From Chloroflexota bacterium (GTDB taxonomy: Bacteria; Chloroflexota; UBA6077; CF-72): a stretch of DNA of 64,000 nucleotides. The number at the start of each line of letters is the position of its first letter. Position 1 is the first letter of the stretch. The position numbers and the translations under genes are program-made. The notes beneath the pieces were generated by a model. The model had not been told where the DNA came from and did no database searches. It saw only the letters and a program-made list of their open reading frames with translations. This document shows, piece by piece, positions 1 to 64,000 of the stretch. The stretch covers positions 1-64,000 of the forward strand of contig JAFAOS010000132.1 of assembly GCA_019247515.1 (NCBI GenBank), written 5' to 3'.

Positions 1-10
1 GGACGGGCAG

Positions 11-400
11 GTGCGGCTACTGTTCGTCGGTGGCGCGTTTCGCCGCAAAGGCGGGCAGCTGCTCGTCGACGTCTTCCGTAGCAACAGCGATGAACTCGTG
101 CGCCTGTACCAGCAGGCGGACGCCTTCGTAATGCCGACCTATGCGGACGTGTTCGGAATCGTTCTGATCGAAGCAGCTTCCGTTGGCCTGCCGGTCGTTT
201 CGTCGGCCATCGCGGCGATCCCGGAAGTTGTCGATGACGGCAGAACGGGCCTGCTCATTCCCCCGGGTGACGGGCGGGCGCTAGGCGAGGCCCTGACCAG
301 GTTGATCAACGATGCGCACCTGAGGCAAGAGCTTGGCGCAGCCGGGCGGCGCCTGGCGCTGGAGCGTTTCGACCAAATTAACACGGTTGAAAGGCTGGAC
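11..400 (+). pseudogene. Glycosyltransferase family 1 (GT-B) C-terminal remnant
   Basis: ADAFVMPTYADVFGIVLIEAASVGLPVVSSAIAAIPEVVDDGRTGLLIPPGD is a classic GT4 C-terminal motif. The segment between VRLLFVGGAFRRKGGQLLVDVFR and SNSDELVRLYQQAD looks deleted, and the frame has no stop before running antisense into the next gene. Confidence 0.6.
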
Positions 401-421
401 GGTAGCTACGTCGCACCGACC

Positions 422-1684
422 TTAGCCCCAGAGCTCTCTGGTTGCTCGGCGCGCGCCCTCGGCCAGCGTCTTGAACTTGGCCCAGACCAGGTCAGGATGG
501 ATCTTCGGACCGAAGACGCTCTGCGCGAAACCGCAGTCCGTGCCGGCGATGACGTTCTCGCGACCGACTACCCGCGCCAGTCGAACGATGCGTTGCTTGA
601 CCAGCTCAGGGTGCTCGATGACGTCGTTGGTGTGGCCCACGCAGCCGGGGATCAAGACCTTGCCAGGCGGCAGCTTGACCTCCTTCCACATCTCCCACTC
701 CCACTCGTGACGCGGGTTCTGGTCGTATGACAGACCGGCGGCTTTGACCTGGAGCACCAGGTCGACGAACTCCGGCAGGGTGACGTCTTCGGAGTGTGGC
801 CCGCGCCCGCCGCCGTAGCAGATGTGCAGACGAATACGGTCGGTGTCCAGCCCTTCCAGCGTCTCATTGAACACTTCGACCAGCAGGCCGAAGCGCTTGC
901 GGAAGTCGGCGATCGCCATGCCCAGCGCATTGAACTTGGCCACCGGGGTGTCGATCTGCAGGACAAAGCCGGCGTCCAGGATGGCCCGGTACTCCTCGCG
1001 GATGCCCCTGGCGCAGGCCCGCAAGTACTCTTCCTGGGAGCGGTAGTACTCCACCTGGCCCGGCTGATAGCCCATGTTGTCCGGCCCGACGGAGGGCAGA
1101 AATGCCTCGACCACGTGCGTTTTGGCCAGGGCCGCCTTGAAGTTGTCGATCTCTTCGTTGATCGGTCCGAAGCCCTTGTGGCTAACCGGGCCGGTGTTGA
1201 TGGTCTGGACCGACAGCGCCTGGACTGCTTCCGGCGTGGGGATGTACTCGCGGCCTTCGCCCATCGCCTGCAGCCGGGCGCGCTCGGCCATGTACCCGTC
1301 GAACTCGCCCCTGGCTGCGATCCGGCCGCCCATGCCGCCGCCGGTCGGGCCTGTCCGGATCACCGGCCGGTCCTCGAGGCCATTGAGGCGTTCGGGCAGA
1401 AAAGCGGTCCAACCGATGCGGCCTTGCTCTCCGTCGCTGACGACGTCGATGCCACACTCGGACTGCCTGGCGACCATTTCGGCCACGGCCTGGCGGACGC
1501 GGGCCTCGAACGCTTGCTGGTTGAACGACGGCCGGCCGACCAATCGGTCGTCCCACATTTTGCGGAGGTCGATCGGTCGAGGCAGGCTGCCAACCTGCGT
1601 GGTCAGGATGCGTTCGGTGCTGCGTCTCAAGGCGGCTCGGCTCGTACGGCTTGCATCGGTGGCGGAATTGTACGCCGACAACAC
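422..1684 (-). CDS. Cobalamin-independent methionine synthase (MetE C-terminal)/UROD-like family protein
   Basis: LTTQVGSLPRP start motif; zinc-ligand-like HICYGGG and GTDCGFAQ motifs typical of MetE-II-like proteins. Confidence 0.75.
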   Translation of the reverse strand: MLSAYNSATDASRTSRAALRRSTERILTTQVGSLPRPIDLRKMWDDRLVGRPSFNQQAFEARVRQAVAEMVARQSECGIDVVSDGEQGRIGWTAFLPERLNGLEDRPVIRTGPTGGGMGGRIAARGEFDGYMAERARLQAMGEGREYIPTPEAVQALSVQTINTGPVSHKGFGPINEEIDNFKAALAKTHVVEAFLPSVGPDNMGYQPGQVEYYRSQEEYLRACARGIREEYRAILDAGFVLQIDTPVAKFNALGMAIADFRKRFGLLVEVFNETLEGLDTDRIRLHICYGGGRGPHSEDVTLPEFVDLVLQVKAAGLSYDQNPRHEWEWEMWKEVKLPPGKVLIPGCVGHTNDVIEHPELVKQRIVRLARVVGRENVIAGTDCGFAQSVFGPKIHPDLVWAKFKTLAEGARRATRELWG

Positions 1685-1751
1685 GCCGCGTCAGTCGGCA
1701 CTCCGCCCGCGATCACCAGTTCTTTGTTGATGACGCCGCTGTTGGCCGACA

Positions 1752-3314
1752 TCACCCGGAGTCGAACGCCATTTTGAGCACCATGTCGGCAAAGGTCCGC
1801 GACATGAAGGTGAGCACCTTCGGGTCGTTGTTGCTCAGGTTGTCGCACCAGCGGAACGGGTTATCGACACATCCGCCATCGGAAGTGCCGAGATTGCCCT
1901 CGAAGTTCCCGACCGAGCCGCCAAACAGGTTGACCTCGTCCTGGCTCTTGCAACAGTCCTGCCCGGTCAGGACGCCGCTGGCGGGAATGCCCTTCATATT
2001 GAAGTTGTAGGCGTCGGTGCCAGTTGGTGAGATGAACACGTGGTTGAGTCCGAGGGAGTTCAGGTACGAGACTGCCTCATCCCGAGCAACCGTCGACCTC
2101 TCAGGCACGGCATTGGGTTGCGCCGGCGCGGTGTTCGTGCCGCGCTCATACGGATCGGCTCCGCCTGGATCGAGGATGCCGATGAGGTAGTTCGGCGTGG
2201 CCGTCACGTCGGCATCGAGGTCGTAGGCGATGTGGTTGAGATCGTCCGGTGAGAGGTTGTTGACGTAGTAGGACGAGCCCAGCAGTCCGAGCTCCTCACC
2301 GCCGAACCAGATGAAGCGCAATTTGTTCAGCGGCGTGACGTTCTGCATCATCTGGGCGATCTCCAGGACCGTCGCCGAACCAGAGGCGTTGTCGAGCATC
2401 CCCGCGCCGTACAGCGCATCCAGGTGCGCGTCGACCACGACCACGTGGTTCGGATCGCCGCCCGGTGATTCGGCGATCACGTTGTAGTCGGGGGCGTTGG
2501 GCGTGACGATCGCCTGGATAGCGAGATTCATGACCGGCGGAGCCTGCGGCGCGTTCTGGTACTGATCGTAGAGGTCGCTGCCGATATCGAAAGAAGTGAA
2601 CGCCACCGGGATGGTCGGGACGATCGAGTTGCCCGACGCGTCCACCAGGCCGCCGCTGATCAGGCCACTGCGACCTGGATCGCCCTGGTTGAAGATGATG
2701 ACGCCGGACGCCCCCGCGGCCTGCGCGTTGATGACCTTCACCCCGAAGTTGCAGCCGCCGCGCTGGATGAGCGCGATCCGGCCCACGACGAAGCCGCTGA
2801 AGTCGGCGCTCGTGCAGCCGCTGGACGAGCTCGCACCCGGTGCTGGCGGGATGATGATGCCGCCCGCGGGCTGCAGCGCGACTCCATTCGCGGCGCCGCT
2901 GCTCTGCCCAGGGTTCCAGTCCTGCGCGGGCTCGAGCTTCCGCGGGTTCGGCGTGACCTCGGCGAAGACGGGTGGCGCCGTGAACGCGAAATAAGTGAAC
3001 GTGTAGGTCTGAATCGTGACGTTGTAGCCGGCCGCGGTCATCAACGACGCGACGTAGTCCACCGACGCTTTGTAACCAGGTTCGCCCGAGTTGCGCGACG
3101 GATGACCGTCAGCGCCGGGGTGCTGCTGGGCGATCGCCCAGAAGTTCTCCATGTGGTTCGACAGGTCGCTCTCCGTGATGCACGGCAAGAGCTTGCTCGG
3201 CGTGTCGTTCACCTGTGTCGCGCAGCTCGAAGGGTCCCCGTCCACGGGCCCCACGGCGCCGACCGCAAGCGCGGCAGCAACGAACACCGACAACACCAGT
3301 GCACGTTGCGGCAT
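1752..3314 (-). CDS. Secreted M28 family aminopeptidase with PA (protease-associated) domain
   Basis: Signal peptide MPQRALVLSVFVAAALAVGAVG; PA domain (GRIALIQRGGCNFGVKVINAQAAGASGVIIFNQ); M28 motifs VVVDAHLDALYGAGMLDNASGSATVLEIA and FIWFGGEELGLLGS. Start placed at an internal Met of the ORF. Confidence 0.85.
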   Translation of the reverse strand: MPQRALVLSVFVAAALAVGAVGPVDGDPSSCATQVNDTPSKLLPCITESDLSNHMENFWAIAQQHPGADGHPSRNSGEPGYKASVDYVASLMTAAGYNVTIQTYTFTYFAFTAPPVFAEVTPNPRKLEPAQDWNPGQSSGAANGVALQPAGGIIIPPAPGASSSSGCTSADFSGFVVGRIALIQRGGCNFGVKVINAQAAGASGVIIFNQGDPGRSGLISGGLVDASGNSIVPTIPVAFTSFDIGSDLYDQYQNAPQAPPVMNLAIQAIVTPNAPDYNVIAESPGGDPNHVVVVDAHLDALYGAGMLDNASGSATVLEIAQMMQNVTPLNKLRFIWFGGEELGLLGSSYYVNNLSPDDLNHIAYDLDADVTATPNYLIGILDPGGADPYERGTNTAPAQPNAVPERSTVARDEAVSYLNSLGLNHVFISPTGTDAYNFNMKGIPASGVLTGQDCCKSQDEVNLFGGSVGNFEGNLGTSDGGCVDNPFRWCDNLSNNDPKVLTFMSRTFADMVLKMAFDSG

Positions 3315-3384
3315 GTGCAGCCGGCCCTCCCAAAGGCGGGATGCTACGCCGCGCCCGTCGAGGAAGACAAACGCGGCGACAACG

Positions 3385-4482
3385 CTACTCCGGGACACTG
3401 CCTGGCAGTCCGAAGTGTGCGAAGACGCTTCGCTCGCCGAACCACGTGACCGCCGCCACGCCGTCGTCGCTCAGCGTCAGCACCATCAGTCCATAGGCGC
3501 GGGCGATCGCGGCGTGAGGATCCGGCAGGTAGCAGCCGAACGCCGGCTGGCCGTTAGCGCGAGTTGGCACCAGCCGCAGGTTCGCGCCACGGCGGTCGCC
3601 GCGCTCGCGGGCAATGAATCTCGCAATTGCCTCCCCACCCTGGTACTCGTAGGGCTGTGGTGGCATGGTCAACCAGGCGTCGTCGGTTAGCAGCGAGATC
3701 AGCCCTGGTGTGTCACCCTGCTCGACAGCAGCAGTGAATCGGCCGACGAGCTCACGCTCGCGCGTCGAGCCCGGCAGCGGGACGCGCTCGCGATCACCAG
3801 CTGGCAAGCGCTCGTCGAGCGTGGCACGAGCGCGTTGCAGCGCGCCCTTGACCGATGCTTCGCTGGTTTCGAGCATCTCGGCGACTTCGGTGGTCCGAAA
3901 ACCCAGCACTTCGCGGAGCACGAGCGCCGCGCGCTGACGGGGCGGCAGGCTCTGCAGGCCGGCAGCGAAGGCAAGCCCGATAGCTTCTCTGGTTTCGTAG
4001 CTCGCCTCGGGGCCCGGCGCGCTATCCGCGAGGCCCTCGAGCAATGAGTCTGGATACGGATCGAGCCACATCGGCTCGGCCATCCGTGTCGGCCTGGGTG
4101 GCTCGGACATTGAAGGTACCTCCCGCGGGCGCCGCCTCCGGTCGCGTAGCGCGTTCAGGCAGCGATTGGTGGCGATCCGGTATAGCCAGGCGCGGAGCGA
4201 GGCCCGTTCCTCGAAGCCGCCCAGTCCGCGCCAGGCCGCGAGCAGCGTCTCCTGCACGACGTCCTCGGCGTCCTGCAGCGACCCGAGGAGTCGATAGCAG
4301 TGGAGATGAAGCTCGCGCCGGTAGGGCTCGACCAGCTCCCGGAACGCGGACTCGTCCCCCGCTCGGACGCGGCTGAGAGCAGCATCGCTCACGTCCGCGT
4401 CACCACCCAACACTTGCTCACGACTCGCATCACTCCTGCTCACACCAGCCGGGCGCCAGATGGACCGTTCCGTTTTCAGCAA
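3385..4482 (-). CDS. ECF RNA polymerase sigma factor (sigma-70 family) with C-terminal SnoaL-like domain
   Basis: Region 2 FRELVEPYRRELHLHCYRLLGSLQDAEDVVQETLLAAWR, region 4 LPPRQRAALVLREVLGFRTTEVAEMLETSEASVKGALQRAR, and a C-terminal SnoaL-like extension. Confidence 0.85.
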   Translation of the reverse strand: MLKTERSIWRPAGVSRSDASREQVLGGDADVSDAALSRVRAGDESAFRELVEPYRRELHLHCYRLLGSLQDAEDVVQETLLAAWRGLGGFEERASLRAWLYRIATNRCLNALRDRRRRPREVPSMSEPPRPTRMAEPMWLDPYPDSLLEGLADSAPGPEASYETREAIGLAFAAGLQSLPPRQRAALVLREVLGFRTTEVAEMLETSEASVKGALQRARATLDERLPAGDRERVPLPGSTRERELVGRFTAAVEQGDTPGLISLLTDDAWLTMPPQPYEYQGGEAIARFIARERGDRRGANLRLVPTRANGQPAFGCYLPDPHAAIARAYGLMVLTLSDDGVAAVTWFGERSVFAHFGLPGSVPE

Positions 4483-4536
4483 ACACGGTGTCTCAACCAG
4501 CGTAACCGCAAACGATCCATCGAAAGGACGAACGTG

Positions 4537-5271
4537 ATGAGACCCACAACCTTCGCAGGCAAATCGGTCGTGGTGACCGGAGCCAATCGCGGCCTCGGGC
4601 AGGCGCTGGTGGCCGAGGTGCTCAGGAGAGGCGCGCGGCGCGTCTACGTCGGAACGCGACAGCCACTTTCATCTCCCGACGAGCGCGTCACACCCTTGAT
4701 CCTGGACGTGACTGACCCGGCGCAGATCCGCGCCGCTCTCGACAGAATCGCCGCTCTCGACATCCTGATCCACAACGCCGGCGTGTCGGTGCCCGACGAC
4801 CTGAACGATCGCTCGGCGTTCGAGCGGCACCTGTCGGTCAATCTGTACGGGACCCTGGACGTGACCCGGGCATGTCTGCCGTTGCTCACGCGCAGCCGCG
4901 GAGCCGTGGTCAACATCGTGTCCGTCGGCGCGGTGGCCGCGATACCGGTCCTGCCGGCGTACTCCATTTCCAAGGCCGCCATGCTGTCGCTCACGCAGTC
5001 ACTGCGCGCCCTGCTGGCGGGCCAGGGCGTGAGTGTCTTCGCCGTCATGCCAGGTCCCATCGACACCGACATGGTGCGCGACCTCGACGTCCCGAAGACA
5101 CCGCCCGAGGACGTGGCGCGCGCCACGCTGGACGGCCTGGCGCAGGGTGACGAGGACATCTTCCCCGATCCGATGTCGCAGCTGCTGGCAGAAGGCTGGC
5201 GCGCGGGTGTGGTGAAAGCATTGGAGCGCCAGAACGCGGCGCTGGTGACGACCGAGCCGCTCGCGGCCTGA
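4537..5271 (+). CDS. SDR family oxidoreductase
   Basis: VVVTGANRGLGQAL Rossmann motif, NNAG-like HNAGVS, YSISKAA active site. Start at ATG 4537. Confidence 0.85.
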   Translation: MRPTTFAGKSVVVTGANRGLGQALVAEVLRRGARRVYVGTRQPLSSPDERVTPLILDVTDPAQIRAALDRIAALDILIHNAGVSVPDDLNDRSAFERHLSVNLYGTLDVTRACLPLLTRSRGAVVNIVSVGAVAAIPVLPAYSISKAAMLSLTQSLRALLAGQGVSVFAVMPGPIDTDMVRDLDVPKTPPEDVARATLDGLAQGDEDIFPDPMSQLLAEGWRAGVVKALERQNAALVTTEPLAA

Positions 5272-5287
5272 GTCAGGAGGCAACACG

Positions 5288-6088
5288 ATGCAGACGACGA
5301 TGACAACGCACACCATTGTCCCGCGTGACGAGTGGCAGGCGGCACGCGCCGCCCTGCTGGAGCGGGAGAAGGCCCACACGGTCCTGGGCGACGAGCTGGC
5401 GCGGCAGCGACGGGAGCTTCCGTGGGTACGGATCGAGAAGGAATACACGCTCCGGACCGCCGAGGGCCGGCGAACGCTCGCGGAGTTGTTCGCGGGCCGG
5501 TCCCAGCTCCTGATCTACCACTTCATGTTCGGACCGAGCTACCAGGACGGCTGCCCGGTGAACTCCTCGATCGCCGACGCGTTTGACAGTCTGATCCCAC
5601 ATCTGAAGGCTCGAGACGTGACCTTGATCGCGGTCTCTGGGGCGCCGATCGAGAAGCTACTGGCGTATCGCGAACGGATGGGCTGGCGCTTCACCTGGGC
5701 CTCGAGCTACGAGAGCGACTTCAATGCCGACCTTGGCTTTTCGAGCAGCCTCGACCAGGCGCGCAAGGCGATCGAGCCGACGCTCGACGACCTGCCGCGG
5801 GTCGCGTTCCGCAATGCACAGAAAGCCGGCACGGACATCTTTGGGTACCTGACCGAGCTGTTCGGCTTCACGGCGTTCACGCTCGAAGCTGGAACCGTCT
5901 ACCAGACGTATTCGACCACCGGGCGGGGGGTCGAATTCCTGATGCCCTACTACGCGTTCCTCGACCGTGCTCCGAAGGGTCGCGATGAGGACGAGGGCTG
6001 GCAGCTCTGGATTCGCCGCCACGACGAATACGGCGGCGACTTCGCCGAGGAGGAGTGCCCGACCGCAACAGTTCAGCCAGGGTTGTGA
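5288..6088 (+). CDS. DUF899 family (thioredoxin-like) protein
   Basis: ELPWVRIEKEYTLRTAEGRRTLAELFAGRSQLLIYHFMFGPSYQDGCPVNSSIAD is characteristic of DUF899 proteins. Confidence 0.8.
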   Translation: MQTTMTTHTIVPRDEWQAARAALLEREKAHTVLGDELARQRRELPWVRIEKEYTLRTAEGRRTLAELFAGRSQLLIYHFMFGPSYQDGCPVNSSIADAFDSLIPHLKARDVTLIAVSGAPIEKLLAYRERMGWRFTWASSYESDFNADLGFSSSLDQARKAIEPTLDDLPRVAFRNAQKAGTDIFGYLTELFGFTAFTLEAGTVYQTYSTTGRGVEFLMPYYAFLDRAPKGRDEDEGWQLWIRRHDEYGGDFAEEECPTATVQPGL

Positions 6089-6138
6089 GCGCGAAGGTCC
6101 GAGGTGCGCGGGCGCCCGGCGCTACACTGGCGGAGGTC

Positions 6139-7272
6139 ATGCCCCAGGAGCGCCTTCTGACCACGCACACGGGCAGCCTGGCGCGCCCTGCCGAATTGCG
6201 CGAGCTGCTCTTTGCTCGCGATCGAGGTGAGGTGGTCGATCGCGCACACTTCGACCGGCTGGTGCAGCAGGCCGTGCGCGAGTGCGTGCGCACCCAGGTC
6301 GACGTCGGACTCGACATCGTCAACGACGGCGAGATGAGCAAGATCAGCTTCGCCAATTACGTGCGCCAGCGACTGGCCGGCTTCGCCGAACAGGGCGAGC
6401 CGTTGCCGGTCAGCATCGACGCACGCGAGTTCCCCGACTGGGCGACACGCTGGACTGGCACGGCTATGCGGCGTTACGCGTGCACCGCTCCCGTCACGTG
6501 GACCGATTTTTCGGCAGTCGAGTCCGACATCGCCAATCTACGCGACGCGAGCGCGGACCATCATGTGGCGGATGTATTCCTCACCGCCGTCTCGCCGGGC
6601 ACGCTGGCCAACTTCTTCCCGAATCACTACTACGGCAGCCGAGAGGCGTACCTCGAAGCGTTGGCGGACGTCATGCGGCGCGAGTACCGGGCCATCGTCG
6701 ATGCTGGATTCCTCCTCCAGCTGGACTGCCCGGACCTTGCGCTGCACGACATCTGGTTTCCCGACCTTTCCCGGTCGGAGTTCCGCACGATCGTCGCGCA
6801 GAACGTCGCGGCACTTAACCGGGCGATCGAGGGGCTGCCGACGCAGCGTGTGCGCATGCACGTGTGCTGGGGAGCCGGCGAGCGGCCGCTCATCCAGGCT
6901 GTGCCGCTCGCCGCCATTGTGGACCTGCTGCTGCAAGCGCGTGTTGGCGCGCTGTCCATTGTCGGGGCGAATGGCCGTCACGAGCACGAATGGCGGGTAT
7001 GGCACGACGTGAAGCTGCCAGACGGCATGCTGCTGATCCCCGGCGTCGTCGACAATACCAGCAACATCGTCGAGCACCCCGAAGTGGTAGCCGAACGACT
7101 CATGCGCTATGCGAGCGTGGTGGGCAAAGACAGAGTGATCGGCGGCGTCGACTGCGGCTTTGCCACCGGCGCCGGCAGCACCCAGGTCGACGGCAAAGTG
7201 GCGTGGGCCAAATTGCGCTCACTGGTGGAGGGCGCGCGGCTCGCCTCCCCGCAGCTCTGGGCAGCAGCCTGA
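6139..7272 (+). CDS. Cobalamin-independent methionine synthase II-like family protein (second paralog)
   Basis: MPQERLLTTHTGSLARP; HVCWGAGE and GGVDCGFATGAG; same family as 422-1684. Confidence 0.75.
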   Translation: MPQERLLTTHTGSLARPAELRELLFARDRGEVVDRAHFDRLVQQAVRECVRTQVDVGLDIVNDGEMSKISFANYVRQRLAGFAEQGEPLPVSIDAREFPDWATRWTGTAMRRYACTAPVTWTDFSAVESDIANLRDASADHHVADVFLTAVSPGTLANFFPNHYYGSREAYLEALADVMRREYRAIVDAGFLLQLDCPDLALHDIWFPDLSRSEFRTIVAQNVAALNRAIEGLPTQRVRMHVCWGAGERPLIQAVPLAAIVDLLLQARVGALSIVGANGRHEHEWRVWHDVKLPDGMLLIPGVVDNTSNIVEHPEVVAERLMRYASVVGKDRVIGGVDCGFATGAGSTQVDGKVAWAKLRSLVEGARLASPQLWAAA

Positions 7273-7309
7273 GGTTCACGTCGCGCCAGGTACAATGCGC
7301 TCGCCCGAC

Positions 7310-8020
7310 ATGTCCCCCGAGCGCCTGCGCGACGCGGAACGCACGCGTGCCGAGATCCTCGCAGTGGCCACAACCGAGTTCGCCGAGCGCGGGTATTCGG
7401 GTGCTCGAGTGGATGAGATTGCTGACCGGACGCGCACCACGAAGCGCATGATCTACTACTATTTCGGCGGCAAAGAACAGCTGTACATCGCCGTGCTGGA
7501 ACGCGCCTATGCCCAGTTGCGGGACGCGGAGCAGACGCTGGACGTCGAACACCTGGACCCGGTCGCCGCCATTCGCGAGCTGGCGGAGCTCACGTTCGAT
7601 CATCACGAGGCTCATCCGGACTTTCTGCGACTGGTCGCCATCGAAAATATCCATCGCGCCGAACACATAACCCGGTCCACCGTGCTGGCCAGCATCAACA
7701 CCCGCGCGGTGGATCTGATCGCTCGCATTCTGAGGCGGGGCCACGAACAGGGCGTGTTTCGACGCGAGGTGGATCCGCTCGACGTGCACATGCTGATCAG
7801 CTCGTTCTGCGTGTTCCGCGTCGCGAACAAGCACACGTTTAGCGCGATTTTTGGACGGGATCTCGGGGAGCGGAGTCGCCGGCCGCACTATCGCAAAATG
7901 CTGGGCGACCTGGTGGTCGCGTATCTGACCACGGCCGACGGGGTAAATGCGCGTCCTCGACGCGCCGCGCGCGCCAGGGCGAACTCCGCTCAGACGCGCC
8001 GGACACGTACACCCGCCTGA
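7310..8020 (+). CDS. TetR/AcrR family transcriptional regulator
   Basis: N-terminal HTH: RAEILAVATTEFAERGYSGARVDEIADRTRTTKRMIYYYFGGKEQLYIAVLE. Confidence 0.85.
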   Translation: MSPERLRDAERTRAEILAVATTEFAERGYSGARVDEIADRTRTTKRMIYYYFGGKEQLYIAVLERAYAQLRDAEQTLDVEHLDPVAAIRELAELTFDHHEAHPDFLRLVAIENIHRAEHITRSTVLASINTRAVDLIARILRRGHEQGVFRREVDPLDVHMLISSFCVFRVANKHTFSAIFGRDLGERSRRPHYRKMLGDLVVAYLTTADGVNARPRRAARARANSAQTRRTRTPA

Positions 8021-8100
8021 GCTCGGGGCGGCCTATACTCGCGCTGGATAGGGCGCGCCTATCGGCGCCGCACCTGGGCGGCGCACCATCTGGAGGGTTC

Positions 8101-9033
8101 GTGGCGAGACGATTCGGTATCGACAGGTTCCAATTCGAGGTCGTCGAAGGCTGGCCGAAGCAGGAGATCAAAGGCGTGGCCGCCTCGGTCGCGTGTGATT
8201 CGCGCGGCCGCGCGTATGTCGGAGTCCGCAATATCCCGGCGGGAGGCGGAGTCGGGAGCATCCTGCCGGGCGAGGGGCGGGTCGTGGTCCTCAACCCGGA
8301 AGGCTCGTTGCACGGCGACTGGGATTTCAAGTTTTCGTCGCCACACGCGGTCTGGGTCAACGACCACGACGAGGTGTTCGTTGCCGACACCGGACTGCAT
8401 ACCATCACCCGCCACGCGCCGTCCGGCGAGGTGCTGCTGACGCTCGGCACGCCAGGCCAGCCGGGAGCGGCAGGCAGGCCGTTCAACATGCCCACCGCGG
8501 CCGTCCAGACCCCGGATGGCGACATCTTCGTCTCGGACGGCTACGGACAGAACTGGATCCACCGCTTTACGCCAGAAGGCGAACTGGTCCGTTCGTGGGG
8601 AGGCGGCGATCCGGTGTTCATCCAGCAGTTTCGTGGCGAGCCCGTCACCGGCGTAACGGCTACGGAGCCTGGCCGGTTCAACCTGCCGCATGACATCCAT
8701 ATTTCGCCCGATGGAAACGTATTCGTCATGGATCGAGAGAACCTGCGTTGGCAGGTCTTCGACCTGGAAGGCAACTATGTTTCGCATATCGACGGGGTGA
8801 ACCGCCCGTGCGACGTGGCGGTCGATCGCGATGGGATCTTCCACATCGTCGGCGGCGGCGGAGTCGAGATCTGGACCCGCGCCGGCCAGAAGCTCGGCGC
8901 GTGGGGCGAGAAGGGCTTCGAGCCTGGGCAGTTCAAGTTCGGTCCGCACGGTTGCTGGATCGACGCCGACGACAGCCTGTACATCGGCGAGGTCGGCGGC
9001 AACGAGGGCCTCCAGAAGTTCCGCCGCGTCTGA
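8101..9033 (+). CDS. NHL-repeat / six-bladed beta-propeller protein (peptidylglycine amidating lyase-like)
   Basis: Repeated blades such as RFNLPHDIHISPDGNVFVMDRENLRWQVFDLEGNYV and GQFKFGPHGCWIDADDSLYIGEV; GTG start at 8101. Confidence 0.7.
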   Translation: MARRFGIDRFQFEVVEGWPKQEIKGVAASVACDSRGRAYVGVRNIPAGGGVGSILPGEGRVVVLNPEGSLHGDWDFKFSSPHAVWVNDHDEVFVADTGLHTITRHAPSGEVLLTLGTPGQPGAAGRPFNMPTAAVQTPDGDIFVSDGYGQNWIHRFTPEGELVRSWGGGDPVFIQQFRGEPVTGVTATEPGRFNLPHDIHISPDGNVFVMDRENLRWQVFDLEGNYVSHIDGVNRPCDVAVDRDGIFHIVGGGGVEIWTRAGQKLGAWGEKGFEPGQFKFGPHGCWIDADDSLYIGEVGGNEGLQKFRRV

Positions 9034-9064
9034 CGGGCAGGGCTGGTTTGCGCGATACTGTGGG

Positions 9065-9754
9065 ATGGCACGCGTCGCTGCGACCGTGCCCGGCTTTGTC
9101 AGCGTGGGCCGGGCCGGCGAGGTATTGCATCTAGCGCCGCGCTCCGTGCGCGACCTGATCTATGCGGGTCGCTTGCCGTCCTTGCGCGTCGGGCGGCTGC
9201 ACTACATCAAGGCGGCGGACCTGGAGGTCGAGCGCCGGCGCAGACTTGGACTCCCACTCCCAAGGCCGCTGCGCCGTCAGGTCGCGCCCCGGCCTCGCCG
9301 CCCACGCGCCGCACACGCGCAGCTTCCGACGGACATTCCCGAGGCACAGGCGCAATTGCCGATGCTGGCTGATGGTCCCGTTCGCCGCGGCTCCCAGCTA
9401 CGATACGAGCGCGCCGCCCAACGCGCCGAACTGGCCAGGCGCTGGGCGCGGCGCCACTCGCCAGACGGGCCACGCGTGCCGGCAAACGTCCGGGCGGTGA
9501 CCTCGCCCGCGACCTGCGAGGCGTGTGGCCGCGAGGTTCGACGCGGACGCATGGTGGAGTTCACGCCGGAAATGGACCAGCCGCCGGCGCGCCTGTGCGT
9601 CACGTGCGGACGCCGCGTGCTGCTCGATTGGGCCGACCGCCGTCGGCAGGAATCGACTGCCGCGCGTCGCCTGTCACAGTCGCTTGGCCAGCCGGAGGCG
9701 CCGGCGGGCGACGCCGCGACTCAGGCCAGCACGCCTGATCTGTTCGCCGCCTGA
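9065..9754 (+). CDS. Excisionase/MerR-type HTH protein with C-terminal CxxC...CxxC zinc-finger-like module
   Basis: FVSVGRAGEVLHLAPRSVRDLIYAGRLPSLRVGRLHYIKAADLE is HTH_17-like; C-terminus CEACGREVRRGRMVEFTPEMDQPPARLCVTCGRRVLLDW. Confidence 0.6.
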   Translation: MARVAATVPGFVSVGRAGEVLHLAPRSVRDLIYAGRLPSLRVGRLHYIKAADLEVERRRRLGLPLPRPLRRQVAPRPRRPRAAHAQLPTDIPEAQAQLPMLADGPVRRGSQLRYERAAQRAELARRWARRHSPDGPRVPANVRAVTSPATCEACGREVRRGRMVEFTPEMDQPPARLCVTCGRRVLLDWADRRRQESTAARRLSQSLGQPEAPAGDAATQASTPDLFAA

Positions 9755-9831
9755 TTCAAGTCGGCATGCCGCGAGCGGGGGGACATGCATCCGTTCGGTC
9801 TTGACCGGTGTTCTACTGTTGGATTCCGCAC

Positions 9832-10566
9832 ATGACCAGCAGTACCACCATCCCCGATCAGCAACTGGCGCGGCGCGTCGACGAATTCGACTGGGACGAG
9901 CACGCCGCGCAGCTTGACCGTCGCGGCTGGGCCACGTTGCCAGGTCTCCTGGACGCGGAGCACTGCCGCGCGCTCATTGCCTTGTACGACGACAACAGCC
10001 GGTTCCGAAGTCACGTCATCATGGCCCGACACGGCTTCGGACAGGGCGAATACAAGTATTTCAGTCACCCGCTGCCGGACGTCGTCTCGAGCCTGCGGAC
10101 CGCGCTGTACGCCAGGCTGGCTCCGCTGGCCAACGTCTGGAACGAGACGCTTGAGGTCGCGGTCCGGTTTCCACCAACACACGCCGAGTTCATGGCTCGC
10201 TGCCACGCGGCCGGGCAGACTCGTCCAACGCCACTGCTACTCCGCTACGTCTCGGGCGACTACAACTGCTTGCACCAGGACGTCTATGGCGAGCACCTCT
10301 TTCCGATGCAGGTCACCTTCTTGCTCTCGGAGCCGGAGCAGGATTTCCATGGTGGCGAGTTCGTGCTCGTGGAGCAACGCCCGCGGATGCAGTCGCGAGC
10401 CATGGTGGTGCCGCTTCGGCTCGGCGACGCCGTCATCTTCGCGGTAAATCAGCGGCCGGTCCACGGCTCGCGTGGCGCGTACCGTGTCACGCTGCGACAC
10501 GGCGTGAGCGAGGTGCGGCACGGGCAGCGTCATACGTTGGGGATCATTTTTCACGACGCCACCTGA
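9832..10566 (+). CDS. 2OG-Fe(II) oxygenase superfamily protein
   Basis: HQDVYGEHLFPMQVTFLLSEPEQDFHGGEFVLVEQRPR...HGSRGAYRVTLRHGVSEV contains the HxD...H iron-site pattern. Confidence 0.75.
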   Translation: MTSSTTIPDQQLARRVDEFDWDEHAAQLDRRGWATLPGLLDAEHCRALIALYDDNSRFRSHVIMARHGFGQGEYKYFSHPLPDVVSSLRTALYARLAPLANVWNETLEVAVRFPPTHAEFMARCHAAGQTRPTPLLLRYVSGDYNCLHQDVYGEHLFPMQVTFLLSEPEQDFHGGEFVLVEQRPRMQSRAMVVPLRLGDAVIFAVNQRPVHGSRGAYRVTLRHGVSEVRHGQRHTLGIIFHDAT

Positions 10567-10583
10567 GGCGATTGATTCAGCGG

Positions 10584-10616
10584 AGTGGCGGCCACAAACG
10601 TGAAGGCTTGCACTCA
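10584..10616 (+). repeat. Dispersed intergenic repeat, copy 4 (partial core)
   Basis: AGTGGCGGCCACAAACGTGAAGGCTTGCAC shares the TGGCGGCCACAAACGTGA core; lies between convergent genes. Confidence 0.55.
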
Positions 10617-11396
10617 CTAACTCGTCAAGCCAGCGTCGACCAGGTTCACGCTCCCCGTAATGTAACTGGCCTCATTGCTCAGCAACCACACCACCAGGTT
10701 GGCGACCTCGTCCGGCTGGCCGTAGCGGCGGAGCGGCACGCGAGAGACCATCGCTTGCCGCGCGGCGTCCGGATTACCAGGCGAGCGCGCCGCGTTGAGC
10801 GCCTGGATCATTCGCGTGTCGATGTACCCAGGTGCCACCGCATTCACACGCACCGCAAATCCGGCTGACTCCTGCGCCGCAGTCCGCGTGAGGCCAATCA
10901 CCGCGTGCTTCGAAGCAATGTACGGCGCAACCCCGGCGCCACCTCGCAGTCCGGCGATGGACGCCGTATTGACGATGGCGCCGCCGGTTCCCTGCCGGTG
11001 GAGGACGCGCAACACCTCGCGCAGGCCCAAAAAGACGCCGCGCACGTTCACGTTCATGACCCGGTCGAAGTCGGCGACCTCCGTGTCGACGATGTTGGCA
11101 ACGCGACCCTCGATTCCGGCGTTGTTGAAAAACAGATCGAGCTTGCCGAAGTGCTCGACGGTACGGCTCACGTACTCCTGCACGTCTCGCTCCTGAGCGA
11201 CGTCGGCCGTGATCGGCAGTGTCCGTTCCGACTCCGCTTCCAGATGTGCTCTCACCGCCTCCAGCTGGTCGGCGTTGATGTCCACGAGCGCGACCCTGGC
11301 GCCATCGCGCAGAAGTCGGCGAGCGACGGCGCTGCCGATCCCGCCGGCGGCGCCCGTGACAATCGCAACCTGGCCGTCAAACGAAGACTCAGTCAC
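10617..11396 (-). CDS. SDR family oxidoreductase (FabG-like)
   Basis: VAIVTGAAGGIGSAVARRL, NNAGIEG, YIASKHAVIGLTR; probable GTG start at 11396 (the longer ORF would overlap its upstream neighbour). Confidence 0.85.
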   Translation of the reverse strand: MTESSFDGQVAIVTGAAGGIGSAVARRLLRDGARVALVDINADQLEAVRAHLEAESERTLPITADVAQERDVQEYVSRTVEHFGKLDLFFNNAGIEGRVANIVDTEVADFDRVMNVNVRGVFLGLREVLRVLHRQGTGGAIVNTASIAGLRGGAGVAPYIASKHAVIGLTRTAAQESAGFAVRVNAVAPGYIDTRMIQALNAARSPGNPDAARQAMVSRVPLRRYGQPDEVANLVVWLLSNEASYITGSVNLVDAGLTS

Positions 11397-11448
11397 GCGA
11401 GCGCCCTCAGCTCGGAATCCATGAGCTCGTTTTCTTCCCTGGTGAGCA

Positions 11449-11901
11449 TCAGTGACGCACGGCCTCAATGTCGAAGGGGCGCGAGATGAAGCCCATCCCG
11501 TGCTCGGGCCAGTTGTACTCCTCGAGCGGCACGTCAGCGTAAATCTCGATCGTGTTGCCTTCGGGGTCTTTGACGTACAGGCTGTTGGTGACGGCGTGGT
11601 TCGTCCAGCCGGTGACCTCCACGCCCATGGCTTTCGCGCGATCGTAGAACTCGCGCACCGTCTGCACGCCGTCCGTGATCAGAGCCACGTGCACCAGTCC
11701 CACCTGATTGTCCTTCGGTGGCTCGGCGTCGTCGCCGGTCTTGAAGATCGCAATGTCGTGGTGATAGTCGTTGAATCGGAGAAACATGCCGCGATCGGAT
11801 GCGTTGCCAACCTTCATTCCGAGAAAGTCGCAATAAAACCGTCTGGCTTTGTCGAGATCGCGCACCTTCAGGACCACATGTCCGACGCGTCGTATGGGCA
11901 T
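11449..11901 (-). CDS. VOC (glyoxalase/dioxygenase) family protein
   Basis: RRVGHVVLKVRDLDKARRFYCDFLGMKV...YVKDPEGNTIEIYADVP. Confidence 0.85.
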   Translation of the reverse strand: MPIRRVGHVVLKVRDLDKARRFYCDFLGMKVGNASDRGMFLRFNDYHHDIAIFKTGDDAEPPKDNQVGLVHVALITDGVQTVREFYDRAKAMGVEVTGWTNHAVTNSLYVKDPEGNTIEIYADVPLEEYNWPEHGMGFISRPFDIEAVRH

Positions 11902-11926
11902 CCGAGAGATTCCTCCAACCCGAGAA

Positions 11927-12325
11927 TCAGGGTGTTGGGTCGATAACCGCGGTGATGTCGCACTGAATGAGGCTGTCGCCGCCGCCGGCGAGCGGCAGCG
12001 TGTGACGGGCTGGGCGAGACCCGGGTTCTGGAAACAGCTTCACCCATTCCGCGTTCAGCGCGTCGCGATTGCCGGGATCGCGTAGCCAGACCGTCATTTT
12101 GATGATGTCAGCCGGTGTCCCACCGGCAGCCTCAACGATCTCGCGTACGACGCGGAACATCTCCGCACACTGGCCCTCGATCGTTGGCGGCATGCGGCCC
12201 GAAACTCGATCGCGACCAGAAATCACGCTCGACATCACCAGGCCGCCGATTCGACTGGCAGCCGGGATCGGGTTGACGTGCCCGAAACTCTCGACGTTGA
12301 TGCTGCGGCGTTTGGCTGTCGTCAT
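11927..12325 (-). CDS. RidA (YjgF/YER057c/UK114) family protein
   Basis: VESFGHVNPIPAASRIGGLVMSSVISGRD...QCAEMFRVVREIVEAAGGTPADIIKMTVWLRD; start at 12325 overlaps the stop of the upstream RraA-like gene by 4 bp. Confidence 0.75.
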   Translation of the reverse strand: MTTAKRRSINVESFGHVNPIPAASRIGGLVMSSVISGRDRVSGRMPPTIEGQCAEMFRVVREIVEAAGGTPADIIKMTVWLRDPGNRDALNAEWVKLFPEPGSRPARHTLPLAGGGDSLIQCDITAVIDPTP

Positions 12326-13026
12326 TGGCGTGAGCGGTCGAACTCCGCGCGGAACTCGCTGTCCAGCGGGAAGGCGCGGCGAAGCGAATGACCCTCGCGA
12401 ATCTTTTGCAGGCTGAAGCTGTCCATGTCGTCCTGGGCGCGTGCCAGGTCCGCGACCTGTTGCTCCAGGTGGGCGGGTACGACGACCACCCCTTCTTCGT
12501 CGCCGACGAGAATGTCGCCCGGCATGACCAGCACGCCACCGCACGCAATTGGCAGATTGACGTCGATGCCAACGTGCCGGTTGCCGAACAGCGCGGCGTG
12601 CACTCCGCCGGCGAAGATCGGCAGATCCAGTTTGGAAAGTCCGGGTAGGTCGCGCACGCTACCATCGGTCACGATGGCGGCGCCGTCCAGGGCTTCGACG
12701 CGGCTCGCCAGTACGTCGCCGCACACCGCCGCGTCGCGCACGGCGCGCGCATCGATGACCAGCACCTCGCCGGCGCCGATTTCGTCGATGGCCAGCCGGT
12801 GCGCATTGGTCATTCGCCCGGCGCGTTGCGCTTCGACGACGTCGGGGCGTGTCGGCAGCGTTCGGAGCGTCCGCGCCCGACCGCAGAAGCGCGTTGCGGA
12901 CGTGACCGGGCGCACCTGCCCCGACATGAAGTGCCCGTGCAGTCCCAGGCGGGTTTCGAGGACGTAATCGATGGTCCCAGCCGTCAGGCCAGAAAGAAGG
13001 GTGTTGTCGCGTCGGTCGTCGGTCAT
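12322..13026 (-). CDS. RraA / HMG aldolase family protein
   Basis: LAIDEIGAGEVLVIDARAVRDAAVCGDVLASRVEALDGAAIVTDGSVRD...GDILVGDEEGVVVVPAH. Confidence 0.8.
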   Translation of the reverse strand: MTDDRRDNTLLSGLTAGTIDYVLETRLGLHGHFMSGQVRPVTSATRFCGRARTLRTLPTRPDVVEAQRAGRMTNAHRLAIDEIGAGEVLVIDARAVRDAAVCGDVLASRVEALDGAAIVTDGSVRDLPGLSKLDLPIFAGGVHAALFGNRHVGIDVNLPIACGGVLVMPGDILVGDEEGVVVVPAHLEQQVADLARAQDDMDSFSLQKIREGHSLRRAFPLDSEFRAEFDRSRQ

Positions 13027-13107
13027 GCTCGAGATGTCCCCAGCACCTGTGCTCCAACTGAACGTTTCCACGTCAGACTAACATGCGCGCGCCCGGTGCG
13101 GTTCATG

Positions 13108-13995
13108 TCAGGCAGCCTCCCCGGGTTGTGACTCCCGTTCGGCCTCGCGTCGAACTACCAGCACGGGGCATTTCGCCGATCGGACGACAGCGTCAGTCAC
13201 GCTCCCGAGAAATGCGCGCGCGGCGCCGGTGTGCGCGTGCGAGCTCATCACAATCAGATCGCACTCGTGCTCCGCGGCGTTGGTGACAATCGCCTCGGGC
13301 ACCGAATTCGCGATGAGCGCCTCAGCTCGAGCTGTCAGACCCCTTGCGCTCAATCTGCTGGCGATCGCATCGACGTGGGCCTGCGCCCCGGATTCGGCGT
13401 CTGCATCCCACGCCGGATCGACATCCATCGGTCCGTACATCAGCAGCGCGCTGCTCTGATACGCCGGAACTGGTTGGACCACCTGCAGCAATTGCAAACT
13501 GGCATTTGATTGGCGTGCCAGAGCTTGCGCGACGCCCAGCGCCAACGACCCGCCCGGCGAGCCGTCGACGGGAACCAGAATCGCGCGAATGTCACCGGAG
13601 GCCTGGTTGCGGTCGCCAGGTGGAAGCAGCAGCACCGGTGTTGAGCTCTGCTTGACAATCTTTTCCGCCACGCTGCCGAGCACCGCTCGAGTCAAACCCG
13701 AACGTCCGTGCGTTCTCATAACCACGAGGTCGGCCCCTCGCTGCTGAATCTCGGAGAGTATGACCTCCGCCGCATCACCTTCGCGAACCACCACCTCGAT
13801 CGCCAGGTCCGGAGCCGCGTACTCGTGCGCAACACCGTCGAGAAATGCCTGACCGTCGGCGACATCGCGTCCGTGGGATACGACGCGGAGCAGCGTGACT
13901 CTGGCACCGGAGCCGCGGGCTATGCGGTACGCGTGCGGCACGCCGACATTGGCTTCGCGACTGCCGTCAAGTGGGACGATCAGATGCCTGAACAT
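13108..13995 (-). CDS. Tandem universal stress protein (two UspA domains)
   Basis: MFRHLIVPLDGSREANVGVPHAYRIA...VMRTHGRSGLTRAVLGSVAEKIV...ILVPVDGSPGGSLAL...MSSHAHTGAARAFLGSVTDAVV. Confidence 0.9.
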   Translation of the reverse strand: MFRHLIVPLDGSREANVGVPHAYRIARGSGARVTLLRVVSHGRDVADGQAFLDGVAHEYAAPDLAIEVVVREGDAAEVILSEIQQRGADLVVMRTHGRSGLTRAVLGSVAEKIVKQSSTPVLLLPPGDRNQASGDIRAILVPVDGSPGGSLALGVAQALARQSNASLQLLQVVQPVPAYQSSALLMYGPMDVDPAWDADAESGAQAHVDAIASRLSARGLTARAEALIANSVPEAIVTNAAEHECDLIVMSSHAHTGAARAFLGSVTDAVVRSAKCPVLVVRREAERESQPGEAA

Positions 13996-14017
13996 GTGTC
14001 CTCCTCGGAACTGGATG

Positions 14018-16630
14018 TTACGCCAGGATCTCGATGTACCCCTCCGCTCCGTGCAGGCGGATCCGCTGCCCATCTCGGATCAATCGGGTGGCATGCTCTA
14101 CTCCCACGACGGCTGGCACGCCGTACTCCCGCGCGATCACCGCGCCATGCGTCATCAGGCCCCCGACCTCTGTCACAAGGCCTCCGATGGCGACGAACAG
14201 AGGCGTCCAGCTGGGGTCCGTGTAGGCCGTGACCAGGATGTCGCCCGGTTCGATGTCGGCCCGCGCCATGTCCAGGACGACGCGGGCCCGCGCCTCGACG
14301 GTCCCGCTGGACACCGGCAAGCCGACCAGCGCGCCGTCTGGCAAGTCGTCGCGTTGGTACGACCCCGCAATGACCTCGCCGTCGGATGTGAGCACCCGCG
14401 GAGGCGTGAGCGCCTGGTACGACCTGAACGCGTCCATGCGCTGGCGCACGAGCTGGTGGTCCACCTGCTGCGTCCGCACCACGTCGCGGAGCTCCTGGAA
14501 AGTGAGATAGAAGACGTCTTCCTTCTCACGGAGCACATGAGCCAGCACAAGGCGCTCAGCTTCTTCGAGCAGGGCCTGCTTGTAGACGAAATAGCGGCTG
14601 ATCATGCCGTACTTCGGATATTCGCGGTACCCGATGAAGGTTCGGACCCGGTCGATCATCCGCCTGGTCTCTTCGGCCTTCTGCTCTCCGTCCGGCAAGG
14701 CCCGCAAGCGCTCGAGCAACTCCTGCTCCTTCTTCCAGGCCGCCTGCCGGCCTTGCTCGAAGCGCCGCTTGCCGGCGCCCGGCTCGAAGTTCTGGATGTT
14801 GCCGAGCAGCATCGGCACGAGCGTGGTGGGGCGTTCGCTCCAACGCGGCTTCGTGATGTCGATTTCGCCGACACACCGCATGCCGTACTTGTCGAGCCAG
14901 GCCTGTAAGGCGTCTCGCGCTTCTCGGCCGCCCTCGACCCTGGCCAGCTCGTCCAGAAAGTCGTCGTCCTGGAGGTGCTCCAGTTGGAGTTGGAGTTGGA
15001 GAAAGGCCACTGCTTCGGGATGCGGGCGGATCACGTCCGCCACGTCCAGGAGCGCCAGTCCCATCTCCGACGTGACGTTGTGGGGGACGGACTGTGTGAG
15101 CGTGTCGGCCGCGTTCTTCTCGCCCAGCCACGCCTGCAGCTGCTCGTTGAGCCACCAGGTGGCCTGCATGCCGGCAACGATCACCTGCAGGCTTTGCGGA
15201 ACGAACAGAATCCGCTTCAGCTCCTGGATGTCCGCCAGGATGAAGTCGAGGAGCGGGGGTCCGGACTGCATGCGGATGTCGCGCTTCAGGGCGGCGATGG
15301 ACGCCTCGCTGCGCGCGATCAGCTCGGCAACGATCGCCGGATCCGTCTCGATTGAGGCTGGCGCCACGCCAGGTGGAGGCTCGCCGGGAGGCTGGTCGGG
15401 GAGCGAGCGGATGAAGTCGCCGCGCTCGAGGATGGTCTGCAGCGCGGCCCCGATCAGCGGATCGGATCGCCCGAGGCCCGCCACGAGGCCCGCGCGGCTC
15501 GCCGGCGAGGCCAGGGCCTGCGTGACGTCGACGAACAGCCTCCCGCCGGCCTCGTACATGGGCCGCGCGGCCGTCAGCTGCCACACGGAGATCCCCAGGG
15601 GCTTCATCGGGTCGGTCATCATCTGCTGATGACCGACCGAGACATGGACGTGGTTCTCTCGGTCGTCGACCGCCGGGATGGGAAATAAGGTTGTGATTGG
15701 TCGGCTCTGGACAATGAGAAAATCGTCGTCGACCAGGCACCATTCGATGTCCTGGGGGCGGCCGAAGTGCGCTTCGATCCGCCGGCCAAGCTGCGCGAGC
15801 CGAACGACCTGCGTATTCGTCAGCGCTGGCTGCCGCTGGCGTTCCGGCTCGATTGCCTCTTTTCGCGTCCCGTGCGCGCCCGAGGCCTGGATAGCAACCT
15901 GCTTGGCGCCAACCACCCTGGCGACGACCTCGCGCTCGTGCACCTTGTAGACGTCCGCGTTCACCAACCCGGCGACCAGTGCCTCGCCGAGGCCGAAGCT
16001 GGCTTCGACGGAGGCGACCTTCCGGTTGCCGGTGACGGGGTCCGCCGTGAAAAGGATGCCGGCCGCCTCCGGGAAAACCATCTGCTGCACGACTACTGCC
16101 ATGTGGACCTTGCGGTGGTCCAGCCCGTTGCGCAGGCGGTAGGTCACGGCCCGCTCGGTGAAGAGCGAGGCCCAACACCGGCTGACATGCCGGAGGACCG
16201 CCGCCGGGCCAACGATGTTCAGGTACGTATCATGCTGGCCCGCGAAGGAGGCCGTCGGCAAGTCCTCCGCCGTCGCGCTGGATCGGACCGCGCAGGCGGC
16301 GCGCTGGCCGAGTCGGGTCAGCGAGCCGGTGATCGCCGCGTCCAGATCGTCGGGTATGGCGATTGCTTCTACCATCCGGCGGATTTCCGCACTGAGCGCG
16401 CGGATCGCCTCCCAGTCGTTCGGCTTCAGGAGCGACAGCCGATCCAACCGCTGGTCGAGCGACGGAGCCTCCGCCATGATGCGTTGGAAGGCGTCGGTCG
16501 TGACGCAAAAGCCAACCGGTACACGGATGCCCTCGATCCGCGAAAGCTCGCCGAGTTGCGCCCCCTTTCCGCCAACGACGGCGACCTGGGTCTGATCGAT
16601 CTCCTGGAAATCCAATACGTAGCAGCCCAT
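14018..16630 (-). CDS. rph: Rifamycin-inactivating phosphotransferase-like PEP-utilizing enzyme
   Basis: 870 aa; N-terminal YVLDFQEIDQTQVAVVGGKGAQLGELSRIEGIRVPVGFCVTT (ATP-grasp), C-terminal swivelling His domain TEVGGLMTHGAVIAREYGVPAVVGVEHATRLIRDGQRIRLHGAEGYIEIL. Size and motifs match known Rph enzymes. Confidence 0.8.
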   Translation of the reverse strand: MGCYVLDFQEIDQTQVAVVGGKGAQLGELSRIEGIRVPVGFCVTTDAFQRIMAEAPSLDQRLDRLSLLKPNDWEAIRALSAEIRRMVEAIAIPDDLDAAITGSLTRLGQRAACAVRSSATAEDLPTASFAGQHDTYLNIVGPAAVLRHVSRCWASLFTERAVTYRLRNGLDHRKVHMAVVVQQMVFPEAAGILFTADPVTGNRKVASVEASFGLGEALVAGLVNADVYKVHEREVVARVVGAKQVAIQASGAHGTRKEAIEPERQRQPALTNTQVVRLAQLGRRIEAHFGRPQDIEWCLVDDDFLIVQSRPITTLFPIPAVDDRENHVHVSVGHQQMMTDPMKPLGISVWQLTAARPMYEAGGRLFVDVTQALASPASRAGLVAGLGRSDPLIGAALQTILERGDFIRSLPDQPPGEPPPGVAPASIETDPAIVAELIARSEASIAALKRDIRMQSGPPLLDFILADIQELKRILFVPQSLQVIVAGMQATWWLNEQLQAWLGEKNAADTLTQSVPHNVTSEMGLALLDVADVIRPHPEAVAFLQLQLQLEHLQDDDFLDELARVEGGREARDALQAWLDKYGMRCVGEIDITKPRWSERPTTLVPMLLGNIQNFEPGAGKRRFEQGRQAAWKKEQELLERLRALPDGEQKAEETRRMIDRVRTFIGYREYPKYGMISRYFVYKQALLEEAERLVLAHVLREKEDVFYLTFQELRDVVRTQQVDHQLVRQRMDAFRSYQALTPPRVLTSDGEVIAGSYQRDDLPDGALVGLPVSSGTVEARARVVLDMARADIEPGDILVTAYTDPSWTPLFVAIGGLVTEVGGLMTHGAVIAREYGVPAVVGVEHATRLIRDGQRIRLHGAEGYIEILA

Positions 16631-16692
16631 CCGCGCCCTCCGACTCGCCTACGCGTTCCCGCTGGTCACCGACACGTATCCACCATTTCGGC

Positions 16693-19233
16693 TCAGGTAG
16701 TGCCAGGTACCACCATCCGGCTGGCCCGCAGCGCGGCTTCCACGGCCTGGGCTTCGGACAGCGCCTCGCCCTCCACCCACGCACGCTTCGCATTCTCGGG
16801 CGAGACAGCCTGGCGTGCCGGCGCAAGCCAGGTCGCCAGCAGGGGCTGCTCGGCGGGTGGCAGTGGGCGACCGATCACCTTTCGCACCGCCGACGCGGCC
16901 CCCGCCAGCCGCAGGGCATATTCGGGCTGCGCGGTCGCCTCCAACCCCGCGACGCCCTCCAGTGCCAGGGCGGTACCCCAGCTGTTGCCAACCGCCCCGT
17001 GCACCTGGAGGCTCTGCCTGAAGCAGGCCGCGGCCGTCTCGACGTCGCGCATCGCCACGGCGATCTTGCCCAGGAGCGCTTGCGACCAGACCATCTCCCG
17101 CAGTGGTCCGACTGCCCGACGAATGGCCAGGGCTTCCTCGGCGAGCCGGCGAGCCGCGGCCCAGTTTCCGGCGTAGAGCTCCAGGCAGCCGAGATTGTTC
17201 AGCACCGCGGCGACCGCCAGCTGATTGCCGTTCGCCTGACGCCGCGCCAGCGCTTCCGCGTACAGCGGACGGGCGGCGTCGAAATCGCCGCGATCGCGGG
17301 CCACGCATGCCAGCGGCAGCAAGGCCATGGCGATGCCGGCCGAGTCGTCGCGGCTCCGAAACAATTGCACGCCTTCAATCAGCCATCCCTCGGCTTCGTC
17401 GAGCGCACTCTGTTGCCAATACGCGACGCCGAGGTTGGTCACCGCGTCGGCTGTGCCGGCCACGTCGCCGAGCTCGCGGAACAGCCGCATGGCCTCCTCG
17501 CTGTAGCGTGCCTGTCCACGGTAGTCGCCTTCACTGGAGGTGACCCGAGCCGCCGCCATGAGCGCCGCCGCGCGCACCGCGCCAGAGTGTCCGCCGCTCG
17601 CGCCCAGCAACCGCGTGAGCCGTCGCGCGTCGGTGAAGTAGCTGCGGCGTAGCCAGAACCATGTCGCCGCCGTCGCGAGGCGCAGCGCCAGGTCCAGTTC
17701 GCCCGCCGCCGTCAGCCAGTCGATCGCGGAATGCAGATTGGCGTGCTCGTGCTCGAAGCACTCCAACCAGGCGGCTTCGTCCTGTCCGGGTGGCTCGGGC
17801 GCCGCGCGTTCGGCCAACCGGAGGTAGAAATCCGCGTGACGCCGCCGCACGACTTCGGCTTCGCCACTTTCGGCCAGTTGCTCGCCGGCGTACTCGCGCA
17901 GCAGCTCGAGCATGCCAAAACGCGGCTCCTGGTCGACGGTCCGCGAGACGAGGCTACTGTCGATCAGCACCTCGAGCTGGTCGAGCAGGTCCTCGGTGGG
18001 CGCGTCATCCAGCACGCACACGGCTTCGAGGGCGTCGAGGGTGCAGCCGCCGGCGAAGGCCGCCATGCGGCGGAAGAGCGCCTGCTCCGCCGGCCCGAGG
18101 AGGTCGTAACTCCAGGCGAGTGTCTCGCGTAGCGTTTTCTGGCGCTGAGGGAGGTCGACCGCGCCACGCGTCAGCAGCGGCAGGCGCCGCTCGAGCCGTT
18201 GCAACAACGCCGCGGGTCGCAGCAACCCGGCTCGCGCGGCGGCCAGCTCGATGGCCAGCGGCATCCCGTCCAGCCGCCGACAGACGGCCGCCACGGTGCG
18301 CACATTGTTCGGCTCCAGTCCAAAGTTAGTGGCGATCGCCTGCGCGCGTGCAACGAACAGACGCACGGCCGGCGCGTCCGCCACACCTTCCAACGACTCG
18401 ACGTTGTCGGGCGGTGTGGGGAGCGGCCCGACCGGGTAACGGCGTTCAGGGCGCAGGCGGAGAGCCCTGCGACTGGTGGTCAGCATCGCGACAGCTGGGC
18501 AATGCTGGAGCAGCTCGGCCAGCAGTGGCGCGGCAGCGATGAGGTGCTCGAAATTGTCCAGCACCAGCAGCACCTGGCGCGAGCGGAGGTGCTCGAGCAG
18601 GAGCTCGCGCGCGGTGCGGCCGCCAAGCTCGCGCACGTCCAGCGCGCGGGCGATGGTCGCCGCGACGAGGCGCGCATCCGTCAGCGGCGCCAGGTCGACG
18701 AAGACGACTCCATCCTGGTAATCGGTGTTCAGTTGTGCGGCGACCGTGACAGCCAGGCGCGTCTTGCCGACCCCACCCGGGCCGAGCAGTGTCACCAGCC
18801 GCACTGTGGAAGTCGCGGGATCGAGCAGCGCGCGGACCTCGTCGACTTCAGTTTCTCGACCCACGAATGACGTCGGCCAGACCGGCAGCCGCAGCGGAGT
18901 GTCGGAGTGGAGCGTCGCGGATGTGGACGGCTGTTGGCCAATGGCCGGCTGTTCGCCAACGGCCGACGCACCTGCCGCTCCATTCGCCCCACTGCTCTCG
19001 AGCCAGGCGTCGCGTTCAGCCGCCTTCAGACCCAGCGCTTCGCCCAGGAGGACGAGTGTGTGGGCCCGCGGGCGCTGGCGCGTGCCGTGTTCCAGAGCCT
19101 TCAACGTGGCGACCCCCAGCCCCGCCCGCTCCGCCAGTGCCTCCTGGCTGAGCCCGGCTCGCATGCGCAGTGCGCGCAGTTGGGACCCGAACGATCCCGT
19201 CACGGGTGGTGCGGGGCTGAGTTGGTCGTGCAT
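16693..19233 (-). CDS. XRE-HTH + NB-ARC-like STAND ATPase + TPR transcriptional regulator
   Basis: FGSQLRALRMRAGLSQEALAERAGLGVATLKALE (HTH); VRLVTLLGPGGVGKTRLAV (Walker A); VLLVLDNFEHL (Walker B); C-terminal TPR-like repeats. Confidence 0.85.
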   Translation of the reverse strand: MHDQLSPAPPVTGSFGSQLRALRMRAGLSQEALAERAGLGVATLKALEHGTRQRPRAHTLVLLGEALGLKAAERDAWLESSGANGAAGASAVGEQPAIGQQPSTSATLHSDTPLRLPVWPTSFVGRETEVDEVRALLDPATSTVRLVTLLGPGGVGKTRLAVTVAAQLNTDYQDGVVFVDLAPLTDARLVAATIARALDVRELGGRTARELLLEHLRSRQVLLVLDNFEHLIAAAPLLAELLQHCPAVAMLTTSRRALRLRPERRYPVGPLPTPPDNVESLEGVADAPAVRLFVARAQAIATNFGLEPNNVRTVAAVCRRLDGMPLAIELAAARAGLLRPAALLQRLERRLPLLTRGAVDLPQRQKTLRETLAWSYDLLGPAEQALFRRMAAFAGGCTLDALEAVCVLDDAPTEDLLDQLEVLIDSSLVSRTVDQEPRFGMLELLREYAGEQLAESGEAEVVRRRHADFYLRLAERAAPEPPGQDEAAWLECFEHEHANLHSAIDWLTAAGELDLALRLATAATWFWLRRSYFTDARRLTRLLGASGGHSGAVRAAALMAAARVTSSEGDYRGQARYSEEAMRLFRELGDVAGTADAVTNLGVAYWQQSALDEAEGWLIEGVQLFRSRDDSAGIAMALLPLACVARDRGDFDAARPLYAEALARRQANGNQLAVAAVLNNLGCLELYAGNWAAARRLAEEALAIRRAVGPLREMVWSQALLGKIAVAMRDVETAAACFRQSLQVHGAVGNSWGTALALEGVAGLEATAQPEYALRLAGAASAVRKVIGRPLPPAEQPLLATWLAPARQAVSPENAKRAWVEGEALSEAQAVEAALRASRMVVPGTT

Positions 19234-19457
19234 TGGCGCGTGCTGTATTTTCGGGTGCCAGCGCCGAATGCCGCCTTCCGTCGACCACCTCCGGCGCCCG
19301 TCAGCTGCCACTGTACCAACGCTGGAGCTCGCTTGCGTCTGACTAGCGGTAATATGCGGCCGAGGAGGAAACGAGGGAAGACGGTAGCGTTCTCGATCGC
19401 GTGCCGATCATTTGGGGCCTGGCGATGGCGTGTGGTTCTCGAACAGAAGGAGGGTTT

Positions 19458-19776
19458 ATGAGGCGAACGCTCGTGCCTCGTCTTGGCGGCGCCGGCTGGC
19501 TGCGGCCCCACTTCCCAAACGCGAAGGTCGAGCCGTACATTGCAGCCGACCCAAGCAATCCGCCGCAACTGGTGGGGGACAGTCCAGCAGGATCGCTGAA
19601 ACGACGGCGGGTCGAACGGTCTGACGATCGTGGTTTCGACGAACGGTGGAGCGAACTGGAACCTCGCGGCGGCCCAACCGCAGTTCAGTATCTGCGAAGG
19701 CGCGTCGTCCGGTGCAATGGCGAAGCCCATCGCGACGACCGGATCGACAGACACGTTCTTCAACACTGCCAACTAA
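19458..19776 (+). pseudogene. BNR/sialidase-like (exo-alpha-sialidase family) N-terminal remnant
   Basis: VEPYIAADPSNPPQLVG in frame 0 continues after a +1 shift as TVQQDR*NDGGSNGLTIVVSTNGGANWN, with a TGA where TGG (W) is expected. Confidence 0.55.
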
Positions 19777-19845
19777 CGGCTCAGGCCCGTACACTGGCCA
19801 GCGGCAACTCGTCCTGGCTCAATCTCCGTTTGGGGGTGGCATCAC

Positions 19846-21708
19846 ATGAGGCTCGTTCTGCGTACGTTGCCCACCTGGGCCCTGTTCCTCGCGGCGGCTT
19901 GCGGGCCCGCCGCGGCGCCCACGCCCACCTCGCCGCCGGCGGCAACGACCAACACGTCCGCACCCGCCGCTGCTGCACCGACCGCGGCTCCCAAGCCGAC
20001 GACAGCCCCCGCCGCACCGGCGCCGACCACCGCCCCGGCGGCTACCGGCGCATTCCCCAAAGGCCAGCGTGGCCAGGGCGGGACCCTGCGCATCCTGTAC
20101 TGGCAGGCGCCAACCATCCTCAACGAGCATCTCGCCCAGGGCACCAAGGATCAGGACGCCAGTCGACTCGTACTCGAGCCCCTGGCAGCTTCCGGACCGG
20201 ACGGCAATCCGATCCCGGTGCTGGCCGCGGAGATTCCGACCATCGACAACGGCGGCGTCTCGAAAGATCAGACGACCATCACCTGGAAACTCAGACAGGA
20301 TGTCAAGTGGTCAGACGGGACACCCTTCACCGCCGACGACGTCGTGTTCACCTGGCAGTACATCGCCAACCCGGACACGGCGGCCGCCGACACTCAGACG
20401 GTCGTGGGCGTCACCAACGTCGAAGCCCTCGATCCATACACCGTCAAAGTGACATTCAAGGATCCAAACCCGTATCCGTACCAGATTTTCGTCTCAGCCC
20501 AGGGCGTCATCATTCAGAAGAAGCAATTCGAAAACTACACTGGCGCGGCCGCCAAAGATGCACCTGGCAACCTTGCGCCGATTGGGACCGGACCGTACAA
20601 GGTCGTGGATTTCAAGCCAGGTGACGTTGTCACGTACACAATGAATGAGCTGTATCGCGACCCGGACAAGCCGTTTTTCCACGACGTCCAACTCAAGGGT
20701 GGAGGTGACGCCACATCCGCCGCCCGGGCAGTCTTTCAGACCGGTGAGTCCGACTACTCCTGGAATCTGCAGATCGAAGCGCAGGTGTTGAACCAGCTGG
20801 TGCAAGGCGGCAAGGCGAGCCTGGTGACGGCGCTGGGCCCGGGCGTTGAGCGGTTGAACATCCAGTTCGCCGATCCCAACGCCGACGAAGGTGGCGCCCG
20901 GGCCGAACCCGACACCAGGCACCCGTTCTTTTCCGACCTGAACGTGCGCAAAGCATTCGCCATGGCGGTTGATCGCAAATCCATCGCGGACCAGCTCTAC
21001 GGACCGACCGGAGTCGCAACCTGCAACCAGATCACGTCGCCCCCCGATCACGTCTCCCCAAACACCGCCAGTATGGATGTCTGTCAGTACAACATCGCCA
21101 TGGCCAACCAGTTGCTCGATCAGGCTGGCTGGACACGTGGTTCGGACGGTATTCGACAAAAAGACGGTGTCCGCATGCACGTGGTCTACCAGACGACGGT
21201 CAACCCGCTGCGCCAGAAGGAGCAGGACATCGTAAAGGCGGGCTGGGAGCAACTCGGCGTTGACGTTGAGCTCAAGTCCGTCGATGCGGGTGTGTTCTTC
21301 TCGAGCGACGCCGGCAACCCGGATACGGCCTCGCATTTTTACGCGGACGTCGAGATGTATACCAATGGCGCCAGCTCACCAGACGACACGAACTACGTAG
21401 ACGCGTGGACCAGCGAGCAGATCGCCTCAAAGGCCAATCAGTGGCACGGGCTCAATTATCACCGCTGGTCAAATCCGGATTACGACGCGATTTACAATCA
21501 GCTCAAATCTGAGACGGACCCGGCCAAGCGCAACGCGCTGATCATCAAGGCCAACGACCTGTTGATCAGCCAGGTGGTGACCATCCCGCTGGTTGCGCGC
21601 ACACAGCCGACAGACGGGATCAGCAAACAAATTCAAGGCGACATTCCCAATCCGTGGGACTCGGTGCTCTGGAATATCGCCGATTGGTACAAAGGGGGCG
21701 GCCAGTAG
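19846..21708 (+). CDS. Family 5 (peptide/oligopeptide-type) ABC transporter substrate-binding lipoprotein
   Basis: Signal peptide with lipobox-like LAAACG, Ala/Pro/Thr linker, SBP_bac_5 motifs (KWSDGTPFTADDVVFTWQYI; NVRKAFAMAVDRKSIADQLYG). Confidence 0.9.
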   Translation: MRLVLRTLPTWALFLAAACGPAAAPTPTSPPAATTNTSAPAAAAPTAAPKPTTAPAAPAPTTAPAATGAFPKGQRGQGGTLRILYWQAPTILNEHLAQGTKDQDASRLVLEPLAASGPDGNPIPVLAAEIPTIDNGGVSKDQTTITWKLRQDVKWSDGTPFTADDVVFTWQYIANPDTAAADTQTVVGVTNVEALDPYTVKVTFKDPNPYPYQIFVSAQGVIIQKKQFENYTGAAAKDAPGNLAPIGTGPYKVVDFKPGDVVTYTMNELYRDPDKPFFHDVQLKGGGDATSAARAVFQTGESDYSWNLQIEAQVLNQLVQGGKASLVTALGPGVERLNIQFADPNADEGGARAEPDTRHPFFSDLNVRKAFAMAVDRKSIADQLYGPTGVATCNQITSPPDHVSPNTASMDVCQYNIAMANQLLDQAGWTRGSDGIRQKDGVRMHVVYQTTVNPLRQKEQDIVKAGWEQLGVDVELKSVDAGVFFSSDAGNPDTASHFYADVEMYTNGASSPDDTNYVDAWTSEQIASKANQWHGLNYHRWSNPDYDAIYNQLKSETDPAKRNALIIKANDLLISQVVTIPLVARTQPTDGISKQIQGDIPNPWDSVLWNIADWYKGGGQ

Positions 21709-21714
21709 AGTAGA

Positions 21715-22360
21715 TCGTCACCGGGTTGACGCCCACACGCTTCAGACGGTCCAGGTAGCGGCCGTGCGCCCGGAAGATAAACCAGCAGCGAATGTGGTTC
21801 ATGCCGATCGCCGCGTACTTCTCGAGGTTGGCAGCACATACGGCTCGAGCATGGCCATGCCCTCGCGCCGCGCTGCGTCCTCCGTCTCGCCGACGTAGAT
21901 CAGCTTGGTGACCGCCATCCATTGCTTGCAGTAGCTCACGAGATCCGCGCCGTGTCCGCCCGCCTCGAGTGCGCCGGAATACAGCGTGACGAACCGCCGC
22001 GCGACGCCGACGTCGCCGCGGCCGTACATGATAGCGAAGCCCGCCGCGCCGCATCGCACACACCAGACTCGGTGTCGGTTTCCAGTACCAGCCGTGGGCA
22101 GCCCGCTGGCATGATCCGGCCGGCCTCGTTGCCGCGAATGGACCGCTGTGGAACTCCAGCGGCGGACCGTCTTTCTGGTACAGACCCGGCGCCGGTCCGG
22201 CCAGCGCCATGCGTATCTCGCCGCCGGCTTTGATCTTGCCGCACAGGTCCACGATCTGGCTGAAGGTGGTCAGAACCGTCAGGCCCATCTGCGTAGCCGC
22301 GGGCAGGTTCTTGACCCAGGCTCGCTGCGAAAGATCGGCAAGATAGCCGGCCTGGCCCAA
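21715..22360 (-). pseudogene. Frameshifted luciferase-like (LLM) flavin-dependent oxidoreductase remnant
   Basis: Pieces in different minus frames: GRGDVGVARRFVTLYSGALEAGGHGADLVSYCKQWMAVTKLIYVGETEDAARREGMAMLEPYV, then ANLEKYAAIGMNHIRCWFIFRAHGRYLDRLKRVGV, resembling LLM C-termini. Confidence 0.4.
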
Positions 22361-22380
22361 TGGGAACGCTGAAGAGGTCG

Positions 22381-22611
22381 TCAGGGTCGCCGCTGGCGGG
22401 GACGGAAGCGGATGACGTTTGGCGGCAAGGACTCAGAGCGCTCAAACTCAGGCCAGTCCGTCTGACGCAGCAGCTCCACCTGGAGCTCGAGGAGGTCGTA
22501 CAGCGGCAAACAGCGCACGGCGTGCGCGACGGCCGGTTGTTGTGCGAGGACGCGCTGCATGTCCCGAAGTCGTTGCCAGCTGGCGTCCGCGGATAGCATC
22601 AATCGATTCAC
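22381..22611 (-). CDS. Small conserved-looking protein (76 aa), last gene of the dnaE-like operon
   Basis: ATG 3 bp after the stop of the upstream gene, same strand; MNRLMLSADASWQRLRDMQRVLAQQPAVAHAVRCLPLYDLLELQVELLRQTDWPEF. Confidence 0.5.
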   Translation of the reverse strand: MNRLMLSADASWQRLRDMQRVLAQQPAVAHAVRCLPLYDLLELQVELLRQTDWPEFERSESLPPNVIRFRPRQRRP

Positions 22612-22614
22612 CGC

Positions 22615-23283
22615 TTACGCTGTCTGCCGCAAGCGACGTCCTGCCCCGCGGGTGAGACGCGGCTGGTGGGCCGCGGCGGCATCGAGCGCCTCGACCAATC
22701 GAGTCGCGGCGACACGGACCTCCGGCCGCCGCGCGCGGAGCGCGAGCTCACGGACGTAGTCGGGGTCGTGGATGACCAGATCGGCGAGCGTGCTCCCCTT
22801 GTGCGGTCCAAACTGAAGGATCATGTCACCTGTGTCGCGCATCTCATGCAACCTGCGCATCAGCTCCAGATCCAGTGGCTGAACAGGAGCGAGTTTGGGC
22901 GGCGCGTGTGCTGGGCGAGCCTGGTAGTAGCGTGCCGCGTGCGAAGCCATTGTGGCGATTCCGTTGTCGGTTCTCGTTGCTGACGGCGCGGCGGATGGAG
23001 CGGCAGGTGACTCTTCCGATCCGCCGGCCGGCACGGGTGAGGCTTGGAGTGCGAGTGGAGGTTCCGTCGCAGCTGACGTGGCCACCGGCGGCGTCTCCGG
23101 CTGGCCGACGGCGGTAGACACGGAGGTGGTGATGCCCAGCGCTCGTTCCGCCAGCAGACGCTGGAGTTGCACCGTCTCGGTATGCAGCTGCAGCAAGGCG
23201 GCCTGCTGCTGGGCCATGGCTGTCTGCTGCTGGACCAGATTTGCCAGCAGAGCCGTGAGATCCGGCGAAGCCTGATCCGTCAC
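22615..23283 (-). CDS. Coiled-coil protein with C-terminal ExoX-C-like (DUF3820-like) domain
   Basis: N-terminal NLVQQQTAMAQQQAALLQLHTETVQLQRLLAER coiled coil, Pro/Ala linker, C-terminal MILQFGPHKGSTLADLVIHDPDYVRELALRARRPEVRVAATRLVEAL. GTG start overlaps the dnaE stop (GTGA). Confidence 0.6.
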   Translation of the reverse strand: MTDQASPDLTALLANLVQQQTAMAQQQAALLQLHTETVQLQRLLAERALGITTSVSTAVGQPETPPVATSAATEPPLALQASPVPAGGSEESPAAPSAAPSATRTDNGIATMASHAARYYQARPAHAPPKLAPVQPLDLELMRRLHEMRDTGDMILQFGPHKGSTLADLVIHDPDYVRELALRARRPEVRVAATRLVEALDAAAAHQPRLTRGAGRRLRQTA

Positions 23284-26200
23284 GCGCCGAGCGCGGACCA
23301 CTCGTCCGGCGCCTGCTCCTGAATGGCGATCGCCAGCGCGCTGAGGTGTGAGGCCCGGCCGCCTTGCAGCAGGACGTCGTCGACGAAGAGCTTGCTGCCA
23401 GTAGCTTCTTCGTGGGCGAGTCTGCCGCGTGCGACCACAAAGGCGCCCTCGCGCAGCGGTGATTCACTGGTGTTGGATTCGGCGATCTGCTGATACGCAT
23501 TCGGGAACACGGCTGCTTCGATAGCGCCGGTGGCATCCGCGAAGGTGAGCCACGCCATCTTCTCGCCTTTTCGGGTGGTCCGCAGGCGGAGGTTCGTGAT
23601 AATGGCGCCCACGCTGGCGGGCGCCTTATCGGGAAAGTCGACCAGCTCGGCGATGTTCACGACGCCGAATTCCTCGACCAGCCGGTCGGCGTGCTTCTGG
23701 ACCTCCAGCGGACTGGCAGTGACAAAACCCAGATGCGCGAGCTCGTAGGCAGCCACCAGCTCCGGTGACCATTCGGCGGCGTGCAGGTATTTGATTGCCC
23801 CCGAGCTCAGGTCGTCCTCGAGTGTGGCGAGCCCGGTTGGATCGGGTTCGCCGAAGCGCAGGAGGTCGGCCAGCGACGAGTAGTATTGCTCGGCGGCCAT
23901 CAGCAGCGCGCGCGGCAGAGCCGTGAAGCCGAACGCGCCGAGCTTGATCAGCAGGACGAGGTCGTGGCGGCTGACGATGCGGCGATCGACCTTGCGACAG
24001 AAGTCGAGCAGGCTGGTGTAGCTGCCGAACGCCGTGCGCACGCCCAGGATGTGCTGGGCCGCGTCCGGACCCATGCCCCGAATGGCAGTCAGCGGTACGC
24101 GGACGGCTCCGACGGTCCCGCGACCCTTCTGTTGCGCCTCGAGCAACGCCAGATTCGAATCCTCGACGGCGAACCGGTCGCTGCTGGCATTGACGCACGG
24201 CGGCAGCAGCAACACGCCAAATCGCCGCGCCTCCTCCACCGCGGAGCCGAGGCCGTACTGGGCCGAGCCGCCGTTGTTCAGGACGTCGGCGAAGAAGCGC
24301 GCGGACGTGCTCGGGTTGACCTTCTGGCAGGCCTGGCGAAAGGCGTGCTGCGCGGTCGTCAGCGCGTGACCGTGCAGGTGCAGGTAGCCGACGTGACGCA
24401 GCAGAAGGCTCAGCAGCGCGTTGCTCTGCTCGGTCGTCCACTGATGGCGGGCGCCCGCCTCACGGATCGCGCGTTCCATCAGGTCGCGCCCGGCGAGCCG
24501 ACCGCCGCTCAGCGCGCGACGAAAGCGCTCCGCCCAGGCGTGGTCGAAGCCCAACAGTTTGACGAGTTGCACGAGCTGATCGGCGTACAGCACGAGGCCG
24601 GCCGTCGCGTCGAGCACCGTGCCCATGGCGGGGTGCGGATACGTTGGTCGTGTTCGGGCGGCGAAGCGATGGTCGAAATACGTCTGTTCGGCGTCCTGGC
24701 CGTAGACGCCCGGCTTCCAGAGAGCCAGCAGTTGCGCCAGGTCCTCGAGCGAGCGCAGCGCCTGACCCTCCTGCGAGCGCGAGCTGGCCAGCTCGTGAGC
24801 ACGCTTGAGGAGCATGCGGAAGCCCACGCTTTCGACCTGGCTAATGCACAGCGTGTCGCCGGCTTCGAGCAGTCGCCACGCCGCGGCGATGGTGGCCGGG
24901 TCAGGCTCGGACGCGTCGGCGGCGTCGCGGCTCGCGGTGGCCATCGCTGACGACGGGCTGATATCCAGGCGCACCAGGCCGAGCGATTCGAGGTCGTCCT
25001 TGGTCAGCTGCAGCGCAAGAACCGGGCTGCCCGCGTCGCCGACGTCGACCACGGCGGCATCCTCATCCAGCTCGTCGACTGGGGGTGTGGCCGCCTGGAA
25101 GTTGGCCGGCAACGCCGTCTGGTGAGCGAGGCCGGCGGCCTGCGCGCGTTCGTCGGGGACCATCGCCAGGTGGCGCGCCGTCCCGAAGACCCGTCGCCGG
25201 CCGGGTCGCCCGTCGCTGACCCACTGAGCCGGCAGCCACGCCAGCGCGCTCGGACCGTAGAACGAAAACGTGTAGGCGGAAGGGTGGGCGCCGTAGCGAT
25301 GCGGCAAGCCCTCGAGCCGACCCGCGACACGGACCAGCGTGTTGTACGGCTCGACGCCGGCGCCCGCGTCGGCAATACCCAGCTCCGGTGCGCGCGTGAT
25401 AACGCTCTCAATCGCGCCGGGGCTCGAGAGCAGCGGCACCTGGCGCGCGACCGAATTGACGCGCGGCGCCTGCATGCCGAGCGCGGCGCCCACCGCGCGC
25501 ACCGCCTGCCGCGCGCCCATGCTGACGTGCACCCCGACACGCACCGCGCGCAGATTCGGGAACTCGCCGGCCTCATGCTCGGGCAGGCCGGCGAAACCGC
25601 CTTGCTGGATGAATGCCGAGACCGCCGCCTCGTGAAGTGACGAGATCTCGAGGTCCAGGTCAGGCAGGTCCTGGCGGCCGTCGTGCGTGAACATGCGTCC
25701 GTCCAGGTCGTACTCCAGCGGGCAGAGGTCCGATAACCCGAGCGCCCAGACGACCAGGCTCGATGTCGCCGAGCCGCGCGCGGCGACGGGGAAGCCGCGT
25801 TGGGCGCAGAACCGGCCGACGTCGTGGGCGAACAGCAGCAGGTCCGCCAGTCCGCTGCTGCAGATGGTCTGAACTTCCTGGCTGGCGCGCTCCAGCACGT
25901 CGGCGGATGGCTCGCCGCGCCCGGTCTCGGCGAAACGCGCCGGCAGCCGCTCGTCGACCAGCTCCGCGAGCTGCTGCTCGCCCACCTCGCGCGCCGGCGC
26001 CAGGCCGAACAACAGCTCCGGCCCGAGCCGGCTCGATGGTTCGCCCAGTCGCTTGCGGCGGGCGAGCGGCAGCCGAAACTGACAGCGCTCCGCGATCTCG
26101 ATCGAGGCCTGCAGGGCGGCGGGCATCTGGCCGAAGGTGCGCCACATCTGCCTGGCCGACTTGAGGTAGGCCTGCGCGCGTGTTGCCTCGACGGTGAGCG

Positions 26201-27002
26201 TCGGCAGGTCCAGCCCGTCACGGCCGGGGTACCCCAGCACGCCATCGGCTCGCGTGCCGCGCCCGATTGCTTCGAGCACCTTGTGGGCGAGCGCGTCGTC
26301 GGGGTGGGCGAAGCGCACCCCACCGGTGGCTACCAGCGGTAGCTCCATGCGCTGCGCGATCGCGACCAGACCGCGGTTGACGAGTCGTTCAGCGGGGTTG
26401 CCGTGATACGCGAGCTCGAGATACAGGCGACCGGGGTAGAGGTCCATCAGCCGCCGCACCACGCCAAACGACTCGAACGGCTCGACCGGATTGGCCGCGC
26501 GCTCGATCGCCGACGAGAGCATGCCGCCACCGCCCGGCATGCCGGTGAGCGCGATGACGCCGTCGCGGTAGCGCTCCAGGTCCTGCCAATCTACACGCGG
26601 CCGGCCGCGGTCCGCGCCTGCCAGGTAGCCGCAATTGTTCAGACCGACCAGCGAGAGCCAGCCTGTTTCGTCGATCGCCAGCAGGATCAGCTCGCCCACT
26701 CGCTCGCCCCAGGTCCGGAACGCGCGTTCAGGCACGACGCGCACCCTCAACCCGACGATGTGATCGACACCGTTCCGGTCGCACGCGACGGCGGTCTTGA
26801 CCACCGAGTGCAGGCCGTAGTCGGCAATCGCGATCGCTGGCCGGGGTTGCTCGTCGGTGTCGGGACCAAGTGGATGCTGGCGCGCCAGCGTGCGGACGTA
26901 ATCCTCCGGCGTGCTCGGACTGCACCACGGCGAATACGCGGTCAGCACATCCAGGTGGACGAACCGCGCGCGTGCCGCCCGCTCGTGCGCGTCTGCGCTC
27001 AT
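23280..27002 (-). CDS. Divergent DnaE-type DNA polymerase III alpha subunit (DnaE2/ImuC-like, probably error-prone)
   Basis: PHP-like N-terminus; ARGSATSSLVVWALGLSDLCPLEYDLDGRMF...LPDLDLE (catalytic Asp pair), KDDLESLGLVRLD (third Asp), LYADQLVQLVKLLGFDHAWAERFRRALSGGR, C-terminal OB fold PASVGAIITNLRLRTTRKGEKMAWLTFADATGAIEAAVFP. Confidence 0.85.
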   Translation of the reverse strand: MSADAHERAARARFVHLDVLTAYSPWCSPSTPEDYVRTLARQHPLGPDTDEQPRPAIAIADYGLHSVVKTAVACDRNGVDHIVGLRVRVVPERAFRTWGERVGELILLAIDETGWLSLVGLNNCGYLAGADRGRPRVDWQDLERYRDGVIALTGMPGGGGMLSSAIERAANPVEPFESFGVVRRLMDLYPGRLYLELAYHGNPAERLVNRGLVAIAQRMELPLVATGGVRFAHPDDALAHKVLEAIGRGTRADGVLGYPGRDGLDLPTLTVEATRAQAYLKSARQMWRTFGQMPAALQASIEIAERCQFRLPLARRKRLGEPSSRLGPELLFGLAPAREVGEQQLAELVDERLPARFAETGRGEPSADVLERASQEVQTICSSGLADLLLFAHDVGRFCAQRGFPVAARGSATSSLVVWALGLSDLCPLEYDLDGRMFTHDGRQDLPDLDLEISSLHEAAVSAFIQQGGFAGLPEHEAGEFPNLRAVRVGVHVSMGARQAVRAVGAALGMQAPRVNSVARQVPLLSSPGAIESVITRAPELGIADAGAGVEPYNTLVRVAGRLEGLPHRYGAHPSAYTFSFYGPSALAWLPAQWVSDGRPGRRRVFGTARHLAMVPDERAQAAGLAHQTALPANFQAATPPVDELDEDAAVVDVGDAGSPVLALQLTKDDLESLGLVRLDISPSSAMATASRDAADASEPDPATIAAAWRLLEAGDTLCISQVESVGFRMLLKRAHELASSRSQEGQALRSLEDLAQLLALWKPGVYGQDAEQTYFDHRFAARTRPTYPHPAMGTVLDATAGLVLYADQLVQLVKLLGFDHAWAERFRRALSGGRLAGRDLMERAIREAGARHQWTTEQSNALLSLLLRHVGYLHLHGHALTTAQHAFRQACQKVNPSTSARFFADVLNNGGSAQYGLGSAVEEARRFGVLLLPPCVNASSDRFAVEDSNLALLEAQQKGRGTVGAVRVPLTAIRGMGPDAAQHILGVRTAFGSYTSLLDFCRKVDRRIVSRHDLVLLIKLGAFGFTALPRALLMAAEQYYSSLADLLRFGEPDPTGLATLEDDLSSGAIKYLHAAEWSPELVAAYELAHLGFVTASPLEVQKHADRLVEEFGVVNIAELVDFPDKAPASVGAIITNLRLRTTRKGEKMAWLTFADATGAIEAAVFPNAYQQIAESNTSESPLREGAFVVARGRLAHEEATGSKLFVDDVLLQGGRASHLSALAIAIQEQAPDEWSALGA

Positions 27003-27015
27003 CGCTCGGTCCGTC

Positions 27016-27330
27016 TCACGCGACCAGCGGAAGCGGATACGTGCGCAGCTGGCGTATCCGCCGGCGTTCGGTGGCCCGATGCCAACCGGTCGCGTCGTAG
27101 CGACCGCGGTACACGCCCCCCTCGAACAACGCGAGCAAAAAGTGACGTCCGTTCTTCGACCTGCGCAGCTCGGCTGTCCAGTCACCCGATTGGGTGCGCC
27201 AGGTGGCCCGATCCTGGGTGGTGAAGACGCCGAGGCGCGTGTGTATCTCCCACTCGATCGGGTTGGCGCGGCCCTCGGCCCATACGCGCCCGGCAGCCCG
27301 GGCGAGTACCTCGTCTGCGTACCTGTGCAT
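27016..27330 (-). CDS. Protein of unknown function (104 aa), first gene of the SOS-type operon
   Basis: MHRYADEVLARAAGRVWAEGRANPIEWEIHTRLGVFTTQDRATWRTQSGDWTAELRRSKNGRHFLLALFEGGVYRGRYDATGWHRATERRRIRQLRTYPLPLVA; promoter directly upstream; stop 13 bp before the dnaE-like start. Confidence 0.65.
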   Translation of the reverse strand: MHRYADEVLARAAGRVWAEGRANPIEWEIHTRLGVFTTQDRATWRTQSGDWTAELRRSKNGRHFLLALFEGGVYRGRYDATGWHRATERRRIRQLRTYPLPLVA

Positions 27331-27336
27331 GTCTAG

Positions 27337-27365
27337 AGTGTAGAACACGTGTTCTATACATGCAA
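27337..27365 (-). promoter_or_regulatory. SOS/LexA-type operator (TAGAACACGTGTTCTA, 27341-27356) within a TTGCAT-N17-TACACT promoter
   Basis: Perfect 16-bp palindrome with GAAC-N4-GTTC core; -35 TTGCAT at 27360-27365, -10 TACACT at 27337-27342 (17-bp spacer), ATG 6 nt downstream. Confidence 0.8.
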
Positions 27366-27431
27366 GAAATCCTGGCCGGCGCGCGGCCTCACATATCAAT
27401 ACTGGGCGAACGCTGCACAAGGAGAGGGACG

Positions 27432-28359
27432 ATGCACGACACCCCGCCCAGCTTCGAGACGCGCAACCGCGAGCGCTACGGCATCGCGGGCGCCGGTTTC
27501 GACCTGTCGAACCTCGACGAGACGTCCGAGGACGAGATCCAGGCTCACCTGCATCAGTGGGTCAACTACACCCGCGAGCGGGGCATCTACTACGGCCTGA
27601 ACGCGCTCTCCTTGCTTGCCGACAACCGCCCCGACTTCGCCAAGCTCGCCGCGTTGGGGAGCGGCGGCATTGCGGAGGGGCTGCTCGGGCAGCCGGCGCG
27701 CCCGGTCCTGCAAAACATCCGCGTGCTGGCGGAGTACATTCGTATCGGCTGGGAAAGCGGAATCTACAACGAATTCCGCGAGCTCCAGATGCGCGGCATG
27801 ACCAGAGCGCAGATCATGGAAGTCGTCATGTTCGCCCAGCTGTCTGGCGGCGGCATCCGCGGCATCGGACACGTCCACAACGCGGTTGGCAAAATCGCTG
27901 TTCGATTGGCGCGACGGGGCCGGTGCGGAGTTTCCCGAAGGCTGGGCACCGGACCCTGACGCCTTCAAATCCGGCCTCGACCTCACCGTTGGCCACTTGA
28001 CGCAGCAGGACCGCAGGAATCTCGAAGGCTGGTACGAGTCGACGGTCGGCTGGGTACCGAAGTCGGTGCGCTTCGCGATACGCCATAATCCGCGGTTTTT
28101 GAAGTCGCAGCGGGCGAAATGGGAAGCCGTCTTCCACGTCTTGCCGAAGCAGGTGGCGCCGTTCCTCATGCTCGCGCAGCACACGGTGACAGGGTTCCGC
28201 GAGGGTCTGCGAGAAAGCGCGCTGCTGGCCAAAGCCTGGGGCTTCACACCGGACTGGGTGGTCGAGCCAATCTGCGGTCAGGCGTATTACTTCAAGGGAC
28301 TCGAAGCGCTCGAAGCGGCCTACGACGCGATCGACGACATCCTGGACAATTGGGGATGA
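27432..28359 (+). pseudogene. Carboxymuconolactone decarboxylase/AhpD-like protein, split by a +1 frameshift
   Basis: MHDTPPSFETRNRERYG...GIRGIGHVHNAVGK in one frame; KSLFDWRDGAGAEFPEGWAPDPDAFKSGLDL...DILDNWG in the next. The shift maps to AAAA at 27891-27894; AAA would restore one continuous ORF. Confidence 0.7.
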
Positions 28360-28422
28360 GCCGCGTGCGCCATTCCACGCGGCCACCCGAAGCGTAGTAG
28401 ACGCAGACTGCGTCGATCAGAG

Positions 28423-29053
28423 CTATGCGAGCTGTTGGTTCTGCAGGCGGCTCAGGAACTGTGTGACCGTGCGACGGAAGCGGGCCACATCCTGCTCATC
28501 GGCGGTGTCGAACCCATGCGCGGTGTGTTCCAATACGAGCAGCTCGGCGCCTGGGATCCCTTTCTGAATTGCCGCGCACCGCTCCGCCGGAGCCACGGGA
28601 TCCTGGCCCCCGCAGACGACGAGAGTTGGCGTTCTGATCTCGTGCAGGCGTGGGCTCACGTCAAAGTGCACGATTTTCTCGAAGTGCGCCTTGAGGTGCG
28701 GTCCGGGGTTCGCGCGCGGCGCCATGATCAGCGGTCGGCGACCCTGGACCAGCGCGCAGAGGTCATGACGCAGCTGCCTCCAGACCGGCGTTTCGGTCGG
28801 GGCACTGCTGTGGCGGTCAAGAGCGGCCCTTGCAAAGCTCGGGCTCGTAGATGGGGTGCGCCCGGCTGATCACGGTCCGCGTGCGTAGGTCAGCGCGAGC
28901 TGAGAACCCCCGGAGTAGCCCTCGAGCAGTGCGGCTGCGAACCGCACACCACGATGCCGCCTTCACTGCCCCGATACACCTCGAGCCGCGCGTCGCCCAC
29001 GTCGACCAGGTGCTGGCTGAACCCGATCACGCCCAATCGACCGAAACGGTCAT
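28423..29053 (-). pseudogene. Alpha/beta hydrolase remnant with frameshifts and internal deletion
   Basis: Intact C-terminus IRTPTLVVCGGQDPVAPAERCAAIQKGIPGAELLVLEHTAHGF. Upstream out-of-frame pieces: HLVDVGDARLEVYRGSEGGIVVCGSQPH and LEGYSGGSQLALTYAR (nucleophile elbow). Confidence 0.55.
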
Positions 29054-29060
29054 GCCGCGT

Positions 29061-30116
29061 TCACGCCAGAGACTGGCCCTGGGGTCCAGCCGCGGCAAGC
29101 ACCGGGCCGCCGACGCGCCTGGCTCGCAGCTGGGCTTCGGTTGCCAGACGGGTGATGAGGAAGCTGCGCTCCTGAGTGATGGACGTCTCGGTACGGTTGC
29201 GAACGTCCGCCAGCAAGCGCGCGCCGAAGTCCAGCTGGACCTCGCGCGTATCGATGAGCCGTGCGCCGTCTTTGTTGACGACGTACAGGTGCTCCGTGCC
29301 CTCCGGACCCGCGACGTCGATGTACTTGCGCATCTCCATATAGCCCTCGGTGCCGAGGAGAAACAGCCGGATGTCGCCCGGCACGCGGATGCTCTCCGGG
29401 CTATGCCAGTCGACGCGGAACCAGCCCACGCCCCCGTCGCCCTCGAGCGTTGCCTCGCCGTAGTCCTCGAACTCCGGGTAATCCGGGTGACCGAAGTTGC
29501 CGGTGGCGGAGGTCACGATCGAAGCCGTCCTGGAGCCCGTAAAGAACAGGAATTGCTCGATCTGGTGAGCGCCGATGTCGCCGATGATGCCGCCGGAGAC
29601 CTTGTGGTCGGTGAACCACCTGGGCCTGGTGGGCATGCGCGGCGTGTGCGGCCCGAAGCCCGTGGTCTGGACCACACGGCCGATGGCGCCCTGGGCCACC
29701 AGCTCGCCAGCCTTGATCGTGCAGCGGCGGTCCCAGTGCTCATTGGAGTAGAAGCGCCACAGACGGCCGCTCTCGCGCTGCACGCGCTCGATCTCGGCCA
29801 ATTGGTCCAGGTCGATCACGGCGGGCTTGTCGGCCACTACGTCCTTACCGTGCTGCATGGCCTTGACCGAGATGGCGGCCCGGTCGGCAGGTTTGGCGGA
29901 ACCGCCGACGACGTCGATGGACCGGTCTTCCAGGATCGCTGCCATCGACTTCACCGGGCAGTCGGGATACATCTTCTGGAACGCGGCCACGTCGTCGGGC
30001 TCGTCAGAGTAGACGGCGGAGAGCTCGGCGCCCGCATTCAGGAGCAGACGGGCGTGGTTGTACGCGTGGTTGTGATCGAGACCGATGATCGCGAAACGAA
30101 CCTTGTCACCGGGCAT
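29061..30116 (-). CDS. Gfo/Idh/MocA family oxidoreductase
   Basis: VRFAIIGLDHNHAYNHARLLLNAGAELSAVYSDEP...DVVADKPAVIDLDQLAEIERV. Confidence 0.8.
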   Translation of the reverse strand: MPGDKVRFAIIGLDHNHAYNHARLLLNAGAELSAVYSDEPDDVAAFQKMYPDCPVKSMAAILEDRSIDVVGGSAKPADRAAISVKAMQHGKDVVADKPAVIDLDQLAEIERVQRESGRLWRFYSNEHWDRRCTIKAGELVAQGAIGRVVQTTGFGPHTPRMPTRPRWFTDHKVSGGIIGDIGAHQIEQFLFFTGSRTASIVTSATGNFGHPDYPEFEDYGEATLEGDGGVGWFRVDWHSPESIRVPGDIRLFLLGTEGYMEMRKYIDVAGPEGTEHLYVVNKDGARLIDTREVQLDFGARLLADVRNRTETSITQERSFLITRLATEAQLRARRVGGPVLAAAGPQGQSLA

Positions 30117-30155
30117 GGCGTGTTTCCTCCTTCGACTGGCGCACCGTATCTGCCA

Positions 30156-31799
30156 CTACTGCAGCCACATTTCGGCGAACATGGGAGCCTGGTTGATGCG
30201 CCATTTGACGTTTGCGACATTGCTTCGGGCGACGATATAGACGGGCTGGAGCGCGAGTGGCATGACGAAGCACTCGTCCAGGAACAGGTCGTTCAGATCC
30301 GAGAAGACCTGCTTGCGCCTGGCAAGGTCAGGCTCGTTCTGCGATGCGGCGATCAGCTGCGTGTACTGGTCACTCCCGAAACCGGTGGTACCCTGCGGCG
30401 CAGGTCGATACAGGCCGCTGAGATTGAACATCGTGCCCGGCTCCATGTGTGAGAACAATGCATTTTGCAGCGTGATCTGGAAATCGTGCGCCGCGGTGCG
30501 CGCCAGGTATGCCGGTGTCTCCAGCGGCACCAGGTTGAGCTTCACCCCGATCTTGTCCAGGTCGCTAGCCACGATTTGCGCCAGTTGCCCGAGCTCCGGT
30601 GGGATGGTCAGGAAGGTGAGGTCGAAGCTCAGGTTTGAGGCGCCCGCCTCGGCCAGCAGCGACCGGGCTTTGTCCAGGTCGAAGGCATACTTCTGCTGTT
30701 TCGGCGGCTCGTCGGCGGGCGCGCCGGCCGGCCACGGCAGGTCCTGGCCCGGCCCGCCGAGCTTGAGCAGGATGGTGTCGGCAAACCGCTTGCGGTCGAT
30801 GGCGTAGTTGAAGGCCTGGCGGACGGTCTTGTTGTCGAAGGGCGGCATCGCGACGTTCACCGCGGCGGTGAAGAAGTAGCCATTCGGGTCGTCGACGGAC
30901 ACCTGGAAGCCGGGGTCCTGCTGCCACCGTCCAGCGTTCTGGAGCGGTGGCGTATAGATCGCGTCGAGGGCGCCCGAATCCAGTTGCAGCGACATCGCCT
31001 GGGGATCCTTGACGATTGCCACGTTCAGTTCGTCCAGGTACGGTTTGCCGGACTGCCAATAGCTGGTGTTCCTGGTGAAGGAAATATGGTCGCCTGAGAC
31101 CCACTCCACCAGTTTGAAGGGTCCGGTGCCGCCAGCTTTCGTTTTGGCGTCCTGGCTTTCGGCCAGATCTTTGTCGGTGATGTTCAGGTATTCGAGGAAA
31201 TCGAATGCCAGCGGACGGGGCTGGTCCGAATTGAGGATGACCGTGTACTTGTCTGGCGTATCGATCGTGTACCAGGCGCTCATGCCCCCGAGCTGCATGT
31301 GCGCCGGCTCTCGTACTCGCAGCACGTTGTACTTGACGTCGTCGCTGGTGAGCTCTCGGCCGGAGTGAAAGGTGACGCCCTTGCGCAGGTTCAGTTTGAG
31401 GGTCTTGTTGTCGGTGGCCCAGTCCCAGCTTTCAGCAAGCAGCGGGTGGGGCTTGCGCTGGGTGTCGTAGGCGGTCAGGGTGTCGAACATCATGAACACG
31501 GACGGTGTGTAGGCGTTGCCGAGCCGGGCGGCTTCGACGCCCTGGTCGAGGTCGGTGGCCATGGCGAAGCGCAGCCTGCCGCCACTCCTGGGCTGGCCAG
31601 CTGGCTGCGAGGCGGCACCGGGCGTGGCGTTCGCGGCAGAGCTACTGGAGGCGCCAGTCGCCATCGGTTGTAGGGTCGACACCTGGGTCTGCGCGCTCTG
31701 CGGGGCTGTTGGACCGCATGCCGAGAGCAGCATGCCGCCAATGGCCGTCGACACGAGCGCGAGCGCCTGACGACGACTCACTCCGGGTGGCTTTTCCAT
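30156..31799 (-). CDS. Family 5 ABC transporter substrate-binding lipoprotein (probable Tat export)
   Basis: SRRQALALVSTAIGGMLLSACGP (twin Arg + lipobox LSAC); SBP_bac_5 motifs GVTFHSGRELTSDDVKYNVLRV and KTVRQAFNYAIDRKRFAD. Confidence 0.88.
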   Translation of the reverse strand: MEKPPGVSRRQALALVSTAIGGMLLSACGPTAPQSAQTQVSTLQPMATGASSSSAANATPGAASQPAGQPRSGGRLRFAMATDLDQGVEAARLGNAYTPSVFMMFDTLTAYDTQRKPHPLLAESWDWATDNKTLKLNLRKGVTFHSGRELTSDDVKYNVLRVREPAHMQLGGMSAWYTIDTPDKYTVILNSDQPRPLAFDFLEYLNITDKDLAESQDAKTKAGGTGPFKLVEWVSGDHISFTRNTSYWQSGKPYLDELNVAIVKDPQAMSLQLDSGALDAIYTPPLQNAGRWQQDPGFQVSVDDPNGYFFTAAVNVAMPPFDNKTVRQAFNYAIDRKRFADTILLKLGGPGQDLPWPAGAPADEPPKQQKYAFDLDKARSLLAEAGASNLSFDLTFLTIPPELGQLAQIVASDLDKIGVKLNLVPLETPAYLARTAAHDFQITLQNALFSHMEPGTMFNLSGLYRPAPQGTTGFGSDQYTQLIAASQNEPDLARRKQVFSDLNDLFLDECFVMPLALQPVYIVARSNVANVKWRINQAPMFAEMWLQ

Positions 31800-31921
31800 G
31801 TGCGTAGTCGCTCCTGAGGTGTTCGCGGCGGGATCGTTGCTGGGGCTGTGTATTACCACAGCAGCGTCGTCATCAAGGACTCGCGTGCCGGTACCGCCGC
31901 GGGGATCGGCTGCGCGACTGG

Positions 31922-32293
31922 CTATTCGATCTGCAGCTGGCCGGGCACGATCGTCGGCTTCGAGGTGGTCCCGCCCGCGTCGGCGAAAATCAGAACCTTG
32001 ATACCTATCGGCGTTGTGGTGCCGCGGGCGGCGACCGCGGTGAACGTGACACGCGCGAGAGTCGTCGGACCGCGACGCGATTGGATGGTGCCGCCGTCTA
32101 CGCGGATCGTGTGCGGTCCAAAGCGGGGACTGCAGACTCCGGGTGCGCCAAGGTTACAGCCGTTCACCTGGACGACCGCCGGGTCGTAGGTGATCTCGAC
32201 GCTCCAGGAGCTCAGTAGGCCTGTGCCCGCGGAAGCCGTTATCTGCAGCGTCGCGCTGGTCCTCTGCGCCAGCGCCTGGCTCGAAGGGTCCAC
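31922..32293 (-). CDS. Cohesin-like domain protein, N-terminally truncated
   Basis: SATLQITASAGTGLLSSWSVEITYDPAVVQVNGCNLG...TIQSRRGPTTLARVTFTAVAARGTTTPIGIKVLIFADAGG is cohesin-like; no signal peptide, and the frame extends upstream into repeat copy 1. Confidence 0.5.
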   Translation of the reverse strand: MDPSSQALAQRTSATLQITASAGTGLLSSWSVEITYDPAVVQVNGCNLGAPGVCSPRFGPHTIRVDGGTIQSRRGPTTLARVTFTAVAARGTTTPIGIKVLIFADAGGTTSKPTIVPGQLQIE

Positions 32294-32352
32294 AATGACA
32301 TACGGCCCATTCGGTCTGACCGCCGCAACTGGAGTCTTCTTCGTCGTAGTCG

Positions 32353-32471
32353 TGAAGAATTGCCGGCACTTCGAAAGCTGGCGGCCACAAACATGAGCCA
32401 GCGCCCACTGACGAACGCAGGTTCAGTGATTCCACCGACGGTGGAGCCCTTCGAGAGGGTTTCGTCAACCG
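32353..32471 (+). repeat. Dispersed intergenic repeat, copy 1
   Basis: GAATTGCCGGCACTTCGAAAGCTGGCGGCCACAAACATGAGCCAGCGCCCACTGACGAACGCAGGTTCAGTGATTCCACCGACGGTGGAGCCCTTCGAGAGGGTTTCGTCAACC; similar to copies at 44892 and 58243. Confidence 0.75.
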
Positions 32472-32482
32472 GGTAAGTCTCG

Positions 32483-33557
32483 TCAGTGACCAGCCTCCAT
32501 CGGAAGGCGAATCGTGAACGTCGTGCCCGCGCCTTCTTTGCTTTCGACGTCCACGCTGCCTTTGTGCAGCTCGACGAGCTGGCGCACGCTCGACAGCCCC
32601 AGACCTTCACCCGGGATATCCGCCACGTTCGTGCCGCGGTGGTAGCGATCGAATATGTGCGGCAAATCGCCGGCCGGGATCCCCATGCCGTTATCCCGGA
32701 TGCGCACCACCGCCCACGTGGCATTCTCGGACGCCTCCCGCTCGAAAACGACCAGTATCTGACTCGCCGAGGCACTGTACTTCGCTGCGTTGTCCAACAG
32801 GTTATCCAGCACGCGCGACAGGCGAACTGCATCGCCGCGAACCACGAGGCGCGGCTCATTGCACTCGAGCTCGATGTGGTGGGAGGTCGCGCCACTGCGC
32901 GTATCGAGCAGGTGCATTGCCAACTCCACCAGATCGATCAGCTCCTCGTGAAGGGGTATCGGTGCGCCCGCCGCCAACCGCGTCAGGTCGTGTAACTCGT
33001 CGATGGCGCCAACCGCCTCGGCGGCGTCGAACGCGATGGCCTGAAGCGCTTCGTCCAGCTCACCCGGCGCGAGTCTTCCCTGACGCACCCGACGACCAAG
33101 GACCTGAACTTGCCAGGTGAGGTTGGCCAGCGGCGCCTTGAGATCGTGAGCAAGCGAACGTAGGAACTCGTCTCGGGCGCGCAGCGCGGTTTCGGCGGAT
33201 GCCAGGAGCTGCTCCTTCTCATCCTGGGCACGGCGTCGCTCGCTGACGTCGCGCACAACGGCCAGAACATAGCGGTGGTCGTGATCCGGCAACGGGCTGA
33301 GGGTCAGCTCGATCGGCACGCGGGCGCTGGCGATGGGCGACTTTGAACTCGTCGGGTATCAGCACCTCGAGGGGCGGGCCGGTGGCGTGCTCCGCCGCAA
33401 AGCCGAAGAGAGCTTCGGCCGCCGGATTCCACAGCACAATGCGCCCGTCCTCCAGATCAGCGACCACGATTGCATCCCGCAGGCGGTCGAACAGCGGGCC
33501 GAAACCAAACTTCTGAGGCAGATCACGGTCGGCAACGTGGGGCGTGGCGATCCTCTC
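32483..33557 (-). pseudogene. PAS-sensor histidine kinase, reading frame broken within the PAS domain
   Basis: HisKA (EFLRSLAHDLKAPLANLTWQVQVLGRRV) and HATPase (DNLLDNAAKYS...DNGMGIP...GEGLGLSSVRQLVELHKGSVDVES) lie in the 32483-33319 ORF. The PAS part (LRDAIVVADLEDGRIVLWNPAAEALFGFAAEHATGPPLEVLIPDEFK) is in another frame upstream. Confidence 0.6.
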
Positions 33558-33665
33558 CTTGCGCCGAAGCGTAACGCACCCGTGGGAACTGAGGGGTGTT
33601 TGCGACGGTGTGCTGGCCCGCGACGCGCTTGATACGTGGCGTATAGTGGCGCGCGAGTGGAGTCC

Positions 33666-36194
33666 ATGCGTCCGCGTGATCTTCGCGAGCGCCGCCAGAG
33701 CCTGGGGTTGAGCCAGGCCGATCTGGGCCGCACGCTCGGGGTTGCCCGCAATACGGTTGCGCGATGGGAACGCGGTGAACTCGAGATCCGTCACCCTGAG
33801 CTCGTGAGCCTGGCGCTCGATCGGCTCGCCAGGCAGCCCGAGACCCAGGCCGATCCCGCCGTGGACGAAAAAAGGCGGAATAACCTGCCCGCCGAGACCA
33901 CCAGTTTCATTGGCCGCGAGGATGAGGTTGCGGCGCTTTGCGAGCAACTCGGAAACACGCGACTCCTCACGCTGGCCGGAACTGGAGGAGTCGGCAAGAC
34001 CCGCCTTGCGTTGCACGTCGCTCGGCAGGTGCTGACGCACTTTCCGGGTGGGGTCTGGTGGGTGGACCTGGCCCCACTTTCGGACCCGGCGCTGATCGGC
34101 CGGACCATCGCCGCTGTCCTGCACGTCGGTGAGAATGCGATGCAACCAACTGCCGCCAGTCTCGCCAGCAGCATCGGTCGGCAGCAAATGCTGCTGGTGC
34201 TGGATAACTGTGAGCATCTGCTCGAAGGTTTTCTCGTTCTGTTGGGAGGTCTTTTTTCGGCGTGTCCCCAGCTGCGCGTACTGGCAACCACCCGGGAGCC
34301 GCTCGGACTCAGCGCCGAGACCGTCCACGCAGTGCTTCCGTTGCCCACGCTGCAGCCGGACGGCGCGTACTCGCCCGAGCGTTTGCTGCAGCTTGCGGCG
34401 GTTCAGCTACTCCTGGAACGGACTATGGCTCACGGAGTCCAGGCGCCAACTGCAGACCAGGTCCAGGCCCTCGCCGACATCTGCTGGCGTCTTGACGGTT
34501 TACCGCTGGCGCTGGAGCTGGCTGCCGCGCGCCTGCCAGCAATCGGCGCGCTGGAGCTGAACCGACGCCTGACGGACGCGCTCGGCGTGCTCACGTGGGG
34601 GCCGCGTGACTCGCCCGACCGCCATACGACGCTGCGGGCCACGCTCGACTGGTCGTACGCGTTGCTCTCACCCGCGGAGCAGCGGCTGCTCGCACGATTG
34701 TCGATCTTCGTCGGTGGCTGGAGCCTCGAGGCGTGCGAAGGCATCGCCGCCGACAACTCGGAACGTTCGAGCGTTCTCGATCTTCTGGGTCGGCTGGTGA
34801 GCAAATCGCTGGTCGTCACCGAGCCAGGTCCGGCCGGCAGCACTCGCTACCGCATGCTGGAAACCGTGCGGCAGTACGCGGCCGAATGCATCGCGCAGTC
34901 TGGCGAGCTGAACGCGATTCGAGCGCGCTACCGCGACTGGTATCTGGCAATGATCGAGCACGCGCCCGGCGATGGTCGACGGCCACTGGGCCGAAATCAC
35001 GTTCTGGCAGCCCTGGACGCGGACGCCGACAACATCCGCGTGGCGCTGAACTCGTCAATGCAGGATCCCACCTCCGCGGATCGCGCGCTTGGCGCCGCGG
35101 GAAAGATCTGGTGGTTCTGGACAGACCGTGTCCGGCCTCTGGAAGGTTTCGAACTGCTCGAGCGGCTGCTCGCCTGCGCGGGCGAGACGGCATCGGCCGA
35201 GAGCCGAGCCGAGGGCGTGTATGGGGCGTGCCTCCTGGCCTGGACGCTCGGCGGTGCACGACTGCGCAAAGCGCGCGAGCTCGCCGACGAGGCGGTGGCG
35301 TTGCGCCGCCGGCTCGGTGGTCCAGCACGAGTGGCGCATGTCCTGTGTGGGGTTTCCCGTCCGCTGATGGACGTCGGCGATTCTCGCACGGCGCGTCTGT
35401 TCCTGGATGAGTCACTCGAGCTTGCCGAAGCCCAGCGCATACCGCAGACAGTTGCGCGTTGTCTGCACGGCCTTGGAACGCTCGCCCATCGGCGCCTCGA
35501 TCTCGTGAGCGCCGCGAAGTACTACGCGCGCGCGTTCGAGCTCTGCCGCGAGATCCAGGACCGCTACGGTATGACGACTGAGCTCGGCACCTGGTTGCTG
35601 CTCGAATATCAGAAGGGCGATTGGCGAAGCGCTCTCGCCAGGGCGCGAGAAGCGCTGCTACTTCGGCGGGAGCTGCGTGCGCGCACTGGCCAACACGAGC
35701 TGCTCGGAGTTGTCGCGGGCGTTGCCGCGCGACAGCACCAACCTGATCGCGCTGTCCGGCTGTATGGGGCGTCGCTCCAATTGCGGCAGCAATTCGGTAT
35801 CGAACGGGAAGTATGGCGGTCGGACGTGCTGGCCCAGCTCCTGTCTCGCGATCTGGCCTACGCGCGAACGCGAATCGGAGCGGCCGCCTTTGCGCATGGC
35901 GTGGCAGCCGGCCGACAGCTGCAATTGGAGGAAGCGCTAAACGAGGCGCAGGTTGCCATCGACCAGGCGCTGGCCAACTCGACTGGTGGCCACGGTGATG
36001 GTCACCTGACCGCGAGGGAGGCCCAGGTCGCCGAGCTGGTTGGGCGGGGATTGACCAATCGACAGATCGCAGACACGTTAGTGGTCACCGAAGCGACCGC
36101 GGCCAAGCACGTCGAGCACATCCTCGACCGGCTCGGCTTCAGCTCGCGGTCGCAGATCGCCGCCTGGGTGGCAAGCCGGGCGGAGGGACCCTAG
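33666..36194 (+). CDS. XRE-HTH + NB-ARC-like STAND ATPase + C-terminal LuxR-type HTH regulator
   Basis: LRERRQSLGLSQADLGRTLGVARNTVARWERG (XRE); RLLTLAGTGGVGKTRLAL (Walker A); LTAREAQVAELVGRGLTNRQIADTLVVTEATAAKHVEHILDRLGFSSRSQIAAW (LuxR/GerE). Confidence 0.88.
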   Translation: MRPRDLRERRQSLGLSQADLGRTLGVARNTVARWERGELEIRHPELVSLALDRLARQPETQADPAVDEKRRNNLPAETTSFIGREDEVAALCEQLGNTRLLTLAGTGGVGKTRLALHVARQVLTHFPGGVWWVDLAPLSDPALIGRTIAAVLHVGENAMQPTAASLASSIGRQQMLLVLDNCEHLLEGFLVLLGGLFSACPQLRVLATTREPLGLSAETVHAVLPLPTLQPDGAYSPERLLQLAAVQLLLERTMAHGVQAPTADQVQALADICWRLDGLPLALELAAARLPAIGALELNRRLTDALGVLTWGPRDSPDRHTTLRATLDWSYALLSPAEQRLLARLSIFVGGWSLEACEGIAADNSERSSVLDLLGRLVSKSLVVTEPGPAGSTRYRMLETVRQYAAECIAQSGELNAIRARYRDWYLAMIEHAPGDGRRPLGRNHVLAALDADADNIRVALNSSMQDPTSADRALGAAGKIWWFWTDRVRPLEGFELLERLLACAGETASAESRAEGVYGACLLAWTLGGARLRKARELADEAVALRRRLGGPARVAHVLCGVSRPLMDVGDSRTARLFLDESLELAEAQRIPQTVARCLHGLGTLAHRRLDLVSAAKYYARAFELCREIQDRYGMTTELGTWLLLEYQKGDWRSALARAREALLLRRELRARTGQHELLGVVAGVAARQHQPDRAVRLYGASLQLRQQFGIEREVWRSDVLAQLLSRDLAYARTRIGAAAFAHGVAAGRQLQLEEALNEAQVAIDQALANSTGGHGDGHLTAREAQVAELVGRGLTNRQIADTLVVTEATAAKHVEHILDRLGFSSRSQIAAWVASRAEGP

Positions 36195-36274
36195 CGGATA
36201 TTCGCAATTCTCGGAATGACGCGCGGGGAAGCGTCGACTGATTCTCATCGCATATCTCGAAACAGGGACGATTG

Positions 36275-37663
36275 CTGATGAGCATCAGGACGAGTATGCC
36301 CGTTTTGTTGGTTGCAGTCATGCTGGCGGCGAGCAGTCCAGCTCACGCCTGGCAACAGCCAGACGCGTCGCTGATCGAACCTGGCGCCGGTACCTGGAAA
36401 ACGTGGGTCCTGGCTTCTGGAGCCGCGGTGCGACCGGCTCCTCCACCTGACCAGGGTCCGACTCAGACGGAGCTGGCCCAGCTGCACGATCTGGAGTCGC
36501 AACGCGATGCTGCCGCGCTGGACCAGATCGCCTATTGGGACACCGCGGACCCCGCGTATCGCTGGAATCAAATGGCCGAGACTCGATTCAGCCAGCTGAC
36601 GGCTCCAGCGGGCCAGCGAGGTATGGCGTTGCTGTCCGTAGCGATCTACGACGCGACCATCGCGACCTGGGATGCCAAGTTTGCGTACACGCGATCGCAT
36701 CCGAGTGACGCCGACCCCACGCTCCATCCGGTCCTGGCAAATCCGGCCACGTGGTCGTACCCGTCAGAGCGGGCGGTGGTGGCGGGGGCCGCATCGAGCA
36801 TTCTGGCGTACCTGTTTCCCGATGACCAGGCGGCGCTGACGTCGGCGGCCGAGCAGGCCGGCCAGTCACGGCTGCTGGCTGGCGTCGAATATCCGAGCGA
36901 CGTCGCCGCTGGTCTGGCGCTCGGCCGCTCTGTCGCGGCGCGCACCATCGACTGGGCAAATAGCGATGGCTCGGCCGCGGTGTGGGATGGAACGATGCCC
37001 AATACTCCGGGCCACTGGACGCCCGATCCTGGGACGCAACCGGTGGGGCCGCTCGCCGGGACATGGAAGACCTGGGTCCTCACCTCCGGCAATCAGCTTC
37101 GTCCAGGTCCGCCACCCGCGTTCGACTCGGGCGAAGAATCCGCGCAGCTGGCGCAGGTGCGCGACTTCAGTCGCACCTTTGCGAGCAACTACGTCGCGTT
37201 CAAATGGTCGCCGCAATCGGTTGTCGACTGGATGGACCAGGTGCGTCAGAGCGTCTTCGAGTATCGGCTCGACAACGACCCGCCCATGGCATCGCGGGCC
37301 TATGCCTTACTGGCAGTAGCCGGTTACGACGCAATGGTCGCGTGCTTCGACGCCAAATATACCTACTGGGCACCCCGACCCTACCAGCTGGACCCCAACC
37401 TCACGACCGTACTGCCGCACTATCCGCACCCGAGCTACCCATCCGCACACGCGTGCACCGCCGGCGCCGTTACGGAGGTGGAGTCGGCGCTGTTCCCGCG
37501 TGACGCCAGGAGCTTCGCCGCGCAGGCGCAGGAGCTGGCCGACTCGCGGTGGCAAGCCGGAATCCATTTCCCCATTGACACCAGCGTTGGCCTGGAGCTG
37601 GGTCGGTCCGTGGGCCAGCTGGTGGTGGCGCGGTCCAGGACGGATGGCGCGGGCTCGCAATGA
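36275..37663 (+). CDS. Secreted vanadium-dependent haloperoxidase / PAP2 superfamily protein
   Basis: Signal peptide; YWAPRPYQLDPNLTTVLPHYPHPSYPSAHACTAGAVTEVESALFPRDARSF...WQAGIHFPIDTSVGLELGRSVGQLV. Confidence 0.8.
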   Translation: MMSIRTSMPVLLVAVMLAASSPAHAWQQPDASLIEPGAGTWKTWVLASGAAVRPAPPPDQGPTQTELAQLHDLESQRDAAALDQIAYWDTADPAYRWNQMAETRFSQLTAPAGQRGMALLSVAIYDATIATWDAKFAYTRSHPSDADPTLHPVLANPATWSYPSERAVVAGAASSILAYLFPDDQAALTSAAEQAGQSRLLAGVEYPSDVAAGLALGRSVAARTIDWANSDGSAAVWDGTMPNTPGHWTPDPGTQPVGPLAGTWKTWVLTSGNQLRPGPPPAFDSGEESAQLAQVRDFSRTFASNYVAFKWSPQSVVDWMDQVRQSVFEYRLDNDPPMASRAYALLAVAGYDAMVACFDAKYTYWAPRPYQLDPNLTTVLPHYPHPSYPSAHACTAGAVTEVESALFPRDARSFAAQAQELADSRWQAGIHFPIDTSVGLELGRSVGQLVVARSRTDGAGSQ

Positions 37664-37845
37664 TTCTCGATTTGTGGCCGCGATCAGTCGGTTGTCTCTA
37701 AAGCGGCCAGGACGGCGCCGTCGTGGCTGGCGGTCAACGCGGCGGTATCGGCCATTGCAGCGGCTGCTGGACGCCTGGCCGGCAATTCTTCTCGGGCTTT
37801 TTCCTCTTTTCGGCGTGCGCATCAGCCCATGCGGACGGCTCGCTC

Positions 37846-38262
37846 TTACTGGCGGCGAGCTGAGCGGGCGGTCATCGAAAAGGGATTGTCGCTCTCGATC
37901 CCGAAGCTCACGATGCGCGCTGGCGTGATGCGGAACATCTCCGGATCGAACCCGCTGCCGATCGTCTCGCCGCCACTCGAGAGCACCTCGACCTCACCTC
38001 GCACTTCGAGCATGCGCGGGCGCCACGGGTCGACCGAGACAAGGTCGTCGACGACGATCGCCACCCGCGGATTCGCCTGCACGTCACGGAACTTCTTGCG
38101 CCCAGCGAAACCATGTCCACCGACGTCGATCGTGTCGGCTTCGGGGTTGTAGCGGAACGAGACCGGCACCACGTGCGGTTGCCCGCGAGCGTCGGCCGTC
38201 GCGATCCGCGCCAGTCGCTGCGACTGGAGGTAGGCGATCTCGGCCGGGGTGAAGATGCTCAT
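37846..38262 (-). CDS. PPOX-class F420-dependent oxidoreductase
   Basis: IFTPAEIAYLQSQRLARIATADARGQPHVVPVSFRYNPEADTIDVGG...KFRDVQANPRVAIVVDDL. Confidence 0.82.
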   Translation of the reverse strand: MSIFTPAEIAYLQSQRLARIATADARGQPHVVPVSFRYNPEADTIDVGGHGFAGRKKFRDVQANPRVAIVVDDLVSVDPWRPRMLEVRGEVEVLSSGGETIGSGFDPEMFRITPARIVSFGIESDNPFSMTARSARRQ

Positions 38263-38318
38263 ATCATGACGATGCTAATGGATCGTTACCTCGAGTCTCG
38301 TGCGAAGGAGCGAAACTG

Positions 38319-39296
38319 ATGGCCCGTCCGATCGTCGTCTTCAACTGTGCTCGCAACTATCCGCCCGGCACCCTGGAGCACGACATGCCGCGTCTCCTCG
38401 AAGCCTGTGAGGTCCGTTTGACGGAGGCAAAGGACGGACCGGAGCTTGCCGCCGAGCTCGCCGATGCGCAGGTGCTGGTGGCCCGTCGCGAGTATGTTGG
38501 CCGCAAGACGCTGGAGCTGACGCCGGCGCTACGCGGCGTGGTCACGCCAGGCGTCGGCGTCGAGAAAGTCGACGTCGAGGCCGCCACGGAGCTGGGAATC
38601 GCGGTCGCGAACTCACCCGGCAATTCGATCACCATGTCCGAAGCCACGTTGTTGCTGATGCTGGCGGTGGCCAAGCAGTTGCCGCAGTGGATCGAGAAGG
38701 CGCGCTCGAGCACCGAACCGACGCTGAGCATGCGCGGCATGGAATTGCACGGCAAGACCATCGGTCTCGTCGGACTCGGCCGCATCGGTCGCCTGGTAGC
38801 TGGCCTGGCGCGCGCCTTCGGCATGCGCGTGCTCGCCTACGATCCCTACGTGTCCTCGAGCGACGTGGCCGAGTTGACGTCGCTCGAACGCGTGCTGAGC
38901 GAAGCGGATTTCGTGTCCCTGCACCCGGTGCTCACACCCGAGACATTCCACCTGATCAACGCCGAGCGCCTGGCGCGCATGAAGCCGACCGCTTACCTGA
39001 TCAATACGTCGCGTGGCGGGGTGATCGACGAGCCGGCGCTGATCGAGGCGCTGCGCGACAAACGCATTGCCGGCGCGGGTCTGGACGTATTCGAAACCGA
39101 GCCGCCCGCGCTTGACAATCCGCTGCTGAAAATGGACAACGTGATCGGCACTCCCCACGGCCTCGGCCACGCCGACGAGTCGCTCTTGCGTTGCGCGGGC
39201 ATGACCGAGGAAAACGTGCTGGCGCTGATCGCCGGTCGCCTGCCGCCCTACCTGGTCAACTCGAAGGTCCGGTGGCGGATGCTTCAGACAGCCTGA
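38319..39296 (+). CDS. D-2-hydroxyacid dehydrogenase (phosphoglycerate dehydrogenase-like)
   Basis: GKTIGLVGLGRIGRLVAGLARAFGMRVLAYDPYV; LINTSRGGVIDEPALIEALRDKRIAGAGLDVFETEPP. Confidence 0.88.
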   Translation: MARPIVVFNCARNYPPGTLEHDMPRLLEACEVRLTEAKDGPELAAELADAQVLVARREYVGRKTLELTPALRGVVTPGVGVEKVDVEAATELGIAVANSPGNSITMSEATLLLMLAVAKQLPQWIEKARSSTEPTLSMRGMELHGKTIGLVGLGRIGRLVAGLARAFGMRVLAYDPYVSSSDVAELTSLERVLSEADFVSLHPVLTPETFHLINAERLARMKPTAYLINTSRGGVIDEPALIEALRDKRIAGAGLDVFETEPPALDNPLLKMDNVIGTPHGLGHADESLLRCAGMTEENVLALIAGRLPPYLVNSKVRWRMLQTA

Positions 39297-39360
39297 CGCG
39301 CAGCGTGGCATTCGTTGGCGCATCTTCGCGGATAGCGCGGGTGCGCCGCGCCTGCGAGCT

Positions 39361-39540
39361 TCAGTGTCCCGCCATGAGGCTGCTGCTGAGCTGCGTGAGT
39401 GGACCCGCTGCCTGCTGCAGATAGGCGACCGGCGCCACGTTGCCGAGCATGATGCCCACCGCAGCCGCCAACGAGAGCGCCCGGATCGGGGGCACGAGGC
39501 GCCTGAGCGCACTCCACAGCGCCGGCAGGTGGTTGTCCAT
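39361..39540 (-). CDS. Small hypothetical protein, possible membrane segment
   Basis: MDNHLPALWSALRRLVPPIRALSLAAAVGIMLGNVAPVAYLQQAAGPLTQLSSSLMAGH; no homology evidence. Confidence 0.3.
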   Translation of the reverse strand: MDNHLPALWSALRRLVPPIRALSLAAAVGIMLGNVAPVAYLQQAAGPLTQLSSSLMAGH

Positions 39541-39623
39541 CAAGCTCACCACCGAATGCTAACGAGCAGGTGTTACGAGATCGTTGAGCCACGGCTAAAT
39601 CACGACTAACACCCGCTGCGCCG

Positions 39624-40544
39624 GTGGAGGCGACAGGCGCCTCACGCGCCCAACACAAGCTTTTCTGCCGTGTTTTCAAAGCCGTACAGTCGCTGGCGGT
39701 GCTGATATCGACGGTGCTTGCCCTCGGCGCGGCTCTGGCGTGGGGCACGAGCGACTTCCTGGGTGGGGTGACCAGCCGCAGGCTGCCGCTGCTGTGGGTC
39801 CTGCTTTTCACCCAGTTTGTCGGGCTCGCGGTCGTTTTGCCGTTCGGACTTACGCGGGGCGCGCCGCCGTTGGATGCGAACGCGGTGCTCGCCGCCGTGC
39901 TCGGCAGCCTCTCGGGACTGGTGGGTGTCGCCGGCCTGTACCGCGCCATCGCCCTGGGCGTCGGCAGCGTCGCCGCGCCGATCTCGGCGACGGGCGCGGC
40001 GCTGCCAGTCCTGTTCGGACTGATTCGAGGCGAGCCGACCACCACGCTGCAGGAGATTGGCATGGTGTGCGCCCTGGTTGGCGTCATCGCCGCCTCACGC
40101 ACGGGTGAGGAGCAGACGCATCTCGGTCAGAACGCGCGGCTGGGCATCGTGTGCGCGGTAGTGGCCGCGTTCGGCTTTGGCGGTTTTTTCATCCTCCTGC
40201 ACGAGGCGAGCACCGTGGATGTGCTGTGGGCGGTGGCGGTGCAGCGGGCGACGGGGTGTGTGGTGCTGGCGCTGCTGGTGTCGATTCGCAGACCGCGGCT
40301 GGCGATGCGTCGGCGCGACGTGCCCACGCTGGTGCTGGTGGGCTCGCTGGATCAGTTGGCTAACGTGCTGTACGGGTTTGCGAGCACGCTTGGCCTGGTG
40401 AGCCTGTCGGCGGTGCTGGCGTCGCTGTATCCGATGGTGACGGTGGTGCTGGCGCGGGTGGTGCTCGAGGAGCGGATCTCGCGAGTGCAGACCTCGGGGG
40501 TGGCGCTGGCGCTGACGGGCGTCGCGCTCGTGGCCGGCCACTGA
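39624..40544 (+). CDS. EamA/DMT family transporter
   Basis: VLALGAALAWGTSDFLGGVTSRRLPLLWVLLFTQFVGLAVVLPFGL...LYPMVTVVLARVVLEERISRVQTSGVALALTGVALVA. Confidence 0.85.
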   Translation: MEATGASRAQHKLFCRVFKAVQSLAVLISTVLALGAALAWGTSDFLGGVTSRRLPLLWVLLFTQFVGLAVVLPFGLTRGAPPLDANAVLAAVLGSLSGLVGVAGLYRAIALGVGSVAAPISATGAALPVLFGLIRGEPTTTLQEIGMVCALVGVIAASRTGEEQTHLGQNARLGIVCAVVAAFGFGGFFILLHEASTVDVLWAVAVQRATGCVVLALLVSIRRPRLAMRRRDVPTLVLVGSLDQLANVLYGFASTLGLVSLSAVLASLYPMVTVVLARVVLEERISRVQTSGVALALTGVALVAGH

Positions 40545-40571
40545 GACGGAGACACACTCCGGCACGCGACG

Positions 40572-40624
40572 TTGACAAGCAACGAACCAGTTCGTACATT
40601 AGTGAGCGTACCGGTTCGTACATT
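40572..40624 (+). promoter_or_regulatory. Promoter TTGACA-N17-TACATT with tandem operator-like repeats upstream of the MFS transporter
   Basis: TTGACA 40572-40577, TACATT 40595-40600; direct repeats ACCAGTTCGTACATT (40586-40600) and ACCGGTTCGTACATT (40610-40624); ACGAAC-CA-GTTCGT is a perfect inverted repeat. Confidence 0.65.
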
Positions 40625-40647
40625 CGTTTCAGGGGAGAGCTGGCCAC

Positions 40648-41991
40648 ATGGCCGACACACACGCTGATCTCGCCGTCCACACGCCCACTCGCGCCGCCGT
40701 CGCCAGCTGGATCGGCAGCGCTCTCGAGTACTACGACTTCTTCATCTACGGCACCGCCGCCGCCCTCGTCTTCGGCAAGGTGTTTTTCCCCACCGCCAAC
40801 CCCACCGCCGGCCTCTTGCTGTCGCTGGCCACCTTCGGCGTCGGCTACATCGCGCGGCCCATCGGCGCCTTCGTCCTCGGTCACGTCGGCGACAGGTTCG
40901 GCCGCAAGCGCGTCCTCATCGGCACGCTGGTGCTGATGGGCACCTGTACATTCCTGGTCGGCTGCCTGCCAACCTACGACCAGATTGGCATCCTGGCGCC
41001 GACCTTGCTGGTCATCCTCCGCCTGTGCCAGGGCTTTTCGGCCTCCGGCGAGCAAGCCGGCGCCAATTCGATGAGCCTGGAGCACGCCCCGCGCGATCGA
41101 CGCTCGTTCGTCACCAGCTTCACGCTCAACGGGACCCAGGCCGGCTCGCTACTGGCCACCGCGGTCTTCATCCCTGTGTCCCAGCTCCCGCAGGATCAGT
41201 TGCTGACCTGGGGCTGGCGCGTGCCCTTCTGGTTGAGCATGGTGGTCGTCGTGGTCGGCTTGCTCATTCGACGCGGCCTTGCCGAGACGCCGGCCTTCCT
41301 CGAAAACAAGCAACGCCACACCCTCGCGCGCGCGCCACTGTCGTTGCTTTTCCGCAACTACACGCCGCAGATCGTACGTGTGCTGCTGTGCAGCCTGGTC
41401 TCGACGGTCAGCACCATTTTCGGTGTCTACGCGCTGTCGTACGCGGTGAACGTAATCAAGGTCGACTCGACGTCGATGCTGAGCGTGGCCATCGTCGCCA
41501 ACGTGGTCGCGCTCGCCGCGATTCCGCTGTGGGCTATCGTTGCCGACCGCATCGGTCGCAAACCGGTGTTCATTTTTGGCGCGCTGGGATCGGGCGTGTT
41601 GATGTTCGCCTACCTGTGGTCCATCAGCCAGGCCAACCTCGCGCTGATCGTGGCCGTCGGCGTGCTGTTGTCGGGCATCGTCTACAGCGCCGCCAACGCG
41701 ATCTGGCCGGCGTTCTACGGCGAGATGTTCGACACGCGTGTGCGACTCTCAGGCATGGCGATTCCGACGCAGATTGGCTTTGCGCTGGGTGGCTTCGCGC
41801 CCACGATCGCCGTTGCGCTGCAGGCCGGTGACCCCGCGGCATGGATGCCCGTCGCGATGATCACGCTTGGCGCTTGCGTCATCGCCGCCGTGTCCGCGGC
41901 GACCGCGCGCGAGACCTACATGCTGGACCTCGACCAGCTTGGCGTGCCGTCCGCGGCGCTTTCCGCATCGGAGCTCGCGGTCACCGCCTGA
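40648..41991 (+). CDS. MFS transporter, metabolite:H+ symporter (MHS/ShiA-like) family
   Basis: ASWIGSALEYYDFFIYGTAAALVFGKVFFP; GDRFGRKRVLIGTLVLMGTCTFLVGCLPTY; LSMVVVVVGLLIRRGLAETPAF. Confidence 0.88.
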   Translation: MADTHADLAVHTPTRAAVASWIGSALEYYDFFIYGTAAALVFGKVFFPTANPTAGLLLSLATFGVGYIARPIGAFVLGHVGDRFGRKRVLIGTLVLMGTCTFLVGCLPTYDQIGILAPTLLVILRLCQGFSASGEQAGANSMSLEHAPRDRRSFVTSFTLNGTQAGSLLATAVFIPVSQLPQDQLLTWGWRVPFWLSMVVVVVGLLIRRGLAETPAFLENKQRHTLARAPLSLLFRNYTPQIVRVLLCSLVSTVSTIFGVYALSYAVNVIKVDSTSMLSVAIVANVVALAAIPLWAIVADRIGRKPVFIFGALGSGVLMFAYLWSISQANLALIVAVGVLLSGIVYSAANAIWPAFYGEMFDTRVRLSGMAIPTQIGFALGGFAPTIAVALQAGDPAAWMPVAMITLGACVIAAVSAATARETYMLDLDQLGVPSAALSASELAVTA

Positions 41992-43002
41992 ATGCGAGCC
42001 ATCGTTCTGGAGGGTCCGCGTCGAGCGGTCCTCCGCGATGTTCCGGAGCCCCGACGAGCGGTCGGCGAGGTGCTCATCGCGGTTCAGCGCGCCGGCATCT
42101 GCGGCAGCGACGTGGCCGTGTTCAGGGGCGATCGTCCGGTGGAGCATCCGCTGGTGATGGGCCACGAGGCCGTCGGCCGCATTGCCGACCCGGGCGAGTC
42201 CGAGCACACCCCCGGCAGCCGCGTCGTGATCGAGCCGAACATCCCATGCCGACGGTGCGACGTCTGTCGTCGCGGGCACGGCAACGTCTGTCCGAGCAAA
42301 CGTTCGCTGGGTATGAACTGGCCTGGCGTATTTGCGGACCTCATCGCCGTGCCGTCGGAATTCGCCCATCCTTTGCCTGACAGGATCCGCCTCGAGGACG
42401 CGGTCGGCATCGAACCGCTCGCGGTCGCCTGGCACGCGGTCGCCGCCGCGCAGGTTACCGAGGGCAGCCGCGTTGCGCTCATTGGCTGCGGCGCGGAGGG
42501 GCTCTTGCTGGTCCAGGCACTGGTGGCGTGCGGTGCGCGAGTGGTCGCTGCCGATCTGCGTGCCGAGCGACTCGCTCTTGCGCGGCAGCTTGGAGCAGAG
42601 TCGACGGTCCACGTCTCACCGGGGACGCGCGCCAGCGTCGATGCACGCCTCGTGGCGCCGGTCGTGTTCGAAGCGGCGGGTGCTGCCGCGGCGCTGGAGC
42701 TTGCATTGAACGCGGCCGCTCCGGGCGGACGCATCGTTGCGCTGGGACTTGGAGCGTCGACCGCCAATCTCATGCCACTCGATTTCGTCCGCCGCGGCCT
42801 GACACTCATCGGCAGTCTGATCTATGACCATCCCACCGACTTTCAGGCGGCGATCGACATGGTCCACCGAGGAGATATCCAGCCGGCCGCGCTGGTGTCG
42901 CAGGTGATCGACAAACTGGAGGCGCTCCCGGCCATGCTGAGCTCGCTTGCCGCGCATGACACTGACGGCAAAACGGTCGTCGACATTCGGGGGCAGGCAT
43001 GA
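41992..43002 (+). CDS. Zinc-dependent medium-chain alcohol dehydrogenase family protein
   Basis: AGICGSDVAVFRGDRPVEHPLVMGHEAVGRI; structural-zinc cysteines NIPCRRCDVCRRGHGNVC. Confidence 0.85.
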   Translation: MRAIVLEGPRRAVLRDVPEPRRAVGEVLIAVQRAGICGSDVAVFRGDRPVEHPLVMGHEAVGRIADPGESEHTPGSRVVIEPNIPCRRCDVCRRGHGNVCPSKRSLGMNWPGVFADLIAVPSEFAHPLPDRIRLEDAVGIEPLAVAWHAVAAAQVTEGSRVALIGCGAEGLLLVQALVACGARVVAADLRAERLALARQLGAESTVHVSPGTRASVDARLVAPVVFEAAGAAAALELALNAAAPGGRIVALGLGASTANLMPLDFVRRGLTLIGSLIYDHPTDFQAAIDMVHRGDIQPAALVSQVIDKLEALPAMLSSLAAHDTDGKTVVDIRGQA

Positions 43003-44888
43003 AGCGCTGCATCGCGACGGTGTCGTTGAGTGGCACGTTGGAGGACAAGCTCCGCGCCATCGCCGCGGCTGGCTTCGATGGCGTGGAGGTGTTCGAAAAC
43101 GACCTGGTCAATTCGGGCGCTTCGCCGCGCGAGATCAGCGAACTGGCCGAGAGCCTGGGATTGACCATCGACCTGTTCCAGCCGTTTCGCGACCTGGAGG
43201 GTGTTCCCGACGAGGTCTTTCGCAAAAATCTGGAGCGCATCGAGCGCAAGTTCGACGTGATGGGCGAACTGGGCGCGCCCATGCTGCTGGTGTGCTCGAA
43301 CGTTGGTTCCCAGGCGCTGGCGGACCCGCAGCGTTCGGCGGCGCAGTTGTATGCGGCCGCGGAGCGGGCAGCCCAGCACGGAATTCGCATCGCCTACGAA
43401 GCGCTGGCATGGGGCCGCCACGTGCGCACGTACGCCCAGGCATGGGACCTGGTGCGTCGGGCCGATCACGCGTCACTCGGCGTGTGCGTCGACAGCTTTC
43501 ACACGCTTGCGCTCGGCGATGACCCGCGTGGCATCGCCAGCATTCCAGGCGACAAAATCTTCTTTTTGCAGCTTGCTGACGCACCGAAGCTGCAGATGGA
43601 TCCACTTTCCTGGAGTCGACATTTCCGCTGCTTTCCCGGACAGGGCGAGCTCGACGTGACGGCGCTGGTCGAGCAGGTGCTGTGCAGCGGTTATCGCGGA
43701 CCGCTGTCACTGGAGATTTTCAACGATGTCTTCCGCAGCTCTGACACGCGCCAGACGGCGGTCGATGCGATGCGCTCGCTGTTGTACCTGGAGGAGTCGA
43801 TCGGTGCGCACGACAGCGCGCCTCAGATTGCCGGTCTCGATCGCGTGCAACCGCCGCCTCCGCAGCGCCTGAACGGAGTCGGCTTCCTGGAGTTCGCCGT
43901 CGACGCGGACACCGGTCGTGAGCTTGCCGCGTGGTTGACACGACTCGGATTTGCTCAGGTCGGCACGCATCGCTCCAAAGCCGTCACGCTGTTTCGGCAG
44001 GGCCGCATCAATCTGATTCTGAACGCGGAGCCCGATTCCTTCGCCCAGGGCTACTTTCAGATGCACGGCCCGGCGTTATGCGCCATCGCGCTGCGGACCT
44101 CAGACGAGTTCCAGGCGCTCGAGCGCGGCCGCGCGATGCTCGGCATCCAGATCGAGGGGCGCAACGGCCCCAACGAGCGCAACATACCGGCACTCCGCTC
44201 GATCGACGGAAGCCTCCTCTACCTGTTAGGAGGTGATGAGGATTCGGCCGAGCCATTCGCGACCGATTTTCTTGGCGGCGACGTGCCCACCGAGGGTGTT
44301 GGCCTGCGGCGCGTCGACCACATCGCCATGGCGCTGCCACCCGAAAGCATGAACGCCTGGATCCTCTTTTACCGCTCGATTCTCGGACTGGAGCCGCAGC
44401 CGGTCGTCGAGCAGGCGGAGCTGTACGGGCTGATGCGCAGCCGGGCAATGGTCGCCCCGTCTGGCCGCGTGCGCATGACCCTGAATGCCTCCGAGGGACG
44501 CAATTCGATGATGGCCCGCTCCCTGTCGGCGTTCTCGGGTTCTGGCGTACATCACATCGCTCTGGAGTGCGACGATATCTTTGCCAGCATCGAAGGCCTT
44601 CAGGCGAACGGGATCGAGTTCCTGATGACGCCAGCGAACTACTATGACGACCTGGCGGCCCGACTGGACCTGCCTGAAGAGCTGGTCGATCGCTTGCGGA
44701 CGTACGGCATCCTGTACGACCGATCCACGGGAGGTGAGTTCTTTCACATACCGACCGAAACGTTCAAAGGCCGCTTCTCGTTCGAGATCGTGCAGCGGGC
44801 AGGCGATTATGCCGGTCACGGAGAACCCAATGCCCCGGCCTTTCTCGCCGCGCAGGCGCGCAGCCTGCTCGAGCCAATTGCCAGATAG
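42999..44888 (+). CDS. Two-domain 3-dehydroshikimate dehydratase (sugar phosphate isomerase/epimerase-like + HPPD/VOC-like)
   Basis: N-terminal TIM barrel MKRCIATVSLSGTLEDKLRAIAAAGFDGVEVFENDL...LGVCVDSFHTLALGDDP; C-terminal HPPD-like VDHIAMALPPESMNAWILFYRSILGLEPQPV...GSGVHHIALECDDIFASIEGLQANGIEFL. Confidence 0.82.
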   Translation: MKRCIATVSLSGTLEDKLRAIAAAGFDGVEVFENDLVNSGASPREISELAESLGLTIDLFQPFRDLEGVPDEVFRKNLERIERKFDVMGELGAPMLLVCSNVGSQALADPQRSAAQLYAAAERAAQHGIRIAYEALAWGRHVRTYAQAWDLVRRADHASLGVCVDSFHTLALGDDPRGIASIPGDKIFFLQLADAPKLQMDPLSWSRHFRCFPGQGELDVTALVEQVLCSGYRGPLSLEIFNDVFRSSDTRQTAVDAMRSLLYLEESIGAHDSAPQIAGLDRVQPPPPQRLNGVGFLEFAVDADTGRELAAWLTRLGFAQVGTHRSKAVTLFRQGRINLILNAEPDSFAQGYFQMHGPALCAIALRTSDEFQALERGRAMLGIQIEGRNGPNERNIPALRSIDGSLLYLLGGDEDSAEPFATDFLGGDVPTEGVGLRRVDHIAMALPPESMNAWILFYRSILGLEPQPVVEQAELYGLMRSRAMVAPSGRVRMTLNASEGRNSMMARSLSAFSGSGVHHIALECDDIFASIEGLQANGIEFLMTPANYYDDLAARLDLPEELVDRLRTYGILYDRSTGGEFFHIPTETFKGRFSFEIVQRAGDYAGHGEPNAPAFLAAQARSLLEPIAR

Positions 44889-44891
44889 CAG

Positions 44892-45004
44892 GTGCCGGCA
44901 CCTCGAACGTGGCGGCCACAAACGTGAGCTTGCGCCGTCTGAGCAACGCAGGTTCAGTGAGTTCCACCTACGGTGGAGCCCTTGGAAAGGTTTCATCGAC
45001 CTGC
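44892..45004 (+). repeat. Dispersed intergenic repeat, copy 2
   Basis: GTGCCGGCACCTCGAACGTGGCGGCCACAAACGTGAGCTTGCGCCGTCTGAGCAACGCAGGTTCAGTGAGTTCCACCTACGGTGGAGCCCTTGGAAAGGTTTCATCGACCTG; lies between the stop at 44888 and the SBP gene at 45110. Confidence 0.75.
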
Positions 45005-45109
45005 TAAGGGGGCGCCACGAACAATGAACACCGCCTGGCACGCGCGCGGGCCGCGGGGGATGACATGCAACCTCAACACGGTTTTGGACAACGAGAAGGT
45101 TCTGGCGTG

Positions 45110-46702
45110 ATGTTGAGCCGGCGTGCGCTCCTCGAGGCCGTCGGCTCCGGAGCGGGCATTGCTCTGCTGGCCGCTTGCACGCCAAACACGCCAGGCGCGG
45201 CACCGACTTCTGCGCCCGCGCAAACCCCCGTGTCGGCTGGCGCCGCGCCCGCCGTGCAGAGCAAGCCGGGTGGCTCGGTGAAGCTCGGCGTCACCGCGGA
45301 GCTGCCTAACCTCGAATCGCACCAGATGTCGCCCTCCACCTTCAACGTGGTCTATCAGGTGCACGACCGGCTGGTCGAATACGACGCCAACCGACAGCCG
45401 GTCGGTCAGCTGGCGGAGAGCTGGGACTTCAGCCCTGACCGACGCCAGGTCACCTTCAAGCTCCGCCAGGGCGTCAAGTTTCACTCCGGCCGCGAATTTA
45501 CGAGCGCGGATATCCCACCCAATGTCAAACACGCCGCGGACCCCAAGACGGGTATCGGCAATCTCTCGGTGATGAGCCAGTGGATCACCGATATTCAGAC
45601 TCCGGACAAGTACACCGCTGTTCTCGTGACCGACCAGCCACGTCCCAGCTTGTTCGACTACCTCCAGTTCCTCAACATCACCGACCCCGAAACGCTGCAA
45701 GGTCCAGACGCGGGTACCAAACTTGTCGGCACCGGTCCGTACACGTTCGTCGAGTGGGTGCAGGGCGACCACGTCACGCTTCGCAAGAATGCCAACTACT
45801 GGAAATCGGGCACTCCCAGCCTGGACGAGCAGGAGTTCCGGATCTTTTCAGATCCGCAGGCGATGGTAGTACAGCTGGAAGCCAGCGCCATCGACGGGGT
45901 GATCGCCGCGCCGTTGCGCGACCTCGCCCGCCTGAAAGACGACCCGAACTACCATTACTTCCCGAACCAGGCCGCGGGTACGTACACCCTGATCGTGGCG
46001 AATACGACCCAGCCGCCCCTGGACAAAAAGGAAGTTCGTCAAGCGGTCAACTACGCGCTCGACCGCAAGCGCATCGCCGATAACGTCTATCTCGGTCTGT
46101 ATGGGCCGCCGAAAGCGTTGCCGTGGACGCCGCAGAACCCGGCCTACGATGCGGCCAAAAACGCGGCCTACGGCTACGACCTGGACAAAGCAAAATCGCT
46201 TTTGCAGCAGGCCGGCGTCTCCAACGCCCAGTTCGACATGATCATGCCCGCCGGATCCGCCGAGTATGCCAGTGTTGCGCAGATCATCCAGGCTGATCTC
46301 GCGACACTCGGAATTCAGGTCGGTCTCAAGCCGCTCGAGACGGCGGCCTTCAATCAGGCCGGCTTGAGCAAACAGGGTTTCGGCCTTATCCAGGACGGCT
46401 CCCTGTTCGCGCAGCTTCTGCCAAGCGCCATTACCGTGTTGAGCAGCTTTTATCAGCCGTCGGCGCCCAAGACGGGCCTCGTGAGCGATCAGTACACCCA
46501 GCTTGTCAACTCGCTCAGCGTCGAGCTCGACCCCGCCAAACAAAAGGCGCTGTACGACCAGTTGAACGATTTTCTAATCGATCAGTCGCACATCATGCCA
46601 CTGGTAGCCACCATCGGTAGCGTGCTGGCGCGCGCCAACCTCAATGGAGTTGGCTGGATGAGCTACGAAGGCATCGACATGCGCGGCGCGTCGCTATCTT
46701 GA
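45110..46702 (+). CDS. Family 5 ABC transporter substrate-binding lipoprotein
   Basis: MLSRRALLEAVGSGAGIALLAACTP (twin Arg + lipobox); GVKFHSGREFTSADI; KEVRQAVNYALDRKRIADNVYLGLYGPP. Confidence 0.88.
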   Translation: MLSRRALLEAVGSGAGIALLAACTPNTPGAAPTSAPAQTPVSAGAAPAVQSKPGGSVKLGVTAELPNLESHQMSPSTFNVVYQVHDRLVEYDANRQPVGQLAESWDFSPDRRQVTFKLRQGVKFHSGREFTSADIPPNVKHAADPKTGIGNLSVMSQWITDIQTPDKYTAVLVTDQPRPSLFDYLQFLNITDPETLQGPDAGTKLVGTGPYTFVEWVQGDHVTLRKNANYWKSGTPSLDEQEFRIFSDPQAMVVQLEASAIDGVIAAPLRDLARLKDDPNYHYFPNQAAGTYTLIVANTTQPPLDKKEVRQAVNYALDRKRIADNVYLGLYGPPKALPWTPQNPAYDAAKNAAYGYDLDKAKSLLQQAGVSNAQFDMIMPAGSAEYASVAQIIQADLATLGIQVGLKPLETAAFNQAGLSKQGFGLIQDGSLFAQLLPSAITVLSSFYQPSAPKTGLVSDQYTQLVNSLSVELDPAKQKALYDQLNDFLIDQSHIMPLVATIGSVLARANLNGVGWMSYEGIDMRGASLS

Positions 46703-46731
46703 ACCCCAGCACCTGAGAGGACCGTTCCCCG

Positions 46732-47520
46732 ATGCCATGGACGCAAGTCGGCCCCACTGATATCCACTATGAGGACCGCGGCAACGGAACCCCGCTGGTC
46801 TTCATTCACGGCGCGCTCTCGAGCGCGGAAACCTGGTACCGCCACGTCGATTACTTCATGGACAGGTGTCGTGTACTTGCCTACGATACCGTCAATCACG
46901 GCTTGTCCTCGAATTCACCCCGCGACGAACCGGAGCCGGACCGCGTTGATGAGCTGGAGGGATTCCTGAGCGCTGTCGGCGCCGATCGGCCCGTTCTGGC
47001 GGGTCAATCGATGGGCGGGATGACGATTATCCGGTGGGCCGTTCGCCACCCGGATCAAGCGCGGGCGCTGATCATCTCCGGCATGGGAATTCGCACCGAG
47101 CCGCGGCGCGGACCGTCCCCGCTCCTCCAACCGGTGGACAATGACACATTGTTCCTCGGCGTGGCCGAGTCGTTCACGCCCGAGTTCTACGCGGCCGAAC
47201 CGCTGCTCGTCGATCGCTACATTCGTGTGCGATCGACCGCGGTACGGCTCGAGGCCCAGCGGCATCCGCGCGAAGCGACGCAGGTCAATCCAGCTTGGGA
47301 CGCGGACGTTCTCGCCGAGGGCGCGAAGCGCATCGGTTCGCCGATGTTGATCATCGTGGGAGCGCTGGACAATCTACGGCCAGCCGCCGAACGGCTGCAC
47401 GAGGTGGTGTCGGGGTCGCGCTTGTGCGTTATCGAGGGCGCCGCGCACAGCGCGCATTACGAGAAGTTCGACGAGTACGCGCGGCTGGTGAGCGGCTTCA
47501 TGGGCGAGCACGGACTGTAA
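46732..47520 (+). CDS. Alpha/beta hydrolase
   Basis: GTPLVFIHGALSSAETWYRHVDYF...VLAGQSMGGMTIIRWA...PMLIIVGALDNLRPAAERLHEVV. Confidence 0.85.
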   Translation: MPWTQVGPTDIHYEDRGNGTPLVFIHGALSSAETWYRHVDYFMDRCRVLAYDTVNHGLSSNSPRDEPEPDRVDELEGFLSAVGADRPVLAGQSMGGMTIIRWAVRHPDQARALIISGMGIRTEPRRGPSPLLQPVDNDTLFLGVAESFTPEFYAAEPLLVDRYIRVRSTAVRLEAQRHPREATQVNPAWDADVLAEGAKRIGSPMLIIVGALDNLRPAAERLHEVVSGSRLCVIEGAAHSAHYEKFDEYARLVSGFMGEHGL

Positions 47521-47558
47521 CCACCACCGCGACGGACAGCAGTGTTATCGTGCGTCTC

Positions 47559-48812
47559 ATGAGGGCGCCTGTCGTTCTTTTGGGCACCCTTGTCCTGCTG
47601 CTGTCGGTCGCACCGCCGACTCTTGCGGCGCCCCGACAGGGGCACCAGGGGCTTCAGGGTGGCTGGGCCGTCGACGATGGCGGCCATCTGAATTTCCCGC
47701 ACTCCCTGCGGAGCGAACTGCCATTCATCCAGCAGGGCGGCGCGGGAGTGTTGCGGCTGAACTTCCGCCTCGGCGCGTGCTTTGCGGATTGGACTTCTGC
47801 CGGATGCGCGGGAGCCGACGGTGCGAATGCGCTGGCCGTGTACGACAGTCTGGTCAACGAGGCGATCAACACCTACCACCTCAAGGTGATTGGACTGATC
47901 TCCAACGAGGCGTGGCAGGGTGATCAGACGCAATGGACCGCCAACAATGCGGAGTTGAACGTTTCCGGCACCGGTGACAACGCGTACATCCAGAACTTCG
48001 GCACGAACGCGGCGGGCGTCCTTGCAAGCCACTTCGCGGGGCGTATCGCCACGTGGGAAGTCTGGAACGAACCCAATGCGTACACGGCCACCGGTCCCGT
48101 CGCGGGCGAATTCAGCGGCGGTAGCTTCATTTATCCATCCAACTTCGCGTGGTTGCTGAAGCGTTCGTACGCCGCCATCAAGGCCGCCGAGCCAGGGACC
48201 TCGTCGACGGTGATCAGTGGCGGATTGCTCGGCACGGACGTCGGTGGCGCGACCGTTACGCTGGTCCAGCCGAACGGAGCGCGCCAGACAGTCACCAAGA
48301 AAAGCGGCTCCGGCATACCGACGGCGAACGCCGGAACGACGTGCGCGAGCAGTGTCCCGAGCGGCGGCGACTACCTGTGCAACACTTATCGCATGGGCCA
48401 ACAGGAGGCTGGCTGGAGTGCCGGCGCCTACCCGCTGGACAGCGTTGGACAGCATCTGTACATCGACCAGGGTGGCGTCACGTCCAGTTCCAAGATCGCC
48501 AGCTATCTCCAGGATCTGCGTGGTGCCTACCTGGCCTTCGAGGGTAACCGGACCGCGAAGAAGACCGAGATTACCGAATTCGGCTGGGTGGCCAATCCCG
48601 GTGATACCGGGTACCAGACGGAGGCGAGCAACCAGGCCTCGAACGTCCAGATCGCGTACTCCACTTTTCGCGGCACCAGTTACGTACTCCGCGCGGATTA
48701 CTTTGTCGCCCAGGACGTGCCGGAAGGCAACGTGTTCTATGGCCTCGTGCAGGGTGACGGAGTGACGTACAAGCCCGCGTTCGGCGCATATCAACGCTAC
48801 GCCAGCTATTAG
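47559..48812 (+). CDS. Secreted glycoside-hydrolase-like protein (TIM-barrel clan)
   Basis: Signal peptide MRAPVVLLGTLVLLLSVAPPTLAA; acid/base-like IATWEVWNEPNAY; nucleophile-like KKTEITEFGWVA. Confidence 0.65.
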   Translation: MRAPVVLLGTLVLLLSVAPPTLAAPRQGHQGLQGGWAVDDGGHLNFPHSLRSELPFIQQGGAGVLRLNFRLGACFADWTSAGCAGADGANALAVYDSLVNEAINTYHLKVIGLISNEAWQGDQTQWTANNAELNVSGTGDNAYIQNFGTNAAGVLASHFAGRIATWEVWNEPNAYTATGPVAGEFSGGSFIYPSNFAWLLKRSYAAIKAAEPGTSSTVISGGLLGTDVGGATVTLVQPNGARQTVTKKSGSGIPTANAGTTCASSVPSGGDYLCNTYRMGQQEAGWSAGAYPLDSVGQHLYIDQGGVTSSSKIASYLQDLRGAYLAFEGNRTAKKTEITEFGWVANPGDTGYQTEASNQASNVQIAYSTFRGTSYVLRADYFVAQDVPEGNVFYGLVQGDGVTYKPAFGAYQRYASY

Positions 48813-49047
48813 TCGCCGATCGCAGCGCACGCTCGGGCGCGGCTGAACTGCGTCTCCACCGGTCCCGTGTAGAGCGCGCCGCCCGCCGGGGGACGACCCC
48901 GAGTGGGTGCGCACGATGGACGAGATGGACGTGTTGCACCATGACGCGCGCGAGCGCGATACGCTGTACCCTCGGGGGTGGCGAGGTGGGCGATCCGAGT
49001 CGCGCTTCAGGCCATGCGTTCCGCCTGAAATATCCGGGGCGGTGCTA

Positions 49048-50453
49048 GTGTCGTCTCGGCGCTGGCTGCCTGGCCTGACGTTGGCGCTGGTGCTGCTGGT
49101 GCTCGGCGCTTTTGTCGCGGCTCAGCCGGCGCTGCCTCAGACGCAGCCCGCTCCCGGGCTCAATCTCGCGTGCGCGCCCGATGCGAATGGGAACGCCGTC
49201 TTCACATTGACATCGTCGGCCAGCCCGGGGACGACGGTCAGCGGCACTTACAGCATCACGTCGGGCGGCCCTGCAAACTGGCGTTCTCACTCACCGGGCC
49301 GAGTAGCGTGTCTGCCGTTGGCCCGGCCGGATCGAGCCTGACCGCAACGTTCACGAGCCCGGATGGCACGCCACAATCGGTCCTGGCCAGTTGTGCGTCG
49401 GCCGCGACGCCGACGGTCATCAACACGCCTGGTCCACCCACCGCCACACCAGTAGCCACGCTGACGCCGACGGCCACGGCTACGCCGGCGGGGTATCAGG
49501 TGATCACCGTCCAGAAGGCGATGTGCAACAGGATCAACTCCAATACCAATTCGTGTAACGGGAGTGACGCGAGCCTGACCGGCTACACGGTCACCTATGA
49601 CGTTTATGTCGGCGCCACCCCGGCTACCCGGCGTGCCTTACGCTGAATGTGACCGGGCAGGCGGGCAACCCGGTACTCGGATTCAACAACGTGCGCGCGA
49701 CCGCCACGTCGATTTTAACGGGAATTCCGTCTTCACGCTGGCGTCATCCGCCAGCCCCGGCGCGGTCGTCAACGGCACCTACACCATCACGCCAGGCGGG
49801 CCCACAAATGCGGCGTTCTCACTCACTGGAACGAGCAGCGTGACGGTGAGCGGTCCACCGGGATCGACGCTGACGGCGACGTTCACAAACCCGGATGGCA
49901 CGACGAGGACGGCCAGCTGCGCCGCGCCGCTGGCGACGCCGACCGCCACGGCGACGCCAACGCCGACGGCAACGAATACGCCGGTGCCTCCAACCGATAC
50001 GCCAACGCCAACGGCGACGAATACGCCGGTGCCGAGCGCCACGGCGACGCCTACCAGACCGTGACGGTGACGCCAACGGGCGTGAAGGCGACGACGCCTG
50101 TTGCGACCAGTACGCCCGTGCCGACAAGCACGCCCAGGCCGTCGAGCCAATCGGCGCCCGCCAGCACACCGGGAGCGACGAACACAGCGGGCCGAACGGG
50201 CGCACCGTCGCCGACCAACGCGCCCGGACTCAGCAGCACACCGGAACTTACCAACACACCTCGAGTGACCAGCGCACCGGGCCCCACCAACACGCCGGCG
50301 CCGACCAGCACAGCCGAAGTCACCACCACACCAGGACCCAGCAGCACGCCGGAACCCACGGAGACGCCGCACGCCACCGACACACCCCGACCCACCGACA
50401 CGCCACGACCCACTGACACTCCGCGACCCACCGAAGAGCGGTCGAACGACTGA
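49048..50453 (+). pseudogene. Secreted Thr/Pro-rich repeat protein fragmented by several frameshifts
   Basis: Signal peptide SSRRWLPGLTLALVLLVLGAFVAAQ; duplicated module NGNAVFTLTSSASPGTTVSGTYSITSGGP / NGNSVFTLASSASPGAVVNGTYTITPGGP; PTATPTPTATNTPVP linkers; the coherent protein jumps frames at least four times. Confidence 0.7.
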
Positions 50454-50667
50454 GACCAGTGGCCGGTTCCCGAGCGCGGCGTACCTGGAGCGGTGAGTTC
50501 CGTAAGTTCCGGGCCCTGTGCAAGCGAGGGTCTCATCCTGAGCGCAGGGAAGGATCCGTGACTCCGGCGCTAATTACGAGACGCGGATTCTTCGCCTTCG
50601 GCTCCCACGAAAAAATGTCCGTGGACAGGTCTTGTGACGACCCACTACGGAATAATTCGGACTGCCC

Positions 50668-51141
50668 TCAAGTGGCGGCCGCGCTTGCCGCGCGTGTCCT
50701 GGCGATCAGCGTCCACAGGTGCGCCAGTAACGCAATGATCAGCAGGGTCTCAACCGTTTTGGAGAAGTACCCCAGTCCTCGAGGATTCGGACCGCCGATG
50801 CTCAGCCATCCGCCGAAGATGACCGCGACGTAGAGGATGAACGCGACGTCCACCAGCCACGCCCAACTGCCAAGCCGCGGCGCGACGAACCAGAAAATCA
50901 GCAGCAGCACGATGTAGCCGCACAGGTTCAGGACGAACAACTGGTTCAATGGCAGCGGAAACTGTGGTGGTCCGCCACCCCCGCCCGCCGGGGGCGGTGC
51001 TCCAGGCGGAGGTCCGAGCGAGCCGAACAGATTGCCCCGAAACAGAACGTAGTCCAGGCTGAAGTGCAGCAATCCGTCGATCAGCGCGAGGATCGTGATC
51101 ACAATCGCGAGAAGGCGGGTTGTGGATTCGACCGATCTCAA
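50668..51141 (-). CDS. Multipass membrane protein of unknown function
   Basis: Hydrophobic helices LLAIVITILALIDGLLHFSL, LFVLNLCGYIVLLLIFWFVAP, WLVDVAFILYVAVIFGGWL, LLIIALLAHLWTLIA. Confidence 0.6.
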   Translation of the reverse strand: MRSVESTTRLLAIVITILALIDGLLHFSLDYVLFRGNLFGSLGPPPGAPPPAGGGGGPPQFPLPLNQLFVLNLCGYIVLLLIFWFVAPRLGSWAWLVDVAFILYVAVIFGGWLSIGGPNPRGLGYFSKTVETLLIIALLAHLWTLIARTRAASAAAT

Positions 51142-51324
51142 GATACGGCCAGTCTAGCGCCACGCGCTGATCCTGTCGCAAAAATCGTCGCGGCCGTCGC
51201 TCCAGGGCAAATGGCTCGAAAGGTGCGGTACTGGGCATGTTCGCGGTCCTGACCGCGCGTGTTTCCCTGGCGCTCCGCTCGATTCGGCCTCGTCGCCGGC
51301 GACCACGCGCCTGGCAGCGTGAGT

Positions 51325-51612
51325 TCAGCCGCCAGGGTCCGCTGCCGGCGGGTCGACGGGTACGACTGCCGCCGCGTCGGGCGCGAGCTGGCCTTCATGG
51401 TCGTCGTCGCGCAGCGCCCGGTCGTCGCCGGCCACCAGCCCGCGGCCAGGCTGGGCGGTGAAAATGTCCGGTTGTTCGGTGAAGCGGTCCAGACATTGCT
51501 GCGAGCAGAAGCGGTACAGCACATCGGCGTACTCACTCTCGAGGCGCGGATTAGCCTGCTTGACCTCACGGCCGCACACCGGATCGAGCCGTGCGACGTC
51601 ATAACCTTGCAT
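51325..51612 (-). CDS. YHS domain protein
   Basis: MQGYDVARLDPVCGREVKQANPRLESEYADVLYRFCSQQCLDRFTEQPDIF matches the YHS pattern (DPVCG...FCS..C...F..P). Confidence 0.65.
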   Translation of the reverse strand: MQGYDVARLDPVCGREVKQANPRLESEYADVLYRFCSQQCLDRFTEQPDIFTAQPGRGLVAGDDRALRDDDHEGQLAPDAAAVVPVDPPAADPGG

Positions 51613-51731
51613 GCCGGCCCCAGGCGCAAAGGCCGTACCACCCCGTCGAGGCGACCCCGCCGCGGAAGCCGAGCCGTGGCCCACGCGAGGTGTACCCACG
51701 CCGCTGGCACGCACGCTGCGACTTGGCATGC

Positions 51732-52097
51732 ATGCCTCGGATCCTCGTCGTCGATGACGATCAGGCGCTGCGCTCGATTGTCTCTGACGCGCTACGCCAG
51801 GACGGGTACCAGGTTGACAGCGTGTGCAACGGCCGGCAGGCACTGACCGCGTTCGGCCAGCACAGACCAGATGCCATGGTCCTTGACCTCGCCATGCCGG
51901 TCATGGACGGGCCGACGCTCGTCCGGACCTTGCGCGACCAGACCAGGTGGGGCCGCGTACCCATGGTTGTGCTCTCAGCCGAAACGTACGCCGACACGGC
52001 CGGAGCGCGTCTCGGCGCCCGCGCGTGTCTGCGCAAACCGTTTGACCTGGGCCGCCTGCTGGAGACCGTCGAGTCCATTGCTCCGACCCGCGCATAG
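51732..52097 (+). CDS. Response regulator (stand-alone receiver domain)
   Basis: MPRILVVDDDQALRSIVSDALRQDGYQV...DAMVLDLAMPVMDGPTLVRTLR...VVLSAE...CLRKPFDLGRLL. Confidence 0.88.
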   Translation: MPRILVVDDDQALRSIVSDALRQDGYQVDSVCNGRQALTAFGQHRPDAMVLDLAMPVMDGPTLVRTLRDQTRWGRVPMVVLSAETYADTAGARLGARACLRKPFDLGRLLETVESIAPTRA

Positions 52098-52155
52098 GAC
52101 TGGTCGTGCCCCAGCTGAATGCTGTACCACGGCGTAACGTGGAGAACAGATAAGC

Positions 52156-52650
52156 ATGCGCCCAGATGAAGTGAGCCGAATCTTGAACGAGAGGCTCGCA
52201 CAGGAACTGCTCCAATCGAGCATTCCCGTTCGATTTGCCTACACCGCCTTGGACGGCTCGCCGCGCGTGGTGCCGCTGGGATTCCACTGGGACGGCGCAC
52301 GGTTCGTCATCTGTACGATTCCGGGCGCGCCAAAGGTGCGGGCGCTGAAAGCCAATCCGGAGGTGGCGATGACGATCGACACGCAATCGTTTCCGCCACA
52401 CATCCTGCTGGTGCGCGGCACAGCGACTCTGCAGCTGGTCCAGGGTGTGCCTGACGAGTACCTCACGGCATCGCGAAAGCAGTTCGCCGAAGAAGAAATG
52501 CCGGCGTTCGAAGCGCAGGTGCGCGCGCTGTATGACCAGATGGTGCGCATCGACGTGGAGCCTCGCTGGGCGAAGCTGATCGACTTCGAGACGACGCTGC
52601 CCAGCGCCGTCGAGCGCCTGATGCGGCGCAAGCAACAGGCGTCGGCCTGA
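52156..52650 (+). CDS. Pyridoxamine 5'-phosphate oxidase family protein
   Basis: VRFAYTALDGSPRVVPLGFHWDGARFVICTIPGAPKVRALKANPEVAMTID. Confidence 0.78.
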   Translation: MRPDEVSRILNERLAQELLQSSIPVRFAYTALDGSPRVVPLGFHWDGARFVICTIPGAPKVRALKANPEVAMTIDTQSFPPHILLVRGTATLQLVQGVPDEYLTASRKQFAEEEMPAFEAQVRALYDQMVRIDVEPRWAKLIDFETTLPSAVERLMRRKQQASA

Positions 52651-52660
52651 CGCCTGGGAT

Positions 52661-53626
52661 GTGTTCCGCGTGTTGATCGATGTTCACGTACATCATTCGC
52701 CAGAGGCCTACACCAACGCCATGGCGCGCTTCGCGGGCGCCAGCCGATCCGCCGGCTGGTCCGCGCAGCCACACACCGATTCATCCGCGGACGTCGCCCG
52801 CCGCCTGGAGTTGATGGACGAGGCTGGAGTGGACCTCCAGCTACTGTCACACGGAATCATGGCGCCGTATCTGCGGTCCGAGCAGGAAGCGCTCGAAGCC
52901 GCTCGCGCCTGCAACGACGGCTACGCTGACCTGGCGGCTCGCTACCCCGACCGCTTTGCGGCTCTGGTTTCACTCCCCTTGCCGCACGTCGACGCCGCGC
53001 TGCGCGAGCTCGAGCGCGGCATGGGCGAGCTTGGCATGCCAGGCGTCGCGATGAACTGCTCGGTCTTCGAGCGTTCGACCGCCGAGCGAGAGTTCGAACC
53101 GCTGTACGCGGAAATGGACCGCCGAGGCGCAATCCTTTTCTTCCATCCAATCGGCAGCGGAATCTGCTCGCCATTTATCACCCAGTATGGACTGACCGGG
53201 GCGGCGGGCACGTCGATGGAAGATGCGACGATTGTCCTGCATCTGATCGTCAAGCAGATCCCCACGCGATATCCGCGCATCAGGATCGTCATCTCGCATC
53301 TCGGCGGGCTCATTCCCATGCTGCTCCAGCGGCTCGACCACCAGCTGACGCCCGCCCATCCCGACCTGCCCGAGCCGCCGAGCATCACGGCGCGCCGGCT
53401 CTACTACGACACCGTCGGCCATGGTTCGCACGCGGCGCTGCTGTGCGCCTGGAAAGCATTCGGCGCCGACAGGCTCGTGCCGGGCAGCGACTGGCCAGTC
53501 TTGTTGGCCCACGAGTCATACCGCCAGACGATTCACTGGGTGGAGGATGCTGGATTGCCGGCCGACGACGTACAGCGGATCCTGCAGCGAACGGGCCCCG
53601 GCTTGCTGCCGAGCGTGGTTCATTAG
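52661..53626 (+). CDS. Amidohydrolase family protein (ACMSD-like)
   Basis: IDVHVHHSPEAY; MDEAGVDLQLLSHG; FFHPIG; IVISHLGGLIPMLLQRLD; DRLVPGSDWP. Confidence 0.85.
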   Translation: MFRVLIDVHVHHSPEAYTNAMARFAGASRSAGWSAQPHTDSSADVARRLELMDEAGVDLQLLSHGIMAPYLRSEQEALEAARACNDGYADLAARYPDRFAALVSLPLPHVDAALRELERGMGELGMPGVAMNCSVFERSTAEREFEPLYAEMDRRGAILFFHPIGSGICSPFITQYGLTGAAGTSMEDATIVLHLIVKQIPTRYPRIRIVISHLGGLIPMLLQRLDHQLTPAHPDLPEPPSITARRLYYDTVGHGSHAALLCAWKAFGADRLVPGSDWPVLLAHESYRQTIHWVEDAGLPADDVQRILQRTGPGLLPSVVH

Positions 53627-53632
53627 GCCAGG

Positions 53633-54649
53633 ATGGAATTCGGAATCTTCACCGCGTTCAACGTTCGCGAAGGGTCCGACGAGCACGCCGCGTTCGAGGA
53701 ATGGGTGCGGCTTGCGGAGATTGCCGACGATCTCGGTGTGGACTGCTTCTGGCTCGCGGAGTTCCATTTCCGCCCCCACACCCCGCTAAGCGCCCCGCTC
53801 GTCATTGGCAGCGCGATCGCGAGTCGGACCCAGCGCATGAAGATCGGCATGGGCGTGCAGCTGTTGCCGCTGGCGAACCCGCTGCGGCTCGCCGAAGAGG
53901 CGGCCACGCTCGACCACATCAGCGGCGGACGCCTGGTGTACGGCATCGGCCGGAGCTCGTTCATCGACGGCTATCGGGGTTACGGCATCGATTACGAGGA
54001 GTCGCGGCCACGCTTTTTCGAGGCGCTCGAGATCATGCGCCGCGCCTGGGCGGATGGTCCGTTCTCATTCGACGGAGAGTACTACAGCTTTCATGGAGTG
54101 AATGTCGTACCGAAGCCGTTCCAGAAACCACATCCGCAAATACGGGTCGCCTGTGAGAGCCGCGCGAGCTTTGCGATGATGGCTGATCTGGGGTTCCCCA
54201 TCTTGATACGCCATCAGATGGAGGTTCCCGAACTGCATGATCTCCTGGACCAGTACGCACAGGTTCGGCATGCCCGCGGCGACAATCGTCCGAACGAAGT
54301 GACCCTGCAGGCTTCGTGTTATCTCGCTGAAACGACGGAGCGCGCCCACTCCGAACCGGAATACAGCACGGTTCGCGACCGGAGGATGGCGCTCATGACC
54401 CGCGCGGGCATGGAGGGGGATGCCGAGGCCGGTGCCCGCCTGGCGGTGGCGGTCAACTACGAGCAGCTGCTGCCAAGGTTGTTATACGGGACACCCGAAG
54501 CGATCGTAGATCGGATCGCGGAATATCGCGACACGTTGGGCATTTCCGGCATGTCGCTCAACGTCAACCCGGGCGGACAGATTCCATTCGAGAGAGTCGT
54601 CAACTCCGTGCGACTGCTCATGGAGCGGGTGGCGCCTCGATTCGCGTAG
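53633..54649 (+). CDS. LLM class flavin-dependent oxidoreductase
   Basis: MEFGIFTAFNVREGSDEHAAFEEWVRLAEIADDLGVDCFWLAEFHF...GVQLLPLANPLRLAEEAATLDHISGGRLVYGIGRS. Confidence 0.88.
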   Translation: MEFGIFTAFNVREGSDEHAAFEEWVRLAEIADDLGVDCFWLAEFHFRPHTPLSAPLVIGSAIASRTQRMKIGMGVQLLPLANPLRLAEEAATLDHISGGRLVYGIGRSSFIDGYRGYGIDYEESRPRFFEALEIMRRAWADGPFSFDGEYYSFHGVNVVPKPFQKPHPQIRVACESRASFAMMADLGFPILIRHQMEVPELHDLLDQYAQVRHARGDNRPNEVTLQASCYLAETTERAHSEPEYSTVRDRRMALMTRAGMEGDAEAGARLAVAVNYEQLLPRLLYGTPEAIVDRIAEYRDTLGISGMSLNVNPGGQIPFERVVNSVRLLMERVAPRFA

Positions 54650-54989
54650 CGCCGAGCTCAACGCCGCCTTCGACATCGCGGAGGCTGCCCTCGCGTGCAA
54701 GGACGTGGCAGCCGAGCGGTAATTTCTGTATTTCCCGCTCCGCAACCACTTCGAGCAAATCTGGCATGTGCCGCACCGCCTGGCGAACTACGGAGTGGCA
54801 CGAGACGCGCAGTTCAGCTTCGCGGACGCCAGCCTCCGGGCGGCCGGCTGATGCGATCGAGCATGGGCTCGAGCGGCCGTCGGTGTACGTCGCGTAGAAA
54901 CGGGCGGAGCAGCCGCGGCGCCACGCTGCATCGCGGAACTCTTCTAGTGTGGTGTCCCAGAGATTCGTTGGTGAATTTCAGCTACATGG

Positions 54990-55122
54990 CGGTTGTCATG
55001 AACATTGCGTTCCCATCGCGCCCGCGCCGTTGCTCGGCGAGCACAACCCGGAGATCTATACGGCGATGCTCGGCGTCCTGGAGGCGGACCTGCGCAAGCT
55101 GGAGCAACTCGGCGCAATCTGA
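54990..55122 (+). pseudogene. CaiB/BaiF-type CoA-transferase C-terminal remnant
   Basis: VPIAPAPLLGEHNPEIYTAMLGVLEADLRKLEQLGAI followed by TGA resembles family III CoA-transferase C-termini; no intact upstream body. Confidence 0.4.
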
Positions 55123-55202
55123 TTTCATCGAGGCTGCCAGGCCCAGGCCGGCGGCTTTCGACGTGTGGTCGTCGTGGGCTGGCGCGGGTGTACAACGAAC
55201 GC

Positions 55203-56441
55203 ATGCCGATGCGCTACACGTGGTTCAACTTGATGCCCTGGCCGTATCTGCCGGACGACTTTCGGCAGACGTACCGCTCGGTGTGGGTGGACATCCCGAA
55301 CCGACTCTACGATCCCGTCAAAGGGCACGCGCTCTATCACGAGTACATGGACCAGCTCGAATACGCCGACACCCTCGGCTATGACGGCATCGGCGTCAAC
55401 GAGCACCACCAGAATGCCTATGGTTTGATGCCCTCGCCGAACCTGATCGCCGCGACGCTGACGCGGCGCACGTCACGGGCGGCGATCTGCGTGATTGGAA
55501 ACTCGATCGCCCTGTACAACCCGCCGATTCGCGTGGCTGAGGAGTTCGCCATGCTCGACGTCATGTCGGGCGGGCGGCTGGTGGCGGGTTTCCCCGTCGG
55601 CACGGCGATGGACACGAACTTCTGCTACGGGCAGATTCCTGCCTTGACTCGCGACAAGTACGCCGAGGCGCATGAGCTGATCATGCGCGCGTGGGCCGCG
55701 GATGAGCCGTTCGCCTTCGACGGCAAGTACAACCAGCTCCGCTGGGTAAATTGCTGGCCAAAGCCGCTGCAGAAGCCGCATCCCCCGATCTATATCCCCG
55801 GGGGCGGCTCGATCGAAACCTTCGACTTCTGTCTCGACCACGACTACAACTACTCCTACCTGTCGTTCTTCGGCTACCTTGCCGCCAAAGGCTTGATGGA
55901 TTCGTACTGGGAGCGAGTCGCCGCCAGAGGCAAGGACGAATCGCCACACCGCGCGGCATTCGCGCAGATCATCGCGGTCGCCGATACCGACGCCGAAGCG
56001 GAACGGTTGTACAGCGAGCATATGCTGTACTTCTTCAATCGCTGCTTGCATGTGGCACAGGCATTCATGGATCCACCCGGCTACAGGACCATCGATACGA
56101 TCAAGGCAAGCTCGCTGCGGCGCCTGGTGCGCCAGACGCAGCTCGAGCTTCCGGAAGTGACGTGGAAGGAGCTTGTCGACGGCGGGATGGTGATCGCCGG
56201 CAGCCCTGAGACTGTGCGTCAGCGAATGGAGGAGCTGATCAGGTCACTGCACGTCGGACACGTTTTCTGTCTGTTGCACATGGGCAATCAGCCGGACGAG
56301 AAGACGCGGCACAACACGCGGCTGTTCGCCTCCGAAGTGATGCCGAAGTTGCGTCACATGTGGCCGGAGTGGGATCACGACGACCGCTGGTGGGTCCACC
56401 CACTGGAGGACCGTGTGTTGCAACCGGTCGGCGCCGCGTGA
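55203..56441 (+). CDS. LLM class flavin-dependent oxidoreductase
   Basis: YHEYMDQLEYADTLGYDGIGVNEHHQNAYGLMPSPNLIAATLTRRTSRAAICVIGNSIALYNPPIRVAEEFAMLDVMSGGRLVAGFPVGT. Confidence 0.88.
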   Translation: MPMRYTWFNLMPWPYLPDDFRQTYRSVWVDIPNRLYDPVKGHALYHEYMDQLEYADTLGYDGIGVNEHHQNAYGLMPSPNLIAATLTRRTSRAAICVIGNSIALYNPPIRVAEEFAMLDVMSGGRLVAGFPVGTAMDTNFCYGQIPALTRDKYAEAHELIMRAWAADEPFAFDGKYNQLRWVNCWPKPLQKPHPPIYIPGGGSIETFDFCLDHDYNYSYLSFFGYLAAKGLMDSYWERVAARGKDESPHRAAFAQIIAVADTDAEAERLYSEHMLYFFNRCLHVAQAFMDPPGYRTIDTIKASSLRRLVRQTQLELPEVTWKELVDGGMVIAGSPETVRQRMEELIRSLHVGHVFCLLHMGNQPDEKTRHNTRLFASEVMPKLRHMWPEWDHDDRWWVHPLEDRVLQPVGAA

Positions 56442-57253
56442 ATGCGGCGATGGTGCAGACGCGGCGTGGCGCCCGGGTGCGAGTGCTCGACGCCGGCTCG
56501 CGCGCGGCGCCACCACTCGTATTCCTCCACGGACTGGCTGGGCTGCTCGACGACGATACGTTCGTAAACCTGCTCGCGGAGCGCTATCACGTCATCGCCC
56601 CGGAACTGCCGGGCTATGGTGGATCGGAAGGCGAAACGCTGCTGGAGGATATGCTGGATTTCGCCTTACACGGCTGGGACGTTATCGACGAGCTCCAGCT
56701 CGAGCGACCAACGCTCGTGGGCCACTCACTGGGCGGGATGATCGCCGCCGAGATGGCCTGCCTCGCGCCGGCGGCTATCCACAAACTTGTCCTGGTCAAT
56801 CCGTTCGGCATCTGGATGAACGAGCGGCCGATACCCGATCTTTTTGCGCTGCTGCCGTTCGAGTTCGGCGAGTACCTGTTTTACCAGCCAGACAGAGCCG
56901 CCGCGCTTCTCCGCGGAGCCACGGACTCCGCCGATCCGGACGCGCTCCGCCAGTTCTTCATCGATAACGCCCGCCGACTCGGCACCGCGGGAAAAATCCT
57001 GTTTCCGATCCCCAATCGCCGGCTCTCCAAACGTCTGTACCGTCTCGGGGCGGAGACCCTGGTGGTCTGGGCCGAGCACGACCGGCTGTTGTCGACAGAA
57101 TACGCGGCCGCGTGGCAACAACTCCTGCCGCACGGCAGCACGACGATCATCCCTGGAGCCGGCCACATGCTGCCGTACGAGCAGCCGCGGGCGCTGGCGG
57201 CTTCGGTGCTCGCGTTTCTGGAGTCCCCGCCGAGGTCCAACGGGAGCGTGTAA
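56438..57253 (+). CDS. Alpha/beta hydrolase
   Basis: PPLVFLHGLAGLLDDDTFVNLLAERYHVIAPELPGYGGSEG...TLVGHSLGGMIAAEMACLAP; GTG start overlaps the upstream stop. Confidence 0.85.
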   Translation: MNAAMVQTRRGARVRVLDAGSRAAPPLVFLHGLAGLLDDDTFVNLLAERYHVIAPELPGYGGSEGETLLEDMLDFALHGWDVIDELQLERPTLVGHSLGGMIAAEMACLAPAAIHKLVLVNPFGIWMNERPIPDLFALLPFEFGEYLFYQPDRAAALLRGATDSADPDALRQFFIDNARRLGTAGKILFPIPNRRLSKRLYRLGAETLVVWAEHDRLLSTEYAAAWQQLLPHGSTTIIPGAGHMLPYEQPRALAASVLAFLESPPRSNGSV

Positions 57254-57302
57254 CCCTCTGACGGCACGGGCAAGTTGTCGACGACGTTCCCAATGACGTC
57301 CA

Positions 57303-58157
57303 CTATGCGGCATCCTGGCGCAGCACGAGCACCGGACGGGTGGCAGTCCGCACAACGGCGTCGGTTACGCTTCCCAGGATTGCGCGCGCCGCACCCGTGT
57401 GCGCCACCGAGCTCATGACAATCAGGTCGGCGCGCTGTTCTGTCGCGCTGCCGACGATGGCATCCGCGACTCTATCCTCCACCAGGACCTCGCCGTCGCA
57501 CTGCACACCGTCGGCGGACACGTGTTCCTTCAACGAATCGATGTACGCCCGAGCAGCGCTCACGGCGTCCTCGTCCCAGCGTGGATCGATGTACAGCGCA
57601 CCTTGCGTGGCGGCTGCATGAACAAAGTACGTAGATGCGGGGACGACGATCTGGCGCAACGACAGTCTGGCGCCAGTCTTCAGAGCCAGCAGCCGCGCCG
57701 CGCCGAGGGCGAGCGCGCCGCCGGGCGAGCCGTCGACGGGCACCAGGATCGTCCGCACCAGCGTTGCCGCGTCTGCCTGCGGAGGCAGGAGCAACACCGG
57801 TGACGGACTGCGCTTGACGATGCCTTCGGCGACGCTGCCCAGGACCGCGCGGCTCAGCCCGGCACGACCACGCGTGCGCATGATGACGAGGTCTGCTCCA
57901 CGCGCCTCCAGCTGCTCGAGGATGACGTCGGTGGGATCTCCAGACAGCACCGCCACGTCGGTCTCGACCGACGCGTTGCCGCACTCGAGCGCGGCTTTGT
58001 GCAGGTATTCCATGGTCTCGGGAGTCGGAGTGCCACCGGAGTAGACGCGAAGCAAAGTGACGCGCGCGCCGCTGAGACCAGCAATCGCACACGCCTGTGT
58101 CACCGCGACCGTCGACTCCGCGGTGCCATCGAGCGGGACCAGGATGTGAGAGAACAT
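57303..58157 (-). CDS. Tandem universal stress protein (two UspA domains)
   Basis: MFSHILVPLDGTAESTVAVTQACAIA...MRTRGRAGLSRAVLGSVAEGIV...ILVPVDGSPGGALALG...MSSVAHTGAARAILGSVTDAVV. Confidence 0.9.
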   Translation of the reverse strand: MFSHILVPLDGTAESTVAVTQACAIAGLSGARVTLLRVYSGGTPTPETMEYLHKAALECGNASVETDVAVLSGDPTDVILEQLEARGADLVIMRTRGRAGLSRAVLGSVAEGIVKRSPSPVLLLPPQADAATLVRTILVPVDGSPGGALALGAARLLALKTGARLSLRQIVVPASTYFVHAAATQGALYIDPRWDEDAVSAARAYIDSLKEHVSADGVQCDGEVLVEDRVADAIVGSATEQRADLIVMSSVAHTGAARAILGSVTDAVVRTATRPVLVLRQDAA

Positions 58158-58242
58158 TGTTGAACCCCTCGTCAAACCGTTACGGTTGGGCCTGATGATT
58201 CCCTAAAGGTGTGGGCCGGCACAAGGCGCCGGTCTCGCCTGA

Positions 58243-58360
58243 CAGGTTGCTGAATGACCTCTTGAAGGGTTCACCGCAGGCGGAATCACTGAACTTGCGT
58301 GCCTCAGAGGGCGGCGGCTCACGTTTGTGGCCGCCACCTTCGACGTGGCGGCAATTCTTC
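58243..58360 (-). repeat. Dispersed intergenic repeat, copy 3 (inverted)
   Basis: Reverse complement GAAGAATTGCCGCCACGTCGAAGGTGGCGGCCACAAACGTGAGCCGCCGCCCTCTGAGGCACGCAAGTTCAGTGATTCCGCCTGCGGTGAACCCTTCAAGAGG aligns with copies 1 and 2. Confidence 0.75.
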
Positions 58361-58553
58361 TCTGGAGGTTCATGCGTCGCGACCGCGCCAGCGGCGACGA
58401 CGCGCACCATACCACGCGAGCCTTTTCCAGAAGGGCCGTAACGCGGCGCGGGGCACAAACCGTTTTATCTTCGCCTGTGCCTCGCCGCTCACCTGGAGCG
58501 CGCGGTGGCAGGGGCGAAGTCCTGGCGCGGCCACAAGCGGAGGTACGAATATC

Positions 58554-59096
58554 ATGCAGGTTCTGAGTCGGCGGGGAGTGCTGATGGGACTGGCGGCGGT
58601 GTGCAGCCTGTGGCCCGGACTGACGTTGGCGGATCAGGATGACGGCAACGGCCAGGGCGACGATGGTCACGGTGCGCCACGTGGACGGCCCTTCACGGGC
58701 TTTCCCTCTGGCCAGCAGCCGCGCGGGGATCAGTCAACTCAGGTTGACAACCGACGCCTGCGGCTGGTCTCAGTGAACCAGGTCAACAACGGCAGCGGCG
58801 GTGACTTTCCCGCCTCGAATCCGGGCTCGGACGGGCTGAGTAACGGTGACATCGTCTGGACGGGTGGCAACAGCCAGGCGTTCGTGACCTTGCGCGGCGC
58901 GGTCGCCAACTCCGGCTACGACGTCGCGTTCGAGCGCCTCAACGACCACGGCCGCGAGGACCTCGGCACGATCACCACAGACGGCAGCGGCAATTTCTCG
59001 GGGCCCACGCCAAATGGTCTGGGCGGCAACGGCCAGCGTGTCGGCACTTTCATTCTGAACCGCGGCGGCCAGGACCAGTTTGTCGGAGTGATCTAA
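58554..59096 (+). CDS. Secreted protein of unknown function (probable Tat/Sec signal)
   Basis: MQVLSRRGVLMGLAAVCSLWPGLTLADQDDGNGQ signal peptide, then a Gly/Asn-rich body. Confidence 0.6.
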   Translation: MQVLSRRGVLMGLAAVCSLWPGLTLADQDDGNGQGDDGHGAPRGRPFTGFPSGQQPRGDQSTQVDNRRLRLVSVNQVNNGSGGDFPASNPGSDGLSNGDIVWTGGNSQAFVTLRGAVANSGYDVAFERLNDHGREDLGTITTDGSGNFSGPTPNGLGGNGQRVGTFILNRGGQDQFVGVI

Positions 59097-59272
59097 CGAT
59101 CGCGCCCAGCGTCGCTTTTGCGATTGAGCCGCTCCGCCTGTGCCTTCAGGCTTTCCTCGAAATCGCGGCGGTCGCGCTCGAGGATGGCGTCGAGCGACCA
59201 CGCGCCCGAACCGAATCTCGGCGTGCTGGTTAGTCGGGTATCTGCCGCTGTCGAGCCGACCTGGTTGTACAT
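59093..59272 (-). CDS. Small charged protein (59 aa), below the ORF-track cutoff
   Basis: MYNQVGSTAADTRLTSTPRFGSGAWSLDAILERDRRDFEESLKAQAERLNRKSDAGRDR; GGGAG about 8-12 nt upstream of ATG; convergent with 58554-59096. Confidence 0.4.
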   Translation of the reverse strand: MYNQVGSTAADTRLTSTPRFGSGAWSLDAILERDRRDFEESLKAQAERLNRKSDAGRDR

Positions 59273-59347
59273 TGGAAGGATCTCCCAGCTTCCCTGAAAT
59301 TAACGCGTGATCGCGGGGCAATTCGTTGACAATGGTGACTGAGCGGC

Positions 59348-59728
59348 GTGGCACAATCGCCAACTGGCATGCGGCCGCGCGAGTTCTGCCAGCTGGAGCG
59401 GGAACTGGTTCGGCGCATGACGATGCGCAAGAAGCGGCAGCTCGGGATGGGCCCGGTGCAGGAGCTCAAGCTGCGGCTGCTCGAGGAGCTGGACGCCGCC
59501 GATCCCGAGCCCGAGCACTTCGCGAACGCCGTCGCGCACGCGGTCGTGACCGTGAGTGGCGGCGGGGCGACCGGACCTGCCCAGGCGGTCGCCAGCGACC
59601 TGGAGATGGACTGGCAACTGGCGTGCTCGAGCGCGGGCTTCGTCGAGTGGCTGCGCGCCACGGCCGGCAACCAGACCGACGACCTGCCAGCGGGCGGCCT
59701 TTCAGACAACGCTCGGGAAGCGCGGTAA
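59348..59728 (+). CDS. Hypothetical protein upstream of the formate dehydrogenase genes
   Basis: GTG start, 126 aa, same strand and 16 bp before the fdh alpha start. Confidence 0.45.
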   Translation: MAQSPTGMRPREFCQLERELVRRMTMRKKRQLGMGPVQELKLRLLEELDAADPEPEHFANAVAHAVVTVSGGGATGPAQAVASDLEMDWQLACSSAGFVEWLRATAGNQTDDLPAGGLSDNAREAR

Positions 59729-59744
59729 CCTGTAGGGCATCGGC

Positions 59745-62700
59745 ATGACCCCACGCGGAGGCAGGGCAGCCAGCGCCGTCTCTCGTCGAGACTTCATCAA
59801 GTTGTCCGGCGTGGGCGGAGCTCTCGGCACACTCGCCGGCCTGGGTGCGAGCCTCGCCCCGGCTGTCGCCCACGCCACAACGTTGCGCATCCAGTCCGCC
59901 AGCGCGGTTCCCACGGTATGTCCCTACTGCGCCGTCGGCTGCGGCATGATTGCGCACGCCGTCAACGGACAGATCGTCAACATCGAAGGCAATCCCGACT
60001 CACCGGTGAACGAGGGCAACCTGTGCCCGAAGGGCGCCGCGTCGTACCAGCTGGCTGTCAACGAGCGGCGGTGGACCACCGTCAAGCACCGCGCGCCCGG
60101 TGCGGACCACTGGGAGGACATGCCCCTGGATCAGGCGATGGATCGCATCGCCGAGTTGTTCAAGCAAACGCGTGACGCCACCTTCCAGGAGCGGACGCCG
60201 GACGGCAAGACGCTCATGAACACCACGGCAATCTTTTCGCTCGGCGGCGCCACGATCGACAACGAATGGAACTACGCCCACTCCAAGCTGATGCGCGGTC
60301 TGGGCGTGGTCGCGGTCGAGAACCAGGCGCGTATATGACATAGCTCCAGTGTCCCCGGTCTGGGGACGAGCTTCGGGCGCGGCGCCGCCACAACGTTTTC
60401 TCGGGACGTCGCTAACTCGGACGTGATCACCGTCATGGGCTCGGACATGGCCGAGTGTCACCCGGTGGCCTTCCGCTGGGTGATGAAGGCCAAAGCCAAC
60501 GGCGCGAAGCTGATCCACGTTGACCCGCGCTTCACGCGGACCTCGGCGGTATCCGACATCTATGCACCCATCCGTGCTGGCTCGGACATCGTCTTTCTCG
60601 GCGGGTTGATCAATTGGGTCATCAGCAACGAGCGCTACTTCCGCGATTACGTCCTGACCTATACCAACGCGGCCACCATCATCTCCGACCAGTTCCGCGA
60701 CACGGAGGACCTGGCCGGGCTCTTCTCGGGGTTCAACCCGGACGCGCGCGCCTACGACGCCGGCAGCTGGCAATACGACCGCACCCAGGTCAGCCAGAAT
60801 CAACGCAGCGCGGACACACAGCAGAGCGGCGAGCTGCAGCAGCCGCCCGCCTACGGCTTCGACGCGGCGATGGCCGCCGACACCTCGCAAAACTACGACG
60901 CACTGGTGAAGGCGCTCGTGCCACCCCGCGAGAGGACCGACCCCACCCTGCAGGACCCCCGCTGCGTGTTCCAGATCTTGAGGCGTCACTACGCGCGCTA
61001 CACGCCGGACCTGGTCGAGCGCGTGACCGGCTGTCCACAGGCGGTGTTCCAGCAGGTTGCACAGAGCCTGGCCGACAACTCTGGCCCCGAGCGGACCGGC
61101 TCAATGGCTTATGCGGTCGCCTGGACCCAGCACACCACCGGCGTTCAGATCATCCGCGCGGCAGGCATCCTGCAGCAACTACTTGGCAACATCGGCCGGC
61201 CCGGTGGCGGCATTCTGGCGCTCCGCGGGCACGCCAGCATTCAGGGCTCGACCGACAATCCGACGCTGTACCACTCCATCACCGGCTACATGTCTCACCC
61301 GTCAATTCTGAAGCGACACGAGACGCTGAAGGAGTACCTGGCGACCGAGACCGTGCCGACCTCCTACTACGCTAACCAGCCCAAATTCATGGTCAGCTAT
61401 TTGAAAGCCATGTACGGCGATGCCGCCACCAGAGCTAACGACTTTGGTTACGGTTGGCATCCGCGTATCAGCGGCGATCATTCGCACATTCCCATGATGG
61501 TCAACATGGCCGACGGACAGGTGCGCGGCATGTTGGCCATCGGCCAGAACCCGGCCGTGGGTGGTCAGAACGCCGGCTTGCAGCGCCGCGCGTTGGCGAA
61601 CCTCGACTGGCTCGTGATCCGCGACTTCTTCGAAACCGAAACCGCCGCCTTCTGGTACAACTCGCCGGAGGTCAAAGGCGGCCAGCTCCAGACATCGGAC
61701 ATCAAGACCGAAGTATTTTTCCTGCCGGCCGCCCACAACGCCGAGTCCGAGGGCAGCTTTACCAATACGCACCGCCTGCTGCAGTGGCACGAGAAGGCGG
61801 CCGATCCGCCGGGTGACGCCCGCTCCGACCAGTGGTTTACGTACCAGCTTGGCAGGCGCCTCAAGCAGTTGTACGCGGGCAGCAGCGCGCCGCGCGATCA
61901 GGGCTTCCTGGCGTTGACCTGGGAGTACGATCCAGATCCCGCCGAAACGCAGTCGTGGCGCATCAAGGACGAGCCCAGCGCGTCCAGAGTGCTGAAAGAG
62001 ATCAACGGATACGACCTGACAACGGGCAAGCTTCTCAGCGGATTCGGCGCGCTCAAGGACGACGGCACCACTTCGTGCGGCAACTGGATCTACTCCGGCG
62101 TGTACCCCGACGACAGTCGCAATCTGGCGGCGAGTCGCACCCCGGACAACTACGTCAGCCTGGGCTGGGGTTTCAACTGGCCCGCGAATCGACACATCAT
62201 GTACAACCGCGCGTCTGCCCGTCCGGACGGGCAACCCTGGAGCGACCGCAAGCGCTACGTCTGGTGGGACGACGGTCAGCAGCAGTGGGTTGGCTATGAC
62301 GTGCCGGACTTCGTGGTCAACAAAGCGCCAACGACTCCGGCCGACCCCAATGGCGTCGGACTCGCCTGGCAGGCCGGTACCGACCCGTTCATCATGCACG
62401 CGGATGGCAAAGCCTGGCTGTTCGCTCCAACCGGCCTGGTCGACGGTCCACTCCCAACTCACTACGAGCCGGTCGAGTCGCCAGTTGGCAATCTGGTGTA
62501 CCCAAACCAGCAAAACAGCCCCGTCTACAAGTACTTCGATCGGCCCGATAACCCGCTCGCGCCGGCCGGCGACCCCAACTTCCCGTACGTGCTCACCACC
62601 TATCGCCTCACCGAGCACTACCTCAGTGGCACCATGAGCCGCTGGCTGCCGTGGCTGGCCGAGCTGCAGCCGGAGCTGTTCGTGGAGCTCAGTCCGGAGC

Positions 62701-62984
62701 TGGCGGCGCAGAAAGGCATCAGCAACCTGGACATCGTGCGAGTGTCGACGCCGCGCGCCACGATCAGCGCCAAAGCACTTGTTACTGGCCGGCTGCGCCC
62801 GTTCACTCTCGACGACGGACACGGCAACATGCGGACCGTCCACCAGGTCGGCATGCCCTGGCACTGGGGCTACCAGGGCGTGGCGCAGGGCGCCATCGTC
62901 AACAGCCTCTCGTCCCTTGTGATGGACCCGAATGTGTCGATGCACGAGGGCAAGGCGTTCGTCTGCAACCTCGAGAAGGGTTAG
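59745..62984 (+). CDS. fdhA: Selenocysteine-containing formate dehydrogenase alpha subunit (Tat-exported molybdopterin enzyme)
   Basis: SRRDFIKLSGVGGALG Tat motif; VCPYCAVGCGMIAHAVNGQIVNIEGNPDSPVNEGNLCPKG 4Fe-4S site; NQARI-UGA-HSSSVPGLGTSFGRGA aligns with FdnG NQARV-U-HGPTVASLAPTFGRGA; the frame continues unbroken to 62984. Confidence 0.92.
60342..60372 (+). promoter_or_regulatory. Bacterial SECIS-like hairpin immediately 3' of the UGA-Sec codon (60336-60338)
   Basis: AGCUC-CAGU-GUCCCC-GGUCU-GGGGAC-GAGCU: perfect 6-bp upper stem, GGUCU loop and 5-bp lower stem. Confidence 0.85.
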
Positions 62985-62994
62985 CCGCAACATC

Positions 62995-63933
62995 ATGACG
63001 CTCTTCAAGCTGCTCGCCGACCAGACACTGCCACCCCAGCCGCAGGTCGGCAACTCGCCGGTCCCCGGTCAACCTGTCCCGGAGACCGCGACCGGTGCGC
63101 CGGCGGGTCCGGTGACTTTCGCGGCCGGTCAGCCCGTCGGTTTCTTTACCGATACCACCGTGTGCATCGGCTGCAAGGCGTGCGAGGTCGCCTGCAAAGA
63201 GTGGAACCAGCTCCCCGCCGAACTTGGTCCGGACCACTTCAGGCTCTCTGGCCGGTCCTACGACAACACGCTGGAGCTGTCGGGGACGACCTTCCGCCAC
63301 GTCAAATTCATCGAGGACTTCGATGTGGCCGACCCCAATCGGGTCGGCGGGCGCTGGCTGATGATGTCGGACGTCTGCAAGCACTGCGTGCAGGCCGGCT
63401 GTCTGGAGGTGTGCCCGACCGGAGCGATCATCCGAACGGAGTTCGACACGGTCTACATTCAGGAGGACGTTTGCAACGGCTGCCGCTACTGCATCGCAGC
63501 GTGTCCATTCGGCGTCATCCAGATGAACGAGCGCAACGTTGCCGGCAAATGCACCTTTTGCTACGACCGTCTCCAGTCGGGTCTGACGCCAGCCTGCGCC
63601 CAGGCGTGTCCCACTGCCAGCATCCAGTTCGGGCCGATTTCGCAGCTTCAGCAGCAGGCGGATGCCCGGCTTGCCACGCTGCACGAGCAAGGCCGGTCGC
63701 AGGCCCGCCTGTACGGCCGCGACGAGGCCATGCTGGGCGGTCTGAACGCTTTCTACTTGCTGGAGGACGCGCCCAGTACGTATGGGCTGCCCGAGTCGCC
63801 GAAGCTGCCCAGTCGCAATCTGGGCGCCAGCGGCGGACTGGCGGTCGCTGGCGCGATCCTGGCCGGGTTGGCGGGTTTGCTCGCCCTTCGCAAGCGCCGA
63901 ACGAGCAGTCGGCGGGAGTCCGATGCCGCCTGA
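62995..63933 (+). CDS. Formate dehydrogenase iron-sulfur (beta) subunit with C-terminal transmembrane helix
   Basis: CIGCKACEVACKEWNQ, CKHCVQAGCLEVCPTGAI, CNGCRYCIAACPFGVI, CTFCYDRLQSGLTPACAQACPT; C-terminal GGLAVAGAILAGLAGLLALRKRR. Confidence 0.9.
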   Translation: MTLFKLLADQTLPPQPQVGNSPVPGQPVPETATGAPAGPVTFAAGQPVGFFTDTTVCIGCKACEVACKEWNQLPAELGPDHFRLSGRSYDNTLELSGTTFRHVKFIEDFDVADPNRVGGRWLMMSDVCKHCVQAGCLEVCPTGAIIRTEFDTVYIQEDVCNGCRYCIAACPFGVIQMNERNVAGKCTFCYDRLQSGLTPACAQACPTASIQFGPISQLQQQADARLATLHEQGRSQARLYGRDEAMLGGLNAFYLLEDAPSTYGLPESPKLPSRNLGASGGLAVAGAILAGLAGLLALRKRRTSSRRESDAA

Positions 63934-64000
63934 GTTCAACCCCTCCTTCCAGGTGCCGAACTGGAGCTGGTGGATCGTCCTGTACTTCTTCTTCGGCGGG
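63923..64000 (+). CDS. NrfD-like membrane subunit, truncated by the window edge
   Basis: MPPEFNPSFQVPNWSWWIVLYFFFGG, typical NrfD/PsrC N-terminus; overlaps the end of the beta-subunit gene. Confidence 0.6.
   Translation, partial: MPPEFNPSFQVPNWSWWIVLYFFFGG

Follow-up and report, generated by a model that had tools for sequence, protein, structure and literature searches.

What kind of polymerase stands behind a LexA-type operator in this Chloroflexota genome, and do its small neighbors take the place of ImuA and ImuB, as a preliminary description had proposed? The locus lies in the window, by which we mean the whole stretch of 64,000 nucleotides that was analyzed. The window belongs to contig C96 of a Chloroflexota metagenome-assembled genome, here called G000 (8.3 Mb in 579 contigs; completeness, 93.3; contamination, 6).

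A four-gene operon under a LexA-type operator

The tight same-strand operon of four genes that had been described from the sequence was recovered in full. All of the open reading frames (ORFs) lie on the minus strand, with 13 bp between p104 and dnaE, a 4-bp GTGA overlap between dnaE and p228, and 3 bp between p228 and p76. The features are as follows.

27337-27365, minus strand: putative promoter read from the sequence, with -35 TTGCAT, a 17-bp spacer, and -10 TACACT; the operator lies between the hexamers
27341-27356, no strand assigned: LexA/SOS box TAGAACACGTGTTCTA, an exact palindrome whose motif is also found at other SOS genes
27016-27330, minus strand: p104, a 104-aa orphan and the first gene of the operon (ORF; GC3 of 0.81, GC2 lowest in this frame; no family or relatives)
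23280-27002, minus strand: dnaE, 1240 aa, the third DnaE-type (C-family) DNA polymerase of the genome (Pfam, NCBIfam, and PDB matches, alignment, and tree)
22615-23283, minus strand: p228, 222 aa when started at the GTG overlapping the dnaE stop codon (ORF, overlap, homologue, AlphaFold2 model, and PF20600 in relatives)
22381-22611, minus strand: p76, a 76-aa orphan and the final gene of the operon (ORF; GC3 of 0.77; no family and no ImuB-C similarity)

The GC content by codon position is coding-like for all four genes, and the dnaE frame runs for 1240 codons without interruption, with homology over its whole length. Neither the ORF list nor the family searches revealed a Y-family gene, an ImuB-C, or a RecA-like partner in the operon.

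The p104 ATG lies 6 nt past the -10 hexamer (CTAGAC between them), and the p104 transcript is probably leaderless. The window has five perfect palindromes whose arms measure 8 bp or more, so that a palindrome of such length is not rare here and could by itself have arisen by chance; the LexA motif of TAGAACACGTGTTCTA weighs more than its symmetry. The longest perfect palindrome of the window is TGCCCGTCCGGACGGGCA, at 62216-62233. Exact GAACANNTGTTC occurs once in the window. Genome-wide, the pattern GAACANNNGTTCT was matched 27 times, compared with 5 times for a reversed control pattern, and LexA-type boxes were found upstream of lexA (GAACAGGCGTTC), dinB, imuB, and dnaE2, as well as upstream of SSB, Rad52-like, Lhr helicase, gyrase-B-type, and radical SAM genes (named by Pfam). 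The arrangement of -35 hexamer, operator, and -10 hexamer seen at p104 is repeated at other SOS genes of the genome, L058, L061, and L082 among them. With a TAGAACANNNGTTCTA-type operator at its promoter, the operon is a probable member of the LexA/SOS regulon of G000. Because the box sits in the promoter and is laid out as at other SOS genes, control of the operon by LexA is very likely, and DNA damage would be expected to derepress it. The perfect LexA-type palindrome of the earlier description was confirmed, and the LexA-type control that it proposed is supported. Two tyrosine recombinase genes of G000 (L071 and L073) also carry a LexA-type box immediately upstream, which suggests SOS-induced recombination or element mobility.

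Canonical polymerases and mutasome genes elsewhere in the genome

The preliminary description had stressed that ImuA and ImuB are lacking. This is true of the operon, but imuB is present elsewhere in the genome; a search of G000 for ImuA yielded only RecA and one sub-threshold match. Contig C8 carries imuB (4649-3312), a small ImuB-C-like ORF, and dnaE2 (from 2935 to the contig end), the imuB and dnaE2 genes each being preceded by their LexA-type boxes. The small ORF is probably a stand-alone ImuB-C, as judged by eye and by alignment; Pfam gave no match. The cluster resembles the DnaE2X arrangement of iPolY, ImuB-C, and DnaE2 (PMC12926913). Both congeners have a dnaE2 with 84% identity to the C8 gene, and genome G004 has one with 70%. 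Since the C8 gene is conserved in these genomes, it is not a contaminant, and its distribution indicates that it has been passed down within the genus and order. A further DnaE2 fragment of G000 lies at a contig end (C334:56794-57960); between residues 585 and 978 it matches the C8 copy at 89% identity, and it is either a paralogue or a strain variant.

DnaE1 is encoded on contig C561 and DinB on contig C551. Given that DnaE1 and DnaE2 are separately encoded, the DnaE of the window adds a third type to this cell. The presence of imuB and dnaE2 with LexA boxes likewise means that ImuB has not been replaced in this organism. A canonical imuB elsewhere is what the preliminary description had named as telling against its proposal; no ImuA was found in the genome.

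The window DnaE is a diverged C-family protein outside DnaE1, DnaE2, and DnaE3

That the second gene encodes a DnaE-type protein, as first described, is beyond doubt. Pfam, NCBIfam, and PDB matches make C-family homology certain. PF02811, PF07733, PF17657, and PF14579 scored above their cutoffs, the OB domain (PF01336, residues 1131 to 1196) scored under its cutoff, and the PHP, core, HhH, and OB regions follow the DnaE order, as expected for a member of the C family. In the alignment, D448, D450, and D680 correspond to the catalytic residues D401, D403, and D555 of Escherichia coli, and R362-G363-S364, R709, and H760 also are retained. The window protein keeps 40 of the 70 residues that are invariant across 19 other DnaE proteins and has lost the other 30; in leave-one-out comparisons, the DnaE2 of this genome kept 80% and the remaining panel DnaEs kept 90 to 100%. 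At 57% overall retention, the chance of keeping the three named aspartates is about 0.19, which is not improbable taken alone.

The losses are extensive. D405 (E. coli numbering) is replaced by glutamate (E452) and K553 by arginine (R678), R390 and R411 are lost, the FNKSH motif is missing, as is the GKK motif of the fingers, and the PHP metal ligands are replaced, leaving a dead metal site. Residue numbering points to an insertion of about 60 residues ahead of D680. No GQxxLF clamp motif is found at the usual place after the HhH region, and the 26 residues beyond the OB fold leave no tau-binding C-terminal domain, whereas both elements are present in the full-length DnaE1 proteins of the panel. 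The aspartate at E. coli position 405 is reported to be absolutely conserved in DnaE1 to DnaE3 (PMC3919608), and the activity of a protein without it is therefore not certain. The substitution weakens the claim to a standard DnaE active site and leaves C-family homology unaffected. In another genome of the comparison (G008), the DnaE1 (L052) has an insertion of about 170 residues within the FNK/SH motif that looks like a mini-intein.

The divergence noted at the outset is pronounced: in addition to the 40-of-70 retention, the tree branch of the window DnaE measures 3.94, against a median of 0.37. The protein was placed between a DnaE2 clade (support, 100/98), from which it is excluded, and a DnaE1/3 group (100/97), a placement on which long-branch effects are possible. 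AU tests rejected its pairing with the DnaE2 of its own genome (P = 0.0003) or with the DnaE1 (P = 0.00005), and NCBIfam model PRK05672 scored 204.8 bits against a cutoff of 939. Assignment to DnaE2/ImuC was rejected on its position outside that clade, the AU test, and the PRK05672 score, with the caution that the long branch demands; assignment to the replicative DnaE1 was rejected on the AU test and the absence of the clamp motif and tau-binding domain. As it is not a DnaE2, the protein is an extra polymerase of this genome.

Strongly diverged extra DnaE copies have been set aside as unclassified, under the name DnaEX, by Timinskas et al. (PMC3919608), and the window protein would fall into this group, which is a leftover label rather than a defined family. 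It likewise is a diverged C-family extra that accompanies DnaE1 and DnaE2 and lies outside DnaE1, DnaE2, and DnaE3. The window locus differs in its SOS box, in its private operon with p104, p228, and p76, and in having lost residues described as invariant in those surveys. Since DnaEX copies are already on record (PMC3919608), its general kind is known and this variant is new.

The DnaE-based SOS mutasomes described so far contain DnaE2, whose partners are mostly RecA-like or derived from the Y family, and the DnaE2/ImuC system with ImuA and ImuB has ImuB-C/iPolY variants termed DnaE2A, DnaE2B, and DnaE2X (PMC12926913). The window locus shares with the DnaE2/ImuC system a LexA-controlled operon, an inactive PHP site, the lack of a tau-binding domain, and an apparently nonreplicative DnaE. 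Unlike that system, it has a DnaE outside the DnaE2 clade, which already contains the genome's own DnaE2, and an operon without a Y-family, ImuB-C, or RecA-like partner.

Relatives, selection, and the question of activity

Beyond ordinary DnaE similarity, we found two relatives, both of them C-terminal pieces and both within this genus; the window gene is the only full-length copy known. One lies at the start of contig C341 of a congener (G002; JAFAZN010000257.1) and is 69% identical over 160 aa. The other, on contig C1 of G000, is 62% identical and truncated with stops, most of dnaE having been lost. A sample of 400 Chloroflexota genomes contained no relative. In searches with the complete DnaE or just the OB end as the query, genome contigs gave the G002 fragment and ordinary DnaEs only, viral contigs gave no match, and plasmids and phages gave ordinary DnaEs only, at about 23 to 28% identity. 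When 157 codons from the OB end were compared with the G002 copy, dN was 0.21 and dS was 1.39 (dN/dS, about 0.15), showing that purifying selection acts on the C-terminal part of the protein. Downstream of the dnaE end in G002 (L039) lie a tyrosine recombinase gene (1508-2998) and a long ORF that overlaps it (2995-4464) and has no Pfam match.

We lean toward reading the locus as a LexA-repressed operon for an accessory, nonreplicative C-family polymerase of the DnaEX kind, additional to DnaE1 and to the ImuB/ImuB-C/DnaE2 set. Speaking for this reading are the SOS box in its shared layout, the retained catalytic aspartates and further conserved residues, the unbroken frame, the low dN/dS of the OB end, the missing clamp motif and short tail, the separate DnaE1 and DnaE2 genes, and the repeated dnaE-p228 overlap; speaking against it are the 30 lost invariant residues, D405 among them, and the lack of a second full-length copy. 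The main rival, which we consider rather unlikely, is that catalysis by the DnaE is impaired. The protein, induced in the SOS response, would then act as a scaffold or decoy that uses its HhH and OB domains to bring p228, p104, and p76, RecA, or the real DnaE2 or DinB to gaps. ImuB, a dead Y-family polymerase that serves as an adaptor, offers an analogy. The loss of D405, R390, R411, and the FNKSH and GKK motifs would fit a scaffold, as would a branch ten times the median and the fact that it is at the OB end that purifying selection can be demonstrated. However, D448, D450, and D680 are kept together with R362-G-S364, R709, and H760, and some of these should have disappeared from a site that had long been dead.

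The small proteins of the operon

p228 is linked to the window DnaE because the translational overlap recurs at a second, diverged locus of G000: the GTGA overlap of dnaE and p228 is found at both loci that have p228, the window and contig C1, where a homologue (34.6% identity; L038:7185-7883) follows the dnaE remnant. No p228 is present beside the G002 dnaE copy, and none was found in G001 or G002. The AlphaFold2 model of p228 comprises a long helix (residues 13 to 55), a disordered Pro/Ala-rich linker, and a C-terminal part predicted with confidence to be helical; a fold search returned no PDB match at an E value of ≤0.001. The ExoX-C-like label given earlier is weak for p228 alone (PF20600, ExoX-like_C; E = 0.027, 14.3 bits, curated cutoff of 26.5) but is supported by its relatives, since all 10 members of the module alignment match PF20600 (best E value, 1.5e-9). 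The p228 C terminus shares the FGxxxGxxLxxxxxxDPDYLxxL pattern of this family; it differs in having no exonuclease domain, the helix and linker described above taking up the rest of the protein. In other Chloroflexota families (L102 to L108, L110, and L112), the ExoX-like_C module forms the C terminus of J-domain-like proteins, the J domain having been recognized by eye.

p104 and p76 matched no recognized family in the family libraries, to which the search for p76 relatives was confined. For p104, its own genome gave one weak match, which overlaps an unrelated frame, the 400 Chloroflexota genomes gave three weak, chance-like matches, and plasmids and viral contigs gave none; its predicted model is poor (pLDDT, 58.6). 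Either protein as an ImuB-C was rejected (hhalign probability of about 0.1% or below), as was a defense system (no PADLOC match). The earlier suggestion that the small partners belong with this DnaE therefore stands for p228, whose overlap recurs at the diverged C1 locus, but not for p104 and p76, which have no recognized relatives.

It is improbable, in our estimate, that the operon forms a full alternative mutasome in which p104, p228, and p76 replace ImuA, ImuB, and ImuB-C for this DnaE. The tight SOS operon, the recurring dnaE-p228 overlap, the lack of an adjoining Y-family gene, and the failure to find ImuA in the genome are consistent with such a replacement. The same genome, however, has ImuB and DnaE2 with LexA boxes and a probable ImuB-C on C8, neither p104 nor p76 resembles ImuB-C or has recognized relatives, and p228 does not accompany the G002 copy; the role of stand-ins for ImuA and ImuB first proposed for the small proteins is thus not upheld. 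A young, fast-evolving or decaying passenger, for example of a mobile element, kept by chance and with no settled role, is more doubtful still: relatives confined to the genus, a C1 remnant with stops, a tyrosine recombinase next to the G002 copy, and orphan p104 and p76 would suit it, but the OB end is under selection (dN/dS of about 0.15), frames and overlaps are intact, and the phage, plasmid, and viral-contig sets gave nothing above ordinary DnaE similarity.

Proposed mode of action and significance

For the accessory polymerase that we favor, the activity, the site of action, and the roles of the partners can be proposed as follows. Upon DNA damage, LexA would leave the operator between the -35 and -10 hexamers, and the four genes would then be expressed together, with translation of p228 coupled to that of dnaE. 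Lacking PHP proofreading ligands, a clamp motif, and a tau-binding domain, the polymerase would be expected to act outside the replisome, distributively and without proofreading, at gaps or where a primer end is blocked. p228 may be an adaptor, most likely tethering the polymerase to a partner or to DNA via its coiled coil and ExoX-like_C module, and p104 and p76 may be accessory factors.

We give little credence to the larger claim that this is a new type of self-contained SOS polymerase complex, in which a DnaE with an altered site and outside DnaE1, DnaE2, and DnaE3 works with p228 and two small subunits, and with no RecA-like or Y-family partner, beside an ImuB-DnaE2 mutasome. The significance of the locus at present rests on a single full-length gene. 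An SOS DnaE outside DnaE2, eroded at many invariant positions but with its catalytic aspartates intact and with unrelated partners, would test which C-family residues are truly needed and whether damage-induced synthesis can do without Y-family adaptors. Should the window DnaE prove inactive, the C family would have its own counterpart of ImuB.
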